In this document: piece by piece, positions 1 through 64,000 of the stretch | Layout of the letters: the number at the start of each line of letters is the position of its first letter | Numbering within the stretch: the first letter of the stretch is position 1 | The notes under the pieces: generated by a model | Database searches by the model: none | What the model was told of the DNA's origin: nothing | The model's input: the letters and a program-made list of their open reading frames with translations, nothing else | Position numbers and translations under genes: made by a program | Source of the DNA: Mageeibacillus indolicus UPII9-5 | GTDB lineage: Bacteria > Bacillota > Clostridia > Saccharofermentanales > Fastidiosipilaceae | DNA length: 64,000 nt | Direction: 5' to 3' | NCBI RefSeq assembly: GCF_000025225.2 | Contig: NC_013895.2 | Location: forward strand, 1 to 64,000

Positions 1-93
1 CTTTTTTTAACAAAACTCCACTGATTTTTGTTATAATTAAGTAGTATGTTTCTACTTTAATTGCGCTGAACGTAATTAGGAAAGGATAATTCA
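1..93 (+). promoter_or_regulatory. dnaA upstream region
   Basis: This is the 93-bp leader of dnaA. A TATAAT hexamer lies at 32-37 and could be a -10 element, but no convincing -35 is visible about 17 bp before it. An AGGAAAGGA ribosome-binding stretch lies at about 78-86, seven bases before the ATG. No DnaA box is evident here; the boxes I can see are all behind dnaA. Confidence 0.35.
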
Positions 94-1410
94 ATGCCGA
101 TCATTGCTAAAGATTTATGGAATCAAGCTTTAATTAAAATTGCCAAAGAAATTCCGGAAATTACTTTTAAAACGTGGATTGCTCCGCTAAAAGCTGTTTC
201 CTGTGAAGGCGACACTTTTGTTTTAGAAGCTCCTAATGAATTTAATCGTGATCAAGTTAAGCAGTATGAAGCTTTCTTCCGTAATGCTTTAATGTCAATA
301 GTTCCTGTACAATTTCATATTAAATTAACATATGAAGGTGCAGAAACTCCGACAAAGAACACTTTTTCTCTGCCACAGACCTCAATTGAGGGAAATATTA
401 ATCCTGCCTTTACTTTCGATAATTTTATCGTAGGCTCAAGTAATGCACATGCCCATGCAGCATGTGTCTCAGTTGCGCAAAACAGTCGTGTTTTCAATCC
501 CCTATTTTTATACGGCGGTTCAGGATTGGGAAAAACACATTTACTTCATGCCATAGGAAATTACGTAAAGCAACATCAACCTGAAAAACATATTATTTAT
601 GTTCCCTGTGAGCAATTTGTCAATGAATTTATTCGTACTATCAGAGAAAATTCATATGATTCTTTTCGTCAAAAATACCGTAATTGTGATATGTTATTAA
701 TTGATGATATTCAATTTATAGAATCAAAAGAACAGATGCAAATTGAATTTTTCAGCACTTTTAATGCTCTGACAGAAAATGGTAGTAACATAATTATGAC
801 TTGTGATAAACCTCCACACAGTTTATCAAGTTTGGAAGAACGATTGCGTACGCGTTTTGCCAGTGGGGTAATTGTTGACATAAACATTCCTAATTTTGAA
901 ACCAGAGTGGCTATTTTACAAAAAAGAGCCGAATTTTTGAATATTCAGGTATCATACGATATTTTAGAATATATTGCTCACAATTTTGTTTCAAGTATTC
1001 GTGAATTAGAGGGAGCCTTTACGACAGTAATAAGCTACAGTTATATTTCAGGTAAACTTGATTTATCAGTTGCTAAAGCTGCTTTAAACAATTTAATTTC
1101 GCCTTCTAAACGCAAAAGTATGACCCCTGAAACGATAATACCAATCGTGGCCAGATATTTTAATTTCACTGAAGACGAGATTAAATCAAAAAACAAAAAT
1201 AAAGATTTAGCTATTGCTCGACAAGTCACAATGTATTTGTTAACTAAACATAGCGATCTTACATACGAACAAATAGGCAAAATTATCGGCGGTAAACATC
1301 ATTCTACCGTAATGTACGGTTTCAATAAAATTAATGATGAAATTAAAGGAGGAAATCAAACAATAATATCAGCAGTAAATGATCTGAATCAACGCATTTT
1401 AGGTGGTTAA
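94..1410 (+). CDS. dnaA: Chromosomal replication initiator protein DnaA
   Basis: This protein binds DnaA boxes at oriC, forms an ATP-dependent filament, melts the origin and loads the helicase. Its 438 residues are normal for a Firmicute DnaA. An N-terminal domain I of about 85 residues is followed by a short linker. The AAA+ domain has Walker A GGSGLGKTH at about 140-148 and Walker B LLIDDIQF near 200. The C-terminal DNA-binding domain carries the signature GGKHHSTVMYG near 400. It is first in the dnaA-dnaN-recF-remB-gyrB run, the classic Firmicute origin order. The four DnaA boxes just downstream are its expected targets. Confidence 0.98.
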   Translation: MPIIAKDLWNQALIKIAKEIPEITFKTWIAPLKAVSCEGDTFVLEAPNEFNRDQVKQYEAFFRNALMSIVPVQFHIKLTYEGAETPTKNTFSLPQTSIEGNINPAFTFDNFIVGSSNAHAHAACVSVAQNSRVFNPLFLYGGSGLGKTHLLHAIGNYVKQHQPEKHIIYVPCEQFVNEFIRTIRENSYDSFRQKYRNCDMLLIDDIQFIESKEQMQIEFFSTFNALTENGSNIIMTCDKPPHSLSSLEERLRTRFASGVIVDINIPNFETRVAILQKRAEFLNIQVSYDILEYIAHNFVSSIRELEGAFTTVISYSYISGKLDLSVAKAALNNLISPSKRKSMTPETIIPIVARYFNFTEDEIKSKNKNKDLAIARQVTMYLLTKHSDLTYEQIGKIIGGKHHSTVMYGFNKINDEIKGGNQTIISAVNDLNQRILGG

Positions 1411-1652
1411 GACAATTTATCCACATTGCTTGTGGATAAGCTGATAAAATCTTTGTTAATAACTCTTATATTACAGCTCAATTAACACTATAAACATTTG
1501 CTTAACAAAAATATCAGCAAATTATTATCAGTTATCAACAGCAAATGACATCAAAAAAAGCTATAATATAAGAGTTGAGACAACTTATTGCACTTATCAA
1601 CATGGCATAATAAGAAGAGTTATAACTAACTATAACAGAGAGGTATGTTACC
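1411..1652. other. oriC: Putative oriC (dnaA-dnaN spacer)
   Basis: This AT-rich 242-bp spacer contains four DnaA boxes. Two perfect TTATCCACA boxes face each other at 1417-1425 (+) and 1431-1439 (-), directly after the dnaA stop. Two TTATCAACA boxes lie at 1532-1540 and 1594-1602 (+). Long A/T runs between them could serve as the unwinding element. In Firmicutes the dnaA-dnaN spacer usually holds the unwinding region. That this is the working origin is inferred from gene order and box clustering. Confidence 0.85.
1461..1576. repeat. 18-bp inverted repeat inside oriC
   Basis: The arm AACTCTTATATTACAGCT at 1461-1478 is the reverse complement of 1559-1576 with one mismatch (17 of 18). The arms are 80 bp apart and enclose AT-rich DNA and one DnaA box. 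The arms are too far apart for a simple terminator and have no T-run. A protein-binding site pair or origin-specific structure is possible. Confidence 0.7.
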
Positions 1653-2756
1653 ATGAAATTTACTTGTGATAAAAACTTATTAATCGATGCTATAACTAAT
1701 GTCCAAAAAGCTATTTCAACTCGAACAACTATGCCTATTTTGGAGGGCATACTGTTTGATGCCGAAAATAATTTAATTTTAACCGGTTATGATATGGAAA
1801 CTGCTATTAAATACACAATGCCGGCAAAAATTGAAGAACAAGGTAAGGTTGTACTCAATAGCAAGATTATTGGAGAAATTGTCAAAAAGGCCGCTGCTGA
1901 AACAATAAGTTTTGATGTAGAAAATAATTATTCCGTTTTAATACAAAGCGGCTTAAGTAAGTTTAAATTACACGGATTATCTGCTGAAGATTATCCGGCG
2001 TTAGTAGAAAATGATTCTAATGTAAAACAAGAGATAACGTTACCACAAAATGAGTTATATTCATTAATAAAAAAATCTATTTTTTCCGTAAGTTTAGATG
2101 AGAAACGTCCAAATTTAAACGGATGCTTTTTAAAGAAAGAAAATAAGGTCATCGAAATGGTTGGAATTGATGGATTTAGAGTTTCCGTGGCAGATTTTTA
2201 CGATGCCAATCAAGATGAGGTAGACATTTCCTTTATAATTCCTCATAAAACGCTTCGTAACTTATTAAGTATGCTTGAAGAATCTGGCAATATACTCATT
2301 TCTAAAAAATCAAATCAACTTATATTTGATTTTGGCAGAAAAACCATGATTTCTCGTATAATATCGGAGAACTATATAAACTATAGAAACATTTTTCCGG
2401 AACAGTCAATTACGAATATTGAATTAAAAACCAAAGATTTACTCGGAAGTATTGAACGCTCTATTTTGATGTCTTCACCAGATGATCACAGATATCCTGT
2501 AACAATTAAATGTGACAGCGAAACAATGGAAATTTCATCGATAAATAATCGAGGTGATTTTCATGAGATTATTGATGTTACATTCAAAGGCAAAGCTGTC
2601 GATGTAGATATAAATCCTTATTATTTGATAGATGCCCTTAAGGTTATCGATGATGAAAAAATAAAGGTCAGTTTCAATGAAAGTTCAGGTCCAGTTATTA
2701 TTGAACCGATAAATAATAAGAACTTTATGTTCCTGATTTTGCCTTTGCGAAAATAA
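1653..2756 (+). CDS. dnaN: DNA polymerase III beta subunit (sliding clamp)
   Basis: The 367-residue protein is the ring-shaped clamp that tethers DNA polymerase III and other repair factors to DNA. The N-terminus MKFTCDKNLL, the motif TTMPILEGILF near residues 25-35 and the C-terminal end MFLILPLRK are typical of the family and fit three repeated clamp domains. The start is supported by GAGAGG nine bases upstream. It follows the origin spacer and precedes recF. No S4-domain yaaA gene is found between dnaN and recF, where many Firmicutes have one. Confidence 0.98.
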   Translation: MKFTCDKNLLIDAITNVQKAISTRTTMPILEGILFDAENNLILTGYDMETAIKYTMPAKIEEQGKVVLNSKIIGEIVKKAAAETISFDVENNYSVLIQSGLSKFKLHGLSAEDYPALVENDSNVKQEITLPQNELYSLIKKSIFSVSLDEKRPNLNGCFLKKENKVIEMVGIDGFRVSVADFYDANQDEVDISFIIPHKTLRNLLSMLEESGNILISKKSNQLIFDFGRKTMISRIISENYINYRNIFPEQSITNIELKTKDLLGSIERSILMSSPDDHRYPVTIKCDSETMEISSINNRGDFHEIIDVTFKGKAVDVDINPYYLIDALKVIDDEKIKVSFNESSGPVIIEPINNKNFMFLILPLRK

Positions 2757-2819
2757 TTCTATTAATAGCATACAGGCTAAAGAAAAATACATTTAAAGTG
2801 AGAGTAGATTGCCGCCGTA

Positions 2820-3968
2820 ATGATAATAAATAAATTAGAGTTGGAAAATTTTCGCAATTATGATCATCTTACAGCATCATTTATTCCGGAAATAAATGTT
2901 TTTTATGGCTTTAATGGCCAAGGCAAAACTAATTTATTGGAGGCAATCTATCTTTGTACTTGCGGAAGATCACATCGTACATCTCGAGATGCAGATCTTA
3001 TTAAATTTGAGCAGCTTCATTATCAGGTATTAATTGAATTTATACCCCAAGATGAGTATTGCGAAACGTTGAGCATAGCTTATAAAAAAGATAATTTTTC
3101 TTCTGCGCGTGGAAAAAGAATAATTAAACATGATGGCATAGAACTAACAAGAATTGTTGATTTGATGGGAATTTTTCATGCCGTCATCTTTGCTCCGGAG
3201 GATCTGCAATTACTTAAAGATGGACCTGGAATAAGAAGAAGATTTTTGGATATTCTAATTTCTCAAATTGACAAATTATACTTTATAAAATTACAGCAAT
3301 TTGTCAAAATAATTCAGCAACGAAATAAAATGCTTAAAGATAAGAATACTAACTCTAAGTGGCAAAGTTTAATGGACATTTGGGATTTTCAGTTAGCTGA
3401 ATTAGTAACCTATATAATTTCAAAAAGAATCCAAGTATTAAATGAAATTTCTGATATGACAAAAGAATTTTATCAACAAATATCTTCTGGATCAGAAATG
3501 ATTGATTTAAAATATGAATGCACATTTAAAACTAATCTAAAATTAGAAAAAGAGAAAGTTGTCCAAAATATTTATGATGAATTGCAAAAACAAAGACAAA
3601 ATGATTTGTACCGAGGATCAACTTCATTGGGACCACATCATGACGATATGCAGTTTTTCCTTAATAATAAACAGGCTAAATTAGTCGCTTCACAGGGTCA
3701 GACACGATCAATAGTATTAGCATTAAAGTTGGCAGAATTAGAATGCTTAACTGAGAAAACAGGCATAAGGCCGGTTTTATTATTGGATGATGTTATGTCT
3801 GAATTAGATCAAAATCGACGTAATGCTCTTATAGGAGCTATGAAATCAGCACAGGTATTTGTTACTTGTACAGAACCTGATCAAGTTGAAGAATTTTCTT
3901 TTTCAAAAAATACGGATAAATCTTCAATAAAATACTTTAATATTGATAACGGTAAATTTATTAAATAA
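2820..3968 (+). CDS. recF: DNA replication and repair protein RecF
   Basis: RecF is an SMC-like ATPase that helps load RecA at single-strand gaps. The 382 residues show the N-terminus INKLELENFRNY, Walker A GFNGQGKTN at about 30-38, an ABC-type signature region TSLGPHHDD near 265, and Walker B LLLDDVMSELD at about 320-330. No strong ribosome-binding site precedes the ATG; a GAGAG lies 15 bases upstream. A TTG at 2809 would give a three-codon reading frame whose TAA overlaps the recF ATG, so translation may be coupled. That last point is speculation. Confidence 0.96.
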   Translation: MIINKLELENFRNYDHLTASFIPEINVFYGFNGQGKTNLLEAIYLCTCGRSHRTSRDADLIKFEQLHYQVLIEFIPQDEYCETLSIAYKKDNFSSARGKRIIKHDGIELTRIVDLMGIFHAVIFAPEDLQLLKDGPGIRRRFLDILISQIDKLYFIKLQQFVKIIQQRNKMLKDKNTNSKWQSLMDIWDFQLAELVTYIISKRIQVLNEISDMTKEFYQQISSGSEMIDLKYECTFKTNLKLEKEKVVQNIYDELQKQRQNDLYRGSTSLGPHHDDMQFFLNNKQAKLVASQGQTRSIVLALKLAELECLTEKTGIRPVLLLDDVMSELDQNRRNALIGAMKSAQVFVTCTEPDQVEEFSFSKNTDKSSIKYFNIDNGKFIK

Positions 3969-3989
3969 AGGGAAATATGGTATAATACG

Positions 3990-4268
3990 ATGTATATTCA
4001 TATAGGTGGCGAATATCAATTGCCGAGAAAATTAATTATTGCAATTATCGATATAGAACAGACAAAAAGTTTAGATAAAGGCAGTATTAATGAGTTTTTT
4101 TTAGCACTAGCTGAAAAAAATGATATGGTTGAATTGATTGACGTAGATCTACCTAAATCAATTGTTATAACTTTAGAGAAAGTATACTTAAGTCCAATTT
4201 CGGCTTCAACTTTAAGACGCAGATTAAAGTCTGATAAGATGATATTACCGGAAAATACCATTGATTAA
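3990..4268 (+). CDS. remB: RemB/YaaB-like DUF370 regulatory protein
   Basis: This 92-residue protein starts with the DUF370 hallmark, here MYIHIGGEYQLPRK. In Bacillus subtilis the DUF370 gene remB (yaaB) sits between recF and gyrB, exactly as here. RemA and RemB regulate biofilm matrix genes in that species, and RemA is a ring-forming DNA-binding protein. The short C-terminal tail SASTLRRRLKSD is basic. A TATAAT at 3981-3986 ends three bases before the ATG, so a transcript starting there would be leaderless or too short. Most translation probably comes from the recF message through GGGAAA at 3970. Confidence 0.85.
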   Translation: MYIHIGGEYQLPRKLIIAIIDIEQTKSLDKGSINEFFLALAEKNDMVELIDVDLPKSIVITLEKVYLSPISASTLRRRLKSDKMILPENTID

Positions 4269-4295
4269 GGTATGTGCTATAGTATGTTTACATAG

Positions 4296-6401
<2,106 letters not shown>

Positions 6402-6439
6402 TTTTGATGGTAAATAAAAAGGTTGTGAACTACTAAAAA

Positions 6440-6480
6440 ATAAGAGTGAGAAGTTGAAAATTTCTCACTCTTATCTTATT
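6440..6480. terminator. Bidirectional intrinsic terminator, gyrB/parB
   Basis: A 13-bp perfect stem (ATAAGAGTGAGAA at 6440-6452 with TTCTCACTCTTAT at 6462-6474) is flanked by an A-run on the left and a T-rich stretch on the right. It lies between convergent gyrB and parB and can end transcription from both sides. Confidence 0.85.
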
Positions 6481-6497
6481 TTTAGTTTGTTTTATTT

Positions 6498-7466
6498 TTA
6501 GTTGTTATTATTTTCCAAAATTTCTAGGATTCTTTCCCGGTCATCAGCTGAATAATAGCTAATTACAATTCTTCCTTTATTGTTTTTTTCACGAAGTTGA
6601 ACCTTTGTTCCAAGTGACTTGGTAAGCAAGTCTTCAATTTCTTGCAAGCTTAATCTGTAAGCTTCACTTTGCGCATCTATTTCTTTTGGAGGAGTTAGTG
6701 CCTTTTTTATCTTTTTTTCAATATCCCGTACTGAAAGATCTTTATTTATCGCTTCTTCAGCCAAACTTAATTGTAGTTCTTCGTTTTTTATTGCCACCAA
6801 GGCACGAGCATGGCCAGCTGATAAATCATCTTGGATTACCAAAGATTGGACAGATTGTGGTAAGCTTAGTAATCTTAAAGTATTCGCAATCGAAGAACGT
6901 GATTTACCAACACGAGCTGAAACTTCTTCCTGAGTTAATTTGTGTTCATCCATAAGACGTGTTAGTGCTTCGGCCTCTTCAATAGCGTTCAAGTCTTGCC
7001 GTTGTATATTTTCAATTAAAGCTTGTTCTAATACTTCAGACTCAGTCAATTCCCTGATTAAAATTGGAACTTCTTTCAGCCCAAGCAATCTGGCTGCTCT
7101 CCATCTCCGCTCTCCGGCAATGATTTTATATTTATCCTTAGCGACTTTGGTTACTAATATAGGTTGAATAATCCCGTTATTTTTTATTGAATTGGCTAAT
7201 TCTTCGAGCTTAATCTTATCAAAAAACTTTCGAGGCTGGTTTTCGTTAGGCATAACAAAATTAATATTTACATTATATACCTTATTTTTTTCGAATAAAG
7301 ATTCTTTACGTTGATTATTATCATCATTAGTTTTGTAGGATGATGACTCATTTTGATTATCGGTTTCTCTTAATAATGAATTTGTTGCTTCATTATTAAG
7401 TAAAGCACCAAGACCACGACCTAAACCTGAAAATTTATTTTTTTCACCTTTTGGTAATTTTGTCAT
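6498..7466 (-). CDS. parB: Chromosome partitioning protein ParB (Spo0J-like)
   Basis: ParB binds parS, spreads as a CTP-dependent clamp and works with ParA in origin segregation. A low-complexity polar N-terminus precedes the ParB/sulfiredoxin domain, which carries the motif AGERRWRAA. A helix-turn-helix (TQEEVSARVGKSRSSIANTLR) and a C-terminal dimerisation region follow. I chose the ATG at 7466 (MTKLPKG). An upstream in-frame TTG at 7478 lies inside GGAGG, so that sequence must be the ribosome-binding site. Perfect parS sites lie upstream of parA at 8504, 8683 and 8860. Confidence 0.95.
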   Translation of the reverse strand: MTKLPKGEKNKFSGLGRGLGALLNNEATNSLLRETDNQNESSSYKTNDDNNQRKESLFEKNKVYNVNINFVMPNENQPRKFFDKIKLEELANSIKNNGIIQPILVTKVAKDKYKIIAGERRWRAARLLGLKEVPILIRELTESEVLEQALIENIQRQDLNAIEEAEALTRLMDEHKLTQEEVSARVGKSRSSIANTLRLLSLPQSVQSLVIQDDLSAGHARALVAIKNEELQLSLAEEAINKDLSVRDIEKKIKKALTPPKEIDAQSEAYRLSLQEIEDLLTKSLGTKVQLREKNNKGRIVISYYSADDRERILEILENNNN

Positions 7467-7587
7467 GTGAACCTCCAATAATACTTCTATAATACCCTTA
7501 TAATAGCCTATTAATACTCTAATGGTACTCTAGTTATTACTTCCTTTATATCTGTTAAATTCCGTTGAGTATGAAATTTAAGCAAAA

Positions 7588-8367
7588 CTAATTTTGAGAC
7601 CAAAATTTTTTACTTCTATCGATTACTTCATTTGCCAAGTCATAATAAGATTGAGCTCCTTTTGAATTGCTATCATAATCATATATAGACTTTCCAAAAC
7701 TTGGAGCTTCACTAAGCTTAATGTTACGAGGAATTACCGTCTTAAAAGTTTTATTTTTAAAAAACTTATTTATTTCGTCATTCACTTGTTGGGCTAAAAT
7801 GGTTCTGCTGTCATACATGGTAACCACAACCCCGAATATTTTTAATGCAGGATTTAGTGATTCGGTCACTAAGCTTAAAGTATCCATTAACTGAGTTACA
7901 CCTTCAAGAGCATAGTATTCACTTTGAACTGGAATTATTACACCGTCAGCCGCAGTTAAAGAATTTAAAGTTAATAAACCCAATGACGGGGGGCAATCAA
8001 TCAAAATAAAGTCATATTTTTCTCGCACCTCGCTTATTGCAGCTTTTAGAATGTATTCTCTTCTGTCTTTATTAACTAATTCGACCTCTCCTCCAGCTAA
8101 ATCAATATTTGAGGGGCATAAACTTAGATTTCTTTGTCCGGTTTGTTTAATAGTATCTGATATTTTTACACCATTTATTATTACATCATAAATGGAAAAA
8201 TCTGAATTTTTATCTATACCTAACCCACTAGTAGCGTTGCCTTGTGGATCCATATCTATAAGTAAGGTTCTTTTAGCTTTGCTAGCTAGATATGCCGATA
8301 AATTTATAGTTGTAGTAGTTTTTCCAACGCCACCTTTTTGATTTACAATAGCTAAAACTAAACTCAT
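7588..8367 (-). CDS. parA: Chromosome partitioning ATPase ParA (Soj-like)
   Basis: This 259-residue Walker-type ATPase has the deviant Walker A KGGVGKTTT at residues 11-19, the switch motif DMDPQGNATSG near 39-49, and LIDCPPSLG near 120. These are typical of chromosomal ParA/Soj. It should form a nucleoid-bound ATP dimer and be stimulated by ParB. The ATG is preceded by GGAGG. The gene is transcribed away from the parS repeats and towards parB, with a 121-bp gap between parA and parB. Confidence 0.96.
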   Translation of the reverse strand: MSLVLAIVNQKGGVGKTTTTINLSAYLASKAKRTLLIDMDPQGNATSGLGIDKNSDFSIYDVIINGVKISDTIKQTGQRNLSLCPSNIDLAGGEVELVNKDRREYILKAAISEVREKYDFILIDCPPSLGLLTLNSLTAADGVIIPVQSEYYALEGVTQLMDTLSLVTESLNPALKIFGVVVTMYDSRTILAQQVNDEINKFFKNKTFKTVIPRNIKLSEAPSFGKSIYDYDSNSKGAQSYYDLANEVIDRSKKFWSQN

Positions 8368-8503
8368 AATTTACCTCCGGTGTTTCATGAAATAATTTTA
8401 GCACATGTAGAAACCTTGTAGGTTACGAAATTTCGACAATTTTCGACAAAAGCGACAAAGCACTTCGTTATCAGATGTTTCACATAAAAGTAAAAGCAAG
8501 AAA

Positions 8504-8519
8504 TGTTTCACGTGAAACA
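8504..8519. promoter_or_regulatory. parS: parS site 1
   Basis: This is a perfect 16-bp palindrome TGTTTCACGTGAAACA, the parS consensus of Firmicutes. It lies 137 bp upstream of the parA start codon. A degraded half-like copy (TGTTTCACATAAAAG) lies 29 bp to its left at 8475, and TGTTTCATGAAATA overlaps the parA leader at 8381. Confidence 0.95.
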
Positions 8520-8682
8520 ATTTGGTATGCGCGAAATTAAAGAAACACATTGTAGTTATAGAAAATTTGAAATTGGTAGAGCCGATCTATACTCCTTGAA
8601 AGCTTTAAGGTATGGCTAAAAAATAAGACCTGGTTGATCGTAACACTTTTTACTCAATTGTTGTGAAAGCAAAAGCAAGAAA

Positions 8683-8698
8683 TGTTTCACGTGAAACA
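8683..8698. promoter_or_regulatory. parS: parS site 2
   Basis: This is an identical palindrome to site 1, 179 bp further on, at the start of repeat unit 2. Confidence 0.95.
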
Positions 8699-8859
8699 AT
8701 TTGGTATGCGCGAAATTAAAGATATTGTAGTTATAGGGAATGTGAAATTGGTGGAGCCGATCAATAGCTCTTTGAAAGCTTTAAAGTATGGCTAAAAAAT
8801 AAGAACTGGTTGATCATAACACTTCTTTACTTAATTGTTGTGAAAACAAAAGCAAGAAA

Positions 8860-8875
8860 TGTTTCACGTGAAACA
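8860..8875. promoter_or_regulatory. parS: parS site 3
   Basis: This is an identical palindrome to sites 1 and 2, 177 bp after site 2. It heads the truncated third repeat unit. Confidence 0.95.
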
Positions 8876-8893
8876 ATTTGGTATGTGCGAAAA

Positions 8894-9318
8894 TAAATGC
8901 GAAGGAAGAAAAAATCCAGACAATATTTAAATTGCTTGGAATTGATAAGTATGCCTTTTAACGTCAGTTAATTTAAAAACAAAATAATTATCGTATAATC
9001 TGTGATTGCTATGATACAAAACAAAGGCTGTTTCAATTTCTCCTTTTAAGCGGAAATATGGGAAAATAAAAGGCGATAAAGCAAAAAAGAGTTTTATTTT
9101 TCTCATCTTGCTAGTGCAATTTTTTTAGGAGTAAGCGGGATTCGTTATATAGATTCTTTCAATCTATAGCAAAAGGGCACAAGTATTCATTGTGTTTCGG
9201 TTCATGTACTTCACAAATTTAACATAAATTGATGTGATAAATAATAAGCATTTTGTTGGTAAAATGTTCATTAGGTAGGTATAATAGATGTACTTAGTTC
9301 TGGTGGAGATAACTTTCT
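8894..9318. other. Gene-free AT-rich stretch after parS repeats
   Basis: I see no gene here. A hairpin with an 8-bp perfect stem (TATAGATT at 9148-9155 with AATCTATA at 9161-9168, loop CTTTC) is present without a T-run. A TATAAT at 9280-9285 is a plausible -10 element for the gene starting at 9319; its -35 (TTGGTA, 9256-9261, 18-bp spacer) is weak. Confidence 0.5.
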
Positions 9319-10210
9319 ATGAGTAACGGAAAAACTTTTAACCTTTTCTTAATGGACGGCGATGTTACTGGGCGTATTAAATGCACGCTTCCTAGTTGGA
9401 GCGGTTTAGCTTATAAAGTTCCTAGAACCTATCTAGATAAATGTAAGAATAGAGCGCAACTCAAGCAGTGCGGCGTTTATTTTTTTGTTTGGCAAAAATG
9501 ATGATGACGAGGATGAAGTATACATCGGGCAAGCGGGCATCAGGAAAAACGGTGAAGGTGTTCTTTTTAGAGTTAATGAACACCTAAAAGACGATTTTTA
9601 CTTTAGTGAAGCAGTTATGTTTACGACAAGTGACAATTCTTGGGGCCCAACGGAAATAAGCTACCTTGAAAACAAATTCACCAACCTTGCTATTGATACT
9701 GATCGTTATAAAGTAAGGAATGGTAATGATCCTAACCCTGGTAATGTGACGGAAGAAAAAGAATCGGAGTTAGAAGTTTATGTTGATCAGTTTAAGATGA
9801 TGCTTGGTGTTCTAGGCTATAAGATTTTTGTGCCTTTGGTAAAAACGCAAACATCTGTAGTTGAAGAGCAAGACGATAATGAACTGTTATTAAGTCTTTC
9901 TCGAAAGATTAAGCGATCGCATAAAACCATAGAAGCACATTGCAAACGAACAAACGAGGGCTTTGTGGTATTAGTAGGAAGCCAGATTGAAGAAACAGAT
10001 TCTAATGCTATCCCAGATACCATAAAAGAGCTAAGACAGCGGTGCAAACAAAATAACGAAATTAAAGACGGCGTGCTCACCAAGAATTATTTGTTTAAGA
10101 GTCCATCTTATGCTGCTTCATTTGTTTTAGGAATGACAACAAACGGTAAGACCGACTGGAAAACAGAAAATGGTATCTCGCTAAAAATGTTAGAAGAAAG
10201 AGAAATATAA
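9319..10210 (+). pseudogene. GIY-YIG family protein with DUF4357-like end, frameshifted
   Basis: The first frame (9319-9501) ends GVYFFVWQK and stops. The second frame continues from about 9485 with FGKNDDDEDEVYIGQAG. Joined across a T run at 9480-9486, the protein reads GVYFLFGKN...VYIGQAG, a normal GIY-YIG nuclease core. Restoring the frame needs six T residues instead of seven. The C-terminus (SPSYAASFVLG...GKTDWKTENG) resembles DUF4357. The intact protein would be about 297 residues. Such proteins are usually lone accessory genes of unclear role. The shift could be real decay, phase variation or a sequencing error. Confidence 0.75.
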
Positions 10211-10263
10211 AAAATGGTGCCTGAATGAACAAAAAAGAGGTAATAAAACTAGGGTGAGTCAAA

Positions 10264-10890
10264 ATGTTAAATAACAAAGGATTTGATTTATGGGCTGATA
10301 ATTACGATGAAAGTGTTGCTATTTACGATAGGGATGAATCATATCCATTTGCGGGATATAAAAAGATATTAAATGAAATATATAATCGTATATTAAACGC
10401 ATCATATAAGTCTGTCTTGGATATTGGGTTTGGAACAGGAACTTTAATATCAAGTCTATATGAACGTGGGCTTAAAATATACGGGCAAGATTTTTCTAAA
10501 AGAATGCTGGAGATAGCGCAAAAAAAATGCCTGAAGCTGAGCTTTTCGAGGGGGATTTTTCTAAGGGGTTGGCAGTTCCACTCTTAGAAAGCAAATACGA
10601 TGTCATAATTGCCGCATACTCACTTCATCATTTAACTGATTCTGAAAAAGTAATTTTATTAAAAAGATTATTTGATCTATTAAATAAAGGTGGAGTTATA
10701 TATTGCAGATGTGGCATTTGAAACTCGTGATGAGCATGATAAATGCATGAAAGAAGTAGGAGATGAATGGGACAATGATGAAATTTATTTTGTGATAGAT
10801 GAGTTTTCATCTTACTTCCCGAGAACAAAATTTGAAAAATTTTCTAAATGTGCGGGGTTAATTACATTGAAAAATACTTTTTGTTTTTAA
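10264..10890 (+). pseudogene. Class I SAM-dependent methyltransferase, two frameshifts
   Basis: Three frames together make one methyltransferase of about 210 residues. Frame 1 holds motif I (VLDIGFGTGTL). An eight-A run at 10520-10527 then shifts the frame, and it resumes as MPEAELFEGDFSKG...YDVIIAAYSLHHL. A second shift near 10700, in a TATATAT stretch after NKGGVIY, is followed by IADVAFETRDEHD. Each break lies at a simple-sequence run. The substrate cannot be told. It sits between two other accessory genes and follows another frameshifted one, so I regard it as dead. Confidence 0.8.
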
Positions 10891-11049
10891 GAGTCCAACT
10901 CCTGCCTATTACAAATAAAACTGTCAAAGTTTTTTCACAGACCATAAGATATAGTTATTGTTGGGGAGTAATTATGCACAATAGCTTTAGCAAATACTTC
11001 TTAAAAGAATTCTGCTATGAGAGGAGGTTTGCCGGGAAATAATAGTTGC

Positions 11050-11535
11050 TTAAACTCTTTCATTTGTAATGATATGCTCAACGCCGCTATGCTCTGACTG
11101 AAGATAGTCTTTCATAAAAGATGGAAAAGCTTTATAACTACTAAGGTCTTCGATCGGGATCCAGTGCATAGTTTCTTTTACACCGTCCATGGTAACGCTG
11201 TGGCTGTTAAGCTTCTTATTACCCTTCGGTTTCATCATGTAATAGAAGGCAATCTCGTGGCAGTCGACACCTTTTAAGTCGTAATCCCCATAAAAGAAAT
11301 TTTCGTGTATCACCGCAAGATGATCTACTTCATATTCGACACCTGTTTCTTCAAATACTTCCCTTTTTACGGCATCTTCAGAGGTTTCTCCTAAATGTAC
11401 TCCTCCGCCTATGGAGTAGTAATAATCGTTGACTTCGTTCCTGGCAAACAATACGCAATTATCTTCGACTATAATTGCTGCTGCCCTATATCTAAACCAC
11501 TTATTGTCTTTTCTAAAACAACAATCATGTTCCAT
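11050..11535 (-). CDS. NUDIX hydrolase
   Basis: This 161-residue protein has a complete NUDIX box, GGGVHLGETSEDAVKREVFEETG at about residues 42-64, which binds Mg2+ and hydrolyses nucleoside-diphosphate-linked substrates. The specificity is unknown. I prefer the ATG at 11535 (MEHDCCF), which has GGGAG seven bases upstream, to the TTG at 11568. It is transcribed against the neighbouring pst genes and is the only intact gene of the 9.3-11.6 kb accessory patch. Confidence 0.85.
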   Translation of the reverse strand: MEHDCCFRKDNKWFRYRAAAIIVEDNCVLFARNEVNDYYYSIGGGVHLGETSEDAVKREVFEETGVEYEVDHLAVIHENFFYGDYDLKGVDCHEIAFYYMMKPKGNKKLNSHSVTMDGVKETMHWIPIEDLSSYKAFPSFMKDYLQSEHSGVEHIITNERV

Positions 11536-11648
11536 ATATATCTCCCATAAACTCAAATTTGTTCGCAACTCGATTTTATAACTATATTATCACATATTTG
11601 ACAGTTGATTTAGCAGGGGACTAGAGAATTCGGCATTGATCAAATAAT

Positions 11649-11688
11649 TTTACCTGTACTTTACATAAGGCGAGCTTTGGACTTTACA
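11649..11688 (+). promoter_or_regulatory. Candidate Pho box upstream of pstS
   Basis: Direct repeats of TTTAC(A/C) lie at 11649-11654, 11660-11665 and 11683-11688, with TTTGGA at 11676-11681. The first two are 11 bp apart and the third is 23 bp further. This resembles the TT(A/T/C)ACA-N5 tandem sites bound by PhoP in Firmicutes. The operon's own PhoP-like regulator is encoded at 15323, so autoregulation under phosphate limitation is likely. The site assignment itself is an inference. Confidence 0.5.
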
Positions 11689-11756
11689 TATACTAATTAT
11701 CCTAAAAAGGCAGAATGAAGAATATTTCACAACGTTTTTAGGAAAGAGGATAATGT

Positions 11757-12587
11757 ATGAAAAAACAATTGATTAGTGCCCTACTAATCTTAGGGTTTGT
11801 AACCGGTTCGGCCGCTTGTAGCAAATATTCAAGCTCTGGCAATAGCGAAAGTGTAAGCGGCACTGTAAAATTAGCCGGATCAACTTCAATGCAAAAATTA
11901 TGTGATGCGCTGGCAGACGGTTTTATGGCCGCCAATCATGAGATCTCTGTTACTGTTGAATATACAGGCTCAAGTGCTGGCTTAGAAGCTCTAGCTGCTG
12001 GTTCGGTTGACATTGGCAATTCTTCTCGTCCTTTGAAAGCAAACGAAAAATCAGGGGGATTAGTAGAAAATATTGTTGCTATTGATGGTATTGCTGTGAT
12101 TTCAAATAAGGCAAATCTGGTCAATGATATTACGACTGAACAGTTGGTAAAGATTTATACGGGTGAGATAAAAAAATGGCAAGAATTAGGTGGCAAGAAT
12201 GAGCAGATTATCGTTCTTGGGCGTGAAGCAGGCTCAGGTACGAGAGATGCTTTTGAGGAAATTCTCAAAATTAAAAATAATTGCAAGTACGCTCAAGAGC
12301 CGGATTCTACCGGAGCTGTCTTAGCGAAAGTGGCTGCAACGCCAGGGGCTATTGGGTATGTGTCGTTGAATGTTGTTGACAATACTGTTACTTGTCTCAA
12401 ATTAAATGGTGTTTCAGCGACGGAAAAAGAAATCCTGGCTGGAAAATACAAATTGCAGAGACCTTTTGTCATGGCAACTAAAGGTGAAATAACTGAACAA
12501 AACAAAATGTCGCAGGCATGGTTTAAATATGTGCAATCGGCAGCTGGCAAGGAAATTATTAAAAAAGTTGGCTTGATTATCCCATAG
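11757..12587 (+). CDS. pstS: Phosphate ABC transporter substrate-binding lipoprotein
   Basis: PstS captures inorganic phosphate outside the cell and hands it to PstCA. The 276 residues start with a lipoprotein signal ending TGSAAC (lipid-anchored Cys near 21). The mature protein has the PstS hallmarks LAGSTSMQKL, EYTGSSAGLEAL and GREAGSGTRDAFEE, which contribute phosphate-binding Ser, Thr, Arg and Asp. AGAGGA six bases before the ATG supports the start. It is first in a pstSCAB-phoPR cluster. Confidence 0.95.
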   Translation: MKKQLISALLILGFVTGSAACSKYSSSGNSESVSGTVKLAGSTSMQKLCDALADGFMAANHEISVTVEYTGSSAGLEALAAGSVDIGNSSRPLKANEKSGGLVENIVAIDGIAVISNKANLVNDITTEQLVKIYTGEIKKWQELGGKNEQIIVLGREAGSGTRDAFEEILKIKNNCKYAQEPDSTGAVLAKVAATPGAIGYVSLNVVDNTVTCLKLNGVSATEKEILAGKYKLQRPFVMATKGEITEQNKMSQAWFKYVQSAAGKEIIKKVGLIIP

Positions 12588-12603
12588 TAAGTAGGAGCCT
12601 GTA

Positions 12604-13497
12604 ATGCGTAAAAAAACAATTATTGAACGATTAGCAGCCAATGTTTGTTTGATTTGTGCGACAATGGCAATATTGGCTGTTTTGGCAATAAGCATATACC
12701 TCTTCTTGAAAGGGGTTCCAACTTTTAAGGTGGTAGGTATTGGCAATTTGTTGGGGCAATCTGCTTGGCAACCAACTGCCCCTCAGCCTGCCTACGGTAT
12801 TCAGTATATAATTTTAACTTCTTTGTTTGCGACATGTTTATCTGTTATGATTGCTGTACCCATTGCGTTGTTGACGGCGGTTTTTTTAACCGAAATGGCT
12901 AATAAAATGGTAGCAGCAGTAGTTGCTAATGCGGTGGAATTGTTAGCTGCTGTTCCATCGGTTATATACGGTCTCTTGGGCATGATGTTACTTAACCCAT
13001 GCTTATATAAATTGGAAAAAATCTGTTTCGCTGGCGATAAAGCGCATCAATTTACCGGTGGAGCAAATTTATTGGCAGCTGTCATTGTTTTAGCAATTAT
13101 GATTTTGCCAACTGTGATTAGTGTTAGTACCAGTTCTTTACGTTCTGTAGCATTAAATTTACGTGCAGCTTCTTTAGCTTTGGGCGCAACTAGGGAACAG
13201 ACAATATTTTTAGTTGTAATTCCAGCTGCCAAATCAGGTATTTTGACTGGGATTGTCTTAGGCATAGGCCGAGCATTGGGTGAAGCGATGGCGATTAATA
13301 TGGTTGCCGGAGGAGCTGTTAATTTTCCCTTGCCGTTTAATTCAGTGCGTACTTTGACTACGCAGTTAGTCAGTGAAATGAGTTATGCTTCCGGCTTGCA
13401 TCGTCAGGTACTATTTACAGTTGGTCTAATTCTTTATGGATTTATTTTATTGGTGAATTTTATTTTGTTGCGGGCGAGGAGAAAGGTGAATCTATGA
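12604..13497 (+). CDS. pstC: Phosphate ABC transporter permease PstC
   Basis: This is one of the two inner-membrane channel subunits for phosphate. The 297 residues have an N-terminal membrane helix, several further helices and the permease loop LGATREQTIFLVVIPAAKSGI...GRALGEAMA (about 196-230), which contacts the ATPase. GGAG six bases before the ATG supports the start. Its last codons (KVNL) and stop lie in the first copy of a 38-bp duplication shared with the pstA start. Confidence 0.95.
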   Translation: MRKKTIIERLAANVCLICATMAILAVLAISIYLFLKGVPTFKVVGIGNLLGQSAWQPTAPQPAYGIQYIILTSLFATCLSVMIAVPIALLTAVFLTEMANKMVAAVVANAVELLAAVPSVIYGLLGMMLLNPCLYKLEKICFAGDKAHQFTGGANLLAAVIVLAIMILPTVISVSTSSLRSVALNLRAASLALGATREQTIFLVVIPAAKSGILTGIVLGIGRALGEAMAINMVAGGAVNFPLPFNSVRTLTTQLVSEMSYASGLHRQVLFTVGLILYGFILLVNFILLRARRKVNL

Positions 13498-13557
13498 GAG
13501 TGTTAAAAGGCAGAAATCTAAAGGTGAATCTATGATGGCATTAAAAGGCAGAAAACT
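13482..13557 (+). repeat. 38-bp tandem duplication of the pstC/pstA junction
   Basis: Copy 1 (13482-13519) and copy 2 (13520-13557) match at 33 of 38 bases. Both contain AAAGGTGAATCTATG and TTAAAAGGCAGAAA. Copy 1 makes a 13-codon reading frame ([13 protein letters not shown], 13494-13535) whose start overlaps the pstC stop as ATGA. Its own stop overlaps the pstA start, again as ATGA. The duplication therefore inserts a micro-ORF between two coupled genes. Confidence 0.85.
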
Positions 13558-14401
13558 AAAGGATTGTCTGTTGCGCAGCTTGGTTTATCTATGTGCAGCT
13601 TTTGCTGTTTCCTTGTTGGCAGGAATAATTTTTTATGTGTTTTGGCGGGGCAGTCGGACGGTTACTTGGGAATTTTTGACTGGGGTAAAAAGTGTACTTA
13701 CGGGGAAGGCAGGTATCGCGGGAAATATTGTCAATACCTGTTTGATTATTATTCTAACCATGGTTATAGCTGCGCCGTTAGGTATAGGCAGTGCGATCTA
13801 TCTTAGTGAATATGCTGAGCGGAGCAGGTTGGTTTCGCTAATTGAATTTGCCACTGAGACGTTGGCCGGCATACCATCGATTATATTTGGCTTGTTCGGT
13901 ATGTTGTTTTTTGGCGAAAAATTGGGTCTGGGTTATTCCTTATTGACAGGTGCACTGACACTTATTTTGATGATTTTACCTTTGCTAACGAGAAATACAG
14001 AAGAAGCTTTGAAGGCTGTGCCGGTTATGTACCGCAGTGCTGCAATTGCTTTAGGCAGTGGCAAATGGCATATGATACGGACAGTTTTATTACCCGCTGC
14101 CCTGCCGGGCATTTTAACCGGTATCATTTTAGCTGTTGGACGTATTGTTGGTGAATCAGCAGCCTTACTATTTACAGCCGGTAGTGCTAAATTTTTGCCT
14201 AAAAACCTGGCAGCGCTTTTGCACAAACCCTTTCAATCCGGAGGTACCCTGACTATACAAATGTATCTATCTGCTACCAGTGATGGCGATTTTACTACGG
14301 CTTTTGGGATAGCGGTAGTTTTGTTATGTATCACTTTGGCAAGTAATTTATTAATAAAATTTCTGCTTAAGAACTTAATTAGCAAACGAAAGGTAGGATG
14401 A
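13532..14401 (+). CDS. pstA: Phosphate ABC transporter permease PstA
   Basis: This is the second membrane channel subunit, 289 residues with about six membrane helices. It carries the permease motif [22 protein letters not shown]...GRIVGESAA near 170-215. The start MMALKGRK lies in the second copy of the junction duplication and has AAAGGTGA upstream. A parallel start in copy 1 leads only to a 13-codon ORF. The gene ends two bases before pstB. Confidence 0.95.
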
Positions 14402-14402
14402 G

Positions 14403-15161
14403 ATGAAAGGCAATAAAATATCTGTGGAAGATTTGAACTTATATTATGGCGCTGTTCAAGCCCTAAAGCATGTGAATATTAACATCTTTGAAAAAAGTAT
14501 AACGGCTTTTATTGGCCCGTCAGGTTGTGGTAAATCGACATTTCTCAAAACTTTAAATCGTATGAATGATTTAATTGCTAATGTTAAAATTACCGGGCAG
14601 GTGGCTATAAATGGGGTCAACATCTATAGTTCGGACGTCGACTTGAGCAAATTGCGTAAAAAAGTCGGGATGGTGTTTCAGCAAGCCAACCCTTTCCCTA
14701 TGACCATTTTTGATAATGTGGCTTATGGCCCCCGTGTGCATGGTATTAAAGAGAAGCGTCAACTTAATGAGATTGTAGAAAGGAGCTTGCAAGGTGCTGC
14801 GCTTTGGCCTGAAGTTAAAGATAGATTACAGACTTCTGCTTTAGGGTTATCAGGAGGCCAGCAACAACGCCTTTGTATAGCAAGAGCATTAGCTGTTGAT
14901 CCTGAGATTATTTTAATGGATGAACCGACATCGGCACTTGATCCTATTTCGACCGCTAAAATAGAAGAACTCATGCAGACGTTGAAACAAAAATATACGG
15001 TTGTGGTGGTGACACATAATATGCAACAAGCTGTGCGCGTTTCAGACTATACAGCCTTTTTCTTAGTGGGTGAAATGGTAGAATATGGTACGACAAAAGA
15101 AATTTTCGCTTGCCCACGGGACAAGCGAACGGAGGACTATATTACTGGTCGTTTTGGCTGA
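14403..15161 (+). CDS. pstB: Phosphate ABC transporter ATP-binding protein
   Basis: PstB powers phosphate import. The 252 residues carry Walker [10 protein letters not shown] near 37-45, the PstB-typical [10 protein letters not shown] directly after it, the signature LSGGQQQR near 150, Walker [13 protein letters not shown] near 172 and the switch His in VVTHNMQQA. The ATG follows AGGATGAG. PhoU, which normally follows pstB, is missing. A 161-bp spacer with tandem repeats leads to the regulator genes instead. Confidence 0.96.
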
Positions 15162-15225
15162 TGCCGGTAGATAATAAAATTTTGAAATGGGCGAAAAAGC
15201 TATGTACTATAAACAACTGAATATG

Positions 15226-15306
15226 CTGCCCAGTCATAATACTGCCCAGGCATAATACTGCCGGGTGTAATACTGCCAGATAATAAGACTGATCAGGTAT
15301 AATAAG
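15226..15306 (+). repeat. Five 15-18-bp tandem repeats before the phoP-like gene
   Basis: Copies at 15226-15241, 15242-15257, 15258-15272, 15273-15288 and 15289-15306 follow the pattern CTGCCCAG(G/T)CATAATA with growing divergence. Each ends in a TAATA-like core, and the last contains TATAAT (15298-15303), 19 bases before the regulator's start codon. They could supply repeated -10-like elements or a binding array. The copy number could affect expression of the downstream regulator. Confidence 0.8.
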
Positions 15307-15322
15307 CTAAAGAGGTGAGATA

Positions 15323-15991
15323 ATGGCGCTTATTTATATCGTAGAGGATGATGATAATATTCGTGAGATTGAGAAATTCGCGCTATTAAACGCTGGACAC
15401 CAAGTGTGGGAATTTGCCTGTGCAACTGCTTTTTATCGTCAATTAGAAAAGATGCAGCCGGAATTGTGTATACTTGATATTATGTTACCTGATGAACCGG
15501 GGGATGTTATTTTAAAAAAGCTGCGGATGGACTCACATACAGCTGGTCTGCCGGTAATTATGGTGACGGCTAAAACGAGTGATCTTGATTTGGTCAAAGG
15601 TATGGAAAATGGGGCTGATGATTACATCAAAAAACCGTTTTCGGTCCTTGAATTGATGGCGAGGGTTAAGGCTTTGTTACGTCGTACTCAGAAACCGTCA
15701 ATTGTTGAATTGCAGCTGGATGCATTGACCGTCAACAGTGCCAAACGCGAAATTGCCATTGCCGGAAAGTTAGTTGATTTAACCTATAAAGAATTTGAAT
15801 TGATCTATTTTATGCTGGCTAATAAAGGCATCGTTTTAAGCCGTGATACTTTGATGGATAAGGTCTGGGGCACTGACCATGAGTTAAACTCACGTACCCT
15901 CGATATGCACATAAAAACATTGAGGCAAAAATTAGGCAGCTATGGTGGAAGAATTTGTACAGTTAGAAATGTGGGCTATGTTATCAAATGA
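15323..15991 (+). CDS. phoP: PhoP/PhoB-type response regulator
   Basis: This OmpR-family regulator has 222 residues. The receiver domain has the acidic pair EDDD near 7-10, the phospho-acceptor Asp in LCILDIMLP near 51 and Lys in YIKKPF near 102. A winged-helix DNA-binding domain (LTYKEFELIYFML... to the end) follows. Its place after pstSCAB indicates a PhoP/PhoB role, inducing phosphate uptake at low phosphate. AGAGGTGAG supports the ATG. It overlaps the kinase gene by four bases (ATGA). Confidence 0.88.
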   Translation: MALIYIVEDDDNIREIEKFALLNAGHQVWEFACATAFYRQLEKMQPELCILDIMLPDEPGDVILKKLRMDSHTAGLPVIMVTAKTSDLDLVKGMENGADDYIKKPFSVLELMARVKALLRRTQKPSIVELQLDALTVNSAKREIAIAGKLVDLTYKEFELIYFMLANKGIVLSRDTLMDKVWGTDHELNSRTLDMHIKTLRQKLGSYGGRICTVRNVGYVIK

Positions 15992-17316
15992 AACAGAAAA
16001 TTAATTTGCGGCTAATCGGCATTGCCATTCTGGCAATTACAGCCACTGTTATCGCTATGATTAGTGTGTATTATCGATTGTTTCAAGCACAAGTGGAAAA
16101 GGATTTGCGCTTGAATGCGCAACTTTTGCAAAGTAGCGACTTATTTACCAATTTTGATCATGTTGAGCGGTGCAATGAACTTAAGCATTTGTCTCAATCG
16201 TTGCGTATAACTTGGATAGATGTCGACGGAAGAGTACTATTTGATAATGATTTTTCAGCTGCTCAACTTAGTAACCATGCTGATCGTCAAGAGGTTAAAG
16301 CTGCATCTAATTTGGGAGAAGGTCAGGTCGTTCGATATTCTAGCACATTGAATAAAGATACTTTTTACTATGCTCTGCGTTTATCTAATGGTACGATTTT
16401 GCGCTTAGCAACAGAATCTGACAGTATCGGTACGATTATTATCTCAGCCATGCCGATAATTGCACTTGTTTTGCTGTTGATCCTAGTTGTTTGCATAGCT
16501 TTATCACATCTGTTGACAAGTCAGTTGATTAAGCCGATTGAAGCAATGGCTTTGGATATAACTAATAAAGATTTTCAGGCACCTTACAAAGAATTAGCTC
16601 CGTTCAGTGATATTATTAGAACTCAACATATGGAGATATTGGCAGCAGCCAAAGATAGGCAAGATTTCACGGCAAACGTTTCGCACGAATTAAAGACTCC
16701 GCTGACAGCTATTTCCGGATACGCTGAATTGTTGGCGGCAAATATGGTAGGGGCGGAACAGAAAATGCATTTTTATCAGGAGATCCAAAAGTGTGCCGGG
16801 CGTCTGCTTGGGCTTATTAATGACATTATTCGCTTAGCAGAATTAGATCGTAGTGAACGTCAACCATTATTTAACGATGTAGATTTAGCTAAAATTGTTG
16901 AGGAATCTATAAATACCTTGCAGCTTAACGCCACGCAACATAAAATTAAGCTGAATTTGCAACTGGAAAAGTGTATCGTGCACGGGAACCAAGAAATGTT
17001 GAAAGAATTAGTAGATAATTTAGTTGTTAATGCAATTTTCTACAATTCACCGGGGGGGCATGTGCTAATAAAAGTTAGCACGGATAATGGTAGACCGAAA
17101 CTGCTTGTCAAAGATGACGGTATAGGTATTCCTTCAACTGAACAGGTGAAAATCTTTCAACGCTTTTATCGCGTTGACAAGAGTCGCTCTAAGGCAACCG
17201 GCGGCACGGGCTTGGGTTTGGCAATAGTCAAGCATATCGTTGAATTGCATTCGGCGAAAATCATACTAGATAGTACACCCGGTATTGGTACAAGCTTTAC
17301 AATTATCTTTGGTTGA
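15988..17316 (+). CDS. phoR: PhoR-type sensor histidine kinase
   Basis: The 442-residue kinase has two membrane helices (about 8-28 and 147-170) around an extracytoplasmic sensor. A cytoplasmic linker leads to the H-box FTANVSHELKTPLTAISGY near 225-243. The N-box VDNLVVNAIFYN and the G motifs DDGIGIP and GGTGLGLAIV follow. It should phosphorylate the regulator overlapping its start. Its stop codon lies within the first copy of a 33-bp duplication. With no phoU in this window, how PhoR senses transport is unclear. Confidence 0.88.
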   Translation: MKQKINLRLIGIAILAITATVIAMISVYYRLFQAQVEKDLRLNAQLLQSSDLFTNFDHVERCNELKHLSQSLRITWIDVDGRVLFDNDFSAAQLSNHADRQEVKAASNLGEGQVVRYSSTLNKDTFYYALRLSNGTILRLATESDSIGTIIISAMPIIALVLLLILVVCIALSHLLTSQLIKPIEAMALDITNKDFQAPYKELAPFSDIIRTQHMEILAAAKDRQDFTANVSHELKTPLTAISGYAELLAANMVGAEQKMHFYQEIQKCAGRLLGLINDIIRLAELDRSERQPLFNDVDLAKIVEESINTLQLNATQHKIKLNLQLEKCIVHGNQEMLKELVDNLVVNAIFYNSPGGHVLIKVSTDNGRPKLLVKDDGIGIPSTEQVKIFQRFYRVDKSRSKATGGTGLGLAIVKHIVELHSAKIILDSTPGIGTSFTIIFG

Positions 17317-17372
17317 TACAAATGGCCAATGTGAAGTAATTTTGGCTTATACAAATGTCTGTGCGAAGCAAT
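17308..17372 (+). repeat. 33-bp imperfect tandem duplication after phoR
   Basis: Copy 1 (17308-17340) starts TTTGGTTGATACAAATG and includes the phoR stop. Copy 2 (17341-17372) starts TTTGGCTTATACAAATG and runs up to the ribosome-binding region of the next gene. Both end GCGAAGCAAT or TGAAGTAAT. Confidence 0.7.
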
Positions 17373-17392
17373 GAGGAGTGGGTAACTTAACT

Positions 17393-17806
17393 ATGGAAAT
17401 CAGAGAATACAAAAATTTTCAGCTGGACGAAATTGTTAATTTTTATCGCAGCGTAGGATGGACTAATTATTTGGAGCGGATTAATGTTCTTGAACAGGCA
17501 TATGCCGGTTCGCTGTGTGTGCTAGGCGCATACAATTCTGATCAATTAGTAGGAATTATCCGGGCGGTCGGTGACGGGCAGACGATTGTGTTTGTGCAAG
17601 ATATCATTGTTTTACCGGAATACCAGAGGAAAGGTATCGGAACGAAGCTACTCAAGGCACTTATGGACAAGTATAAGGATGTCTATCAGATGGAATTGTT
17701 GACGGATAATACAGAAAAAACTAAAGGTTTCTATCGTTCTGTCGGATTTACTGCTTCAGATGAGTCCGGCTGTGTTTCATTCATCAGAGTTAATGTGGAT
17801 GCGTAA
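17393..17806 (+). CDS. GNAT family N-acetyltransferase
   Basis: This protein of about 137 residues is a GCN5-related acetyltransferase. The acetyl-CoA loop lies in VLPEYQRKGIGTKLLKALMD (Q/R-x-x-G-x-G/A), followed by LLTDNTEKTKGFYRSVGF, a common GNAT C-terminal pattern. The substrate is unknown. I prefer the ATG at 17393 (MEIREYK). A GTG at 17378 overlaps the only good GAGGAG. Neither spacing is ideal, so the start is uncertain by five codons. Confidence 0.85.
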   Translation: MEIREYKNFQLDEIVNFYRSVGWTNYLERINVLEQAYAGSLCVLGAYNSDQLVGIIRAVGDGQTIVFVQDIIVLPEYQRKGIGTKLLKALMDKYKDVYQMELLTDNTEKTKGFYRSVGFTASDESGCVSFIRVNVDA

Positions 17807-17822
17807 TTGAAAGCTTGGGTGT

Positions 17823-17860
17823 AAGGCATGAATATAAAAGGTGAGGCATGAATATAAAAG
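17823..17860 (+). repeat. 20-bp duplication of the alkD-like start region
   Basis: The 17-base core AGGCATGAATATAAAAG occurs twice, at 17824-17840 and 17844-17860, 20 bp apart. The first ATG (17828) opens a seven-codon frame (MNIKGEA) whose TGA overlaps the true start at 17848 as ATGA. The layout is the same as at pstC/pstA. Confidence 0.85.
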
Positions 17861-18522
17861 ACGAATTATTGGCGTTGCAAGATATATCATACGCCGATTT
17901 CCAGGCGAAATTGGTCCCAAATATTCCGCGAGAACTGTTTATAGGGGTTCGAGTCCCGGAAGCAAGAAGGCTTGCTAAAATAATTGCGAAGGCCCCGGAA
18001 GTGGATAAATTTCTGGCAGCTTTGCCACATAAATTCTATGATGAAAATATGCTTCATGGTCTCCTTGTTTCTGAAATAAAAGACTATGATGCCTGTATTG
18101 CGGCAGTTGATGCGTTTTTACCTTATGTAGATAATTGGGCTGTCTGCGATATTATGTCGCCAAAGATTTTCAAAGTTAATAAACCGGCACTTTTGAAAAA
18201 AATAAAAGAATGGTCTGTATCGGGAAAGACATATACTTGTCGTTTTGAAATTGAGATGTTAATGTCGCATTTCCTTGATGCTGATTTTAAGCCTGAGTAT
18301 TTGGCAATACCTGTTTCGGTTAAAAGTGAAGATTATTACGTTCGGATGATGGTTGCTTGGTTCTTTGCTACCGCGTTGGCAAAGCAATGGGAGACGGCCA
18401 TAAAATACATCGAAAATCATCAATTAGATATACAAACTCACAATATGACAATCCAAAAAGCTCGGGAAAGTAAGCGCATTACACCGGAACAAAAAGAATA
18501 TTTAAAAACACTCAAACGATAA
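17848..18522 (+). CDS. AlkD-like DNA alkylation repair protein
   Basis: This 224-residue, all-helical protein matches the AlkD family of HEAT-repeat DNA glycosylases, which remove N3- and N7-alkylated purines without base flipping. The key motif DNWAVCD near 97-103 corresponds to the AlkD segment with the catalytic Asp and an adjacent Trp. The start lies in the second copy of a duplicated RBS-ATG unit. No repair partner is adjacent; the gene is followed at once by a decayed surface-protein gene. Confidence 0.85.
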   Translation: MNIKDELLALQDISYADFQAKLVPNIPRELFIGVRVPEARRLAKIIAKAPEVDKFLAALPHKFYDENMLHGLLVSEIKDYDACIAAVDAFLPYVDNWAVCDIMSPKIFKVNKPALLKKIKEWSVSGKTYTCRFEIEMLMSHFLDADFKPEYLAIPVSVKSEDYYVRMMVAWFFATALAKQWETAIKYIENHQLDIQTHNMTIQKARESKRITPEQKEYLKTLKR

Positions 18523-18525
18523 CAA

Positions 18526-19297
18526 ATTTTTCCGTCTCCAAATTACTGTCGGGGATGAAGATGGGAATAAAACTGAAGTTAAGCAAGACCCGGATTTTGG
18601 CTGTCGGCGGGTGGTCGGCAATTATGCGCTGGGGGAAAAACTGACTATTACGGTTGGCATTGCCGGGATACCCGAGGGGTATCATCTTTCTTGTAGTGAA
18701 AGCAATATATACCCTGCCAAAACAAGCGGCTATAGCAAATTTATAGTTGAATATAAGCTCAACAATGGCGATAAATTGCTTGTGTGAATTCCCTTTGCTC
18801 AATATGGAATGATACTCAAATAGACCCTAAGTATGACGGCATATTTTTATTGCGAGCGCAGTGGTAATGGGGCGGTATTTACTGGCGATACTCCGGTAAA
18901 TAGTGATATAATCGTTTATGAAGTCTTTACGAAGAAAGCTGACCCGGCACCTGGGCCGGATCCTAAGGTGAATCCGCCTATTCCGGCACCTGATCCAGAT
19001 CATACGCCGAAGCTGGCTGTCACGGAACTTGAGCCAAGCCAAGTTTTTCCATCGGTTTCTCTGTCGGCATCTATATTTGAACTAAAGTTACAGCCGGAAT
19101 CTTTATCAGTGCCAGAAAATTTTGTGCCGATTGTTTCTACGAAGAAGCAGGGGATCATCCCTAAGACTGGTAAGGTGGAGTCGACAAAGCTTCCTCTGTC
19201 ATTAGCAGCGGTGGGCGTCCTTATTGTCATCTGCGGAATTATTGTGAACAAAGAATGCCGGGAGAAAGTATCAGAAAGTAATAGAAAGGAATACATT
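18526..19297 (+). pseudogene. C-terminal remnant of a sortase-anchored surface protein
   Basis: Joined frames give a surface-protein tail. A first piece (to about 18787) contains ITVGDEDGNKTEV and GNYALGEKLTITVGIAG. A second piece in another frame reads NDTQIDPKYDGIFLLRAQW. A third piece (from about 18860) holds a Pro-rich wall linker (PGPDPKVNPPIPAPDPD), IPKTG at 19157-19171, a hydrophobic helix and a KECREK tail, i.e. an LPXTG-type sorting signal. The N-terminus is absent; the remnant begins right behind the alkD-like gene. The last frame has lost its stop and runs in frame into the ABC gene at 19298. Confidence 0.8.
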
Positions 19298-21022
19298 ATG
19301 AGGAAAGCTTCTAATGCTATGACTGATGCCAAGAGCTACGTTAAGCTGTTTTTTAAGGAAAATAAGCTTGTTACTTGCCTGTCAATGATAATTTTTATTG
19401 CATTTTCAGTCATTTCTGCCGCTATTTCCTGGATTCTGCAAGTAATATTCGATTACATGGCCGGCAAAAGTCAATTTACGTTTAGGGGCATTCTGCTAAT
19501 TGTAGCTTGCTTTATACTAACTATAACTGCATTATTTGCCATCAAGCACAGTGTGTATCCACATTTCCTTGAAAAAGCAATGAATCAGTATAAAGAGGCG
19601 GTTATTAAAAGGCTGTTTAAAAAGAGTTATAGTGATTTCTTATGTGCTAATTCCGGGGCATATCTTTCGGTGCTGACTAACGATTGTGAGCGTATACAAG
19701 AAAAGTATTTGAAACAGATCTTCAGCCTGGCGGAAAACGTTGTTATGTTGTTAACTTCGCTTGCACTCATGATTTACTATAGCCCTCTGCTTACGGTTAT
19801 TGCGCTTGCGGTTGCTACGCTTCCGATGGCGTGTTCGCTAGTTACGGCCGGCGGTATTGCCAAGCGAGAGGAACAGGTTTCTAAGTCAAATGAACTTTAT
19901 ACGGCTTTGACTAAGGACGTTTTGGGTGGTGTATCAGTCGTTAAGAGTTTTAAGGCGGAACAGGAGGTTGTCGGCCGTTACCGGAGTCAGTCAATGGAAC
20001 TTGAGCATACTAAGAAACTGCGCGAGAAAACTATGGTAACGGTTTCGGCGTTTGGTACGGTTTCCAGTCTTTTTACTCAATTGGGTGTGTTACTGGTTGG
20101 TGCGTGGATGGTTAATGCCCAGATAGGGTATATTACCGCTGGTATGGTGCTTGCTTTTACTAATTTGATGAATGGTGTGCTGCAGCCGATTGCCAGTTTG
20201 CCCAAAATATTGGGGGAGATGCGCGGTGCGAAAAAGCTTGTTGCCAAAATGGCGAATTATATGCGTACGGCCAAGGAAGATTTGGGTGATATACTTGACG
20301 AACCTGTTGCAAGTCTTGTTTTGAGTGATGTTTCTTATGCTTATGATGTAGAGCATAAGGTATTGAAACATGTCAATCTCAGCTTGCAGGCTGGTAAATC
20401 TTATGCCATAGTTGGCCCTTCCGGGTCGGGCAAGAGTAGTTTGATTAATCTGCTTATGGGATACTACACGGATTACGAGGGCAGTGTGCGGCTTAATAAC
20501 CATGAACTGAGCAAAGTGAGTAAGAGCTCGCTTTACGATAAAATAACTCTTATGCAGCAATCGGTTTTTGTGTTTGATGCATCAATTTTGGATAATATTA
20601 CGTTGTTTAAGCCTTTCCCGGTGTCAGAGGTAGATCAAGTGATTCATTTGGCTGGGTTGGATGATTTGATTGCTGCTAAGGGTAAGGATTATCAGTGCGG
20701 TGAGAACGGAAGTCATCTTTCTGGTGGTGAGAAGCAGCGGATTGCTATTGCACGTAGCTTGTTGAAAAAATCTGAGATTTTGTTGGTTGATGAGGCTACT
20801 AGTGCGTTGGATAATGAGACGAGTGCGAACGTCACTCAGTCCATCCTTGATTTGCAGGGTATCCTTCGTCTGGTAATTACACACCGTTTAGATGTGAATG
20901 CGCTTAAGCAATATGATGAAATTCTGGTTATGAAAGATGGGGAACTTATTGAGCGGGGGCGGTTTGATGACCTTATGGCTCAAAAAGCTTATTTCTACTC
21001 GCTTTATACCGTATCTATGTAG
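19298..21022 (+). CDS. ABC transporter, fused permease and ATPase
   Basis: This 574-residue half-exporter has about six N-terminal membrane helices and a nucleotide-binding domain. That domain carries Walker A GPSGSGKSS, signature LSGGEKQR, Walker B ILLVDEATSALD and switch His in VITHRLD. It should act as a homodimer or pair with another half. An open frame extends upstream to 18833, but that part is the surface-protein remnant. The ATG at 19298 has GAAAGGA six bases upstream and gives a normal family length. Cargo is unknown. Confidence 0.85.
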   Translation: MRKASNAMTDAKSYVKLFFKENKLVTCLSMIIFIAFSVISAAISWILQVIFDYMAGKSQFTFRGILLIVACFILTITALFAIKHSVYPHFLEKAMNQYKEAVIKRLFKKSYSDFLCANSGAYLSVLTNDCERIQEKYLKQIFSLAENVVMLLTSLALMIYYSPLLTVIALAVATLPMACSLVTAGGIAKREEQVSKSNELYTALTKDVLGGVSVVKSFKAEQEVVGRYRSQSMELEHTKKLREKTMVTVSAFGTVSSLFTQLGVLLVGAWMVNAQIGYITAGMVLAFTNLMNGVLQPIASLPKILGEMRGAKKLVAKMANYMRTAKEDLGDILDEPVASLVLSDVSYAYDVEHKVLKHVNLSLQAGKSYAIVGPSGSGKSSLINLLMGYYTDYEGSVRLNNHELSKVSKSSLYDKITLMQQSVFVFDASILDNITLFKPFPVSEVDQVIHLAGLDDLIAAKGKDYQCGENGSHLSGGEKQRIAIARSLLKKSEILLVDEATSALDNETSANVTQSILDLQGILRLVITHRLDVNALKQYDEILVMKDGELIERGRFDDLMAQKAYFYSLYTVSM

Positions 21023-21372
21023 CAAAACATTTGCATAAATGGGGCTATGTATCAGACGCTTGGCGGTTGGGCACCGATGTTTGCTGATTTCACGTTTCCC
21101 ATTCTAACAACTATATTGGGGCGAAATAAAGTCGTAAACTTAATTGGCTGACCGACTGTGCTGTGGTGGCTCGGGGGCTTACAATACCTACAATAAATTT
21201 ATGTAGTTTATGTTCAATTTACGAGTGAGATATTTACATTTTTTTGCAGCATGATAAAATGTGCTTAGAAAGCTGTTAAACCATCTAAATTTTTGTATAC
21301 ATTGGAAAAGAATGGGGCTGTGGCTTTCTATAATGCCATTACTATGGAAAACGTTCAATAATACAGTTTTCG
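21023..21372 (+). promoter_or_regulatory. Spacer with promoter before the ABC pair
   Basis: This 350-bp spacer holds a good promoter match, TTTACA at 21233-21238 and TAAAAT at 21255-21260 with a 16-bp spacer. Transcription would start near 21267, just before the peptide-like remnant listed next. A 34-codon frame at 21047-21151 (starts MYQTLGGWAP) has no proper ribosome-binding site, and I do not call it a gene. Confidence 0.55.
21275..21361 (+). pseudogene. Short peptide-like remnant, possibly of a radical-SAM peptide maturase
   Basis: The frame reads AVKPSKFLYTLEKNGAVAF, then YNAITMENVQ and a stop, without a usable start codon. From memory, K-F-L-Y-x-L-x-K-N-G-x-x-A-x-Y-N-A/S-L/I is the style of the N-terminus of SPASM radical-SAM enzymes that modify ribosomal peptides. 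An overlapping frame from ATG 21312 (MGLWLSIMPLLWKTFNN... YSCKNI, 42 residues) continues acidic text (FDEEYDPKYECIKG) that could be the same gene after a frameshift. Function is unproven; decay is the simplest reading. Confidence 0.35.
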
Positions 21373-23100
21373 ATGAGGAATATGATCCTAAATATGAATG
21401 TATTAAAGGGAATAACTACTCTTGCAAAAACATTTAAAACCGGTGATAGAGCCCCGTTAATCTACTCTTCATTTTATTTTGCACTGAGCTTAATAAAACT
21501 ATTTTTACTGCCAATTATTACTGTTTATATAATGAAAAGCAACTATCTTATATCAACGATAATAATAGTAATTTATTTTATTATAACTTATGCATTGATT
21601 TTAATAAAAGAAATGCTTATAGACGCGTCGAATTCTTCAAGAATGAAAAGGATAGAGGAGTCTTACTCTGCTTGCATAAAAATAAATTATGAGTTTTTTG
21701 AGTCAAAAGAAGGAAGAAGTCTGTTTTCTAAGGCTGTTAGTTCAACGAATTCTACTACTTGCCCATTTAGCAAAATTTATTTATCTATATCAGATTGCTT
21801 ATATACGTTAGTATACATGATTTCTATAATTATATATAGCTTGAAGTTTGATGAAATCTTTTTTTTAAAAAGCATTGTATTCTCGATTTTAATGGGTGCG
21901 GTAATACTTTTTGATAATTTTAATATTAATAATGTGCTTAAAAAAACAATTGACTCATTTATAGGCAAAGAGAAAAACTTAAATTATTTAAGGAAGATTG
22001 CAAAGCAATTTGAAAAAGCGATTGTATTAAAAGATTTCAACGCTATTGGTTTATACCAGGATAAATATATTGCTGAGGAAAATGGTATAAAGAATGAACT
22101 TTCTGCAATTAAAAAAAATATGTTTCTAAAATTAGGATTTTCTGACTTAGGTAAAATATTAATTTCATTTACCTATGTTTTATGGGGGATTACAACATTC
22201 AATCTAACAGTGCTTATTTTTACGATACAATTTCTAATTGTTAGCAATAAATTTTTCGACGCCATTTTTGAACTTAATAATAATATAGAGAAAATCAGCT
22301 ATTATTTCAAATTTGTCGAAAATTCAGAGCCTAAAATTAAGAAAATTTATATTGATAAATTAAACAGCATAGAGTTTAAAAATGTATACTTCCACTATAG
22401 CGGATCGGACTTTTCTCTGGAAAACATTAACCTGAAATTAGAAAATAACAAGAAAATAGGGATATTCGGTTCAAATGGCTGCGGCAAAACAACTATAGTT
22501 AAGCTGTTGCTAGGCTTTTACAAGGTAACAAAGGGAGAGATACTAATTAATGGGATTAGTATAGATGAAATATCTAACCTTAATGAATTAATTGCTTGCG
22601 TTTTTCAAGACGACATAATAATACCTGCCAGCCTCAAAGAAAATATTTTGTTTGGGAAAGCAATGAATATGAAACTTTTTAATGAGGCTTTGGTTAAATC
22701 ATCGTTTAATGAAGTGATGCAGAAAAACAATTTGGAAAATCAAACTCCGTTAAATTCATTTTATATAGAAGGAGCGAAAGATCTTTCTATGGGTGAAAGC
22801 CAGCTGCTATATTTAGCCAGGTCTATCTATAAAAATACCAAAATGATTATTTGGGACGAGCCTTCGAGTAATTTAGATCCTTTTAGAGAGCTTGAGTTGT
22901 TTACCAAGTATAAAAATATTGGTGAAGAGTCAATGGGTATTTTTATAAGTCACAAAGCCAGCAACATCAAAATGTTTGATGAAATTGTATTTATGGAAAA
23001 TGGAAAAATTGTTGAGAGAGGCAGCTTTAAAAGCCTAATGGATTTGAAAGGCAAGTATTATGAATTATATAGAAACCAGGAAAAAACTTTTGCAAATTAA
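21373..23100 (+). CDS. ABC exporter half A (permease-ATPase)
   Basis: This 575-residue half-transporter is AT-rich. Hydrophobic helices fill the first ~300 residues. The ATPase has Walker A GSNGCGKTT and Walker B IIWDEPSSNLD, but its signature is LSMGESQ instead of LSGGQ, so one composite ATP site may be degenerate. The switch His (FISHKAS) is present. It overlaps half B by 41 bases, so the two surely form a heterodimer. The start is uncertain: ATG 21373 lacks an RBS, while ATG 21394 (MNVLKG) has GAGGAA 13 bases upstream. Confidence 0.85.
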   Translation: MRNMILNMNVLKGITTLAKTFKTGDRAPLIYSSFYFALSLIKLFLLPIITVYIMKSNYLISTIIIVIYFIITYALILIKEMLIDASNSSRMKRIEESYSACIKINYEFFESKEGRSLFSKAVSSTNSTTCPFSKIYLSISDCLYTLVYMISIIIYSLKFDEIFFLKSIVFSILMGAVILFDNFNINNVLKKTIDSFIGKEKNLNYLRKIAKQFEKAIVLKDFNAIGLYQDKYIAEENGIKNELSAIKKNMFLKLGFSDLGKILISFTYVLWGITTFNLTVLIFTIQFLIVSNKFFDAIFELNNNIEKISYYFKFVENSEPKIKKIYIDKLNSIEFKNVYFHYSGSDFSLENINLKLENNKKIGIFGSNGCGKTTIVKLLLGFYKVTKGEILINGISIDEISNLNELIACVFQDDIIIPASLKENILFGKAMNMKLFNEALVKSSFNEVMQKNNLENQTPLNSFYIEGAKDLSMGESQLLYLARSIYKNTKMIIWDEPSSNLDPFRELELFTKYKNIGEESMGIFISHKASNIKMFDEIVFMENGKIVERGSFKSLMDLKGKYYELYRNQEKTFAN

Positions 23101-24796
23101 TTTCAAGGCAATAAGGTATATAAAAACTTTAGACTGGAAATTTTTAAGAAATTTAGCAATTTTATCTGTTCTAAAAGTTATAAAAAATTGGTTCATATTT
23201 ATAATTTTATTTATGCTTAGCAAAAATCCAATAACAAAGCAAAGCGTTATAATTCTGTTTGTAGTGTTTTGCCTGCTAACTACACTGGTAAATATATTCA
23301 CAGTTTTCAGGAAAACAGATACTAACTATTTGAGAAATAAATATAATAATGTGCTGTCAAATAAAAGGTTAGAATTATCAAAGGACCTTGCACGTGATGG
23401 TGAATTGTTGACCTTATCTCAGCTGCTAGAGGATTACCAACAATATAATGGAGGGCCAATTATATTTTTACATAAAAACTTGGAAGAGCTATTTGAAATG
23501 TTTTTTGTATTTTTGATTTCAACGGTGTATTTATATTTTTCATTGGACAAGGGCTTAATGTTAATTGTGTCTATATTCGCGTGCATACAACTTGTAATGA
23601 AAAATAAATTGAATATTAAATTGAAAAAGATAGATGAAGATAATCTTTCATATCAAAAAGTTATGACACATGGGAATCGGCTTGGTGACTTTTATTTTTC
23701 TTTGTTATCTAGTGAATTTCCCAAAATGAAAAGTGTTAGGAATAATAATTCAGATGAATTTATTGAGAAAAAATATAGTGAGTTCCTAAGCCCAACTATA
23801 AAAAACTTAGAAAAATATCAGCAAAAAAAATTAAGCATAAAATTTCAAGCGTATTTTCTAGTCGCTTTGGGCATAATTGCATTTCTAATTATATATATAC
23901 ACCAAAAAAGCATTCTGAATTTAGGCGTAATTTTTATGGTATCAAACTTATTTTTATCGCTTGAAAATTTATCAAGTCTTACTTATGAGCTTGATGATAA
24001 CTCTAAAAGATTAGCTGATTTTTTCAAGTTTTTAAGTAAAAAGCCTGATGAACTATCTCATAAAAGAGAAAATATGGATGAAAATGAAGTCCTCAAATTA
24101 AACAATTTAAACTTTTCTTATGGCAAGAATTTTCCCATACTGGAAAATATAAATTTTACTTTCTCAAAAAATAAAATCTATTCAATTGTAGGAGAAAATG
24201 GGCAGGGGAAATCAACCCTTGTGAAATTAATTTTGAATTTAATTAAAAGCGAAAATAAGGAAATGATAAGCGTAAATAGCACGCTAAAAGACAATTATAT
24301 TTCATACAATCTGTCAAACAATGAAGTGTTTTCCTTCACTATTGGTGAAAATATTGCTTTGCATACTGCATATAGCAAAAATAATGTAAACAAGTTGGCT
24401 AATGATCTTAGATTTTTAATCGATCAAAAAGATATAAGCGGGATTAAGGTTGGAAATGATTACGGAAATAGCGGTAGGGAGTTATCCGGTGGAGAAATAA
24501 AAAAGATGATCTTCATAAGATTATTGTACTTTGACCGTAGTTTGGTCATATTAGATGAACCGATTTCTTCTTTAGATATAGACAGTGAAAGAGAATTATA
24601 TGATGCAATAAAGCAGCTTAGAGCGGGCAGGACTATCATAATAGTGTCGCATAGGTTAACATCTTGCCTTTTTTCAGATGAGGTTATAGTTTTGAAGGAT
24701 AGAAGCATATATGCCAATGGAGATCACTTGACTTTATATAAAGAAAATTCATATTATAGGGATTTTTTCGATGCTGCTAGGAATTTAACGCGATAG
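23060..24796 (+). CDS. ABC exporter half B (permease-ATPase)
   Basis: The 578-residue partner of half A starts inside the end of that gene, with AAAGG seven bases before the ATG. Membrane helices fill the first ~300 residues. Walker A is GENGQGKST, the signature LSGGEIKK, Walker B LVILDEPISSLD and the switch His IIVSHRL. All are canonical, in contrast to half A. Small peptide or lipid cargo is common for such pairs. A strong terminator follows, closing the AT-rich block. Confidence 0.88.
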   Translation: MNYIETRKKLLQINFKAIRYIKTLDWKFLRNLAILSVLKVIKNWFIFIILFMLSKNPITKQSVIILFVVFCLLTTLVNIFTVFRKTDTNYLRNKYNNVLSNKRLELSKDLARDGELLTLSQLLEDYQQYNGGPIIFLHKNLEELFEMFFVFLISTVYLYFSLDKGLMLIVSIFACIQLVMKNKLNIKLKKIDEDNLSYQKVMTHGNRLGDFYFSLLSSEFPKMKSVRNNNSDEFIEKKYSEFLSPTIKNLEKYQQKKLSIKFQAYFLVALGIIAFLIIYIHQKSILNLGVIFMVSNLFLSLENLSSLTYELDDNSKRLADFFKFLSKKPDELSHKRENMDENEVLKLNNLNFSYGKNFPILENINFTFSKNKIYSIVGENGQGKSTLVKLILNLIKSENKEMISVNSTLKDNYISYNLSNNEVFSFTIGENIALHTAYSKNNVNKLANDLRFLIDQKDISGIKVGNDYGNSGRELSGGEIKKMIFIRLLYFDRSLVILDEPISSLDIDSERELYDAIKQLRAGRTIIIVSHRLTSCLFSDEVIVLKDRSIYANGDHLTLYKENSYYRDFFDAARNLTR

Positions 24797-24820
24797 ACTG
24801 TAGTCCATTCGCGTTTTTTT
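24787..24820 (+). terminator. Intrinsic terminator after the ABC pair
   Basis: The stem AACGCGA (24787-24793) pairs with TCGCGTT (24809-24815), with an inner GACT-GT-AGTC stem and seven T residues. The left arm includes the last codons of the ABC gene. Confidence 0.85.
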
Positions 24821-24904
24821 GGGGGGCTTTTTTCTTAACACGGATTTTATATTGCTTTTGGTAAGCTATGAGCATGAACGATTAATCATGTTAGGAGAAG
24901 GCTT

Positions 24905-26140
24905 ATGAAACTATTCAACGGTAAACTAAACAAATCTTTGGTGCTGGTTTTGGCAGGATGCCTGGCCGTGAGTTCGGTTGGCTGCGGCACAGCTGGAAGC
25001 GAGGACGCTAACAAGTCAGATAAGGGCATGCAAGCCGGAAAAAGTGTTGATCAGGCTATGGCGGCGGACAGCACGCTTATTGAAAAATCCGGCGATGGAA
25101 GTGCCAAGATCGTGCAGCCGGGAGCCGGCGGTTCGCAAAAAATTAAACCGGCGGAGCATCTTATGCCGCAATTGGCTGAGTATAAATTCCCTTACGCCGG
25201 GCTGAAACTGAGTTTCCCCGAAAAAATAAACAAATTGATTGAGCAGAAGAAGGTCGCCCTGATGCCGCGCGAAAAAGCGGACAAAAATGGTGATTTGGAA
25301 TATGCGTTTTTGACCTTGAGCAATATGACCGCTGAGCAGAAAGATGCAGAGATTGAGTTGTCCGGCGACAGCTATGATAAATGGGCGGACGGACTGGAAC
25401 GTATCGGCAGCATCGGATTTGCCGCGGCTTCGATGAAAGAAGCGGATGTAAAAGCGGTGGCTAAGGGCGACAAAATTAAGGAAATCGGCAAAACTGAAGA
25501 CGGTAAATATAAATATTATTTGGTGTTGAATTCTAAAGCACCGGCCGATGTAACCGGTGAATTTGAAAAAACTACGATAGGTATTGAAAAAATGATGCCG
25601 ATGCCGCAAAAATTTGGCTCCGCGTTTGTTGATCCGGCTGATTTGCAGGCTGGAGATAAAAATGCGATCAGTCAGTTGAACGTTAAAACGTTGGATGGCG
25701 AAAAATTTACGGCGGCGGAATTCGGCAAATATGATTTGACTTTGGTAAATGTTTTTGCCACTTGGTGTACGGCTTGTGTCGGTGAATTGCCGGAACTTGA
25801 AAAGCTTTATCAAGATATGAAGGGTAAAGGGGTCAATGTTATCGGTTTGGTAACGGATACGGTACAGGGTGTGGCCAACGATGGCAAGGTTACGGTGGAC
25901 GAGAAGGCTTTGGCGTTGGCGAAAAAAATTCGGGAGAAGGCGAAGGTTTCTTTCCCGTTGCTGCAACCTGATGCCGCGCTGTTTGCCGGCTATGTCAAGG
26001 GCGTAACTTCTTATCCGGAAACTTTGTTGGTTGACCGTAATGGCAATGTAGTCGGGGATCCGATTAGCGGGGCACATAGTTACGGCGATTGGAAAAAATA
26101 TATTGAGGCTGCTCTGGCAAAAGTTAAAGGTAAAAAATAA
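24905..26140 (+). CDS. TlpA/ResA-like thioredoxin-fold lipoprotein
   Basis: The 411-residue protein begins with a lipoprotein signal ending SSVGC (Cys near 27). A long middle part of about 230 residues, with no domain I recognise, precedes a thioredoxin-like domain with the active site ATWCTACVGELPEL near 283-296 and the cis-Pro region SYPETLLVDRNG near 370. TlpA-type proteins exchange disulfides outside the membrane. The next genes encode a small CXXC membrane protein and a membrane iron-sulfur protein, suggesting an electron relay that keeps this thioredoxin reduced. GGAGAAGG precedes the ATG. Confidence 0.88.
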   Translation: MKLFNGKLNKSLVLVLAGCLAVSSVGCGTAGSEDANKSDKGMQAGKSVDQAMAADSTLIEKSGDGSAKIVQPGAGGSQKIKPAEHLMPQLAEYKFPYAGLKLSFPEKINKLIEQKKVALMPREKADKNGDLEYAFLTLSNMTAEQKDAEIELSGDSYDKWADGLERIGSIGFAAASMKEADVKAVAKGDKIKEIGKTEDGKYKYYLVLNSKAPADVTGEFEKTTIGIEKMMPMPQKFGSAFVDPADLQAGDKNAISQLNVKTLDGEKFTAAEFGKYDLTLVNVFATWCTACVGELPELEKLYQDMKGKGVNVIGLVTDTVQGVANDGKVTVDEKALALAKKIREKAKVSFPLLQPDAALFAGYVKGVTSYPETLLVDRNGNVVGDPISGAHSYGDWKKYIEAALAKVKGKK

Positions 26141-26187
26141 TCATGGCAGCTTGGGAGATGGAACGGTGTAAAGCCAGGGCAGTACGC

Positions 26188-26247
26188 ATGAGGCGAATGA
26201 TGGGCGGCATAAAGGGCCGAATTATGAGGCGAATTATCGGTCATATA
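26188..26247 (+). repeat. 36-bp in-frame duplication at the CXXC-protein start
   Basis: ATGAGGCGAAT occurs at 26188 and 26224, each preceded by a purine-rich AGGG stretch. The two ATGs are 36 bp apart and in frame, so a start at the first copy would make a protein with a repeated N-terminus (MRRMMGG and MRRIIGH). This is a third example of a duplicated translation start in this window. Confidence 0.65.
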
Positions 26248-26385
26248 GGTCAAGCGAGGTACTTGGGCGTGGCGTTTGTCGTACTGGGGCTGATATTCAT
26301 GGGCTTTGGGATATATCGCGGCGAAGTGGAAATTGTGCTTGCCAAGGCGGTCCGTGTGTGTATGGAGTGTATAGGAATTGGCTAG
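26224..26385 (+). CDS. Small CXXC membrane protein, CD1871A-like
   Basis: This is one membrane helix (YLGVAFVVLGLIFMGFGIYRG) followed by EVEIVLAKAVRVCMECIGIG at the C-terminus. The CMEC motif at the very end and the IxRGE motif after the helix match the CD1871A-type CXXC proteins of Clostridia, which are about 45 residues. I prefer the ATG at 26224 (53 residues) with AAAGGG seven bases upstream; ATGs at 26143 and 26188 are in frame. It lies between a thioredoxin-like lipoprotein and a membrane ferredoxin, so a redox-relay role is inferred. Confidence 0.75.
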   Translation: MRRIIGHIGQARYLGVAFVVLGLIFMGFGIYRGEVEIVLAKAVRVCMECIGIG

Positions 26386-27322
26386 GAAAAACAAAAAATT
26401 GAGTGAATGGCCGCGGCATCGGATGCAGATTTTGTGGGCGGCCCTGACGAACAGTTATGTTACGGGTTTTGTATCCGGCAAAATTTACACCGGCAATCTT
26501 AAAAAACTCTGTGTCCCGGGGATGAATTGTTATTCTTGTCCCGGGGCCAGAGGGGCTTGTCCCATCGGGTCGCTGCAAGCGGTGATCGGGCATTACGATT
26601 TTAAATTTGCTTACTATCTTATTGGTTTCATGTTTTTTGTGGGAGCAATTTTGGGGCGATTTGTTTGTGGGTGGCTTTGCCCGTTTGGCCTGATTCAGGA
26701 TCTACTGCATAAAATTCCTTTGCCCAAACGCATCAAAAAAATCAAAACTTTTCGCGGTGATAAGTTCTTACGCAAATTAAAATATGTTTTCTTGGTTGTT
26801 TTTGTGATGATTTTGCCGTTGGTGTTGGTGGATATAGTTGGTCAAGGTGCGCCGTGGTTTTGTAAGCTTATCTGTCCGGTAGGCACGCTCGAAGGCGGTT
26901 TGCCCTTGGTGTTGTTGAACAAATCCATGCGGGGCGCGATAGGTTTCCTCTATGCCTGGAAAAATGTTATTCTTGTACTGACGATTATCGGTTCGGTGCT
27001 GATTTATCGACCGTTTTGCAAATATGTCTGTCCGCTGGGCGCAATGTATTCGTTCTTTAACCCTATTTCTATATTTAAATATAGACTTGACGAGGCGAAA
27101 TGTATTAACTGCGGAGCCTGCGCTCGGGTTTGCAAGATGCAGTGCAATCCAGTACAAAACTGTAACGCTTTGGAGTGTATCCGTTGTGCGCAATGTGTTA
27201 AAGTTTGCCCGACAGGGGCCATTTCCAACGGCTTCGGTTGGCGGGTGCAGGATATTTTGGCGCAGGAAAAAGGCATAAGCTTGCCGGCGGCTCCGGCGGT
27301 AAATGAGGTAACGGGGAAATGA
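26378..27322 (+). CDS. Membrane 4Fe-4S protein (NapH/NosR-like)
   Basis: The 314-residue protein has several membrane helices with two CxxxCP motifs facing the helices (CGWLCPFG near 97 and CKYVCPLG near 217). At the C-terminus are two ferredoxin-type clusters (CINCGACARVC near 242, CIRCAQCVKVCPTG near 268). This is the architecture of NapH/NosR-type electron conduits, which pass electrons through the membrane. It starts with TTG overlapping the end of the CXXC gene, with GGAG about ten bases upstream. It probably feeds electrons from cytoplasmic ferredoxin to the CXXC protein and the TlpA-like lipoprotein. Confidence 0.85.
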   Translation: MARKNKKLSEWPRHRMQILWAALTNSYVTGFVSGKIYTGNLKKLCVPGMNCYSCPGARGACPIGSLQAVIGHYDFKFAYYLIGFMFFVGAILGRFVCGWLCPFGLIQDLLHKIPLPKRIKKIKTFRGDKFLRKLKYVFLVVFVMILPLVLVDIVGQGAPWFCKLICPVGTLEGGLPLVLLNKSMRGAIGFLYAWKNVILVLTIIGSVLIYRPFCKYVCPLGAMYSFFNPISIFKYRLDEAKCINCGACARVCKMQCNPVQNCNALECIRCAQCVKVCPTGAISNGFGWRVQDILAQEKGISLPAAPAVNEVTGK

Positions 27323-27325
27323 CGG

Positions 27326-28006
27326 ATGAAACTGTTGGTTGTTGAGGACGAGCAGGATTTGCGCGAAAGTATTGCTGAAGGGCTGCGGCTTTCCGGTTAT
27401 GCGGTGGATACTGCGGCAGATGGCGCGGCGGGTGAAGATATGCTTGCGGCAGGCAACTATGATTTGGTTGTTTTGGACATAAATCTGCCCTATTTGGACG
27501 GTTTCACTTTGTTGGAGCGTCTGCGTGCTGTAAATAAGGAAATTCGGGTGATTATCTTGACGGCTCGCACAGATATTGATGACTTGGTGCGCGGCTTGGA
27601 TACCGGGGCCAATGACTATCTGGTCAAACCGTTTCATTTTGTCGAACTGGAGGCGCGGATCCGGTCTTTGCTGCGGCGGCGGCAGGTGCAGGAGGATTTG
27701 CTGATAACTTGTCAGGGTTTTTCGTTTAATTTGAAAACGAAGGCGGTAAGCTGTGCCGGTGGTGAGTTGCGGCTGACATCCAAGGAGTTAAGTATTCTCG
27801 AATATCTTTTGCTGAATCGTGGCCGTCATGTTTCGCAGGAAGAATTGTTGGAGCATGTGTGGGAAGATGGGATGAATGAATTCAGCAACACGGTGCGAGT
27901 CCATGTTTCGGCTTTGCGCAAGAAGCTGAAGGCGGCAACCGGTAGGGTGGTCATTACTAATGAAATTGGGCGCGGTTATATAATTGAGGCGGACGGCACT
28001 GAGTGA
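27326..28006 (+). CDS. OmpR-family response regulator
   Basis: The 226-residue regulator has a receiver domain with acidic residues EDEQ near 6-9, the phospho-acceptor Asp in LVVLDINLPYLDG near 51 and Lys in YLVKPFH near 101. A winged-helix domain (LTSKELSILEYLLLN... YIIEADG) follows. It starts four bases after the iron-sulfur gene, so it probably belongs to that operon and controls the redox module. The signal is not apparent. Confidence 0.92.
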   Translation: MKLLVVEDEQDLRESIAEGLRLSGYAVDTAADGAAGEDMLAAGNYDLVVLDINLPYLDGFTLLERLRAVNKEIRVIILTARTDIDDLVRGLDTGANDYLVKPFHFVELEARIRSLLRRRQVQEDLLITCQGFSFNLKTKAVSCAGGELRLTSKELSILEYLLLNRGRHVSQEELLEHVWEDGMNEFSNTVRVHVSALRKKLKAATGRVVITNEIGRGYIIEADGTE

Positions 28007-28022
28007 GTGGGGTTGTGGCAAG

Positions 28023-29387
28023 ATGAAAGACGGTTATGGGGCAAAAGAGCGTAAAAGGCCGTGGTTGCGACTACCACGGCTGCTATTATTGCGGTTGCGA
28101 AATTGCTCGATTATGGTAAAACTTTTGACGGCGGCTTTGCTGATTTTTGGCATCATGGTAATAACGGCTATTTCTTTAATTGAGTACAAGCAGGCTTTGA
28201 TGCATGAAGAAATTGAGCGGAAAATCAGTGAGGGTGCGGTGAATTTGCCGTTTAATGGTGGTGACGGCAGCAGTATGGTCATAATTGGGGAAGCGCAGAT
28301 CAATACGATGGCTGAATATCGCCTTTTTGTCGGCTATGTGTTGGCTGGAACACTTACCGTTGGTGGTGGGGTATTTATGGCGGTTATTGTCCTGGTCTTG
28401 CGGCCGCTGAAAGTTTTGACGCGTAAAATTGAGCAGGTGGATATCAACAATATCGCCGCGATGCACGATGACTTTGTTTTGACTTGTGGTAGCTATGAGT
28501 TGCGTGAGCTTTCTGCCGGTTTTCAATCTGCATTGGACAAAATATACGCGGATTACGAAAAGCAGAAGCGTTTCAGCAGCAATGTGGCGCATGAACTTCG
28601 CACGCCTTTGGCTGTATTGTTGATGAAACTTGATGTCTATAGGAAGCGGCGGGCGGCATCAGCGGATCCTTTCGCTGCGAAGGACTCGGCAAGCGCAGTG
28701 GTTTCGACAGACTCGGCAGCCCCAATGGCCCCGGCAGCTTTGGCAGCTCCGGGAACCGAGGACGAATTGCTGGAGATTTTGCGACGTAATCTGATCCGCT
28801 TACATAAACTGGTTGAGGATATTTTGCTGTTGACCCGGGAAGAAACGCATCCTAAGACTTTGATTGATGTCAATGCTCTGATTGATGAAATTATCGTTGA
28901 CCGAGGTGAGCAGGCTGACGCGAAAGGGGTGGAGTTGAAAACTTCGGGGGCAACTTCCGGTTCAGAATTGAACATTTGTACTGACGAGGTGGCTTTGGCC
29001 AGAATCATAGCCAATTTGGTCGATAACGCGATTAAATACACTCCACGCGGGGGTTTTTGCGAAATCTCAGCCGGCAGGACGTCATCACCGGACGGGGTGA
29101 ATATTGAGGTGCGCGATAATGGGATCGGGATTCCAGACGCGGAAAAGTCAGCGGTTTTCGGCATGTTTTATCGGGTGGAGGGCTCGCGTAATCGAGCTAC
29201 CGGGGGGAGCGGCATAGGCTTGGCGATTGTTGAGGCGGCGGTGAAACGATTGGGTGGATCTATCACTATTGTGGACAATGTACCAAAGGGGTCGATTTTC
29301 CGCTGTTTCATACCGGATGCTTCCGTATCCGACTCCGGATTCAACTACACTTCCGCCTCTTGCTCAGGCTCAAGTTGTGGCAGATGA
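28023..29387 (+). CDS. Sensor histidine kinase with DHp insertion
   Basis: The kinase has two membrane helices (about 28-50 and 105-130), a HAMP-like region and the H-box SSNVAHELRTPLA (His near 190). N-box ANLVDNAIKYTP and G motifs RDNGIGIPD and GGSGIGLAIV follow. Between the two DHp helices sits an Ala/Ser/Pro-rich insertion of about 38 residues (about 209-246, AASADPFAAK to AALAAPGTED). I chose ATG 28023 over a TTG at 27984. It pairs with the regulator just upstream. Confidence 0.9.
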   Translation: MKDGYGAKERKRPWLRLPRLLLLRLRNCSIMVKLLTAALLIFGIMVITAISLIEYKQALMHEEIERKISEGAVNLPFNGGDGSSMVIIGEAQINTMAEYRLFVGYVLAGTLTVGGGVFMAVIVLVLRPLKVLTRKIEQVDINNIAAMHDDFVLTCGSYELRELSAGFQSALDKIYADYEKQKRFSSNVAHELRTPLAVLLMKLDVYRKRRAASADPFAAKDSASAVVSTDSAAPMAPAALAAPGTEDELLEILRRNLIRLHKLVEDILLLTREETHPKTLIDVNALIDEIIVDRGEQADAKGVELKTSGATSGSELNICTDEVALARIIANLVDNAIKYTPRGGFCEISAGRTSSPDGVNIEVRDNGIGIPDAEKSAVFGMFYRVEGSRNRATGGSGIGLAIVEAAVKRLGGSITIVDNVPKGSIFRCFIPDASVSDSGFNYTSASCSGSSCGR

Positions 29388-29446
29388 TTGGATTTGGCGC
29401 AAAGCTATTCCTAAACCAGAGCAAATGTGCTACAATGAAAAAAGTC

Positions 29447-29523
29447 GGGTGGTTAGCTCAGCTGGTTAGAGTACTTGCTTCACACGCAAGGGGTCGATGG
29501 TTCGAGTCCATTACTACCCACCA
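29447..29523 (+). tRNA. tRNA-Val (anticodon CAC)
   Basis: The 77-base gene folds fully. The acceptor is GGGTGGT with ACTACCC (one G-T pair), the D arm GCTC/GAGT, the anticodon stem CTTGC/GCAAG with loop TTCACAC, and the T arm GATGG/CCATT with TTCGAGT. Discriminator A and an encoded CCA follow. Anticodon CAC reads GUG. It is followed by its own terminator. Confidence 0.95.
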
Positions 29524-29533
29524 GAAGATGCGG

Positions 29534-29571
29534 TACGGTGATTGGCAAATTGTCAGTTGCCGTATTGTTTT
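29534..29571 (+). terminator. Intrinsic terminator after tRNA-Val
   Basis: An 11-bp stem with G-T pairs (TACGGTGATTG at 29534-29544 pairing with the stretch ending GTTGCCGTA at 29564) is followed by TTGTTTTAT. Confidence 0.7.
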
Positions 29572-29614
29572 ATACAAGGAAAATTTTTGCCCGCTGAGCT
29601 GTTTTTGTTCAGCC

Positions 29615-29667
29615 TTATCATTTACAATAAAACTAATACATTATCATTTACAATAAAAACTAATACA
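29615..29667 (+). repeat. 26-bp tandem duplication upstream of the M13 peptidase
   Basis: TTATCATTTACAATAAAACT plus AATACA (29615-29640) is repeated with one extra A at 29641-29667. It ends two bases before the GGAGGT ribosome-binding site. Each copy has a TTTACA hexamer, so the duplication may alter promoter spacing. Confidence 0.85.
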
Positions 29668-29680
29668 TTGGAGGTAAAAA

Positions 29681-31591
29681 ATGCGTTTAGAAGATGATTT
29701 TTATCGCTATATTAACCAAACTTGGTTGGACACTGCTGAAATACCGAATGATCGTCCGGGCATCAACAACTTCGTAGAACTACATGACCAAGTAGAGGCC
29801 AGAAATTTGGCACAGGCCGCGGAATGGCTGGCTGACCCGGCACAGGTAGCGGACAAGCCGCACTTGGCCAATTATGTAAGATTGTTGGCTTTGATTCGTA
29901 ATGAAAAAGCGAGAGCTAAGAATGAGGTCCCGGCTTTAATGAAGCATTTAAAAAAGCTTGATCGTTACGCCGGTTGGGATGAGGTTTTGGCCGACTTTAA
30001 GGCTTACCGAGAAGACGGTTTACCCTTTCCTTTGAGTGTGGATGTCTCGCCGGACATGAAAAATTCAGACTGTAACATGATTTATATCGGGCCGGCCGCA
30101 ACGATATTGCCGGACAGTACTTATTATCAGCCGGATCATCCGCAAGGTGAGCAGTTGCTAAAAACTTACCGCGACTGTAGCGGAGCTTATCTCAAGGCTT
30201 TGGGGCTGGAAGAAAGCAAAGTTGCGGAATTGCTTGACGGCACGATTGCTTTCGATCGGGTTTATGCACCGACAACCAAATCGGGTGAAGAAAGTGCGGA
30301 GTATGTTAATTCGTATAATCCGCTGACGTTGGCGGAATATGCGGCAAAACTACCGGAAAGTTGTCGGGCGTTTGCGACACGGCTGCAAGAAATATATGGC
30401 ATTACCTCGGAAACTTTGCTCAGCGACACGGAGCCACGCTTTACCGAAAATGTCGGTGCCATCTTTGCTGCGGAAAACTTTGCCGCATTTAAAGCCTGGG
30501 CAACGGTGCGTATAGCTTTGGGCGCGGCAGCCGCGTTGACGGATGATCTTCGCATTTTGGGCGGGGCTTACAGCCGGGCATTGTCTGGGGTCAAGGCCGC
30601 ACGGTCATTTGAAAAATATTCCTATGATTTGGCACATTCTTACTTTTCCGGTCCGGTAGGTCTTGATTATGCGCAGCGTAATTTTGGGGCGGCGGCGAAA
30701 GCTGATGTTTTGGCGATGCTAAAAAAAATGATTGCCAACTACGCGGTGGTTTTGCGGCAAAACGATTGGTTGAGTGAGTCTACCCGAGACAAGGCCGTGG
30801 TGAAATTAGAAAACTTGCAAATGCATGTCGGCTACCCGGATAAGCTTGCGCCGTTGTATGATCGTTTGGAAGTTGAGGTTGATCAAGCTTGCCCGTCATT
30901 GTTTGTGACTTTGCAGCACCTTAATCGGATATCTTATCTTTACGGGCTTGAGGAGTTTGCCCGGCCGGTTGATCGTGATCTGTGGCACATGCCGGCGGAT
31001 ATGGTTAATGCTTATTATAGTCCTTCAGCTAATTGTATTGTTTTCCCGGCCGCTATTTTGCAACCGCCGTTCTATGATTTGGCCGCAACTAAGGCGGCAA
31101 ATTATGGCGCGATTGGGGCGGTAATGGCGCATGAAATTTCGCACGCTTTTGATAATAACGGGGCGCAGTTCGATGAAAAGGGTAACCTCAATGACTGGTG
31201 GCAGCCGAATGACTACACGGCTTTCCGGGCCAAAACTGAGGCGATGATTAAGCTGTTTGACAGTGAGAGCACGGAGGCCGGCACTTGCAATGGTAAGTTG
31301 ACGGTTTCGGAAAATATTGCCGATGCCGGTGGGTTGAGCTGTGCGTATCAGGTTTGCATGACGGAGGACCCGGAGCATTTGGCTGATTTCTTCAGCAGCT
31401 GGGCTCGCGGCTGGCGGCACAAGTCTTCGCTTGCCTATGCCAAATTGCTTTTAAGTATCGACGTTCATGCACCTTGCGAACTGCGCGGTAATGTCCAGTT
31501 GAAAAATTTGCCGGCTTTCCAAAAGTACTATCATTTGCAACCGAGCGATAAAATGTATTTAGCACCTGAGGCGCAGGTCAGGATTTGGTAA
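29681..31591 (+). CDS. pepO: M13-family metallopeptidase (PepO/neprilysin-like)
   Basis: This 636-residue zinc endopeptidase lacks a signal peptide and should be cytoplasmic. The zinc motif MAHEISHAFDNNG (His near 484 and 488) and the third ligand in SENIADAGGLSC (Glu near 544) are intact, as is NAYYSPSANCIVFPAAIL before them. M13 enzymes cleave oligopeptides at the amino side of hydrophobic residues. GGAGGT supports the ATG. The last 28 codons are copied downstream at 33035-33119 through a tandem duplication. Confidence 0.93.
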   Translation: MRLEDDFYRYINQTWLDTAEIPNDRPGINNFVELHDQVEARNLAQAAEWLADPAQVADKPHLANYVRLLALIRNEKARAKNEVPALMKHLKKLDRYAGWDEVLADFKAYREDGLPFPLSVDVSPDMKNSDCNMIYIGPAATILPDSTYYQPDHPQGEQLLKTYRDCSGAYLKALGLEESKVAELLDGTIAFDRVYAPTTKSGEESAEYVNSYNPLTLAEYAAKLPESCRAFATRLQEIYGITSETLLSDTEPRFTENVGAIFAAENFAAFKAWATVRIALGAAAALTDDLRILGGAYSRALSGVKAARSFEKYSYDLAHSYFSGPVGLDYAQRNFGAAAKADVLAMLKKMIANYAVVLRQNDWLSESTRDKAVVKLENLQMHVGYPDKLAPLYDRLEVEVDQACPSLFVTLQHLNRISYLYGLEEFARPVDRDLWHMPADMVNAYYSPSANCIVFPAAILQPPFYDLAATKAANYGAIGAVMAHEISHAFDNNGAQFDEKGNLNDWWQPNDYTAFRAKTEAMIKLFDSESTEAGTCNGKLTVSENIADAGGLSCAYQVCMTEDPEHLADFFSSWARGWRHKSSLAYAKLLLSIDVHAPCELRGNVQLKNLPAFQKYYHLQPSDKMYLAPEAQVRIW

Positions 31592-31650
31592 GTGCCTTCG
31601 GTTATCGAGCGGGGTAATAGTCAGCAGCGTTACACTTACCGGAATAAGAA

Positions 31651-31684
31651 AAAGCCGATTCCCATTTTCATGGGAGTCGGCTTT
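31651..31684. terminator. Terminator of unit 1 (mainly for gene A)
   Basis: AAAGCCGATTCCCA pairs with TGGGAGTCGGCTTT around TTTTCA, with one T/G wobble. Read on the minus strand it is followed by TTTTTC, so it ends gene A. It may also stop the M13 gene from the other side. Confidence 0.8.
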
Positions 31685-31721
31685 CGTATGTCGCTGTAAG
31701 CGTTAATAAGAGTGAAAACTC

Positions 31722-32837
31722 TTATTTGCAGCAGCAGCAAGCTACGTCGTAAGCGGTGATTTCATCAAAGGTGAATCTCGGAACTTCAACAGTCTTGGTT
31801 TCAACTTTCTTGCAAACCAAAGGACGACGAAGAGCTTTTTCGTAAACTTGAGCAGCACCGTAGTATTTTACAGCAGGAGCAGCAAATTCACAGGTCGGTA
31901 CATAGATGGTGAAGTAAGAAGCGGTGTTCGGGACATCGTCTTTCTTAGCAGCATCTTTCTTAGCAGCGGCTTTGCCAGGTACTTTAGCGGTGTTGTCGCA
32001 TAAGGAGCAAGCACGCAGGGTTACTTTGTACTTTTCAGCCAAGTCGTTGATCAGGTTGATCTTGGCGGCAGCTATTTTAGCTTTGGTGGTGAGTTTGGAG
32101 ACAACACCATCAGCTGAGCTTCTTTCGGTATAGAGAGCCAGCTTCTCAAGAACACCAGCATATGCTTTACTGTTAAGTTTGGTTTGTAATGCAACAATTT
32201 CTTTCCCGTTGGCTTTAAGTTGATCTGCTCTGATCTCGCCTTGCAATTCTACTCCCAGGTCGCCGAATTTGACGGATGATTTTTTTGTTAGCCATTCGGC
32301 GATTTCATTATCTCCCGGCTTGCCTTCTAGAATTTTTTCATTCTGATCGATCAGATTTTTGAGCTTTTCGTAATCCGCCTTTAAAAGTTTTTTCCCTTCT
32401 ACAAGAAAAGCACCAGATGTTATACTTTTGCCATCTTTACTAAGTAGATAATAAGAAAAGTTTTTTCCCGGAATTTTTATCCCCTCGGCCAGTTCACGCA
32501 ATTTCGGCGTAGCCAGAATTTCATTGTTGGCGGAATCGAGATCGAATTGTGCTCGGCAACGTGCATCGCCTAATGCTTGAATGGTTTTGGCATCACTAGT
32601 AACAGCATTTAAAGCCTTGTCGTACTCTTTGAGCGAGGCTTTGAAATCGTCGTCAACGAGTTCTTTGTAGATAACATCCTTCTTGACTTCTTTGGTTTCG
32701 GTCGGCAGAGCAAAACCGTAGTCCTTCAGGAGATCGAGCTCATCCTTGCTCCAGTCATCGTTGGCAGCGAAAACGCCGGAAGCAAGAACCATGGACATTG
32801 TCAACACGGCTGACAATACTTTTAATCCTTTGTTCAT
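31722..32837 (-). CDS. Secreted protein A with CCCCK C-terminus
   Basis: I do not recognise this 371-residue family. A Sec signal peptide (MNKGLKVLSAVLTMSMVLA... cleavage near SGVFA) is followed by a charged, helical-looking N-terminal region. The middle (about 118-250) differs from copy B. A Lys/Ala-rich linker (GKAAAKKDAAKKDD) leads to a C-terminal part with Cys at VPTCEF and LVCKK and the last residues ACCCCK. No LPXTG signal or membrane anchor is visible. GGAGG lies upstream of the ATG, and the gene has its own promoter and terminator. Confidence 0.85.
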   Translation of the reverse strand: MNKGLKVLSAVLTMSMVLASGVFAANDDWSKDELDLLKDYGFALPTETKEVKKDVIYKELVDDDFKASLKEYDKALNAVTSDAKTIQALGDARCRAQFDLDSANNEILATPKLRELAEGIKIPGKNFSYYLLSKDGKSITSGAFLVEGKKLLKADYEKLKNLIDQNEKILEGKPGDNEIAEWLTKKSSVKFGDLGVELQGEIRADQLKANGKEIVALQTKLNSKAYAGVLEKLALYTERSSADGVVSKLTTKAKIAAAKINLINDLAEKYKVTLRACSLCDNTAKVPGKAAAKKDAAKKDDVPNTASYFTIYVPTCEFAAPAVKYYGAAQVYEKALRRPLVCKKVETKTVEVPRFTFDEITAYDVACCCCK

Positions 32838-32858
32838 AATTATTCCTCCTAGAATTTC

Positions 32859-32912
32859 AGGGGTTTCCCCCTTTGATGTTCACAATATATCATCTTTTTG
32901 GCACACTTGCAA
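32859..32912 (-). promoter_or_regulatory. Promoter and 5' hairpin of gene A
   Basis: On the minus strand TTGCAA (32907-32912) and TATATT (32884-32889) are separated by 17 bp. The leader holds a small hairpin, AGGGG-TTT-CCCCT (32859-32872), between the start point and the GGAGG. The same arrangement precedes gene B, so both copies are likely transcribed. Confidence 0.75.
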
Positions 32913-32994
32913 TTAGTTTTAGGATAATTATAAAAATATATTCGCATTTTTTCATTTTTGTGATACCTACTTACGCTTCAGGCTATTTCATCTT

Positions 32995-33119
32995 CTATCT
33001 AGGTGTGCTTCCGCCTGCTCGGGTGATTTTGGCTTTTGCCGGCTTTCCAAAAGTACTATCATTTGCAGCCGAGCGATAAAATGTATTTAGCACCTGAGGC
33101 GCAGGTCAGAATTCGGTAA
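32995..33119. pseudogene. Duplication scar: transporter tail joined to peptidase tail
   Basis: Bases 32995-33034, read on the minus strand, encode PKSPEQAEAHLD, a variant of the UMF1 transporter end (PKSPEQAEAQLDG). Bases 33035-33119 on the plus strand repeat the last 28 codons of the M13 gene (LPAFQKYYHLQPSDKMY... QVRIR). Neither piece can be expressed usefully. They mark the exact borders of the duplication. Confidence 0.9.
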
Positions 33120-33189
33120 GTGCCTTCGGTTATCGAGCGGGGTAATAGTCAGCAGCTGTTACATTTTGTTACATTTACCGGAATAAGAA

Positions 33190-33223
33190 AAAGCCGATTC
33201 CCATTTTCATGGGAGTCGGCTTT
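33190..33223. terminator. Terminator of unit 2 (for gene B)
   Basis: The hairpin is identical to that of unit 1, with TTTTTC following it on the minus strand. Confidence 0.8.
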
Positions 33224-33260
33224 CGTATGTCGCTGTAAGCGTTAATAAGAGTGGAAACTC

Positions 33261-34370
33261 TTATTTGCAGCAGCAGCAAGCTACGTCGTAAGCGGTGAGT
33301 TCATCAAAGGTGAATCTCGGAACTTCAACTGTCTTGGTTTCAACTTTCTTGCAAACCAAAGGACGACGAAGAGCTTTTTCGTAAACTTGAGCAGCACCGT
33401 AGTATTTTACAGCAGGAGCAGCAAATTCACAGGTCGGTACATAGATGGTGAAGTAAGAAGCGGTGTTCGGGACATCGTCTTTCTTAGCAGCATCTTTCTT
33501 AGCAGCGGCTTTGCCGGATGCTTTAGCGGTGTAGTCGGCTAAGGAGCAAGCACGCAGGGTTACTTTGTACTTTTCAGCCAAATCGTTGATCAGGTTGATC
33601 TTAGCGGTAGCTACTTTAGCCTTAGTGGTGAGTCCAGAAACGGTAGTATCAGAAGTTCTGAGAGAATTTTCTCCTCCATAAGCTTCTTCAACTTTGGCAA
33701 CTAAAGCGAAGTATTTAGCATCGTACTTCTTAACCGCTTTTTGCAATTCTTCGTAATTTGCTTTAGCAAGATCACCATTTTTTTCGCCTTGAACACCCAA
33801 GAAGGACTGAGCTTGATTTAACTCTTCAGCAGTCATTTTAGTAAATTTTTTGTTTTCTTTAATCAAATCATTGAGTTTCTTGGCGTCGGCAGCAAAATAA
33901 TTACCTTCCGGCACTTTATAAACTTCACTAATTTCAGGCTTTTCGTATTTGCCGTCCTTGGAAGGGAAGCGGTGCGTATCATATTTAGAAACATGTTCAA
34001 TTCCTTGAGCCAAGTCCATGAACTTACGAGTTGCCAGAATTTGGTTGTTGGCGGAATCGAGATCGAACTGAGCTTGGCAACGTGCATCGCCCAAGGCTTG
34101 GATGGTTTTGGCGTCTTTTCCAACAGCCTCCAGGGCCTTGTCATATTCTTTGAGTGAGGCTTTGAAATCGTCGTCAACGAGTTCTTTGTAGAGAACTTCC
34201 TTCTTGACTTCTTTGGTTTCGGTCGACAGAGCAAAACCGTAGCCGCCCTTCTTCAGGAGATCGAGCTCATCCTTAGTCCATTCTGGATTTGCATCAACAG
34301 CGAAAACGCCGGAAGCAAGAACCATGGACATTGTCAATACGGCTGACAATACTTTTAATCCTTTGTTCAT
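33261..34370 (-). CDS. Secreted protein B with CCCCK C-terminus
   Basis: This 369-residue paralogue of protein A has an identical signal peptide, an almost identical first ~110 residues and an almost identical last ~110 residues ending YDVACCCCK. The middle (about 118-255) is hardly alignable, and RACSLCDNT of A is RACSLADYT here. Function is unknown. The mosaic pattern suggests either strong diversifying selection or replacement of the central cassette by recombination. GGAGG precedes the ATG. Confidence 0.85.
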   Translation of the reverse strand: MNKGLKVLSAVLTMSMVLASGVFAVDANPEWTKDELDLLKKGGYGFALSTETKEVKKEVLYKELVDDDFKASLKEYDKALEAVGKDAKTIQALGDARCQAQFDLDSANNQILATRKFMDLAQGIEHVSKYDTHRFPSKDGKYEKPEISEVYKVPEGNYFAADAKKLNDLIKENKKFTKMTAEELNQAQSFLGVQGEKNGDLAKANYEELQKAVKKYDAKYFALVAKVEEAYGGENSLRTSDTTVSGLTTKAKVATAKINLINDLAEKYKVTLRACSLADYTAKASGKAAAKKDAAKKDDVPNTASYFTIYVPTCEFAAPAVKYYGAAQVYEKALRRPLVCKKVETKTVEVPRFTFDELTAYDVACCCCK

Positions 34371-34391
34371 AATTATTCCTCCTAGAATTTC

Positions 34392-34445
34392 AGGGGTTCC
34401 CCCCCTTGATATTCACAATATATCATCTTCTCGGCGCATTTGCAA
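34392..34445 (-). promoter_or_regulatory. Promoter and 5' hairpin of gene B
   Basis: TTGCAA (34440-34445) and TATATT (34417-34422) are separated by 17 bp on the minus strand, as in copy A. The leader has an AGGGG-TT-CCCCC hairpin at about 34392-34403 before the GGAGG. Confidence 0.75.
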
Positions 34446-34523
34446 TGCGTTTGGGAATAATTATAAAAATTTGTTCACAATTCTTCGTTTTTATGGCGGC
34501 TACTTACGCTTCCGGCTATTTTA

Positions 34524-35783
34524 TCAGCCATCTAGTTGTGCTTCCGCCTGCTCGGGTGACTTTGGCTGCGGTAACAGGACAAAAATAGCCAAGCCGATCA
34601 GGAAAAGCGGAATTATGCCAAAGATACTCAGCCGCGGATTTCCTGTCACCGTGGTTGTGGCGGCCATAATCGCCGGCCCGATGATGGCGGAGAATTTGCC
34701 GAAAATGTTGTAGAAACCGAAAAATTCGTTGGAGTTTTCTTTCGGGATGATCCGAGCGAAATATGAACGGCTCAAGGCTTGGATGCCGCCCTGGGCCGAG
34801 GCGATCAAGGCACCGAGCACGAAAATATGCCAAACTGCCGAGACGAAATACGCGGCTACGCAGGCGATGAGATAGGTGGCGATGCCGACCCCGATCATGA
34901 ACCGGGTTGAAAACCGTTCGGCGAGACGTCCGTAGATGATGGCGCAGGGGAAGGCGATGATTTGGATGATCAGCAAGATTCCGAGCAAGGTCATTTTGCT
35001 GAGGACATTTTCCCCGATAATGGATGTGGCATAAGGAACGACCATTTTGACGATGGTATCGACGCCGTCAATATAGAAAAAATAAGCGATGAGGAAGATA
35101 AATGCTGTTTTGTGCTTTTTTATGTCTTTGAAAGCGGCAAATAGGCGGCGAAAGCTGTTCAAAATCGGCTGTGGCTCCGGCTCAATGTAGTGCTTTTGTT
35201 TGACGCGGTACATCATAGGCAAAGTAAGCACACCCCACCATATGGCCGTGATTAGAAAACCGATCTGATAACCGAGCGGTTTGCTCATGCCGATAGCTGC
35301 GATTACCGCCAAACTGATGCCGAAAGGAATGACGCTGGCGATGTAACCATAAGCAAAGCCGTAGGAGGATATTTTATCCATGCGTGAATCCGGGGTGACG
35401 TCGACCAAAAATGCGTCGTAAAAAATGTTGGCTCCGGCGTAGCCGATGGCTGAGATGATGAACAATAAAACTAGCAATTGCCAGTTGCCGGAAGCGGGGC
35501 TGACGAAGGCGAGGCCGGCGGTTGTCAAAACACCGAGCAATGTAAAAAATACGTAGAATTTCTTTTTTTGATTTTTGTAATCGGCGATCGTCCCGAGAAT
35601 AGGACTTAGTAGGGCAACCAGAATGCAGGCTAGCGAGTTGAAATAGCCGAGATCCATACTGCTGTTGACATTCTTGAACATGCCGAAAATCACCGGCAAC
35701 AGAGCAGTTGTAATGGCCATGGAATAGGCGGAGTTGCCGCAGTCAACTAAAATCCAGGCTTTTTCTTCTTGGGTCAGTTTCAT
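34524..35783 (-). CDS. UMF1/Atg22-like MFS transporter
   Basis: The 419-residue membrane protein has about twelve helices. It begins KAWILVDCGNSAYSMAITTALLPVIFG, which resembles the DWANSAY-type start of the UMF1 (Atg22-like) MFS family. The loop TIADYKNQKKKFY after helix 2 and LSRSYFARIIPKENSNEFFGFYNIFGK in the C-terminal half also fit. The substrate is unknown; yeast Atg22 exports amino acids from the vacuole. Its last 15 codons lie in the duplicated unit, and a variant copy is left at 32995. GGAG precedes the ATG. Confidence 0.85.
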   Translation of the reverse strand: MKLTQEEKAWILVDCGNSAYSMAITTALLPVIFGMFKNVNSSMDLGYFNSLACILVALLSPILGTIADYKNQKKKFYVFFTLLGVLTTAGLAFVSPASGNWQLLVLLFIISAIGYAGANIFYDAFLVDVTPDSRMDKISSYGFAYGYIASVIPFGISLAVIAAIGMSKPLGYQIGFLITAIWWGVLTLPMMYRVKQKHYIEPEPQPILNSFRRLFAAFKDIKKHKTAFIFLIAYFFYIDGVDTIVKMVVPYATSIIGENVLSKMTLLGILLIIQIIAFPCAIIYGRLAERFSTRFMIGVGIATYLIACVAAYFVSAVWHIFVLGALIASAQGGIQALSRSYFARIIPKENSNEFFGFYNIFGKFSAIIGPAIMAATTTVTGNPRLSIFGIIPLFLIGLAIFVLLPQPKSPEQAEAQLDG

Positions 35784-35875
35784 TTTCTTTTCCTCCGATT
35801 GAGTTTGTTCAGGGTGTTTGTTTAAGTTTCGGCTAAGTGCTAGCTGGGCGTGTTTCAGTACTGGAATCAGTGGCC

Positions 35876-36925
35876 TTAGTTGCCGGATTCTCGTGTTTCA
35901 GCTTCACCGGTTGATGTACGATCTTCTCCGGAAGTTTGAGCCAAAAATTTGGCTATTGCCTGATAGTATTCACAGCGTTCCGGTAAACAGGCGTTGTAAA
36001 TTTCGTGGCGGCTATGGGCAATCAGTTTAAGCTTTACATTTGGCGCTTTGGAGGCAAATTTGATTTGCGCCGCCGCCGGGACCAGCTTATCTTCACCGGC
36101 CTGCAAAAGCAAAATGCGGGCGGAAATGTCGGCGGCATGCCGTTGTATTTGGCGTATTGCTTTAAGGGACGCGCCCATCCATTGCCAACTGGCACCGTGG
36201 GTGCGGTATTTCGGCTCAGTCTGTCGCCAAGCAAAAATGTGATCATAGTGTGGTTTTGATGAACAGCTGCTGCCGTCAAAGTCGGGTTGCTCGGGGAATG
36301 GATGCTGGCCTTTGATATAGTCAGGTTTTGCTCCACAGGCGACTTTTAGGCGGCAAATGAGTTCCAACAGCCAAGCGGGACAAAAGCCGGAATTGATGCC
36401 CAGCATCGGAGAAGACAAAATGGCCGTTCGGCATAGGTAGGGATAGCGCAACAAAAACAGGCTGACTATCGCTCCGCCCATGGAATGGCCGAAAAGAATG
36501 ATTTCTTTGTAGTTGAGCGGCAAAACGGCAGCCGCTATTAGGGCGTGCAAATCGTCAACATAGGTGCGGTAGTCGGCAACGTCAACTAAAGACGGATCAT
36601 TCACTCCGCGCGTAGAAAAGCCGTGGCCGTAGTTATCGGCAATGTAAACATCGTAGCCGGCTCGTCGGTATAGATAGATCATTTCTTCATATTTACGTGT
36701 GAAACCGCAGAAACCGTGGACGATGATGATGGCGTGAGACGATGGTAAAGATCCGTGATAAGATTCGTAATAAATTCGGCGAGCTCCGGAAGCGACAAAG
36801 TCCGACATTCTTTCTCGCGCTAAATAGGGGCGAATGCGGTTCTCCATAACGGCGGCGAAATTTTCATTCGGCCAAGTTGGTAGCAGCGGTGAAGTAAAAG
36901 CTGGTTGTAGATTATGTTGAGTCAT
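35876..36925 (-). CDS. Alpha/beta hydrolase, lysophospholipase-like
   Basis: The 349-residue enzyme has the oxyanion segment VHGFCGFTRKYEEM, YGHGFSTRGV, the nucleophile elbow FGHSMGGA (Ser near 147), an Asp in AGEDKLVPAAAQ and the catalytic His in HSRHEIYN. This order matches monoacylglycerol lipase or lysophospholipase L2-type enzymes. No signal peptide is seen. It is divergent from the CCA-type gene, with about 75 bp between the starts. Confidence 0.88.
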   Translation of the reverse strand: MTQHNLQPAFTSPLLPTWPNENFAAVMENRIRPYLARERMSDFVASGARRIYYESYHGSLPSSHAIIIVHGFCGFTRKYEEMIYLYRRAGYDVYIADNYGHGFSTRGVNDPSLVDVADYRTYVDDLHALIAAAVLPLNYKEIILFGHSMGGAIVSLFLLRYPYLCRTAILSSPMLGINSGFCPAWLLELICRLKVACGAKPDYIKGQHPFPEQPDFDGSSCSSKPHYDHIFAWRQTEPKYRTHGASWQWMGASLKAIRQIQRHAADISARILLLQAGEDKLVPAAAQIKFASKAPNVKLKLIAHSRHEIYNACLPERCEYYQAIAKFLAQTSGEDRTSTGEAETRESGN

Positions 36926-37000
36926 AATTGTTCCTTTAGGATCTGTTTTTACCTATTTGTACAAATTATAACATTTTTTGGGCGGCATTGTTGCGGAGTT

Positions 37001-38512
37001 ATGTGTATAATTCCTAATATGAATAGAAATAAATCTGAAAATTCGATTGTAATCGGGCGAGTGGCAGCTACAGATGTTCCGGTGGCTGTGGCTGTTTCGG
37101 CAGTCGGCGCGGCGGGTGTGTCGGCGGTTGGCGCGACGGATGTGTCGGCAGTTGGCGCGACGGATGAAGTCATGGTACAGCGTTTGGCGGAGGCGGTGCG
37201 AGCAGCCGGCGGGCGGGCTTGGGCAGTCGGTGGCTGCGTCCGGGACAAACTTTTGGGGTTAAAACCGAAAGACTACGATGTTGAAGTGCATGGCCTTGGT
37301 GAAGCCGAACTGCAGGCGGTTTTGGCTAAGCTCGGACGAATTGACACGGTGGGCAAAGCTTTCGGGATCTATACTCTTAGCGGTACGAATATTGATGTGG
37401 CTTTACCGCGAGAGGAGAGGCTCGTCGGGGCAGGGCATCGTGATTTTGCGGTGGCGGTTAAGCCGGAATTGGGTTGCCGACTGGCAGCCGCGCGGCGAGA
37501 TTTCACTTTTAATGCGATCATGGAGGATCCGTTGACGGGCGAAATTTTCGATCCTTATGGCGGTCGGGATGATTTGGCACGTGGGCGGTTGCACTTTGTG
37601 GAGGCTGGTAGATTCGGGGAAGATCCTTTGCGTGTCTTTCGGGCTGCCCAGTTTGCGGCGCGTTTTGATTGTCGGGCGACAGATGAATTAGTCGATATAT
37701 GCCGGAAAATGTCTTTGGTCACCTTGCCACGGGAACGGGTGGCGGCGGAGTTGCATAAGGCTTTGGTGCAAGGTGGAAAACCGGGGAATTTTTTCACTTT
37801 TTTGGCCGCAGTCGAGCAGCTGCGCCCTTGGTTCGGTGAAGTGGCGGCAGTGAAATCTATGCGGCAACTGGTCGCGGTGCTGGATCGGGGGGCGCGGTTC
37901 CGGGAGGAGAGCTCGGTGCAGTATGGATTTATGCTGGCAGTTTTGGGAAGCGAGCTGGGGGAAGAGGGGAACTTTGGGCTAGCAGCGGCAGCAAAATTGC
38001 TGGAGCGACTGGGGATCGCAAAAAATATACAAAAATATGTTTTGACTCAGCTCACGGAATTCTATCATTTAAAGAACGTTTTTGATAAAAATGATGCTAA
38101 CTTGGCAGCGTTTTTACGATCTACGGCAGCTGACTTGCCTGAACAGCCGGACGAAGGTTGGGGCTTGACAACTTACTGCCCGAAACTGGCGGAAATTAAC
38201 CGCTGCTGGTTTAAGGCTGCCGTGCCTCGTGATCTTTTGCTTTTGGCGAAAACGCTTGATTTGTTGACGAATCGAAGCGAAGCCCGAAGGCAGCAGGCTG
38301 TTTGGTGGGCAAGCTATACGATATTTGAGACTTTACAAAAAATCCCCCCAATACAGGGGCGTGACCTGGTGGCGGAGGGACTTGAGCCGGGGCCGCGTTT
38401 CGGTTGCTGGCTGGAAAGAGCGGAAAATTTACGCCGCGGCGGTTTGAGCAGGCACCAAGCTATAGCTATGACAGTGGCCGATATCAAGGCTGAAAACTTT
38501 AGTTGTATGTGA
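37001..38512 (+). CDS. cca: CCA-adding-type tRNA nucleotidyltransferase
   Basis: The class II nucleotidyltransferase core is clear: AWAVGGCVRDKLLGLKPKDYDVEVHG, RRDFTFNAIMEDPLTGEIFDPYGG and EDPLRVFRAAQFAARFD. These proteins add or repair the tRNA CCA end. A low-complexity N-terminus of about 55 residues, including three 8-residue repeats (VSAVGA-x-x), precedes the core and is unusual. The start is uncertain. ATG 37001 has GGAG only two bases away, ATG 37019 is also possible, and the open frame extends to 36914 across the lipase start. Confidence 0.88.
   Translation: MCIIPNMNRNKSENSIVIGRVAATDVPVAVAVSAVGAAGVSAVGATDVSAVGATDEVMVQRLAEAVRAAGGRAWAVGGCVRDKLLGLKPKDYDVEVHGLGEAELQAVLAKLGRIDTVGKAFGIYTLSGTNIDVALPREERLVGAGHRDFAVAVKPELGCRLAAARRDFTFNAIMEDPLTGEIFDPYGGRDDLARGRLHFVEAGRFGEDPLRVFRAAQFAARFDCRATDELVDICRKMSLVTLPRERVAAELHKALVQGGKPGNFFTFLAAVEQLRPWFGEVAAVKSMRQLVAVLDRGARFREESSVQYGFMLAVLGSELGEEGNFGLAAAAKLLERLGIAKNIQKYVLTQLTEFYHLKNVFDKNDANLAAFLRSTAADLPEQPDEGWGLTTYCPKLAEINRCWFKAAVPRDLLLLAKTLDLLTNRSEARRQQAVWWASYTIFETLQKIPPIQGRDLVAEGLEPGPRFGCWLERAENLRRGGLSRHQAIAMTVADIKAENFSCM
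37094..37165 (+). repeat. Three 24-bp tandem repeats in the cca N-terminus
   Basis: The units 37094-37117, 37118-37141 and 37142-37165 each encode VSAVGA plus AG or TD. They differ at a few bases. Being a multiple of three, copy-number change would keep the reading frame. Confidence 0.9.
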
Positions 38513-38563
38513 GCCGCAAGCGAGCGATGATTGGCATGGTGACGCCGGTTTATGGTGCATAAG

Positions 38564-38598
38564 AAAACGACTCGGGCAAAGACGTCCGAGTCGTTTTT
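38564..38598. terminator. Intrinsic terminator between cca and adh
   Basis: AAACGACTCGG (38565-38575) pairs with CCGAGTCGTTT (38586-38596), followed by T residues on the plus strand and preceded by AAGAAAA. It probably serves both convergent genes. Confidence 0.85.
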
Positions 38599-38672
38599 CA
38601 GTGATTTTATGAGGTACAAGCTCAGCCGGATTCGGCGAGGTCGTTCCCTGATTTTATGGCCAAGTGTTAGAT

Positions 38673-39821
38673 TTAGAAGTCGACTTTGGTGCCGTAGTAA
38701 GCGGCGGTGTAGATCTTCTTGACGTCAGCCGGTGAGGTCTTGCGCGGGTTGGTGAGTGTGCAAGCATCGTTGAAAGCGTTTTCGCTCATGCGATCCAGAA
38801 CTCGGTTGAAATCTGCTTCTTCGATAACGGTGTTACGGCCGGCTTGGAAAGTAGAAGTGATTCCTACTTGCAGGTTCAGATGGCGAACCAATTCGGCGAT
38901 GTCTTTGATACCTAAAATACCTTCTAAGCGAGTGTATTTTTCGGTTCCACGACGGTTGTAGTCAATTATATAAGGTAACAGAATGGCGTTGGCTTCTCCG
39001 TGGGTAACCCCAAACTCACCACCGATTTTGTGAGCCAAGGAGTGTACGATACCGAGTGAACAGTTGGAGAAAGCCATACCTGCGATGGTAGATGCGTCAT
39101 GCATTTTTTCACGGGCTTCCATGTTGTCACCTTCACGGTAAGCGGTCGGCAGATACTCTATAACTAATTGGATAGCTTTTAAAGCGAGAGCGTCGGTATA
39201 TTCATCAGCTGCGGTCGAAACATAGGCTTCGATGGCGTGGGTGAGAACGTCCATACCAGTGGCAGCGGTGATTTTCGGCGGCATGGTGGCCGGCAGCTTG
39301 GGATCCAAAATCGCCACATCAGGGACGATCTGAGGGGAAACAATAGGATACTTAATGTGATTTTCTGTATCCGTAATAACTGTGAAAGCGGTAATTTCCG
39401 AAGCGGTTCCGGAAGTTGAAGGGATGCAGGCTAATTTAGCTTTGGTACGCAATTGTGGGAATTCAAAATTGACGAGTTTCATGAAATCGTAATCGGGATA
39501 TTCGTAATACACCCACATGACTTTGGCTGCGTCAAGTGAGGAGCCGCCGCCGATAGCAATGATCCAGTCCGGTTTGAACTCAGCCATGCGAGCGCCACCT
39601 TCTTTACAGGTTTTGATCGAAGGATTGGGTTCAACACCGTCAATTATAGCAACTTCCATGCCAGCTTTTTCGAGTTGAGCTTTGGCCTGATCCAGAAAGC
39701 CGAAGCGTTTCATCGAGCTTCCGCCGGTAACTAGAACGGCGCGCTTGCCTTCTAATGTAGATAAATGTTCCAAGGCGTCTTTGCCATGAACGATTTGTTT
39801 GGGTACAGAAAAAATAGCCAT
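38673..39821 (-). CDS. Iron-containing alcohol dehydrogenase
   Basis: This 382-residue group III alcohol dehydrogenase has the NAD(P)-binding GGGSSLDAAK near 94-103, STSGTASEITAFTVIT, and the metal-binding His-rich part GMDVLTHAIEAYVS, VHSLAHKIGG and VTHGEANAILLP. It resembles the alcohol dehydrogenase half of AdhE and butanol/ethanol dehydrogenases, reducing aldehydes during fermentation. A strong promoter with a palindrome in its spacer lies upstream. A good AGGAG precedes the ATG. Confidence 0.93.
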   Translation of the reverse strand: MAIFSVPKQIVHGKDALEHLSTLEGKRAVLVTGGSSMKRFGFLDQAKAQLEKAGMEVAIIDGVEPNPSIKTCKEGGARMAEFKPDWIIAIGGGSSLDAAKVMWVYYEYPDYDFMKLVNFEFPQLRTKAKLACIPSTSGTASEITAFTVITDTENHIKYPIVSPQIVPDVAILDPKLPATMPPKITAATGMDVLTHAIEAYVSTAADEYTDALALKAIQLVIEYLPTAYREGDNMEAREKMHDASTIAGMAFSNCSLGIVHSLAHKIGGEFGVTHGEANAILLPYIIDYNRRGTEKYTRLEGILGIKDIAELVRHLNLQVGITSTFQAGRNTVIEEADFNRVLDRMSENAFNDACTLTNPRKTSPADVKKIYTAAYYGTKVDF

Positions 39822-39844
39822 AACAGTTTCTCCTTTTTGTGTGA

Positions 39845-39874
39845 AAATTATTTCCTGATGTCAGGATAAGTCAA
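39845..39874 (-). promoter_or_regulatory. adh promoter with palindromic operator candidate
   Basis: On the minus strand TTGACT (39869-39874) and TAATTT (39845-39850) are spaced by 18 bp. The spacer contains a perfect palindrome TCCTGATGTCAGGA (39853-39866). A repressor bound there would block polymerase. The sequence is not the Rex consensus, so the regulator is unknown. Confidence 0.65.
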
Positions 39875-40133
39875 AACATATTGAAAAGTAAAGTTAGCTC
39901 TATATAACACACGGGCTGTTTTGCTAGAAAAAGCAGGGAAAAATGAAGTTAGCCAAGGATAAATATATTTTCTTGCTTGCTATTGTGGTGAAGTTTCGGC
40001 GGGCTAAGTGGCGTGTGGGTAAAAAATTAAGAATTTTTGCTTTTATGTGCGGGGGATACAAGTTTTGGCTAAGTATTAACTATCATACTATCAAAATTGT
40101 TGTAAATTGGCGTGCCTTGGAAAGTAGTTTATC
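39875..40133. other. Gene-poor spacer between adh and secG
   Basis: I see no convincing gene. A 68-codon frame from 39943 (starts MKLAKDKYIFLL) has AGGGA before its ATG. However, it runs through the secG promoter and has no recognisable features. Confidence 0.4.
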
Positions 40134-40162
40134 TTGTCATAAAGTTTAGCTTATGGTACGAT
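40134..40162 (+). promoter_or_regulatory. secG promoter
   Basis: TTGTCA (40134-40139) and TACGAT (40157-40162) are separated by 17 bp, and secG starts 48 bases further on. Confidence 0.6.
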
Positions 40163-40210
40163 GGAATAATCGTCAGCATAGATTGATAAGTACGATTGTA
40201 GGAGATGTTT

Positions 40211-40453
40211 ATGAATACATTAGCAGTGGTTCTGGGAGTTATTGATGTTATTATCTGTATTGCATTGATTGGTTTGGTTATTTCGCAGGAAGGCAATGCG
40301 CAAGGTTTAGGCTCGATTGCCGGCGGCGCGGACACTTTCTTCGGCAGTCACAAGGGTCGTAGCGTCGATAATCTGTTGAAAAAATTAACCACTACCTTGG
40401 CAATTATTTTCGCGGTCTTAACGGTGGTGCTGTTCCTCTTGACCAGCAAATAA
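40211..40453 (+). CDS. secG: Preprotein translocase subunit SecG
   Basis: SecG is the small accessory subunit of the SecYEG channel. The 80 residues have two membrane helices. Between them is the family motif SQEGNAQGLGSIAGGADTFF, with the GlyAla-rich loop and FFG. GGAG six bases upstream supports ATG 40211; an ATG at 40205 abuts the ribosome-binding site. In many Firmicutes secG precedes rnr, as here, but a 775-bp gap separates them. Confidence 0.93.
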   Translation: MNTLAVVLGVIDVIICIALIGLVISQEGNAQGLGSIAGGADTFFGSHKGRSVDNLLKKLTTTLAIIFAVLTVVLFLLTSK

Positions 40454-41228
40454 CGTGCGTTTCCGGTTCGGTTTTCGCATCTGCCGGCGTTTGTGATTGC
40501 TGATAATGGTATGGTTTGATCTGTTTAGGCTACTGGGCAGCCGCGCAAAGGAAGTAGGTTGGAAACCGGTAGACGGTGGTTTCACCAGCATAAATTTAAC
40601 CGGGAAAATGGCAGTCCCGTTGGTGCCACGCAGGCCAGAAAGATGCCTAGAACGTGGGCGGATCAATAACTTGGCAGGTGTAAGGCTAATAGGCTGAAAA
40701 CACGATTGAGGTTCAGCTCAACAAAGGTTGGACTATTAGGTCAGAAGCAGGCGGAATTCGATAGCAGTTGAGACTGGCTGTGCGTAGATTTCTTATTCTG
40801 TAATGCAGGCCTGTGCATGAGAAACGCTGGTTCGGTGCTCGGTTAGCGCACAAATAAGGTGACTAGTGAATGCAGATGCGCCGGTGCAAGTGCTATAACG
40901 GTAGAATAGCAGACAAGCGACAACCGACGGTGCGGCTTGTAGTACGAGTTTCGAGTTTACGATTGTACGAGTGTACGAGGCCTCTAGAGCACGAGGGCAG
41001 GCAAAATGTATGCTATGTTTCCATATTTATCGACTTTATAATCAATCACTGCAGACGAATGCGGTGATTTTTTTGTTGCGGCGACAAGTTGAAAGTTTTC
41101 GAGTTCTGGCTAAAGCTTTGATCGTGATACCTATTACTTGTGCGCCCCGGGCGCGTCTCAGATTGAGAGCGGATCATCGGTGACACGTTAAATTTTTAAC
41201 TTAAAATGACATAACATCGGGGAGGTGA
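40454..41228 (+). other. 775-bp gene-free region, possible ncRNA
   Basis: No frame with coding character or ribosome-binding site is found between secG and rnr. The DNA is of mixed composition with small hairpins (for example TTGAG-GTTCAG-CTCAA near 40705-40720) and local GTACGAG repeats near 40940-40980. A strong intrinsic terminator at 41044-41074 ends it. I looked for tmRNA, SRP RNA and RNase P landmarks and recognised none. Confidence 0.5.
41044..41074 (+). terminator. Intrinsic terminator of an unassigned transcript
   Basis: AATCACTGC (41044-41052) pairs with GCGGTGATT (41061-41069) with one G-T pair, followed by five further T residues. The nearest upstream gene, secG, ends 590 bases earlier. 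Confidence 0.8.
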
Positions 41229-41237
41229 ATGATTTTC

Positions 41238-43181
41238 ATGGAAACTGTACGTAATGTTGATAAAAGTGAAACTACGAAAGTGGTCGGCATATTGCGCCCT
41301 GCCGCGATTGGTTGTGAACTGCAGATTATTGCCGGTCCTGTAGCCGGTACGGCGACGGTTTCGCCGCGTTGTCTGCATGGGGCTCCGCAAGGCATGCTGG
41401 TGGTGGCCAAAATTTTGACCCCGCCCGACACGGTGCCTATTTTGGCGGAAGTGCTGGAGGTTTTGGGCGAACCAGATAACCCGGATTTGGGTATGCAGGC
41501 TATCTACAAATTATATGATGTTCCAACGGATTTTAGCGATGCGGTAAAAGCGGCAGCGGAAAAATTGCCGCGTGAATTGGACACGGAAATAATTGCTGCC
41601 GAACTGAACAATGGGCGTCACGATTTGCGGACTCTGCCGACGTTAACAATTGACGGGGTGGAAGCAAAAGACCTTGATGATGCGCTTTCAATAGAAATTT
41701 TGCCATCCGGCGGCTACCGGCTTTACGTACATATTGCTGATGTCAGTCATTATGTGAAAGAGGACAGCCCGATTGATATGGAGGCGGCCAGACGCGGTAC
41801 GAGTATTTATCCAGTTGATCGAGTAGTGCCGATGTTGCCTGTACGGCTTTCTAATGGAATTTGTAGCTTGAACCCGCAAGTGGATCGGCTGGCACTGACC
41901 GTTCGTTTGGATTATACAGCGGCCGGGGAACGCGTCGGTGGCGACATATTTGAAAGTGTGATAAAATCCGATTTGCGAGCTGATTATAAGACCGTATATG
42001 CAGTGCTTATGTCGGGAGAACCGACGCCCGATTACGCAAAAATGTTTCCGTATTTGCAGGCGATGCGCGTTTTGGCGGAAAAGATTTCTGCCAGAAGAAT
42101 CGCAGCCGGCCGATTTGACTTTGATTTCCCAGAAACCAAGATTGAGCTTGATGCAGATGGGAAGCCGGTAAACATCTATCCTTATGAAACCACATTTGCA
42201 AATAATTTGATTGAAGAATATATGGTTGCGGCCAACGAATTTGTAGCGGAACGTTTCGCCGGTTTGGAGGCTCCATTCATTTATCGTATTCATGAAAATC
42301 CGGATCAGGAAAAATTGCAGGCCTTGATTCCGCTGTGTCGGCGGCTAGGCATGACGGTGCGAGGTGATTTGGCTACCGATCGCTTTCAACAAGCAGCGTT
42401 GTTGCGGCAATTAGCTAAACTGCCGGCCGGACAAGTTTTGGCGCAGATTTTGCTGCGAGCCATGGCCAAGGCTTGTTATGATGCAGAATGTAAGGGGCAT
42501 TATGGCTTGGCCCTTAAGTATTATTGTCACTTTACTTCCCCGATTCGGCGTTATCCGGATTTGTTCATTCATCGGGTGATTAAGGGGTATTTGCATGGGC
42601 GGGTGCTCTTCAAAAAATGGCAGTCCAAAGCGGTTGTTTTGGCAGTCAGCTGCTCAGAGGCGGAAAGGCGAGCGGTCAGCGTAGAGCGCGATACTTGTGA
42701 TTTGAAAATTGCCGAATATATGGCGGAAAGGTTGGGGGAGATCTATCCGGCGATTATTTCGGGTTTTGGGGCGGCCGGAATTTTTGTTCACCTGCCTAAT
42801 TCGATTGAGGGTATGGTCCCGTTCCGTACTTTGTCGGAGTACTATCGTTACAATGATGGCGATTTTGTGATTTCGGCCGAGCGCAGTGGGCGTGTTTGGC
42901 AGATCGGCGATGCGGTTGAAGTGCAGGTGGCGGCGGTCGATCGTTTGCGGCAAAGGGTTGATTTTCATTTGTTGCATGAAATGGATAATCGGCGGCGTGG
43001 CAAGGTATTGAAAACATCCGGTTTGATATCTGGGAAAAAGCAAAACAAACGGGGGAAGGCAAGGCGAATTAAGGCGAGTGAGCGGCGAAAAGGCGGTGGC
43101 GGAATCGGCGACAGGCAGAAGTCTTCGCGCGGCAGGTGTCGTGATTGCGCGGCCAACCGTCACGAACACAAAAAACGCTAA
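41238..43181 (+). CDS. rnr: Ribonuclease R (RNase II family)
   Basis: This is a 3'-5' exoribonuclease of about 647 residues. A short cold-shock-like N-terminus is followed by the RNB domain with the metal-binding Asp residues in TIDGVEAKDLDDALS near 135-149 and HFTSPIRRYPDLFIHR near 432-447. An S1 domain and a Lys/Arg-rich tail end it. The helix-turn-helix N-terminal domain of long RNase R is lacking. GGAGGTG lies ten bases before ATG 41238; ATG 41229 is closer than usual. No smpB follows, although that is the common neighbour. Confidence 0.92.
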   Translation: METVRNVDKSETTKVVGILRPAAIGCELQIIAGPVAGTATVSPRCLHGAPQGMLVVAKILTPPDTVPILAEVLEVLGEPDNPDLGMQAIYKLYDVPTDFSDAVKAAAEKLPRELDTEIIAAELNNGRHDLRTLPTLTIDGVEAKDLDDALSIEILPSGGYRLYVHIADVSHYVKEDSPIDMEAARRGTSIYPVDRVVPMLPVRLSNGICSLNPQVDRLALTVRLDYTAAGERVGGDIFESVIKSDLRADYKTVYAVLMSGEPTPDYAKMFPYLQAMRVLAEKISARRIAAGRFDFDFPETKIELDADGKPVNIYPYETTFANNLIEEYMVAANEFVAERFAGLEAPFIYRIHENPDQEKLQALIPLCRRLGMTVRGDLATDRFQQAALLRQLAKLPAGQVLAQILLRAMAKACYDAECKGHYGLALKYYCHFTSPIRRYPDLFIHRVIKGYLHGRVLFKKWQSKAVVLAVSCSEAERRAVSVERDTCDLKIAEYMAERLGEIYPAIISGFGAAGIFVHLPNSIEGMVPFRTLSEYYRYNDGDFVISAERSGRVWQIGDAVEVQVAAVDRLRQRVDFHLLHEMDNRRRGKVLKTSGLISGKKQNKRGKARRIKASERRKGGGGIGDRQKSSRGRCRDCAANRHEHKKR

Positions 43182-43189
43182 GGATCCAA

Positions 43190-43245
43190 GTTCCAAGTTC
43201 CGGGCTCCAGACCCTAGGTTCCAAGCTCCGGGCTCCAGGCCCTAG
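43190..43245 (+). repeat. Two 28-bp tandem repeats after rnr
   Basis: Units 43190-43217 and 43218-43245 (GTTCCAAG(T/C)TCCGGGCTCCAG and (A/G)CCCTAG) match at 26 of 28 bases. A degraded third piece (CTTTCAGGTTCCAGC) follows. Confidence 0.85.
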
Positions 43246-43347
43246 CTTTCAGGTTCCAGCGCATAAGCATGAGTGCGTCAAACTGCCTCCAAAGTTAAAA
43301 AGGCCGATTTCCGGGAAAGTTAAGCGATAAGGTTAAGGTGTTAAAAA

Positions 43348-43578
43348 TTAAGCGACAACGAAGGGTTGTAAAGCTTGCGTCAAGTCGGTACAATCATCGG
43401 CGTATATTTCGAATTGGACGGCAGTGCTTAGCGGTAGACTGAAAATACCCATGATTGACTTGCCGTCAACGCGGTAGTTGCCGCTGACCAAGTCGATCCG
43501 GTAGGGATAACGATTGACAATATGGACGAAATTAACAATATCTGTGGTTGATTTAAATAAAATTTTGCCTATTTTCAT
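43348..43578 (-). CDS. HPr-like protein lacking the catalytic histidine
   Basis: The 76-residue protein has the HPr fold pattern, especially RVDGKSIMGIFSLPLS, which corresponds to the conserved KSIMG region containing the regulatory Ser of HPr/Crh. The N-terminal phospho-acceptor His with HARPA is absent; the matching place reads IVNRYPYR. It therefore cannot pass phosphate in sugar uptake. A regulatory role like Crh, via the Ser, is an inference. AGGT lies upstream of the ATG. It is convergent with rnr and divergent from mtaB. Confidence 0.75.
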   Translation of the reverse strand: MKIGKILFKSTTDIVNFVHIVNRYPYRIDLVSGNYRVDGKSIMGIFSLPLSTAVQFEIYADDCTDLTQALQPFVVA

Positions 43579-43662
43579 GTTTTTTACCTACGGCTATTTT
43601 GCAACGAAAAACGATAACTGTCAAATGATGAATAAATTTAGTAGATTTAAAGGATAAGTCAG

Positions 43663-45054
43663 ATGTCTAAAGGTCAGGAAAATATTCTGGGAAATATGGT
43701 TCAGGGTGAGAAGCGTCCGACGGTGGCGTTGTTTAACTTGGGGTGTAAGGTTAACCGCTATGAAACGGATGCAGTGGCACAGCAGTTTGCTACGGCCGGC
43801 TACGAGGTGGTCGATTTCGATAGCGTTGCCGATATCTATGTTCTTAACACCTGCGCCGTTACCGGGGAGGCCGGTCGCAAATCTGGGCAAATGTTGCGGC
43901 GGGCGCGTAAAAAAAATCCGGCAGCAGTGGTGGCGGTGATGGGGTGCCACGTTCAACTGGGCGGCGAATGTTCTGCGGCTGATATTGTGGTCGGAACGCA
44001 GGGGAAAAAGCGGGTTTTTGCAGCAGTGGAGCATTTCCGGGCTGAATGGGCCGAACACAATTTTGCTGCAGATGCACGGCCGGCTCGCCTGGACATGATC
44101 CAAACTTTGGCACTTGCCGATGCCCCTGATTTTGAGGACTTTGGTGCTGTAGATCAGCAAAGCGAAACTAGGGCTTACATAAAAATACAAGATGGGTGTA
44201 ATAATTTCTGTTCGTACTGTGCTATTCCGTTCGCCCGGGGTCGGGTGCGCAGTCGTAGCGAGGAATCGATTTTGCGCGAGGGCCGCGGAATTGCGGCGGC
44301 AGGGTTTAAAGAGGTCGTAATTACCGGTATCCACGTCTGTTCTTACGGACGTGACCGGGGCGAAAGTTCCACTGCTCTCACTTCGCTTTGCGCAAAATTA
44401 GCGGAACTCCCGGGCTTGGAACGTATTCGTCTGGGATCGCTTGAGCCTTTGTCGGTTTCAGCGGCTTTTATAGAGGCGGCGTCAGCCAATCCCAAGCTTT
44501 GCCCGCATTTCCATTTGTCGTTGCAAAGTGGCAGCGATACGGTTCTGCGGCGGATGCGTCGGCGTTACACTACAGAGAATTATCGTCAAGTCGTGAACGG
44601 GTTGCGGGCGGCGTATGGTGAGCGTCTGGGACTTACGACAGATATAATTGTCGGATTCCCGGGCGAGACGGAGGCAGAATTTGCAGAAACTGTCGCTTTT
44701 TGTCGAGAAATGTCGTTTACCCGTATGCACATTTTCCGTTATTCTGAGCGTGCCGGAACGGCAGCGACGCAGTTTGAAGGTAAGGTTGAAGCAAGTGTGG
44801 CTGCTTACCGGGCAGAAGAATTGGCAAAGGTGGCGGCCGAATTGCAGGCGGCGCATCAGGCACGGCGACAGGGCAAGAATGATCTTGTCTTGCTTGAGCA
44901 AAGAGATAAAGAAGGTTATTTCGAAGGTTACGCGCCGAATTACGATCCGATTGTGCTTGGGTTTGACACCTCCGAACTCAAGTCGGGATTGATTATTCCG
45001 GTGCGGCTGATAGGAATTCGCAACGGTCGTTTCATCGGCCGACCGCTGAGCTGA
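43663..45054 (+). CDS. mtaB: tRNA t6A37 methylthiotransferase MtaB
   Basis: The 463-residue radical-SAM enzyme adds a methylthio group to t6A at position 37 of tRNAs. The N-terminal UPF0004 domain has the three cluster Cys (NLGCKVNRYE, LNTCAVT, VMGCHVQ). The radical-SAM cluster is CNNFCSYCAIP near 178-188, and a TRAM-like domain ends the protein. The motif set is of the MtaB (YqeV) branch and not MiaB. It starts at ATG 43663, divergent from the HPr-like gene. Confidence 0.9.
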   Translation: MSKGQENILGNMVQGEKRPTVALFNLGCKVNRYETDAVAQQFATAGYEVVDFDSVADIYVLNTCAVTGEAGRKSGQMLRRARKKNPAAVVAVMGCHVQLGGECSAADIVVGTQGKKRVFAAVEHFRAEWAEHNFAADARPARLDMIQTLALADAPDFEDFGAVDQQSETRAYIKIQDGCNNFCSYCAIPFARGRVRSRSEESILREGRGIAAAGFKEVVITGIHVCSYGRDRGESSTALTSLCAKLAELPGLERIRLGSLEPLSVSAAFIEAASANPKLCPHFHLSLQSGSDTVLRRMRRRYTTENYRQVVNGLRAAYGERLGLTTDIIVGFPGETEAEFAETVAFCREMSFTRMHIFRYSERAGTAATQFEGKVEASVAAYRAEELAKVAAELQAAHQARRQGKNDLVLLEQRDKEGYFEGYAPNYDPIVLGFDTSELKSGLIIPVRLIGIRNGRFIGRPLS

Positions 45055-45155
45055 TTTTTTACGAATAGTTAAAAAGTTATACACCATAATATTTTTGCGC
45101 CTGATAAAATATTATTATAAGAATGGCAGATGATGTGCCGGAAAAGGAGATAATT

Positions 45156-45419
45156 ATGGATGACAGTAGGACGACCAGATTTGTTCTAGGTCAAGATAAA
45201 CAAGCTGAAGCAGCCGAAATTATGCGTCAAGTCCTGGCCGCTTTGGAGGAGAAGGGATACAATCCTGTCAGCCAATTGGTGGGATATTTTTTGTCCGATG
45301 ATCCGACATATATCACTAATTACGCCAATGCACGCGGAGTGATTCGGCGTATGGAACGGGATGAGCTGCTGGAAGTAATACTGCAAAAGTATATAGCAAG
45401 TCTGAGGCAGGATGGCTGA
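45156..45419 (+). CDS. ireB: IreB family regulatory phosphoprotein
   Basis: This 87-residue protein has the IreB (UPF0297) pattern: TRFVLGQDK, EKGYNPVSQLVGYFLSDDPTYIT and ARGVIRRMERDELLE. In Enterococcus faecalis IreB is phosphorylated on Thr by the kinase IreK and limits cephalosporin resistance; N-terminal Thr residues are present here. AAGGAGA six bases upstream fixes the start at 45156. It heads an operon with ruvX and two DUF1292 genes, the usual Firmicute order. Confidence 0.92.
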   Translation: MDDSRTTRFVLGQDKQAEAAEIMRQVLAALEEKGYNPVSQLVGYFLSDDPTYITNYANARGVIRRMERDELLEVILQKYIASLRQDG

Positions 45420-45501
45420 ATGGACGGTACTGTTTAGTTGCAACAATCGCAGTGAAACTAAGTGACATAACAAATATTAACGGCGATATTTAATAACATT
45501 T

Positions 45502-45924
45502 ATGGAAAAGTATTTGGGCATAGACTATGGCCAGGCTCGCATCGGCGTTGCTGTCAGTGACGCTTTGGGTATAACGGCGCGGGGAATTGAAACAATTTGT
45601 TGGAACGGTGAAGAATTTACTAAGCCGGTGAACCGCATTTGCGAGTTGGCCAAGCAAAACGGCGTCGCGGCTATTGTTATTGGCTTACCACGGCGTACCG
45701 ATGGGAAAATCGGTGTAAGTGAGGAGAAAGCGCGTCAGTTGGGTGATCTTTTGCAAGAACTTACCGGTTTGAACATCATTTGGCGCGATGAACGGTACAC
45801 TACGGTTTTAGCACATCGGGTTTTAAATGAATCTACCGTGAAAAAAAGGCAAAAACGCAGTGTGGTAGATCAGGTGGCGGCGGAAATTATTTTGCAGGAT
45901 TTTTTGGAGAGCCTGCGTCTCTGA
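45502..45924 (+). CDS. ruvX: RuvX/YqgF, Holliday junction resolvase-like RNase H fold
   Basis: The 140-residue protein starts with LGIDYGQARIGVAVSD, holding the first catalytic Asp, followed by IVIGLPRRTDGKIG, WRDERYTTVLA and a final acidic motif RSVVDQVAAEIIL. These are the YqgF motifs. The family acts on pre-16S rRNA 5' ends and may process branched DNA. It is located in the conserved ireB-ruvX-DUF1292 string. Confidence 0.93.
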   Translation: MEKYLGIDYGQARIGVAVSDALGITARGIETICWNGEEFTKPVNRICELAKQNGVAAIVIGLPRRTDGKIGVSEEKARQLGDLLQELTGLNIIWRDERYTTVLAHRVLNESTVKKRQKRSVVDQVAAEIILQDFLESLRL

Positions 45925-45985
45925 CTGCTTTACAAGCGGAATGTATGCTATAATCGAAAATATATGACAATACGGAGGAACTCCT

Positions 45986-46420
45986 ATGCTAAATTTAAAC
46001 AATATTTTTTATTCTGACGAGTGTGATTGTGGTTGCGGCCATACGAAAGAACACGAGCATGAGCACGACCTTGAACATGAACATTCTTGCGGTTGCGGCT
46101 GTGGCTGTGAGGATGAAGGCGAAATCGGTGAAAGTATCGTCACCATGGTCGATGAAGAAACCGGGGAAGAGTACCAATTCTCAATAGTTGACGATTTCGA
46201 TTTTGAAGGCGAGGTTTACTGCGTACTTTTGACAGTGGACAAAGACCCTGAAGCTTTAATTGTTAAAGTGGTCACCGATGAGAATGACAATGACTATTTT
46301 ATGAGTTTGGAAGATGAAGAATATGACCGCGTATCAGCTGAATATGAAAGAATTTTGGCTGAAGCGGATGATGAAGATGACGACGGATCCGAGTACGTTA
46401 TTGAGGGCGGAAAGGAATAA
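45986..46420 (+). CDS. DUF1292 protein with His/Cys-rich N-terminal extension
   Basis: The C-terminal ~100 residues form the usual acidic DUF1292 domain (VDEETGEEYQFSIVDDFDFEG, EYDRVSAEYERIL). Ahead of it lies an unusual cluster, residues 12-44, with CDCGCGHTKEHEHEHDLEHE then HSCGCGCGCEDE. It holds seven His and eight Cys and looks like a metal-binding patch. DUF1292 proteins follow ruvX in many Firmicutes, but their function is unknown. GGAGG lies upstream of the ATG. Confidence 0.9.
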   Translation: MLNLNNIFYSDECDCGCGHTKEHEHEHDLEHEHSCGCGCGCEDEGEIGESIVTMVDEETGEEYQFSIVDDFDFEGEVYCVLLTVDKDPEALIVKVVTDENDNDYFMSLEDEEYDRVSAEYERILAEADDEDDDGSEYVIEGGKE

Positions 46421-46426
46421 GAGATC

Positions 46427-46828
46427 ATGTCTCTGTTTAGAAGATCCGTAACTTCCGGTCAAGCGCCGCGTGGGCTAAGAAACTCGCGGCGTTTGCCGCC
46501 GGCGGCCGAGCAGCAGATGGCGGCGGCGATCGTTGCCCGTGACGGCGAAGAAGAAACATTGGCCGTATTGGAAGATGTTGATACCGGTGTAGAGTTTTAT
46601 ATGGACATAATCGACCGTTTTGCATTAAACGGTAGAAATTATATCGCTTTGTTCCCCTTGCCGGATAAGCGACAGACGACTTTACCTGAGTTGGTTATAT
46701 TGCGAGTGATTAGTGGTGACGGGCAGAGTGTAAACTCGCTTTTTGAGTCAATCCGGGACCGGAGTGAACTGAATGCAGCTTTTGACGCGTTCAGTATCAG
46801 ATACGAGAGAAGTATATACAGTAAATGA
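46427..46828 (+). CDS. Second DUF1292-like protein
   Basis: This 133-residue protein starts with a basic segment (FRRSVTSG... LRNSRRLPPAAEQQ) and continues with VLEDVDTGVEFYMDIIDRFALNGRNYIALFPL, a pattern parallel to the preceding DUF1292 domain. It starts six bases after that gene and overlaps the next by four (ATGA). Together they look like an ancient duplication in which one copy became basic at the N-terminus and the other gained a His/Cys patch. Confidence 0.75.
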   Translation: MSLFRRSVTSGQAPRGLRNSRRLPPAAEQQMAAAIVARDGEEETLAVLEDVDTGVEFYMDIIDRFALNGRNYIALFPLPDKRQTTLPELVILRVISGDGQSVNSLFESIRDRSELNAAFDAFSIRYERSIYSK

Positions 46829-47913
46829 AATTGCCGACAGAGAAAAATCCTTTTGCCGTGGCAGGGCCGATAGAATTTACTAAGCTTGAAGTTGCTGACC
46901 GCGACTTATATTTAAAATATTATAACCGCAATCCCATATATATATCAGACATTTGTTTTAATAGCAGAATTGCCTGGAACGGTGGTTTCAATTATCATAA
47001 GGCGGTAATAGCGGATACGTTGGTGGTAGTTGCTTATGATGACCGTTTTACCGATTTTCATTTTGCGGCACCGGTGGGGTTGCATGGTAGCACGGATCTG
47101 CAAGCGATCATCGATGTGCTTTGGGATCCGTATGCGGCGTTGTCCGCGGTATTGCCGCGTAAAGAAAATCTACAGAACTATAGATATATAACTACCGGTG
47201 AGAACGGGGAGTTTTGTGAGTTGCCGGTGCCGACACTTGCTCAGGAAGAAATCCCGGGTGCAGATAAGGGAAACAGCCCGTTTTTGCGGTTTATGTTTGT
47301 AGATGAAACGCAACTGTCATACTTTACGAACTTAAAAGGTTACCGGACGGAAGTATATTATAATCCGGATTATTCGGATTACTTCTATGATGGGGAAAAA
47401 ATGCGGACGCTGGCCGGCAAGGCTTTGCATGCGAAACGAAATCATCTAACTCAGTTTATGAATGATCATCCGAATGCCGTTTATGCTCCGTTGCAGGCAA
47501 GCGATGGGCCCGATGCCGTATTACTCAGCAGGGTATCTGCTTTGGCGGCCGGTAAGGACCCGGATAATATCAAACAGGGCGATAGCCCGGCCATAGCCGC
47601 GTTTTTTGCGGCCTTTCCCCAATTGCTAACCAGGGGTGGCACAATCCGCGAAAACGGTGAGCTGTTGGCTTTTGCCGCATATTCGCAAAATGGGGATGAC
47701 TGCGTTTTCTGTCATTTTGAAAAAGCGGCGGTTGGGCATGAGGATGCCTACGTAGCGATCAACGCGTTGACTTTACGCAATGAATTCCCTAATGTAAGAT
47801 TCGTAAATCGTGAGGAGGATATCGGTTTGCCGCATTTGCGCAAGGCAAAAATGTCTTATCACCCGTTGAAGAAAATCAATAAATATGAAGTGTGGATCTA
47901 TCGTCTCCGATGA
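46825..47913 (+). CDS. DUF2156 protein (LPG synthase C-terminal-like)
   Basis: The 362-residue soluble protein shows the GNAT-like DUF2156 pattern, ending REEDIGLPHLRKAKMSYHPL then KKINKYEVWIY. This matches the catalytic part of phosphatidylglycerol lysyltransferases (MprF) but without their membrane domain. Family members without membrane helices are common in Clostridia and their substrates are unknown. The start codon overlaps the previous stop, so translation is coupled. Confidence 0.82.
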   Translation: MKLPTEKNPFAVAGPIEFTKLEVADRDLYLKYYNRNPIYISDICFNSRIAWNGGFNYHKAVIADTLVVVAYDDRFTDFHFAAPVGLHGSTDLQAIIDVLWDPYAALSAVLPRKENLQNYRYITTGENGEFCELPVPTLAQEEIPGADKGNSPFLRFMFVDETQLSYFTNLKGYRTEVYYNPDYSDYFYDGEKMRTLAGKALHAKRNHLTQFMNDHPNAVYAPLQASDGPDAVLLSRVSALAAGKDPDNIKQGDSPAIAAFFAAFPQLLTRGGTIRENGELLAFAAYSQNGDDCVFCHFEKAAVGHEDAYVAINALTLRNEFPNVRFVNREEDIGLPHLRKAKMSYHPLKKINKYEVWIYRLR

Positions 47914-47939
47914 ATTGGAAGGGTTAAAATGGCACAGGT

Positions 47940-48974
47940 ATGAATAAACGCAAAAATTTACATTTTACGATCGGCAATATTTTTATTCCTTTGATGGGCT
48001 TAGTCCTTTTCTTGATTACGGTTATTGTTGCGGCAACCGTCTATGGTATATATGCGGTTTTGACAACACATCAGACGTTATCACCTGAGTTCATTGTTGA
48101 AACGGCTACGGATAATATGGTTGGCTTAATATATTCTTTGATACAAATTATCTTGTTTGCGGTAATCCTATATTTTTGCCGGCGGCGAGGGAAACCATAT
48201 CTCTTCACTCGGTTGCCGCATCTATTAAGTTTACCTTTGCTGGTGGTAGTTGCTGGCGGCGGTGTCGGTTTGGCTACGCTTTGGCTGAATCTGGCTCGGA
48301 TTTTGGGCAATCACTTTTCTTTTTGGGCGGCCAATGTGGAAAGATATGAGACCTTGATCGCTACGCTCGAGTCGCCGGAACGATTTTTGTTGATGGTGTT
48401 GAGCACTTGCATTTTGGTGCCGTTTGCCGAGGAGCTTCTATTCCGCGGAATCGTTTTAAGCGAGTTTAAACTGTGTTTGAAGCCTACGGTGGCGGCGGTG
48501 ATGGCCGGGATCTTGTTCGGGCTTTTTCACGCCGATTGGATTCAATCTATCTACGCGGGGATTTTGGGCATTGTTTTAGGCTTGGTGTATGTTTGGACGG
48601 AATCTATCTGGGCCTCTATTTTTATGCACATAGTTTTCAATTTGCTGGGTGGGGCGCTTTCTACTTGGCTGAAAGACGATGTCAAGGGTACGGCAATATA
48701 CACAATCGCTATGTATGCTTTGTTGGTGCTGAGTCCGTTTGCCTTGGTCGGGTTAGCTAAACTGCGGCGGAAAGGGGAAACGGTGGCCCGGGGATCGGCG
48801 GTTTGGGCTGCGCAGGTTGCCCAACAAGAAATGAATGGGGTCGGTGGTAGCGGTGACCTGCATACGGGTAGTACGGGTGCCGGTTTTGGCTCAAGTGCAG
48901 CAAATGTCACAAATGTGACTGGTTCGGATACTGCGGCTCCGGCAGATCAAGGAGCTACAAGGCCGAAATTATAA
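47940..48974 (+). CDS. CPBP family intramembrane metalloprotease
   Basis: The 344-residue membrane protein has the CPBP (Abi/CAAX protease) motifs in order: EELLFRGI near 163-170, FGLFHADW (His near 197) and MHIVFNLLGG (His near 230). About eight membrane helices are present. Such proteases act in prenyl-protein processing, bacteriocin immunity or signalling; which applies here is unknown. The last ~45 residues are a Gly/Ser/Thr/Ala-rich low-complexity tail. Confidence 0.88.
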   Translation: MNKRKNLHFTIGNIFIPLMGLVLFLITVIVAATVYGIYAVLTTHQTLSPEFIVETATDNMVGLIYSLIQIILFAVILYFCRRRGKPYLFTRLPHLLSLPLLVVVAGGGVGLATLWLNLARILGNHFSFWAANVERYETLIATLESPERFLLMVLSTCILVPFAEELLFRGIVLSEFKLCLKPTVAAVMAGILFGLFHADWIQSIYAGILGIVLGLVYVWTESIWASIFMHIVFNLLGGALSTWLKDDVKGTAIYTIAMYALLVLSPFALVGLAKLRRKGETVARGSAVWAAQVAQQEMNGVGGSGDLHTGSTGAGFGSSAANVTNVTGSDTAAPADQGATRPKL

Positions 48975-48986
48975 CGGAGATTTACC

Positions 48987-51900
48987 ATGTTACGCCACCT
49001 CCTAAAAGAAAGAATAGCTCAGGTCGCGCGCAACCGTCGGGTAAAGCTCGTAAGTGTGGCGGTCTTGGCAGTACTGATTCCGGTTGCTGGGATCTTGACC
49101 TATCTCAATGAATTGATTGGTGACACAAATCGTTTGGAATACAGTGTTGATTTGCGTCCGGATAACTACAGGTCAGCTTTCAGTTGGTACGGGGTTGGCG
49201 TTACTTGGGATCATCATCAGGGTGACAATTTAATTCGCAACGGCGAGTTCGATAGTTTTGCCGCTAAATTTTCCGCTCCCGTGGTATATAAAACAGCACT
49301 GGGGCCGGAGTTGCCTTTGAACATAAAGCCGGATGAAATACCCTACACTACCAGCTTAATCGGCGGAAAAGTGAGGCCGATGCATAGTCAGCACGATCAT
49401 GAGCAAAGCGGCAGTATTATCGGCATCAATCCTTTGATTTTTCGGCAGCCTCATGATATGGAAATTGAATATGAGGGTGAAATAAAGGATGGGGCCTTCA
49501 GATACAACGAAAATGGCGGAACGTCGGATTGTGTATGGGTCGGTAGTGGCGGCTTGGTTATATATCATTCGCAAACAACGTCAAGTGAAATTATTTCGGC
49601 TTTTACGGATGACGATTTAGTTCAGGTTGTGGGAAATTCCGCCGGATATTTGGCGCGTTCGGGGCGCGGCGAGGTGTGGAGTAGCAGTGACGGTCAGCAT
49701 TGGCAGAAGTTTGCCGGGGCAAGCAAAATTGATTATATGGCGGCTTCTGCAACCGAGTTTGTTTTGTTAAATAACCGTCATGATTTAACTTTTATCGACA
49801 GTAATCGTGAGGTGCATCAAGGGAAGTTTAGCCGAGATTTGAGGCCGGAAAGCACAGTGTGTTTTCAGCAAAAATTTTTGACGTTGGATCAGCAGGGACG
49901 GCCGCGATGGGTGAAAAAGGCGGGGGATGAGGCCTGGCCTGCGGCGAATTTTGTTCCGAATATTGTTCCGACACGTACAGTTGTTCATGGCGATAACTTG
50001 TTCATGGTTTCGTCGCGCGGTGAAATCGAGGTCGGGAATTTTATGAACGGGTTCCGAATAGTGAATCGGCATCCTTTAATTGAAAATCCAGATGTCCAGG
50101 CGGTTTTAGCCGGAAAGCCGTTTAAGATCGAGCAAATGATCGTTTTTTCGACAGACAAGCTGGGGTTCGTTTTGGCGGAGGCCGGGTTGTGGGCGTATGA
50201 TGTAGGCAGGGATGAACTAAAGCAGTTGCAAGATGGGTTGGATTCGGTAAAGCGAGCGATGCTTTTGCCGGGAGCCAATTTTTTGACGGTATCAGCTGAT
50301 CGGGCGATTATACGTTACCAGCTGACAGCGGGTTTGCGGCTTAAAGGTGATCGGGAGCTGAATAATATTCAGGCCGGTGACCGTTTGATTATAAGTAGGA
50401 ATTTGAAGCCGGAGGGGGTACCGTTGTTTTGGCATGTGGCAAATGGAACGGCTAAGGCGACCGGATATATTCAAAGCGCGGCGGACAGTAATTCTTCTTA
50501 TGACAATTATTTGGAGTTGCATCCTAAGCGAGCTAATCGTGCCGAGCAAGGTGAGCAGGTAACTCCGGCGGAAATGCCGGCCGGGGGTGGTTTTGGTGGT
50601 ATTGGAAACGGATCTGTAGCAGTAGATGTGGTTCCGGGCGCAGGCTTTGCTGCGGAAGAGGGAGAAGCGGACGCAAATGCAGCTGAGCATGACCTTGTTT
50701 TACAGCAAAAGATGGTTTTGAATGGCAACAATTTTCTCAAACGCCGGGTTTATTTGTTGCGTCTGCGGGCAAAGTTGTTAGACGAGGACGTAGGGGGTGG
50801 CTTCACGCCTGAATTAAGCGTGCGTGGAGGTAAGACGGCCGCCATTTTTCATTTGAGTAATTTAAGCAACGTTTGGCAAACTTATGAATTTAAGCTGGTT
50901 TCAGATCCGGACTTTTCCGGCAAAGAGACGGAATTTACTTGGCAATTGCGCACGGCGCACAGCATGGGTATCGACAATGTGTATTTTGGCTTAGCTGAGA
51001 ACAATAATATAGGAACGATGCGCACAGAGCAACTTAAAGAATTGGCTCCTGCTCCGAGTTTATTGCGGCTAAATGGGTTGAACATCGGGCGTAACGGCTA
51101 TCCGGAATTCAGTTGGCTTACTAAGCGTAATATGGAAGCGTGGCTTATTTTGAATAATAAGAGTTTTGGTGCTGTCGCCTACACTTTGTATGATGGTCTT
51201 GCCTTGGCCGAAAGTCTGCGCACCAATGTTTGGTTGGTGATCAATCCTTATGTATCAGCTGAAGAAATAGATGATTTGCTGGAGTATCTTGTTGGTTCTG
51301 TTTATACCGGCAAAGGTGAAATAAGGCGGGGACAAGGTCATCCTGCGCCGTGGGCATTGAGTTTTAAGCGGATTTTTATTGAGGTTGCCGATGAAGACGG
51401 CGGTCTTTTATCTGATCGTGATCGTGCTGACAGTGTCGATAATATTTTGCGTAAATTTAAAATATCCTCTTACTATCAAGAAGTGAAGAATAAGCTTTTT
51501 TTTGTTGACGGCATGAATTATAACAAAAATGAAAAATTATCGGCGGCTGATGAACACGCGACTGCTTTGACGGCAGGTTTTGCCGAGGGTTTATCGGCTG
51601 AAGACGTTTATCATGCGTTGATAAGCATAATGCCGCGGCAGGGTTATGTGGGTGAAAGCGGGCACGAACTGATAAGTGAGGCTTCGCTGGAGGCAATCAA
51701 TGGGAAACGTCCGCGTCTGGCGAAATTAGCGCAAATTGTTTTGGCTGGTAAGGGAAAGGTATTGACGCAAATCAACTATAAATTGCCGCTGAGGCATGAG
51801 GCGGCGGAGAATGAGTTGTTGGGGAGTCTTTTGTCGATTTATCAGGCGGAAGGGAATGGGTTGCATCGGATTTCGATTCGTCAACAACCTGAGATAAGCA

Positions 51901-52166
51901 ATATCGATACGGCGGTCCGTGAAAAAATTGATGCGTTCGGTTCCGTCGGTGGTGACGGGAAAGTCAGTTTGATTTTTACGAATAATAGTTCGATTGAGGT
52001 CAACTTGAATTTGAAATTTAAGCAGAAGGAATTTAAGTTGAAGGAAACTGTTTATGACGGAAATGGAAAGCGGCTGGCAAGTGATAGTTTTAGCAATGGG
52101 GACTTTAGTCTGAAAATTCCCCCGGATGGGGTTATCACTTTGAATGGGAGTTTGCCGGAAAACTAG
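48987..52166 (+). CDS. Large membrane-anchored extracellular protein, unassigned
   Basis: The 1059-residue protein has one N-terminal signal anchor (VKLVSVAVLAVLIPVAGILTYL) and a long extracellular part. NLIRNGEFDSF near 80 and SNVWQTYEFKLV near 620 are typical of jelly-roll carbohydrate-binding segments. Residues ~200-450 contain repeats like EVWSSSDGQHWQKF, fitting a beta-propeller. Near 735-800, AESLRTNVWLVINPYVSAEE then IDDLLEYLVG recalls the barrel of GH51-type enzymes, and the end resembles their terminal beta domain. I cannot assign catalytic residues. A Gly-rich insertion lies near 525-560. GGAG precedes the ATG. Confidence 0.65.
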   Translation: MLRHLLKERIAQVARNRRVKLVSVAVLAVLIPVAGILTYLNELIGDTNRLEYSVDLRPDNYRSAFSWYGVGVTWDHHQGDNLIRNGEFDSFAAKFSAPVVYKTALGPELPLNIKPDEIPYTTSLIGGKVRPMHSQHDHEQSGSIIGINPLIFRQPHDMEIEYEGEIKDGAFRYNENGGTSDCVWVGSGGLVIYHSQTTSSEIISAFTDDDLVQVVGNSAGYLARSGRGEVWSSSDGQHWQKFAGASKIDYMAASATEFVLLNNRHDLTFIDSNREVHQGKFSRDLRPESTVCFQQKFLTLDQQGRPRWVKKAGDEAWPAANFVPNIVPTRTVVHGDNLFMVSSRGEIEVGNFMNGFRIVNRHPLIENPDVQAVLAGKPFKIEQMIVFSTDKLGFVLAEAGLWAYDVGRDELKQLQDGLDSVKRAMLLPGANFLTVSADRAIIRYQLTAGLRLKGDRELNNIQAGDRLIISRNLKPEGVPLFWHVANGTAKATGYIQSAADSNSSYDNYLELHPKRANRAEQGEQVTPAEMPAGGGFGGIGNGSVAVDVVPGAGFAAEEGEADANAAEHDLVLQQKMVLNGNNFLKRRVYLLRLRAKLLDEDVGGGFTPELSVRGGKTAAIFHLSNLSNVWQTYEFKLVSDPDFSGKETEFTWQLRTAHSMGIDNVYFGLAENNNIGTMRTEQLKELAPAPSLLRLNGLNIGRNGYPEFSWLTKRNMEAWLILNNKSFGAVAYTLYDGLALAESLRTNVWLVINPYVSAEEIDDLLEYLVGSVYTGKGEIRRGQGHPAPWALSFKRIFIEVADEDGGLLSDRDRADSVDNILRKFKISSYYQEVKNKLFFVDGMNYNKNEKLSAADEHATALTAGFAEGLSAEDVYHALISIMPRQGYVGESGHELISEASLEAINGKRPRLAKLAQIVLAGKGKVLTQINYKLPLRHEAAENELLGSLLSIYQAEGNGLHRISIRQQPEISNIDTAVREKIDAFGSVGGDGKVSLIFTNNSSIEVNLNLKFKQKEFKLKETVYDGNGKRLASDSFSNGDFSLKIPPDGVITLNGSLPEN

Positions 52167-52180
52167 TGTTGTTCGGGAGC

Positions 52181-52246
52181 GGTGCATCGTCTGGCGCAGG
52201 GTGGTGCATTGCCTAGAGCAGGGCTGTGCATCGCCTGGAATAGAGC
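52181..52246 (+). repeat. Three 22-bp tandem repeats between convergent genes
   Basis: Units start at 52181, 52203 and 52225 with (G/T)GTGCAT(C/T)G(T/C)CT(G/A)G. They lie in the 92-bp gap between the large extracellular protein gene and the HAD gene. Confidence 0.85.
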
Positions 52247-52258
52247 GGTTGCAGGCGT

Positions 52259-53287
52259 TTACAGCAAATAGGTTTCGCAAAATTCGGCAACACCGTCAGC
52301 GTTATTGTTCCCCGTACGATAAGCGGCCTTGGCTGCAATGTTTGGAGTGGCATTGGCCATGGCTACGGAATGTGGGAAAGTTGCAAACATCGGCAAATCG
52401 TTGCCGGCATCACCAAAGACTAAAACTTCATCCAGTTGTAGGTGCAGGTATTCGACTAGTGCTTTTATACCGGCGACTTTGGTACAGTTACCGGCGTTGT
52501 ATTCGCGGTTGCCGAAGGCTGAGTTGGTAATGATCAAATCTTTAATTGGGGCGCATTTACGGTCTAGCTCCGCCAATAATTCAGGGGTTGCTTGCGGCAT
52601 GACCACTTTGCTAATTTTTCTTGCGGCGACAAATTCAAACAGATCGGGGACGGTGTGGCGTGAGCGGCGCATATCAATTAATTTGGCCGGGCTGTATAGA
52701 CTATCTCGATAAAATTGGCGACGAGCATTGTCGGTGTACGCTTCGCCGGCGAAATATACTTCGAAATAGAGGGGGAAGGCGGCCAAAACACGCAGCACGG
52801 CGGTTACAGTCGCTCCGGAAAGGGGTAAGGTGCTAAGGCAAATGTTGCGTTTTAAGTCCCAAGTTTCAGCTCCATTGGCCAAAACCGCATAGTGCAGGTC
52901 GGTTTCGCGGCATAAGTTGAGTGGCAGACGGGATAAAATGCGTCCGGTCGCAATGGTGAAGTCTATGCCATTTTTAGCTAGGCGACATATGGTTTGAGCC
53001 GTGCGCGGAGAAATGCAAGAGGCATCGGTGAGGAGGGTTCCGTCTAAATCGCTGGCAACAAGTTTTATCTTGCCGCGTAATTTGTCGGGTGTTGGTGTTG
53101 AGCTCCGGGCAAAGTGGGTTGTTCGGGAATCAACGCAAACTGGGGTTGTCAGGCTTACCAAAGCCGGGGCTGATTCGGCGGTATCAACGCTGGCGCTGGT
53201 GCTGTTGCCGGTGGTGCTGACACTGCTGGTGCTGTTGCCGGCGTTGCCGCTGCCGGCATATCTTTTATAGTTATGCGTGCCTAACAT
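52259..53287 (-). CDS. HAD-superfamily (Cof-type) phosphatase with Ser/Thr-rich N-terminus
   Basis: The enzyme starts properly near residue 75 with LVASDLDGTLL (nucleophile Asp), continues with FTIATGRI and ends with DEVLVFGDAGNDLPMFATF, the Cof-type HAD pattern. Such enzymes dephosphorylate sugar phosphates or flavin precursors. Before the core lies a 70-residue low-complexity stretch (GNAGNSTSSVSTTGNSTSAS and onward) partly encoded by a 30-bp DNA repeat (53196 and 53226). Translation could also begin further in, but no better start with an RBS is visible. Confidence 0.85.
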   Translation of the reverse strand: MLGTHNYKRYAGSGNAGNSTSSVSTTGNSTSASVDTAESAPALVSLTTPVCVDSRTTHFARSSTPTPDKLRGKIKLVASDLDGTLLTDASCISPRTAQTICRLAKNGIDFTIATGRILSRLPLNLCRETDLHYAVLANGAETWDLKRNICLSTLPLSGATVTAVLRVLAAFPLYFEVYFAGEAYTDNARRQFYRDSLYSPAKLIDMRRSRHTVPDLFEFVAARKISKVVMPQATPELLAELDRKCAPIKDLIITNSAFGNREYNAGNCTKVAGIKALVEYLHLQLDEVLVFGDAGNDLPMFATFPHSVAMANATPNIAAKAAYRTGNNNADGVAEFCETYLL

Positions 53288-53338
53288 TTTGCTGTACCTG
53301 CTTTTTAATTTCGATTTTTCGCTATGACACCACGCCGG

Positions 53339-54253
53339 CTATGCCTCAGCTATGTAGCAATCAAGCTGCCCCACCCCACTAATCTCGCCACAAATGTGGT
53401 CGCCCGGCTTGACTTGTAGGGGATTTTCTCGTGTAGTGATCGGTTGGGGGGTACCGGTTGACAGAATTGTACCGGCGGCTAAAACAGTATAGCGACTTAC
53501 TTCAACCAAAATTGCGAGAGTATTTTTAATCATGTCAACCGTGTTGCCGGTCTGACGAATTTCATTGTTAAGCTTGCCGATTATCGTAAATTCCGGTGCG
53601 GCAGCAAACTCATCTGCCGTGACAATGTACGGACCCATTACCGAAAAGCCGGGCAAACTTTTTCCTATATAGACTTGATTAAATTTTTTGCACAAAATGG
53701 CGGAAGTGCAGTCGTTAAAGACAGTGTACCCGAGGATGGCGGCTGCGGCTTCATTTTCGTTGGCCTGATAAATTGTTTTGCCTAAAACCACGCCTAATTC
53801 CATCTCGTAGAGATAACTGGCGGTAACGTCTTGATGGTGCGGCAAAACGGCGCCGGGGCCGGCCAGATGGAAGGTCCGCTTGCTAAAATACATTGTCTGG
53901 TCTAAAGGGTGTCGTTTTTCTGACGGGGTTCCGGCGGGATAATAATTGGAGCCGATGCAAAGTACATCCTGGCGAGGCTGAGGGATAGGAGCCAGCAAAG
54001 TGATGGATGACCGCGGCAAAATGGATAGCGTGGCCAAATCGGCTTGGCGAAGTTTGGCAGCTAAAGTTTTGAAGCAAAGCGGGTGGCTGCCTGCGATTGC
54101 TGTGTTCCAGTCCGGGTAAGTGAAACCTAGCTCTGAGAGTGGTAATATGCCTGTATCAAGTAAAATACCGGGGAAATTTGGGGTCGGTATGCAAAGCGGA
54201 TCGTACATTATTTTTTCTTGCTGCGGTTGACAAAAATAGGTGACAAGTTTCAT
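53339..54253 (-). CDS. Fumarylacetoacetate hydrolase family protein
   Basis: About 304 residues. The FAH fold motifs are VLCIGSNYYPAG, YEMELGVVLGKTIY (metal-binding Glu residues), GYTVFNDCTSAIL and TILSTGTPQPIT with CGEISGVG at the end. The family hydrolyses or decarboxylates acyl-pyruvate-like compounds; the substrate here is unknown. ATG 54253 (MKLVTYF) has GGAG six bases upstream, whereas ATG 54265 overlaps that site. Confidence 0.85.
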   Translation of the reverse strand: MKLVTYFCQPQQEKIMYDPLCIPTPNFPGILLDTGILPLSELGFTYPDWNTAIAGSHPLCFKTLAAKLRQADLATLSILPRSSITLLAPIPQPRQDVLCIGSNYYPAGTPSEKRHPLDQTMYFSKRTFHLAGPGAVLPHHQDVTASYLYEMELGVVLGKTIYQANENEAAAAILGYTVFNDCTSAILCKKFNQVYIGKSLPGFSVMGPYIVTADEFAAAPEFTIIGKLNNEIRQTGNTVDMIKNTLAILVEVSRYTVLAAGTILSTGTPQPITTRENPLQVKPGDHICGEISGVGQLDCYIAEA

Positions 54254-54446
54254 ATAAGTCTCCATTCAAAAAATAGCGGTTTCAGGTCGTTGAAGTGAGC
54301 CTGCGCGGTCGATATTCTTGCCTTAAGTCTACCATATTTTTTCATCACGTGACTTGCTTATTTTGCTGTGATATAATTTTTAAAACGATTATCTTCTTTT
54401 TAAAATTCTGCATATTTTTATAATGCTCATTGTTTGTGAGGTCAAG

Positions 54447-55718
54447 ATGAAAACATCTGTCCGTCTGCGTCGTATACTTTTTGTGGTAGTAATATTGTAT
54501 TGGTATGCCCTGTATGTTCACGTCCCGATTCAAACATCGCATCTGTATAAACTAGGGGTTTCAGCCGGCGCGGCAGGGATAATTATCGGGGCTTATGGTT
54601 TCGGGCAGGTGCTCTTGCGCGTTCCGCTCGGAATGCATTGTGATCGGTCGGGCAGGCTTTTCCCTTATGTTTTAATTGGGACGGCGGTCGGTACTTTGGG
54701 GGCAATTTTTCGTCTGGGGGTAAATTCGCCCCGATCTTTTTTAGTGGCTAATATTTTGGGCGGAATTGCGGCGGCGGTGTGGATCGCTGTCTTGGCACTT
54801 TTTGCGCAGTTGTTTTCGCAGGCTGAGTTGCATCGGGCTATGGCTTATGCTACGACTGGGCACTCAACGGCAATGCTTACGTCAAGCTTGTCTTGTGCTG
54901 CTTTGGTCGGGCGGAGTGGGATGCGGGGGGTAGCGGCGGCGGAAATTGTGGCCGGTCTCTTGGCGTTTGTCTTGGCAGTGGTGGCGTATCGTGTCTATTG
55001 TCGGGAGGTGCATGCGGCGGTTACTAAGGTGCGGCCGGGGGGCGGTAGTAATGAGTCGGGTGCGGATGGCGTTGAAAATGTTGCGCCGGGGAGTTATGGT
55101 GGCGATTCCGGCGCGGATCTGACATACGGAGCCTTCTGGCGTACAGTAAAGAATGTTCGGTTATGGCAGTTCGCGATGCTGGCTTTTGTGCATCAAGGAC
55201 TTATTTTGTCTTTGGTCATGTCGTTTGTTGCCAATCAGGCTCAGGTGATCGGTGCGGACGAAAAAGAAATAGCGGCTGCTACATTTTTGTATTGGGCGGT
55301 CACCGTTCTTGTCAATGCTTTGGCCGGGAGGGCGTTGATGGTAAAATTAGGCGCAAAATTTTGGTTGCCGGTATCTTTGGTTTTAGCGGCGATTTATTGT
55401 TTGCTGCTTTTGCGGATTACGGCTGTTTGGCAGTTGTTTTTATTGCAAATTATGGGCGGAATTTTCGGTGGGACAGTGTTGCCTTTTTCTATGAGCGAAA
55501 GTTTGGCTGAGATTCCGCGGTCTCACCGGGGTACGGCACTGGGGGTGTATCAGGCGATTTTGGCCGGGGGGATGGTGTTGTTGCCTTCTTTGTCGGGAGC
55601 ATTGATTCAGCGTCTTGGCATTGTGGGCGGCTTCTGTTTCTTAAGTTTGGCTGCTTTGGCGGCGGCGGGCTATGCATATTTTATTACGCACCAACGGTCG
55701 CCGGGGAAGGTGCGCTAA
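54447..55718 (+). CDS. MFS transporter
   Basis: About 423 residues with twelve predicted helices. The motif RVPLGMHCDRSGRLFP after helix 2 is the MFS loop signature. The central loop between helices 6 and 7 is enlarged by a Gly/Ser-rich segment (GGGSNESGADGVENVAPGS and onward). The ATG at 54447 has GAGG upstream; an earlier ATG (54423) lacks one. The substrate is unknown. The stop codon lies inside a 12-bp tandem repeat (GGTGCGCTAAGT, 55709 and 55721). Confidence 0.85.
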   Translation: MKTSVRLRRILFVVVILYWYALYVHVPIQTSHLYKLGVSAGAAGIIIGAYGFGQVLLRVPLGMHCDRSGRLFPYVLIGTAVGTLGAIFRLGVNSPRSFLVANILGGIAAAVWIAVLALFAQLFSQAELHRAMAYATTGHSTAMLTSSLSCAALVGRSGMRGVAAAEIVAGLLAFVLAVVAYRVYCREVHAAVTKVRPGGGSNESGADGVENVAPGSYGGDSGADLTYGAFWRTVKNVRLWQFAMLAFVHQGLILSLVMSFVANQAQVIGADEKEIAAATFLYWAVTVLVNALAGRALMVKLGAKFWLPVSLVLAAIYCLLLLRITAVWQLFLLQIMGGIFGGTVLPFSMSESLAEIPRSHRGTALGVYQAILAGGMVLLPSLSGALIQRLGIVGGFCFLSLAALAAAGYAYFITHQRSPGKVR

Positions 55719-55800
55719 GTGGTGCGCTAATGGGCGTTAGGGTTGCTAGTGTCGCAAGGCGCAGGCGTGCGCTGTGGGGCGCACTAAGTGGTGTGCTAAG
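55709..55800 (+). repeat. Short GTGCGCTAA repeats after the MFS gene
   Basis: GGTGCGCTAA occurs at 55709 and 55721 in tandem. Related GCGCACTAAG and GGTGTGCTAAG pieces lie near 55779-55800. The first copy contains the MFS stop codon. Confidence 0.65.
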
Positions 55801-55919
55801 GCTTATATGCAAGTGAAATACCCATAGTCTAAAGCCTATGGGCTTCCTGCTTCACTGACCTCGTAACCTACTATCTCCACAGGCGTTAATTCGGATAGTC
55901 CCTACCCTATATTTTTTTA

Positions 55920-57023
55920 TTACGCTATTTGTCTTAATCCTTCTGCTAATATATTCTTTGCGGCATTGACATCTCTATCGTGTATTTCCCCACAATTTGG
56001 ACATTTCCATTGCCTTACGGATAAATCTTTTATGTTCTTATTTTGGCAACCACAACAAGAACATAACTGACTACTTGCGTAAAAACTATCTACCTTAACA
56101 TATATTCTATTGTTCCACTTTGCTTTATACTCTAGCTGTCTTGTGAGCTCATACCATGAAACGTCACTTATAGACTTAGCCAATTTATGGTTTTTTATCA
56201 TATTTTTTATCTGCAAGTTTTCTGAAACAATCACTTGGTTTTCGCTTATTATTTCACTTGAAATCTTATGAAGATAATCTTTTCTGGTATTTGTTATTTT
56301 CTCATGGCATAATGCTATTTGCTTTCTTTTTTTCTGATAGTTCCTGCTCCCTTTTATTTTATGTGCAAGCTGTCTTTGCAATTTTGTAAGATTTCTCTCA
56401 TAATTCTTTATTGTCTTTGGATTTTCGTATTTTCTCCCATCTGATGTAATACACAAATCCTTTATCCCCAAATCTAAACCTATTTTACCTCTTGTCTCCT
56501 GCTTTTTTACATTCTCTGTTTCTACTAAGATTGCTACATAATACTTTCCACTCGGCAGTTGTGATATAGTTGCCGATTTTATTTGCCCTGCAAAATTCCT
56601 ATGAATTTTTGCTTTTATCTCTTTTAACTTTGGCAACTTTATTCTTTCTCTATCAAAATCTACAGTTATATTCCCATTTGTAAAATTAGTTGTGTAGGAT
56701 TTATGCCTATCGTGTTTACTCTTAAACTTTGGGCAACCTGCATGCTCTTTGAAAAACTTTTGATAAGCACTATCCATATGATAAATTGCATTTGTTAAAG
56801 CAAATTTGTCTACTTCTTTCAGCCATTCATAAACTTTTTTCAGCTCTCTATTGCAATAATTATTACAGTCTGTTTTACTGATAGAGTTTTTTTCTTTTTC
56901 ATAAGCATCTTTCCTGTATGCAAGGGTCTGATTATATACAAAACGGCAACAGCCAAATGTCTTTGCCAACTGTATTTCTTGCTCTTTACTTGGATAAATC
57001 CGATATTTATATGCTTTTAACAT
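55920..57023 (-). CDS. tnpB: TnpB, RNA-guided nuclease of IS200/IS605
   Basis: The 367-residue protein has the full set of TnpB motifs: an N-terminal [16 protein letters not shown], RuvC Asp in [11 protein letters not shown] (D184), Glu in VIVSENL (E268), the zinc ribbon CSCC...CPNC (321-344) and the last Asp in [11 protein letters not shown] (D349/D351). TnpB enzymes cut DNA under guidance of an RNA made from the element's end, which helps retain the element. Here that RNA would come from about 55815-56000 on the minus strand. The gene looks intact and active. Confidence 0.93.
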
Positions 57024-57040
57024 TCAGCTTACCTACCTTT

Positions 57041-57453
57041 CTACCCTTGATTTTCTATGTATTGCTTTAATATTTCTTCAGAAACATTGCCTACGCTACA
57101 AGCAAAATATCCATCAGTCCAAAATGTATGTTCTTTCCAAAAAGGTTTCTTAAGATATTCTGTATGCTTTTTCCATATATGATATGTTGTATAGCTCTTA
57201 ATTAGATTAACCACTTTGCTTATTGATATAGTAGGCTCAGTTTCTATCATATAGTGTATATGGTCTTTGTCTGTTTCCATATGTTTATGATTATATTATG
57301 CTTCTTGCATATCTCATAAGAAAACTGCTTGATATTATCCGACATTGATTTCGGCACTAATAATTTCTTTCTATACTTGCATACAAAAATAATGTGATAC
57401 TGCAATAAATACTTATGCCTATTCTTTGATTTCCACGTTCCTATAATGCCAAT
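57041..57453 (-). pseudogene. tnpA: TnpA, Y1 HUH transposase, frameshifted
   Basis: The downstream frame (57041-57280) contains the HUH pair in METDKDHIHYMIE (the family's motif is DHIH/HVH) and the Tyr-containing tail. The upstream frame reads NRHKYLLQYHIIFVCKYRKK, the normal N-terminus of TnpA. The two join at about 57283-57290 (AAACATATGGAAAC) only after a one-base shift. Its 5' limit is approximate because no clear start codon is seen. The element can probably not move by itself. Confidence 0.82.
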
Positions 57454-57620
57454 TATTATACCACTAAATCATAATTTTTGCTACCTTAACCCACCGTCTA
57501 AAGCCAGTGGGATTGCGGTAGCTTTAATTTCAATGCCTATTGCCGCGACTAGCAAAGTGACGAACCTCGCCCATCAGATTGCCGCCGACTGGCAAAGAGC
57601 CAGATCGCTGCCTTTAGACA

Positions 57621-60323
57621 TTAGTCATTTGCCGAGAGCGTGAGGAACAATTCGTCGCCCGCTCCTACCGTGTAAATGTGCTTTGCGGTTGCATGGCGAG
57701 TGCCGCATATAACAAACAGATAAGTACCCGGACTAACGTAGGCACTCACCGGCGGAGCAATTTTCAGCCGCAAAATCGGGCTGCCCGGTGCCGGCGGTTG
57801 AAAAAACAACTGCCAGTCAATTCCATATTTGAGTTCAACGACCTCGCTGCTCAACGACAGATGCACGGCTTCTGTGATCAGCTTTTTACGGTCAGGAGAT
57901 AGTAAGCGCGGTACAAATACCTTATTTTCGTCACCAAGAATGCTTGTGCTTGTTGGATCTGCACCAGCTTCACTGCGCCGACGTTGCAATTCTTTTTGCA
58001 CATCACTCAGATTTTGCAAATCCTTATGGCGAGCCTCGTCAGCCAACAGATCATTTTCTGCGATTGAAAAGAAGGCCGGAGTCGGTTCTGCCACAGGGCA
58101 AAATTCCGGTGAATAGGCCATAGCCAAAAAACGCTCTGACGCAAAGTCAAAAATATCCAGACTGTCAACCCATTTATTCAATTTCGCCGGCAAACCCAAA
58201 GTTCGTGCAATTGCCAGCCCGAGCAAGAGTGCGCGAGAACGCTGCCCATATTCACTGAAAAACCTGCCAAACATAGGTAAGGAATAGGGATGATTTTGCC
58301 AAAAAAGTACTTTGGCGTGGAACGTGGCTTGATCGGCTCGCAAAATCGGCTGTATCGGAGCTTGGTTAGCGGTCAGTACGGTGCGCATTCGGCGAGGCCA
58401 GTCGGTCAACGGTTCGCTCAGCAATTGCAGATTAAAGGTGTAGCGGTAAAAAAGCTCCGGCAAAAGATAATCGTCTGGTAAATCCGGCCATGCTTTTAGT
58501 AAAGCCGGGTTTAAGGCTACCAAATTACTTTCGGTCAATTGCTGTAAAAGATGAATATAGTTGCTTAATTGTACGGCGTTGGCAGCTTCGGCCAAAAAAT
58601 TTAAAATAGCCTCCCCGTTGCGCCCGGTTTTTTGCAATAACTCATAAACTGATCTTTGCTTGGCTAATGGACGTTCTAAAAGTAGCTGTAAATTGGTGCT
58701 GCTGAGGACGGCCTGCTGTTCACGATAGCTGAGTAAGTCCCGGTAAAACTTGGGGGAAAGCAGTTGGGGCGGAATACAGCACTGCGGTAGAGTTGCAGTG
58801 GTTTCGGAATCGATAGGGTAGACCCTGTTCGGTGAGGCGGTGTCAGGGGTCGCGGTAGCCTTGGTTTTCTCGTGATTAGCGGTACTTTTTTTCTTGATTT
58901 CTACAGTTTCCGGGGCCGCTGTTCTGCTGTTCGCGGCCGCATTCTGAGCTGCCGCATTCTTTGCTAATGTGGCGCGTGTAGCCGGGGGAAAATCACGGTA
59001 CCCGATCGCCGGCTTCAGGTGCAAAATTTCATCTCCAACTTTGGTGGTATCGATAACCTGCAGGTCCAACCAATTTAAAACATTGGCCTCACTGAATGCG
59101 GTCGGAACTGAGCCTTGCGCCTGTGAACCTGAAACTGGCTGACTGCATTCGGAAGGATTCAGGGCGAGAGCGACTTCGCCTAGGCCGAGGGGCAAAAAAT
59201 AAACTCGCCCCGGTTCAACCATAAATTCACCCAGTTTTTTTGCAATACCTTCTGACGGAGCAATAATTTCTACCTGCCCCGCGGCGGCGACGGTGAAAGA
59301 GAGTGATACGGTTGGCGCATAAGCTGCTGTTAAATTTAAATAAGCGTTATTGGCGCGATGCATGAGCACAAAATCTGTTTTCTCGTCGGCAGGTGTAAAT
59401 ATTTTATACAGTTCGGCTGAACCGGGAATATACGTGTAGACATATAGCCAATTCCTATTATATCCGAATGCACGGTTGTTTATTGCCGCTAAAAGGTTAT
59501 CTGCCGAAGCAATTGGTAGCAAGTACCAGGACTGGCCTTGAAAAAATTCAACGCCATAGCGGCTGGCTTGCACTGTGTCGGCTTCAAAATGTAATAAACG
59601 AGCCGGAATATTCGTCTGTCTTAAATATCTAACGACGGTTTGGGCTAACTGAAACTCCGTGAGGCCGTTTTGGACGATGGAACTAAGGTAAATTCTTAGC
59701 GCCGTCAAGGTCAACGTTGCCGGATCAGCAAATTCGGTTGGTCTGAGCACTGTAACTATCTCAGAACCGGCCTCGAAATCAGCAGCGGCACCGGCTCCGG
59801 CTCCGGCTTCAGCGTAAGAAAGGGGCGGAAAATCCGGCGTCAACCAAGCTGAAGAAGCGACTTGAGGCGGCAGGACAAAATACAGCCAAAGGGGCAAAGG
59901 AATGTAGTCAAAATATTCTGCTGAAACTTTTTGTAAGGCCGAGTGCGCGTGCTCAACCAACAGCTTAAAAGAAAAAACCCGCCGCTGATGCGAACTTAGA
60001 CCGAGATAGAGAAATTTGACTAAAGTAAATTCCAGTTTCGAGCAGAAAATATTTATATCTACATAACCTAGTTGCGACCTTGCTGACGTTTCAGCTTTGC
60101 TATACCGATAAGTGGAAGAGAGCAAACTCATGGCCGCGGTAACATCCAGATCTAAAATAGCCGCGACGGTTTCCCGCGTGACCGTGAATTCTCCGGCTTC
60201 AACTGAGCCGATCGATGGCAAATCTGATGCATTGGCCAAGCCCCCATCAAACCTTGCCGCTAACTCCGCCTGTAAAGTCTTTTCAAACAGTGTATTCAAT
60301 TTATTTAGCCAGTATGACGGCAT
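57621..60323 (-). CDS. 900-residue protein with transglutaminase-like segments
   Basis: I do not recognise the whole protein. It has no signal peptide. Residues ~220-270 (LTEFQLAQTVVRYLRQTNIPARLLH... FFQGQSWYLLPI) and ~690-740 (YGQRSRALLLGLAIARTLGLPAKLNKW) resemble transglutaminase-like cores, but a Cys-His-Asp triad is not apparent. A linker near 455-510 is Ala/Thr/Lys-rich, and an AEAGAGAGAAADFEAG stretch occurs near 172. AGGAGG precedes the ATG. It is the third gene of a dCMP deaminase - P-type ATPase operon, with a nine-base gap. Confidence 0.6.
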   Translation of the reverse strand: MPSYWLNKLNTLFEKTLQAELAARFDGGLANASDLPSIGSVEAGEFTVTRETVAAILDLDVTAAMSLLSSTYRYSKAETSARSQLGYVDINIFCSKLEFTLVKFLYLGLSSHQRRVFSFKLLVEHAHSALQKVSAEYFDYIPLPLWLYFVLPPQVASSAWLTPDFPPLSYAEAGAGAGAAADFEAGSEIVTVLRPTEFADPATLTLTALRIYLSSIVQNGLTEFQLAQTVVRYLRQTNIPARLLHFEADTVQASRYGVEFFQGQSWYLLPIASADNLLAAINNRAFGYNRNWLYVYTYIPGSAELYKIFTPADEKTDFVLMHRANNAYLNLTAAYAPTVSLSFTVAAAGQVEIIAPSEGIAKKLGEFMVEPGRVYFLPLGLGEVALALNPSECSQPVSGSQAQGSVPTAFSEANVLNWLDLQVIDTTKVGDEILHLKPAIGYRDFPPATRATLAKNAAAQNAAANSRTAAPETVEIKKKSTANHEKTKATATPDTASPNRVYPIDSETTATLPQCCIPPQLLSPKFYRDLLSYREQQAVLSSTNLQLLLERPLAKQRSVYELLQKTGRNGEAILNFLAEAANAVQLSNYIHLLQQLTESNLVALNPALLKAWPDLPDDYLLPELFYRYTFNLQLLSEPLTDWPRRMRTVLTANQAPIQPILRADQATFHAKVLFWQNHPYSLPMFGRFFSEYGQRSRALLLGLAIARTLGLPAKLNKWVDSLDIFDFASERFLAMAYSPEFCPVAEPTPAFFSIAENDLLADEARHKDLQNLSDVQKELQRRRSEAGADPTSTSILGDENKVFVPRLLSPDRKKLITEAVHLSLSSEVVELKYGIDWQLFFQPPAPGSPILRLKIAPPVSAYVSPGTYLFVICGTRHATAKHIYTVGAGDELFLTLSAND

Positions 60324-60332
60324 AAAAACCTC

Positions 60333-62822
60333 CTAAAATTGATGCCGTTGCCAAAAATTATGCACAAAATGCCCTAATTTAAGCAAAAATTCGACGCAGC
60401 CAAACCTGGTCAACAGCTTTTGAAAAAGTGGGTAGAGCAGTAGCAAAACTAAAAATGGCCAAAGTGTAGGCGATAAAATAGGCTTGATGAAAAAAATATC
60501 CGATAAAAAAATTAATTCGAAAACGAATATAAGTATGCAAGCAGTGTACAGAATGCGTTTTAATTTGTCCCATGGCCTACAGGCCTGCCATAAAACAATC
60601 ATGCCGCCAGTCAACAAAGTTATTGCCGCCAATGCAGAGGTTTTGTCATAACTTAGTCCGCAGACAGAGCCAATAGTGATCATCAAAACAACCATGAGGG
60701 TACAGGTCAGGCCGGCCGGGGCGGATGCGTACAATACCCGCCGCAAAAAGGCACCGCCGACTCGCCGCTTATTAGGGCGCAGCGCTAAGAAAAAGGCCGG
60801 GATACCGATTGAAAGCGAGGCGATAAGGGTGATTTGAATTGGATAAATCGGATAAGGGAACGGCAAAAAAATGAACAGAAACGCCAAAAGCGAGGAATAA
60901 ATTGTTTTTACAAGAAAGAGGGTGGCAACCCGCTCAATATTATTTATAACTCGCCGCCCTTCGTTGACAGCCGGTACAAAGGCAGATAAGTTGTTCTGCA
61001 AAAGGACGATATCGGCGCTGGCGCGTGCTGCATCGGAGCCGGAAGCCATGGCAACGCCACAATCAGCATCTTTGAGAGCCGGAACATCATTAACTCCGTC
61101 ACCTGTCATGGCAACGGTATGCTCATTGGCTTGGAGGGCTCGCAGCAATGCTTGTTTGCGATGGGGGGTGACCCGCCCGAAAATGCTGTATTTTTCGACA
61201 ATTTCGCGGAGATCGGCATCGGCGGGAACTTGGGACATGTCAATAACGGAATCGCTTTTTGGCACGCCGGCTCGCCCGGCTACCGCGGCAACCGTGTGCG
61301 GATCGTCGCCGGAAATAAGCTTCAACGTAACCCCTTGAGCGCGAAAATAGCTGAACGTTTCGCTGGCATCGGAGCGCAGTTGGTCGCCTAGCGTCAAAAC
61401 GGCCACGGGTTGGGCGGCGGAAAAGTCAAATGAGTCGGGATCGATTTCCCGCTGCTTATCAGGGGTTAATTTGGCAACCAAGATTACCCGCAATCCCTGT
61501 GAAGCCAAATTTTCTATTTTTCTATATATTGCCGGGTAAGCTACGGCAAGGTCGGGGAGGACAAAGGTTGGCGCGCCAAAATAGATAAGAGTGTCCCCGA
61601 ATACGGCCCCTGCCCATTTCCGTTCGGAATTAAAATTAAGCAATAGGTCAGGACTGGGCAATGGTAAGGTGACTCCCGGACAAGAATCGTGCAGTGCTGC
61701 CAACGGTTTTTTTAAGGCCATGGCAGTAGCGTTGCGCTCAATTTGAGTCTGGATTGCCGCGGCCAAAAGTAAATCTTTTCCGCCAGCGGTAAGACTTTTT
61801 ACCCAATTTTCCGGCGTTGTCGCGGCCTGGATTTTCTCATCAGCAATCGGGTAAAATTCCAGCCAATCCATCTGCCCGGTTGTGATTGTCCCGGTTTTGT
61901 CCAAACACAATGTATCAACCCGTGCCAAAGTTTCAATAGCCGGCAAAGTCTGCAACAAAGCATGGTGCTTGCCAAGGTTAATCACACCTACAGCAAAAGC
62001 CAAAGAGGTCATCAAAACAAGGCCTTCGGGAATCATGCCGATAAGAGCAGCAACCGTTGAAACGACAATTTCCGCCAAATCGGATCGGCCGTTGAGTAGC
62101 CGAATTTTGCTTGCAAATAGCAGCAGTCCGAGCGGAATTATTACGATGCTTAAAAATTTGATAATGCGATTTAGTGAGGCAACGATTTGAGAATTACTCT
62201 TTTTAGTTCGTTTTACTTCGCGAGCGATTCCGGCTGCATAAGTATCGCCGCTGACTTTGGTGATGGTCATGGCGGCATCTCCAGCTACGACGAAACTGCC
62301 GGAATAGACTTGATCTCCGGCACTTTTTTTCACCGGATTAGACTCCCCGGTCAAGAGAGATTCATCTGTTTCCAAACCACGAGAGAGCAAAATTTTTCCG
62401 TCTACCATGATCTGGTTCCCGGAACGCAGCAGCATAACATCGCCCAAAACCAAATCGGATGGTTTTAAAACGTGTTCCCGGCCATCACGCATAACTGTAA
62501 CTTCCGGCTCAACCAATAGTGAAAGCCGATCAACCGTAATTTTGCTGCGAATTTCTTGGGCGATACCGATGACAATGTTGCTGATAATAACGCCCATAAA
62601 TGTCATGTTTAACAAGAGGCGTGGCCGGCCGAAGGAAACGACAATTATACATATCGCCAAAATAAAATTGAGGATATTGAACAGTGTTAAAATATTATCT
62701 CGGCAAATATCCCGGATGGACTTGCTTTTTGCCACGAATGGGACGTTGGTTTGGCCGTTTTTTTGGCGCATTAAAACTTCCGCTTGGCTTAGTCCTTGCA
62801 GCTTATAGGGTGAATTATTCAT
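60333..62822 (-). CDS. P-type cation-transporting ATPase (CtpE-like)
   Basis: The 829-residue ATPase has LLTGES near 155, the phosphorylation motif CLDKTGTITTG near 307, MTGDGVNDVPALKDADCG near 571 and about ten membrane helices. The segment GMIPEGLVLMTSLAFAVGVINL before DKTGT fits the CtpE-like branch, some members of which move Ca2+. No N-terminal metal-binding domain is present. It overlaps the dCMP deaminase gene by four bases. Confidence 0.9.
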   Translation of the reverse strand: MNNSPYKLQGLSQAEVLMRQKNGQTNVPFVAKSKSIRDICRDNILTLFNILNFILAICIIVVSFGRPRLLLNMTFMGVIISNIVIGIAQEIRSKITVDRLSLLVEPEVTVMRDGREHVLKPSDLVLGDVMLLRSGNQIMVDGKILLSRGLETDESLLTGESNPVKKSAGDQVYSGSFVVAGDAAMTITKVSGDTYAAGIAREVKRTKKSNSQIVASLNRIIKFLSIVIIPLGLLLFASKIRLLNGRSDLAEIVVSTVAALIGMIPEGLVLMTSLAFAVGVINLGKHHALLQTLPAIETLARVDTLCLDKTGTITTGQMDWLEFYPIADEKIQAATTPENWVKSLTAGGKDLLLAAAIQTQIERNATAMALKKPLAALHDSCPGVTLPLPSPDLLLNFNSERKWAGAVFGDTLIYFGAPTFVLPDLAVAYPAIYRKIENLASQGLRVILVAKLTPDKQREIDPDSFDFSAAQPVAVLTLGDQLRSDASETFSYFRAQGVTLKLISGDDPHTVAAVAGRAGVPKSDSVIDMSQVPADADLREIVEKYSIFGRVTPHRKQALLRALQANEHTVAMTGDGVNDVPALKDADCGVAMASGSDAARASADIVLLQNNLSAFVPAVNEGRRVINNIERVATLFLVKTIYSSLLAFLFIFLPFPYPIYPIQITLIASLSIGIPAFFLALRPNKRRVGGAFLRRVLYASAPAGLTCTLMVVLMITIGSVCGLSYDKTSALAAITLLTGGMIVLWQACRPWDKLKRILYTACILIFVFELIFLSDIFFIKPILSPTLWPFLVLLLLYPLFQKLLTRFGCVEFLLKLGHFVHNFWQRHQF

Positions 62823-63316
62823 TTATCCTCTGCTTTCAATTCCAATGTGATTTTGGTATGGTCGGGAATCAGTCGACGATACTTTACTCCGGCCGCATCC
62901 ATCATGCGTTTGGATGCTTTTACGGCATCGGTGGAGGCATATTTGTCGGAAAGATAAATCACTTCCACCAGGCCGGCTTGAATAATGGCTTTGGAGCATT
63001 CGTTGCAGGGGAAAAGATCCACGTAAATTCTGGCACCATGCAAAATCGCTCCAGGATTGTTAAGGATGGCATTTAATTCGGCGTGGCAGACGTAGGGATA
63101 TTTGGTGGATAAATAATCTCCTTCGCGTTCCCAGGGGAAAGTTTCGTCACTGCAGCCGTACGGCAACCCATTGTAGCCGACGGAAATAATCCGATTGTTT
63201 GGGCTGACGATGCAGGCGCCGACTTGCGTGTTGGGGTCTTTGCTGCGTTGAGCCGAGAGCAGCGCAACGCCCATAAAGTATTCGTCCCAAGATAAGTATT
63301 CTTGTCGCTTGCTCAT
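62819..63316 (-). CDS. dCMP deaminase (ComEB-like)
   Basis: The 165-residue zinc enzyme converts dCMP to dUMP for thymidylate synthesis. The zinc site is visible as YVCHAELNAIL (His and catalytic Glu) and LFPCNECSKAII (two Cys). The N-terminal SWDEYFMGVALLSAQRSKDPNTQVGACIV is typical of the dCMP deaminase family, named comEB in Bacillus. GGAGG lies upstream of the ATG. It heads the operon. Confidence 0.92.
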   Translation of the reverse strand: MSKRQEYLSWDEYFMGVALLSAQRSKDPNTQVGACIVSPNNRIISVGYNGLPYGCSDETFPWEREGDYLSTKYPYVCHAELNAILNNPGAILHGARIYVDLFPCNECSKAIIQAGLVEVIYLSDKYASTDAVKASKRMMDAAGVKYRRLIPDHTKITLELKAEDK

Positions 63317-63403
63317 GTGTACCTCCTAAGTTGTTTTCGCCATGTGCACTAACGGCCAAACGATAAACTATAAGATGTCGCGGCAGCCGTGGCATCTCGG
63401 AAT

Positions 63404-63442
63404 CCCGGGAGGCCTTGGCCGTGAAACCCGGGAGGTCTTGGC
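63404..63442 (+). repeat. 23-bp tandem repeat before the PBP gene end
   Basis: CCCGGGAGGCCTTGGC (63404-63419) recurs as CCCGGGAGGTCTTGGC (63427-63442). The surrounding 205-bp gap holds no gene. Confidence 0.75.
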
Positions 63443-63521
63443 GAGATTACTGTTTTTCGAGACCTCGAATTACCGAATTCGCGAGTTCCCGAAGTAGGCT
63501 AAGTAAACAGCTATACATTGC

Positions 63522-64000
63522 TTAGTCTGAATCTGTATCTAATCTTGAGTCCGATCCAGACCTTGAGCCTGAATTTGAGTCTGAATCACCGCGTCGGGTC
63601 GAGCCGGGCCGCAGTTTCTTCAGTATCCGATCAAACAATCCACTGCCATCGCCGTTCTCATCTGAATCCTCATCATCCTTAATACTAGCTCTGCCGGAAT
63701 TTTGCTTAGGAATGAGAGGACTGTTCTCCTGATACCATTCTGTCATGACCTGATTGGACGGAGTTGACGGAGTGGCCAAGAGCCCGTCATAAATGTTTAT
63801 TTTTCGCTCGACAATGTCATTCGGACGATCGAACGGCTTGTCTTTCATATTGATATGAATCTTGTCCATGACCGCACGCCAGATCCGAACAGGATTTTCC
63901 CAGTCCTGCTCCGGTATAGCGGTTTGCTTGACCATGTTATCGAACCCGAACCACACCGCACCGGTATAATAATGAGTGAATCCCGCGAACCATTTGTCAA
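63522..64000 (-). CDS. Class A penicillin-binding protein, C-terminal part (cut by window edge)
   Basis: The frame continues past the right edge; the visible part begins DKWFAGFTHYYTGAVWFGFDN. This is the end of the transpeptidase domain of PBP1A/PBP1-type enzymes (KTGT...DxWFxGYTP...VWxGYD). The tail of about 60 residues is polar and ends in a Ser/Asp/Arg repeat (RRGDSDSNSGSRSGSDS). Such enzymes polymerise and cross-link peptidoglycan outside the membrane. The start is outside the window. Confidence 0.88.
   Translation of the reverse strand, partial: DKWFAGFTHYYTGAVWFGFDNMVKQTAIPEQDWENPVRIWRAVMDKIHINMKDKPFDRPNDIVERKINIYDGLLATPSTPSNQVMTEWYQENSPLIPKQNSGRASIKDDEDSDENGDGSGLFDRILKKLRPGSTRRGDSDSNSGSRSGSDSRLDTDSD

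Follow-up and report, generated by a model that had tools for sequence, protein, structure and literature searches.

The window analysed in this study comprises the first 64,000 nucleotides (64 kb) of the chromosome of Mageeibacillus indolicus UPII9-5. From its start it carries the genes dnaA, dnaN, recF, a short gene, gyrB, parB and parA, in this order, and upstream of parA a tandem array of parS sites, with the following features:

94-1410, plus strand: dnaA, at the window start, 8.5 kb away from the parABS locus with the array
1417 and 1431: two perfect TTATCCACA boxes, marking the likely oriC neighbourhood
4311-6401, plus strand: gyrB, separated from parA by the parS cluster in relatives
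6498-7478, minus strand: parB (spo0J), with ParB_N, HTH_ParB and ParB_C domains and the GERR CTP motif
7588-8367, minus strand: parA (soj), 259 aa, AAA_31 domain (8.9e-67)
8476-8483, plus strand: half-parS TGTTTCAC, immediately next to the array; may be a decayed parS
8492-8670, plus strand: tandem unit 1, 179 bp, consisting of a parS head of ~50 bp and a spacer
8504-8519, no strand: parS1, perfect 16-bp palindrome TGTTTCACGTGAAACA
8671-8847, plus strand: tandem unit 2, 177 bp, ~90% identity with unit 1
8683-8698, no strand: parS2, perfect TGTTTCACGTGAAACA
8848-8897, plus strand: partial unit 3, parS head of ~50 bp only, 96% identical
8860-8875, no strand: parS3, perfect TGTTTCACGTGAAACA

The array starts 124 bp upstream of the parA start codon. 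The canonical 16-bp parS, the proximity to oriC and the presence of parA together with a parB encoding CTPase, HTH and dimer domains characterise a chromosomal ParABS system. Unlike in relatives, the block of parS, parA and parB (6498-8900) is inverted relative to gyrB, and the GC skew goes negative over this block (-0.127 at 7001-8000). A DUF4357 (GIY-YIG-like) gene adjoining the array (9320-10210) is split over two frames near a T run at ~9481 and represents either a pseudogene or a sequencing error. The 107-aa methyltransferase ORF at 10264-10587 matches the start of the domain only and is probably truncated. Elsewhere in the window, identical short repeats TCTTTCTTAGCAGCA are found at 31939-31973 and 33478-33512, 1.5 kb apart.

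Motif scanning detected three exact copies of TGTTTCACGTGAAACA in the 64-kb window, all of them in the array, and no further match with up to three mismatches elsewhere in the window. Shuffled sequences contained 0.35 parS matches on average, and none of 100 shuffles reached three. Tandem Repeats Finder reported a repeat at 8492-8897 with a period of 177 bp, 2.3 copies, 91% matches and a score of 662. Motif scan, repeat search and shuffles hence confirm three perfect parS within a tandem repeat, as described in a preceding sequence-only reading. The statement that each of the three heads a tandem unit was correct in the number of sites and in their spacing (start-to-start distances of 179 and 177 bp), but only two full units exist. 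The layout is R-S-R-S-R, with three parS heads of ~50 bp, and each unit of 177-179 bp carries a single parS, corresponding to the one inverted repeat per unit of sopC.

The complete chromosome (1,809,746 bp, one contig) contains four perfect parS, namely the three of the array and one at 1806047, ~3.7 kb before coordinate 1 on the other side of the join. All four are located inside ~12.6 kb around dnaA. No copy of the repeat unit surrounds the fourth site, and the whole-genome search for the 178-bp unit, which had been proposed earlier, showed the unit to be confined to the array: the unit-sized matches in the 1,809,746 bp are the two units themselves. The fourth parS is followed, about 65 bp to the right, by a short tandem repeat of 12/25 bp (CCGCTATGGTCT-like) at 1806125-1806184, which is the sole copy in the genome.

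For comparison, par loci of relatives were collected by ParB search of genome contigs; these ParB proteins are 41-47% identical and all come from outside the genus. Genomes of the family and the order have few parS sites near parA, and these often form clusters. Several relatives have parS pairs 24-80 bp apart, and four sites are found within 270 bp in G029 and six within 600 bp in G010. In eight genomes (G005, G007, G010, G011, G021, G029, G189 and G398), gyrB and parA are co-stranded and all or most of the cluster lies between them. The expectation that chromosomal parS are usually scattered is therefore not borne out for this class, in which sites are low in number and short clusters commonly lie upstream of parA. 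The other part of this argument, that parS within a long tandem array are unusual for a chromosome, is supported. In one genome of the same family, G001 (one contig, 1.8 Mb), searches for parA (E <= 1e-40) and for parS (at most one mismatch) both came back empty; ParABS may have been lost there.

Two relatives possess arrays of their own. In G005, from the same family and another genus, the DNA upstream of parA is repeated in tandem 2.5 times with a unit of 187 bp; each unit has two variant parS-like sites, those of the third unit being decayed. All parS-like sites found in G005 have the whole motif changed from the canonical one to TGTTCCACGTGGAACA or close variants. The HTH region of the G005 ParB (contig C43) reads GKNRSSISNAVRIL, compared to GKSRSSIANTLRLL in the ParB of the window, and the changes of motif and HTH could possibly reflect a co-evolved shift in specificity. 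GTTCCAC half-sites are known for Pseudomonas ParB (PMC7022226). In G398, a member of another family, three perfect parS with spacings of 112 and 111 bp lie upstream of parA; its two spacers are ~74% identical and match well in a central block, possibly a sign of constraint on this part.

Spacer similarity within one genome was highest in M. indolicus (G000, z 49), followed by G005 (z 19-27) and G398 (z 19). It was weaker in G010 (z 12, one spacer pair) and G270 (z 6), and spacer self-similarity was absent from G029, G313 and G298. Clusters with no detectable spacer similarity may have other origins. The parS sites themselves are perfect across the compared clusters, G005 with its changed motif being the exception. 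Between genomes, the spacers of the M. indolicus, G005 and G398 arrays share no segment above shuffles, and the search for the unit in relatives found that the array spacer is not conserved in the family. As the spacers of these three arrays are unrelated, the arrays are most simply explained by independent events.

Within the M. indolicus array, an alignment of unit 1 with unit 2 (~180 columns) shows 12 substitutions, of which 9 are transitions, and 3 indels; this makes a simple assembly copy unlikely. All of these differences fall outside the first 51 columns, and parS itself shows none. The 50-bp parS head does not differ between the two full units and is 96% identical in the partial third one, against 86% for the remainder of the unit. 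The ~160 bp of non-parS DNA described as conserved are indeed similar, as is expected for sister copies of a duplication; this is not conservation across species. A search for other signals in the array gave little. RNA folds in the spacer are no more stable than shuffles, with z 2.0 for one strand and 0.4 for the other, promoter-like matches are weak (8 against 4.4 expected) with no clear promoter among them, none of six DnaA-box variants occurs, and Tandem Repeats Finder detected no short iterons. A coding role of the unit was considered and rejected: although every unit offers a reading of parS as MFHVKQFG..., indels of 4 nt and 1 nt shift the frame from one copy to the other. A Pfam search with the array translation gave no domain match. 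The best reading is that the spacer is drifting passenger DNA and that parS is under selection.

Several other explanations were weighed. It is unlikely that the unit contains, besides parS, a further functional site that works jointly with it, be it for ParB, SMC, DnaA or another protein; the sequence-only reading had raised the possibility of a second binding site. The unchanged parS head in units 1 and 2 would fit such a site, and the difference-free 51 columns around parS are significant in a Fisher test (p = 0.004 with parS, 0.026 without parS). The longest-run test, which corrects for the region having been chosen post hoc, is not significant (p = 0.08 with parS, 0.33 without), so that the run outside parS is no longer than expected by chance; this is no evidence for a second element, yet not proof of its absence. 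Because the first 51 columns are free of differences, a small element flanking parS is possible despite the run test. Against a second site also speak the spacer, which is unlike those of other parS arrays within the family or beyond, the fourth parS, which has no such flank, and the lack of a DnaA box in the unit. Quite improbable, too, is a function of the ~178-bp period itself, by which the array would fix the distance between ParB loading sites. Near-regular clusters with no repeated spacers do occur (G313 with 155/163/170 bp, G270 with 181/173 bp), but both genomes came from a search that had selected for spacings of 166-196 bp. Across the order, adjacent parS are 24 to more than 2500 bp apart; spacings of 166-196 bp are found in 7 of 393 genomes and spacings of 106-136 bp likewise in 7 of the same 393. 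With no excess at ~178 bp and no helical phase in all collected spacings, a set that mixes hand-picked genomes and is only indicative, the proposal that the array sets the spacing for ParB spreading finds no support.

An assembly artefact, or a random local duplication that includes parS and has no function, is very improbable. Local tandem duplications are common as such, but the 15 positions at which the units differ show a natural bias towards transitions, the three parS are all perfect despite the drift of the spacer, and similar, independent arrays occupy the same locus in at least two other lineages. It is hardly credible that the array is what is left of a centromere that came from a plasmid or phage and was inserted next to the par genes of the chromosome. 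Arrays of tandem centromere sites are a typical plasmid feature, as exemplified by parS/sopC of the F plasmid with its twelve 43-bp tandem repeats containing 16-bp inverted repeats (PMC6238139). However, searches of 72,556 plasmids and of 50,697 phage records returned nothing that matches the M. indolicus array, and its parS is canonical for chromosomes, its parA and parB are of chromosomal type and the oriC neighbourhood is the usual one.

We therefore consider it likely that the array is a chromosomal parS cluster, i.e. the centromere of a Soj/Spo0J-type ParABS system, which was enlarged by tandem duplication and whose spacer is a drifting passenger. The centromere assignment follows from three perfect parS adjoining parA and parB at a distance of 8.5 kb from dnaA. 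Duplication combined with selection is indicated by the sister spacers, which differ by 15 events where parS differs by none, and duplication in particular by the independent arrays of G005 and G398 and by the graded decay of spacers between parS sites that stay intact. In the order of events that we infer, an ancestral parS upstream of parA would have been duplicated together with ~130 bp of neighbouring DNA, giving parS-spacer-parS-spacer-parS, and selection would hold the parS copies while the spacer drifts.

At a parS site, ParB is loaded as a CTP-dependent sliding clamp, and the complex that results is what ParA and SMC act upon. In M. indolicus, each predicted ParB-binding site would load such clamps, which would slide into the flanks. 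Three loading sites in 372 bp would raise the ParB density at this origin-proximal locus and also over the parA promoter, which is 120-150 to a few hundred bp off. The consequences may concern ParA-driven segregation of the origin, SMC loading and possibly autoregulation of parAB by repression. An in vitro study found that the number of parS raises the condensation force (PMC8299390).

Clusters of parS upstream of parAB and tandem arrays of ParB sites on plasmids are already known. In Myxococcus xanthus, 24 parS are located upstream of parAB (PMC3778016). As in this ParABS system, M. indolicus has several parS near oriC and upstream of parA, chromosomal ParA and ParB, and parS of canonical sequence; its sites sit in a visible tandem DNA repeat. 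With F sopC, the M. indolicus array shares the tandem arrangement and the single ParB-binding palindrome per unit. The two differ in unit length (177-179 bp against 43 bp), in the replicon (a complete chromosome against a plasmid) and in the parS sequence. In addition, the sopC array is placed after sopB, whereas the M. indolicus array is found upstream of parA. Iteron arrays upstream of parAB were described as cisII and cisMP in Deinococcus radiodurans (PMC7671480). These are likewise direct repeats, with binding by the cognate ParB known there and predicted here, but they consist of 18-bp and 14-bp iterons, contain DnaA boxes, function as origins and belong to secondary replicons. Lacking iterons and DnaA boxes, the M. 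indolicus array is not of the cisII type. Similar, too, are the arrays of G005 and G398, which have the same location upstream of parA, parS-bearing units (111-187 bp over the three arrays) and homologous spacers within each array; they differ in their unrelated spacers, and G005 alone has two sites per unit and the variant motif. Our literature search, which was thin on subscription journals, returned neither a chromosomal parS array of long tandem units nor the birth of parS by tandem duplication.

The number of parS sites varies among bacteria. A review of bacterial ParABS lists two questions as open: why this is so although a single site is often enough, and what drives the clustering of parS in evolution (PMC7333895). 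Our results touch on both. The stages of duplication are legible from the sequence, with M. indolicus as a young, G005 and G398 as intermediate and G010 and G270 as nearly erased cases, parS being largely intact; the multiplication of parS thereby becomes testable by census and experiment. At this point we want to caution that conserved-looking DNA between parS sites may merely be recent. It is a tentative idea, which we hold to be possible rather than probable, that chromosomal centromeres of Clostridia repeatedly turn into tandem parS arrays of a plasmid-like form at the parA promoter, where the copy number of the array would allow the dose of ParB loading to be adjusted, with parS born by tandem duplication, then selected, while the spacer decays. 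If true, birth by tandem duplication would account for the clustering of parS. The array illustrates one way in which bacterial centromeres grow, and the relatives of M. indolicus did likewise with other stretches of DNA.

What the first reader, a model, noticed from the sequence alone, without database searches (positions are those of the whole stretch)
24905..29387. Candidate transmembrane disulfide-reduction relay with its own two-component system
Order: TlpA-like lipoprotein (CTAC), tiny membrane protein with C-terminal CMEC, NapH-like membrane iron-sulfur protein, regulator, kinase. Electrons could pass from ferredoxin through the iron-sulfur protein to the CMEC cysteines and on to the external thioredoxin, replacing CcdA/DsbD. 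The adjacent kinase may sense the redox or thiol state.
Basis: inference. Interest (0 to 1): 0.7.

Follow-up and report, generated by a model that had tools for sequence, protein, structure and literature searches.

The report
Ferredoxin-type relay for outside disulfide reduction
A three-gene unit found in many oxygen-avoiding gut and soil bacteria appears to carry electrons from inside the cell, through an iron-sulfur membrane protein and a tiny cysteine-tipped helper, to a thioredoxin outside, and it usually occurs in species that lack the standard CcdA protein for that job.

Summary
Window 24905-29387 is one compact five-gene cluster: TlpA-like lipoprotein, small CxxC membrane protein, NapH-like iron-sulfur membrane protein, response regulator, kinase. 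The small protein is a member of a named NCBI family of unknown function (CD1871A, NF040920). It sits beside the same NapH-like subfamily in nearly all of 130 loci from Clostridia and Spirochaetota, and a secreted thioredoxin-fold gene lies next to the pair in 108. The two occur in the same genomes among 98 relatives. They are strongly anti-correlated with CcdA (family-stratified p = 7e-9; one family 22 module-only, 10 CcdA-only, 0 both). CcdA-linked and NapH-linked thioredoxins form separate lineages. The NapH-like subfamily carries six invariant cysteines that E. coli NapH lacks, all in predicted outside loops. This supports a transmembrane thiol-reduction relay that replaces CcdA in many species. 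Two corrections: the window's own genome also has a CcdA-TlpA-TrxA operon, so there the relay is an addition. The two-component system is an occasional partner, and its sensor loop has no cysteine. Substrate, electron donor and direction are inferred, not shown. I found no published description of this system; the component family is already named.

The parts
24905..26140 (+). TlpA-like thioredoxin-fold lipoprotein, 411 aa, with an N-terminal stretch of about 210 aa without a Pfam match
   Evidence: ORF; AhpC-TSA 50 bits and Redoxin 40 bits; lipoprotein-type N-terminus; in the NapH-linked thioredoxin lineage
25766..25777 (+). CTAC redox-active pair (residues 288-291)
   Evidence: sequence
26143..26385 (+). 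CD1871A-family small membrane protein, 80 aa
   Evidence: NF040920, 64 bits, cut-off 32; one TM helix 40-58, positively charged N-terminus; aligned with 35 relatives
26359..26370 (+). CMEC pair at the extreme C-terminus of the small protein (residues 73-76)
   Evidence: both cysteines invariant in 36 sequences, with C-terminal (I/V)G(I/L/V)G in nearly all
26378..27322 (+). NapH-like membrane iron-sulfur protein, 314 aa
   Evidence: Fer4_5 and Fer4; 18 cysteines invariant or missing once in 132 sequences; AlphaFold model pLDDT 85.6, pTM 0.83
26510..26560 (+). Outside cysteine group C45, C51, C54, C61 (CVPGxNCYSCPGAxxxCPIG), absent from E. coli NapH
26666..26680 (+). First inner CX3CP pair (C97, C101), shared with E. 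coli NapH
26861..26875 (+). Second outside pair C162, C166 (CX3CP), absent from E. coli NapH
27017..27031 (+). Second inner CX3CP pair (C214, C218), shared with E. coli NapH
27101..27208 (+). Cytoplasmic 2x[4Fe-4S] ferredoxin-type domain (C242-C277)
   Evidence: Fer4 hits; structural matches of this part to ferredoxin domains only
27326..28006 (+). OmpR-type response regulator
   Evidence: Response_reg and Trans_reg_C; close relatives, 46-59% identical, beside the module in L034, L156, L176, L180
28023..29387 (+). Sensor histidine kinase (alternative start TTG 27984); two TM helices, outside loop of about 50 aa without cysteine
   Evidence: HisKA, HATPase_c

Best explanation
The first three genes encode a transmembrane electron relay that keeps an outside thioredoxin reduced, a job done by CcdA or DsbD elsewhere. 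Proposed path: a low-potential cytoplasmic donor, probably ferredoxin, reduces the two [4Fe-4S] clusters of the NapH-like C-terminal domain. Electrons pass the inner CX3CP cysteines (C97, C101, C214, C218) and reach the outside cysteines (C45, C51, C54, C61, C162, C166). From there they go to the CxxC of the CD1871A protein at the outer membrane face, and on by thiol-disulfide exchange to the CTAC of the TlpA-like lipoprotein, which reduces unknown outside disulfides. Shown here: gene content, constant linkage, invariant cysteines, co-occurrence, anti-correlation with CcdA, separate thioredoxin lineages. Supported by prediction only: topology. Inferred: donor, cofactors, electron direction, CxxC acting as a dithiol, final substrate. 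The two-component system probably tunes expression in a subset of species; its signal is unknown.
For: Pairing: the NapH-like subfamily lies directly beside a CD1871A protein in nearly all of 130 loci, often with an 8-nt overlap. A thioredoxin-fold gene is next to the pair in 108 of 130, and 105 of those have a lipobox or other N-terminal export or membrane segment. Reciprocal presence in 98 relatives: all 52 CD1871A genomes have the NapH subfamily; the two other genomes with a strong match, G056 and G095, have it cut by a contig end. Anti-correlation with CcdA: relatives 8 both, 44 module only, 27 CcdA only, 19 neither, Fisher p = 8.6e-6; phylum sample 14, 32, 210, 72, p = 1.7e-8; stratified by family p = 6.7e-9, with family f3 22 module only, 10 CcdA only, 0 both, 1 neither. 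PF13386 as a second probe gives the same picture. In CcdA genomes CcdA itself lies next to a TlpA gene. NapH-linked and CcdA-linked thioredoxins separate on the tree: 3 label changes against 14 in shuffles. Eighteen cysteines invariant or missing once in 132 sequences, six of them absent from E. coli NapH and in predicted outside loops. Genes outside the module vary, so no fixed substrate enzyme is linked.
Against: No experiment. This genome has both the relay and CcdA, and genus g12 has both in 5 of 5. In family f2, 14 genomes have neither, so the function is not always needed. 22 of 130 loci have no adjacent thioredoxin gene detected, some near contig ends. One module-linked thioredoxin-like protein (L034) shows no CxxC in the scan. 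NapH relatives are thought to oxidise quinols, so the donor might be a quinol. Topology rests on charge counts and hydropathy. The joined CD1871A-NapH model gives no usable inter-chain confidence.
Confidence: 0.7

Rival explanations
1. Same relay, but the CD1871A CxxC is not a dithiol. Its two cysteines help hold an iron-sulfur cluster at the interface with the NapH-like protein, and that cluster reduces the thioredoxin directly, much as in ferredoxin:thioredoxin reductase.
For: The C-terminal motif CxxC(I/V)G(I/L)G is nearly invariant to the last residue and always paired with NapH, which fits a fixed structural interface. The outside NapH cysteines could supply the remaining ligands.
Against: A CxxC beside a thioredoxin is most simply a dithiol. 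No Pfam match to the ferredoxin:thioredoxin reductase catalytic chain among matches up to E = 1.
Confidence: 0.2
2. The NapH-like and CD1871A proteins reduce or oxidise some other partner, for example exchanging electrons with the quinol pool, and the thioredoxin only assembles or repairs their cysteines.
For: Characterised NapH and NosR relatives act in quinol-linked respiratory chains, and CX3CP mutations there disturb partner assembly (PMC5928378). Some module loci lack an adjacent thioredoxin.
Against: No respiratory oxidoreductase was seen among the linked neighbours scanned. The anti-correlation with CcdA and the separate thioredoxin lineages point to the thioredoxin as the client.
Confidence: 0.12
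3. The anti-correlation with CcdA only reflects phylogeny, and the module does something unrelated to thiol reduction.
For: Some genera are uniform for one state, so genomes are not independent.
Against: It persists when stratified by family (p = 6.7e-9), by genus majority (p = 0.006), and inside genus g18: 8 module only, 3 CcdA only, 0 both, 1 neither.
Confidence: 0.07

Closest known systems
CcdA/DsbD (and CcdA-TlpA operons of Clostridia)
   Same: Membrane protein that supplies electrons to an outside TlpA-like thioredoxin; gene adjacent to it
   Different: CcdA uses a cysteine pair and cytoplasmic thioredoxin; here a NapH-like iron-sulfur protein plus a CxxC helper, with no DsbD_TM match
Fusobacterium nucleatum ModRS-msrAB2-eTrx-CcdA locus (PMC12288474)
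   Same: Outside thioredoxin, membrane electron carrier and two-component system in one cluster
   Different: CcdA instead of CD1871A-NapH; includes methionine sulfoxide reductase, whereas this genome has no MsrA or MsrB match
NapH/NosR/PceC-type NapH-like electron transfer modules (PMC8238504, PMC5928378)
   Same: Membrane core with inner CX3CP pairs and, in NapH and NosR, two C-terminal [4Fe-4S] clusters; sends electrons outside
   Different: Those work with a flavinylated domain or respiratory subunit; here six extra outside cysteines, a CD1871A partner and a thioredoxin, no FMN-binding match
CD1871A family, NCBIfam NF040920
   Same: The small protein is a member (64 bits, cut-off 32)
   Different: The family has a name but I found no paper on its function; its constant pairing with the NapH subfamily and link to CcdA absence are added here
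Ferredoxin:thioredoxin reductase (plastids, cyanobacteria; from general knowledge)
   Same: Iron-sulfur electrons used to reduce a thioredoxin disulfide
   Different: That enzyme is soluble and inside; no Pfam match to it here

Membership tests
CD1871A family (NF040920) | Score above the curated cut-off; C-terminal CxxC | tested here: met
   64 bits against 32; CMECIGIG C-terminus
NapH (TIGR02163, NF007013) | Score above the curated cut-offs | tested here: not met
   64.7 against 213.05 and 50.7 against 234 bits
NapH-like superfamily (Fer4_5, PF12801) | Fer4_5 domain and inner CX3CP pairs | tested here: met
   64.3 bits against 22; C97, C101, C214, C218 shared with E. coli NapH
CcdA/DsbD membrane domain (PF02683, PF13386) | Profile match in one of the module proteins | tested here: not met
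   No such match among Pfam hits up to E = 1; the genome's only matches lie at 398 kb
Flavinylated NapH-like system | FMN-binding domain in or beside the NapH-like protein | tested here: not met
   No FMN-binding match in the five proteins
ModRS-eTrx-CcdA-MsrAB type | CcdA and Msr genes in the cluster | tested here: not met
   Neither in the cluster; MsrA and MsrB not found in the genome
TlpA-like thioredoxin lipoproteins | Thioredoxin/AhpC-TSA fold with CxxC and export signal | tested here: met
Functional transmembrane thiol-reduction relay | Electron transfer to the outside thioredoxin | not testable with these tools
   needs redox-state and reconstitution assays

The most novel reading that the evidence does not exclude
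Many Clostridia and some Spirochaetota reduce outside disulfides with a ferredoxin-fed iron-sulfur membrane relay, unrelated in sequence to CcdA/DsbD, in which a tiny CxxC protein hands electrons from clusters to a thioredoxin. It would be a separately evolved way of moving thiol-reducing power across a membrane, powered by low-potential electrons.
Probability: 0.6. Interest if true: 0.85.

Novelty: new variant of a known kind. Interest (0 to 1): 0.66.

Why it matters
CcdA/DsbD-type proteins are the standard answer to how reducing power reaches thioredoxins outside the cytoplasm. Many anaerobic Clostridia lack CcdA by the profile searches used here, and this module would explain how they manage. 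It also assigns a testable role to a named but functionless protein family and to a distinct NapH-like subfamily.

Tried and rejected
Methionine sulfoxide repair as the client: no MsrA or MsrB in this genome. Cytochrome c maturation: no ResB match. VKOR-type oxidation partner: none. A fixed substrate enzyme in the neighbourhood: outer neighbours are unrelated, for example EF-G, PfkB, AMP-binding enzyme, glycosidase; the 777-aa L126 neighbour that my motif scan tagged MsrB is an M56 peptidase. Thiol sensing by cysteines of the kinase loop: none there. Structure search of the NapH-like model: no PDB match at E 0.001 or better, and only ferredoxin-domain matches; the membrane part remains untested rather than new. 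Joined CD1871A-NapH model through in-frame read-through in L066: CD1871A helix confident, but no docking information returned. Paper searches for CD1871A gave nothing on function.

Full report
What is there. The first encodes a TlpA-like lipoprotein with WCTAC. The second encodes an 80-aa protein with one predicted transmembrane helix and the C-terminus CMECIGIG. The third is a NapH-like protein with Fer4_5 and two Fer4 motifs, the fourth an OmpR-type regulator, the fifth a histidine kinase. The second protein belongs to NCBIfam NF040920, 'CD1871A family CXXC motif-containing protein', with twice the cut-off score. So the part is already named; paper searches found no function for it.

The three redox genes are a unit. 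In 98 relatives, 52 have CD1871A. I fetched 51 of these loci besides the window, and each has the NapH-like gene next to it. A profile of that NapH subfamily finds the same 52 genomes with strong scores plus two, G056 and G095, in which the gene is cut by a contig end; weaker matches elsewhere are to other Fer4_5 or ferredoxin-type proteins. Eighty further loci, most with organism names, show the same pair across Clostridia and in Treponema and other Spirochaetota. A thioredoxin-fold gene lies beside the pair in 108 of 130 loci, and 105 of these have a lipobox or other N-terminal export or membrane segment by a simple motif and hydropathy rule. A plasmid record of Peptoclostridium acidaminophilum, annotated independently, has TlpA, CD1871A and 4Fe-4S protein genes close together, here with an oppositely oriented transporter gene between TlpA and CD1871A. 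The neighbours outside the unit that I scanned are unrelated to each other.

It alternates with CcdA. In the relatives the counts are 8 both, 44 module only, 27 CcdA only, 19 neither (p = 8.6e-6); in a phylum sample 14, 32, 210, 72 (p = 1.7e-8). Stratified by family, with the two contig-cut genomes counted as module-positive and G074 as CcdA-positive from PF13386, p = 6.7e-9; family f3 has 22 module only, 10 CcdA only, none with both and one with neither. These tests treat genomes within a stratum as independent, so the p-values are optimistic; the genus-majority test still gives 0.006, and genus g18 shows both states without overlap. In CcdA genomes of the same order CcdA itself usually sits beside a TlpA gene. 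On a tree, CcdA-linked and NapH-linked thioredoxins separate, needing 3 label changes against a shuffled mean of 14; several branches are long. Exceptions: this genome has both systems, the CcdA one being a CcdA-TlpA-TrxA cluster at about 397.6-400.2 kb; genus g12 has both in 5 of 5; family f2 has 14 genomes with neither.

Anatomy of the membrane protein. Eighteen cysteines are invariant or missing once in 132 sequences. E. coli NapH, read from the annotated K-12 genome, shares twelve: two inner CX3CP pairs and eight ferredoxin-type ligands. It lacks C45, C51, C54, C61, C162 and C166. Charge counts over 132 sequences, with hydropathy of the window protein, place these six in outside loops and the other twelve inside or at the inner face. 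The CD1871A protein has a basic N-terminus, so its CxxC is predicted outside too. Hence the proposed path: ferredoxin-type clusters, inner CX3CP cysteines, outside cysteines, CD1871A CxxC, TlpA CTAC. Whether the inner and outside cysteines hold clusters or disulfides is not known; for PceC-type relatives the same question is left open in PMC5928378. The NapH-like model is confident (pLDDT 85.6) but the membrane part has no solved match in the search. A joined CD1871A-NapH model gave no coordinates or inter-domain confidence and is not used as evidence.

The two-component system. A regulator lies within two genes of the unit in 13 of 130 loci, against 8 among 982 genes farther out, a modest excess. 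Four loci (L034, L156, L176, L180) have a regulator 46-59% identical to this one; the other 20 regulator hits are below 45%. Among 98 relatives a strong match (E 1e-55 or better) is found only here and in G018, there too beside the module, with an in-frame stop and a kinase split between frames. So a linked two-component system recurs, but it is not part of the core. The kinase loop outside has no cysteine. The F. nucleatum ModRS-msrAB2-eTrx-CcdA cluster (PMC12288474) is the nearest published arrangement, with CcdA where this one has CD1871A-NapH.

Limits. No function has been measured. The direction is inferred: ferredoxin is a stronger reductant than a thioredoxin disulfide (general knowledge). 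The substrate is unknown; MsrA, MsrB, ResB and VKOR were not found in this genome. The window's NapH protein is 64-73% identical to sequences from other families, while family members with the module are at about 37-45% by BLAST, and only 4 of 12 genomes of its family have it; this suggests horizontal gain, which I did not test with a gene tree.

Noticed in passing
window 31722-32837 (-) and 33261-34370 (-): Two secreted-looking paralogues, 68% identical, with 8-9 cysteines each, both ending in CCCCK. They lie close to the module and could be clients of a thiol-reducing system, which is only a guess.
   Followed up: partly
G000:C1 about 397.6-400.2 kb (L001, minus strand): CcdA, TlpA-like lipoprotein and TrxA genes in a row: a second, conventional thiol-reduction system in the same genome.
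   Followed up: yes
window 21373-24796 (+): Two ABC transporter ORFs at 28.7% G+C directly upstream of the module, against 47.2% in 24905-27322 and 50.1% in the two-component genes.
   Followed up: no
window 18833-21022 (+): ABC transporter frame with an unusual N-terminal part that carries an IPKTG motif followed by a hydrophobic stretch, like a sortase-type tail run into the transporter.
   Followed up: no
L034 5134-7066 (-) (genome G018): The module-linked regulator has an in-frame TAG and the kinase is split between frames, so the two-component system looks degraded there while the CD1871A and NapH-like genes are intact.
   Followed up: partly
window 24905-25640 (+): The lipoprotein has about 210 extra residues before its thioredoxin domain with no Pfam match; many module-linked TlpA proteins are similarly long (340-437 aa).
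   Followed up: no
C. difficile 630, CTn5 (CD1845-CD1878a): By its number the family's namesake CD1871A falls inside the conjugative transposon CTn5 described in PMC3158075, so the family may also travel on mobile elements. Inferred from numbering only.
   Followed up: no
window 29447-29523 (+): tRNA-Val (CAC) directly downstream of the operon, the only tRNA gene in the window.
   Followed up: no
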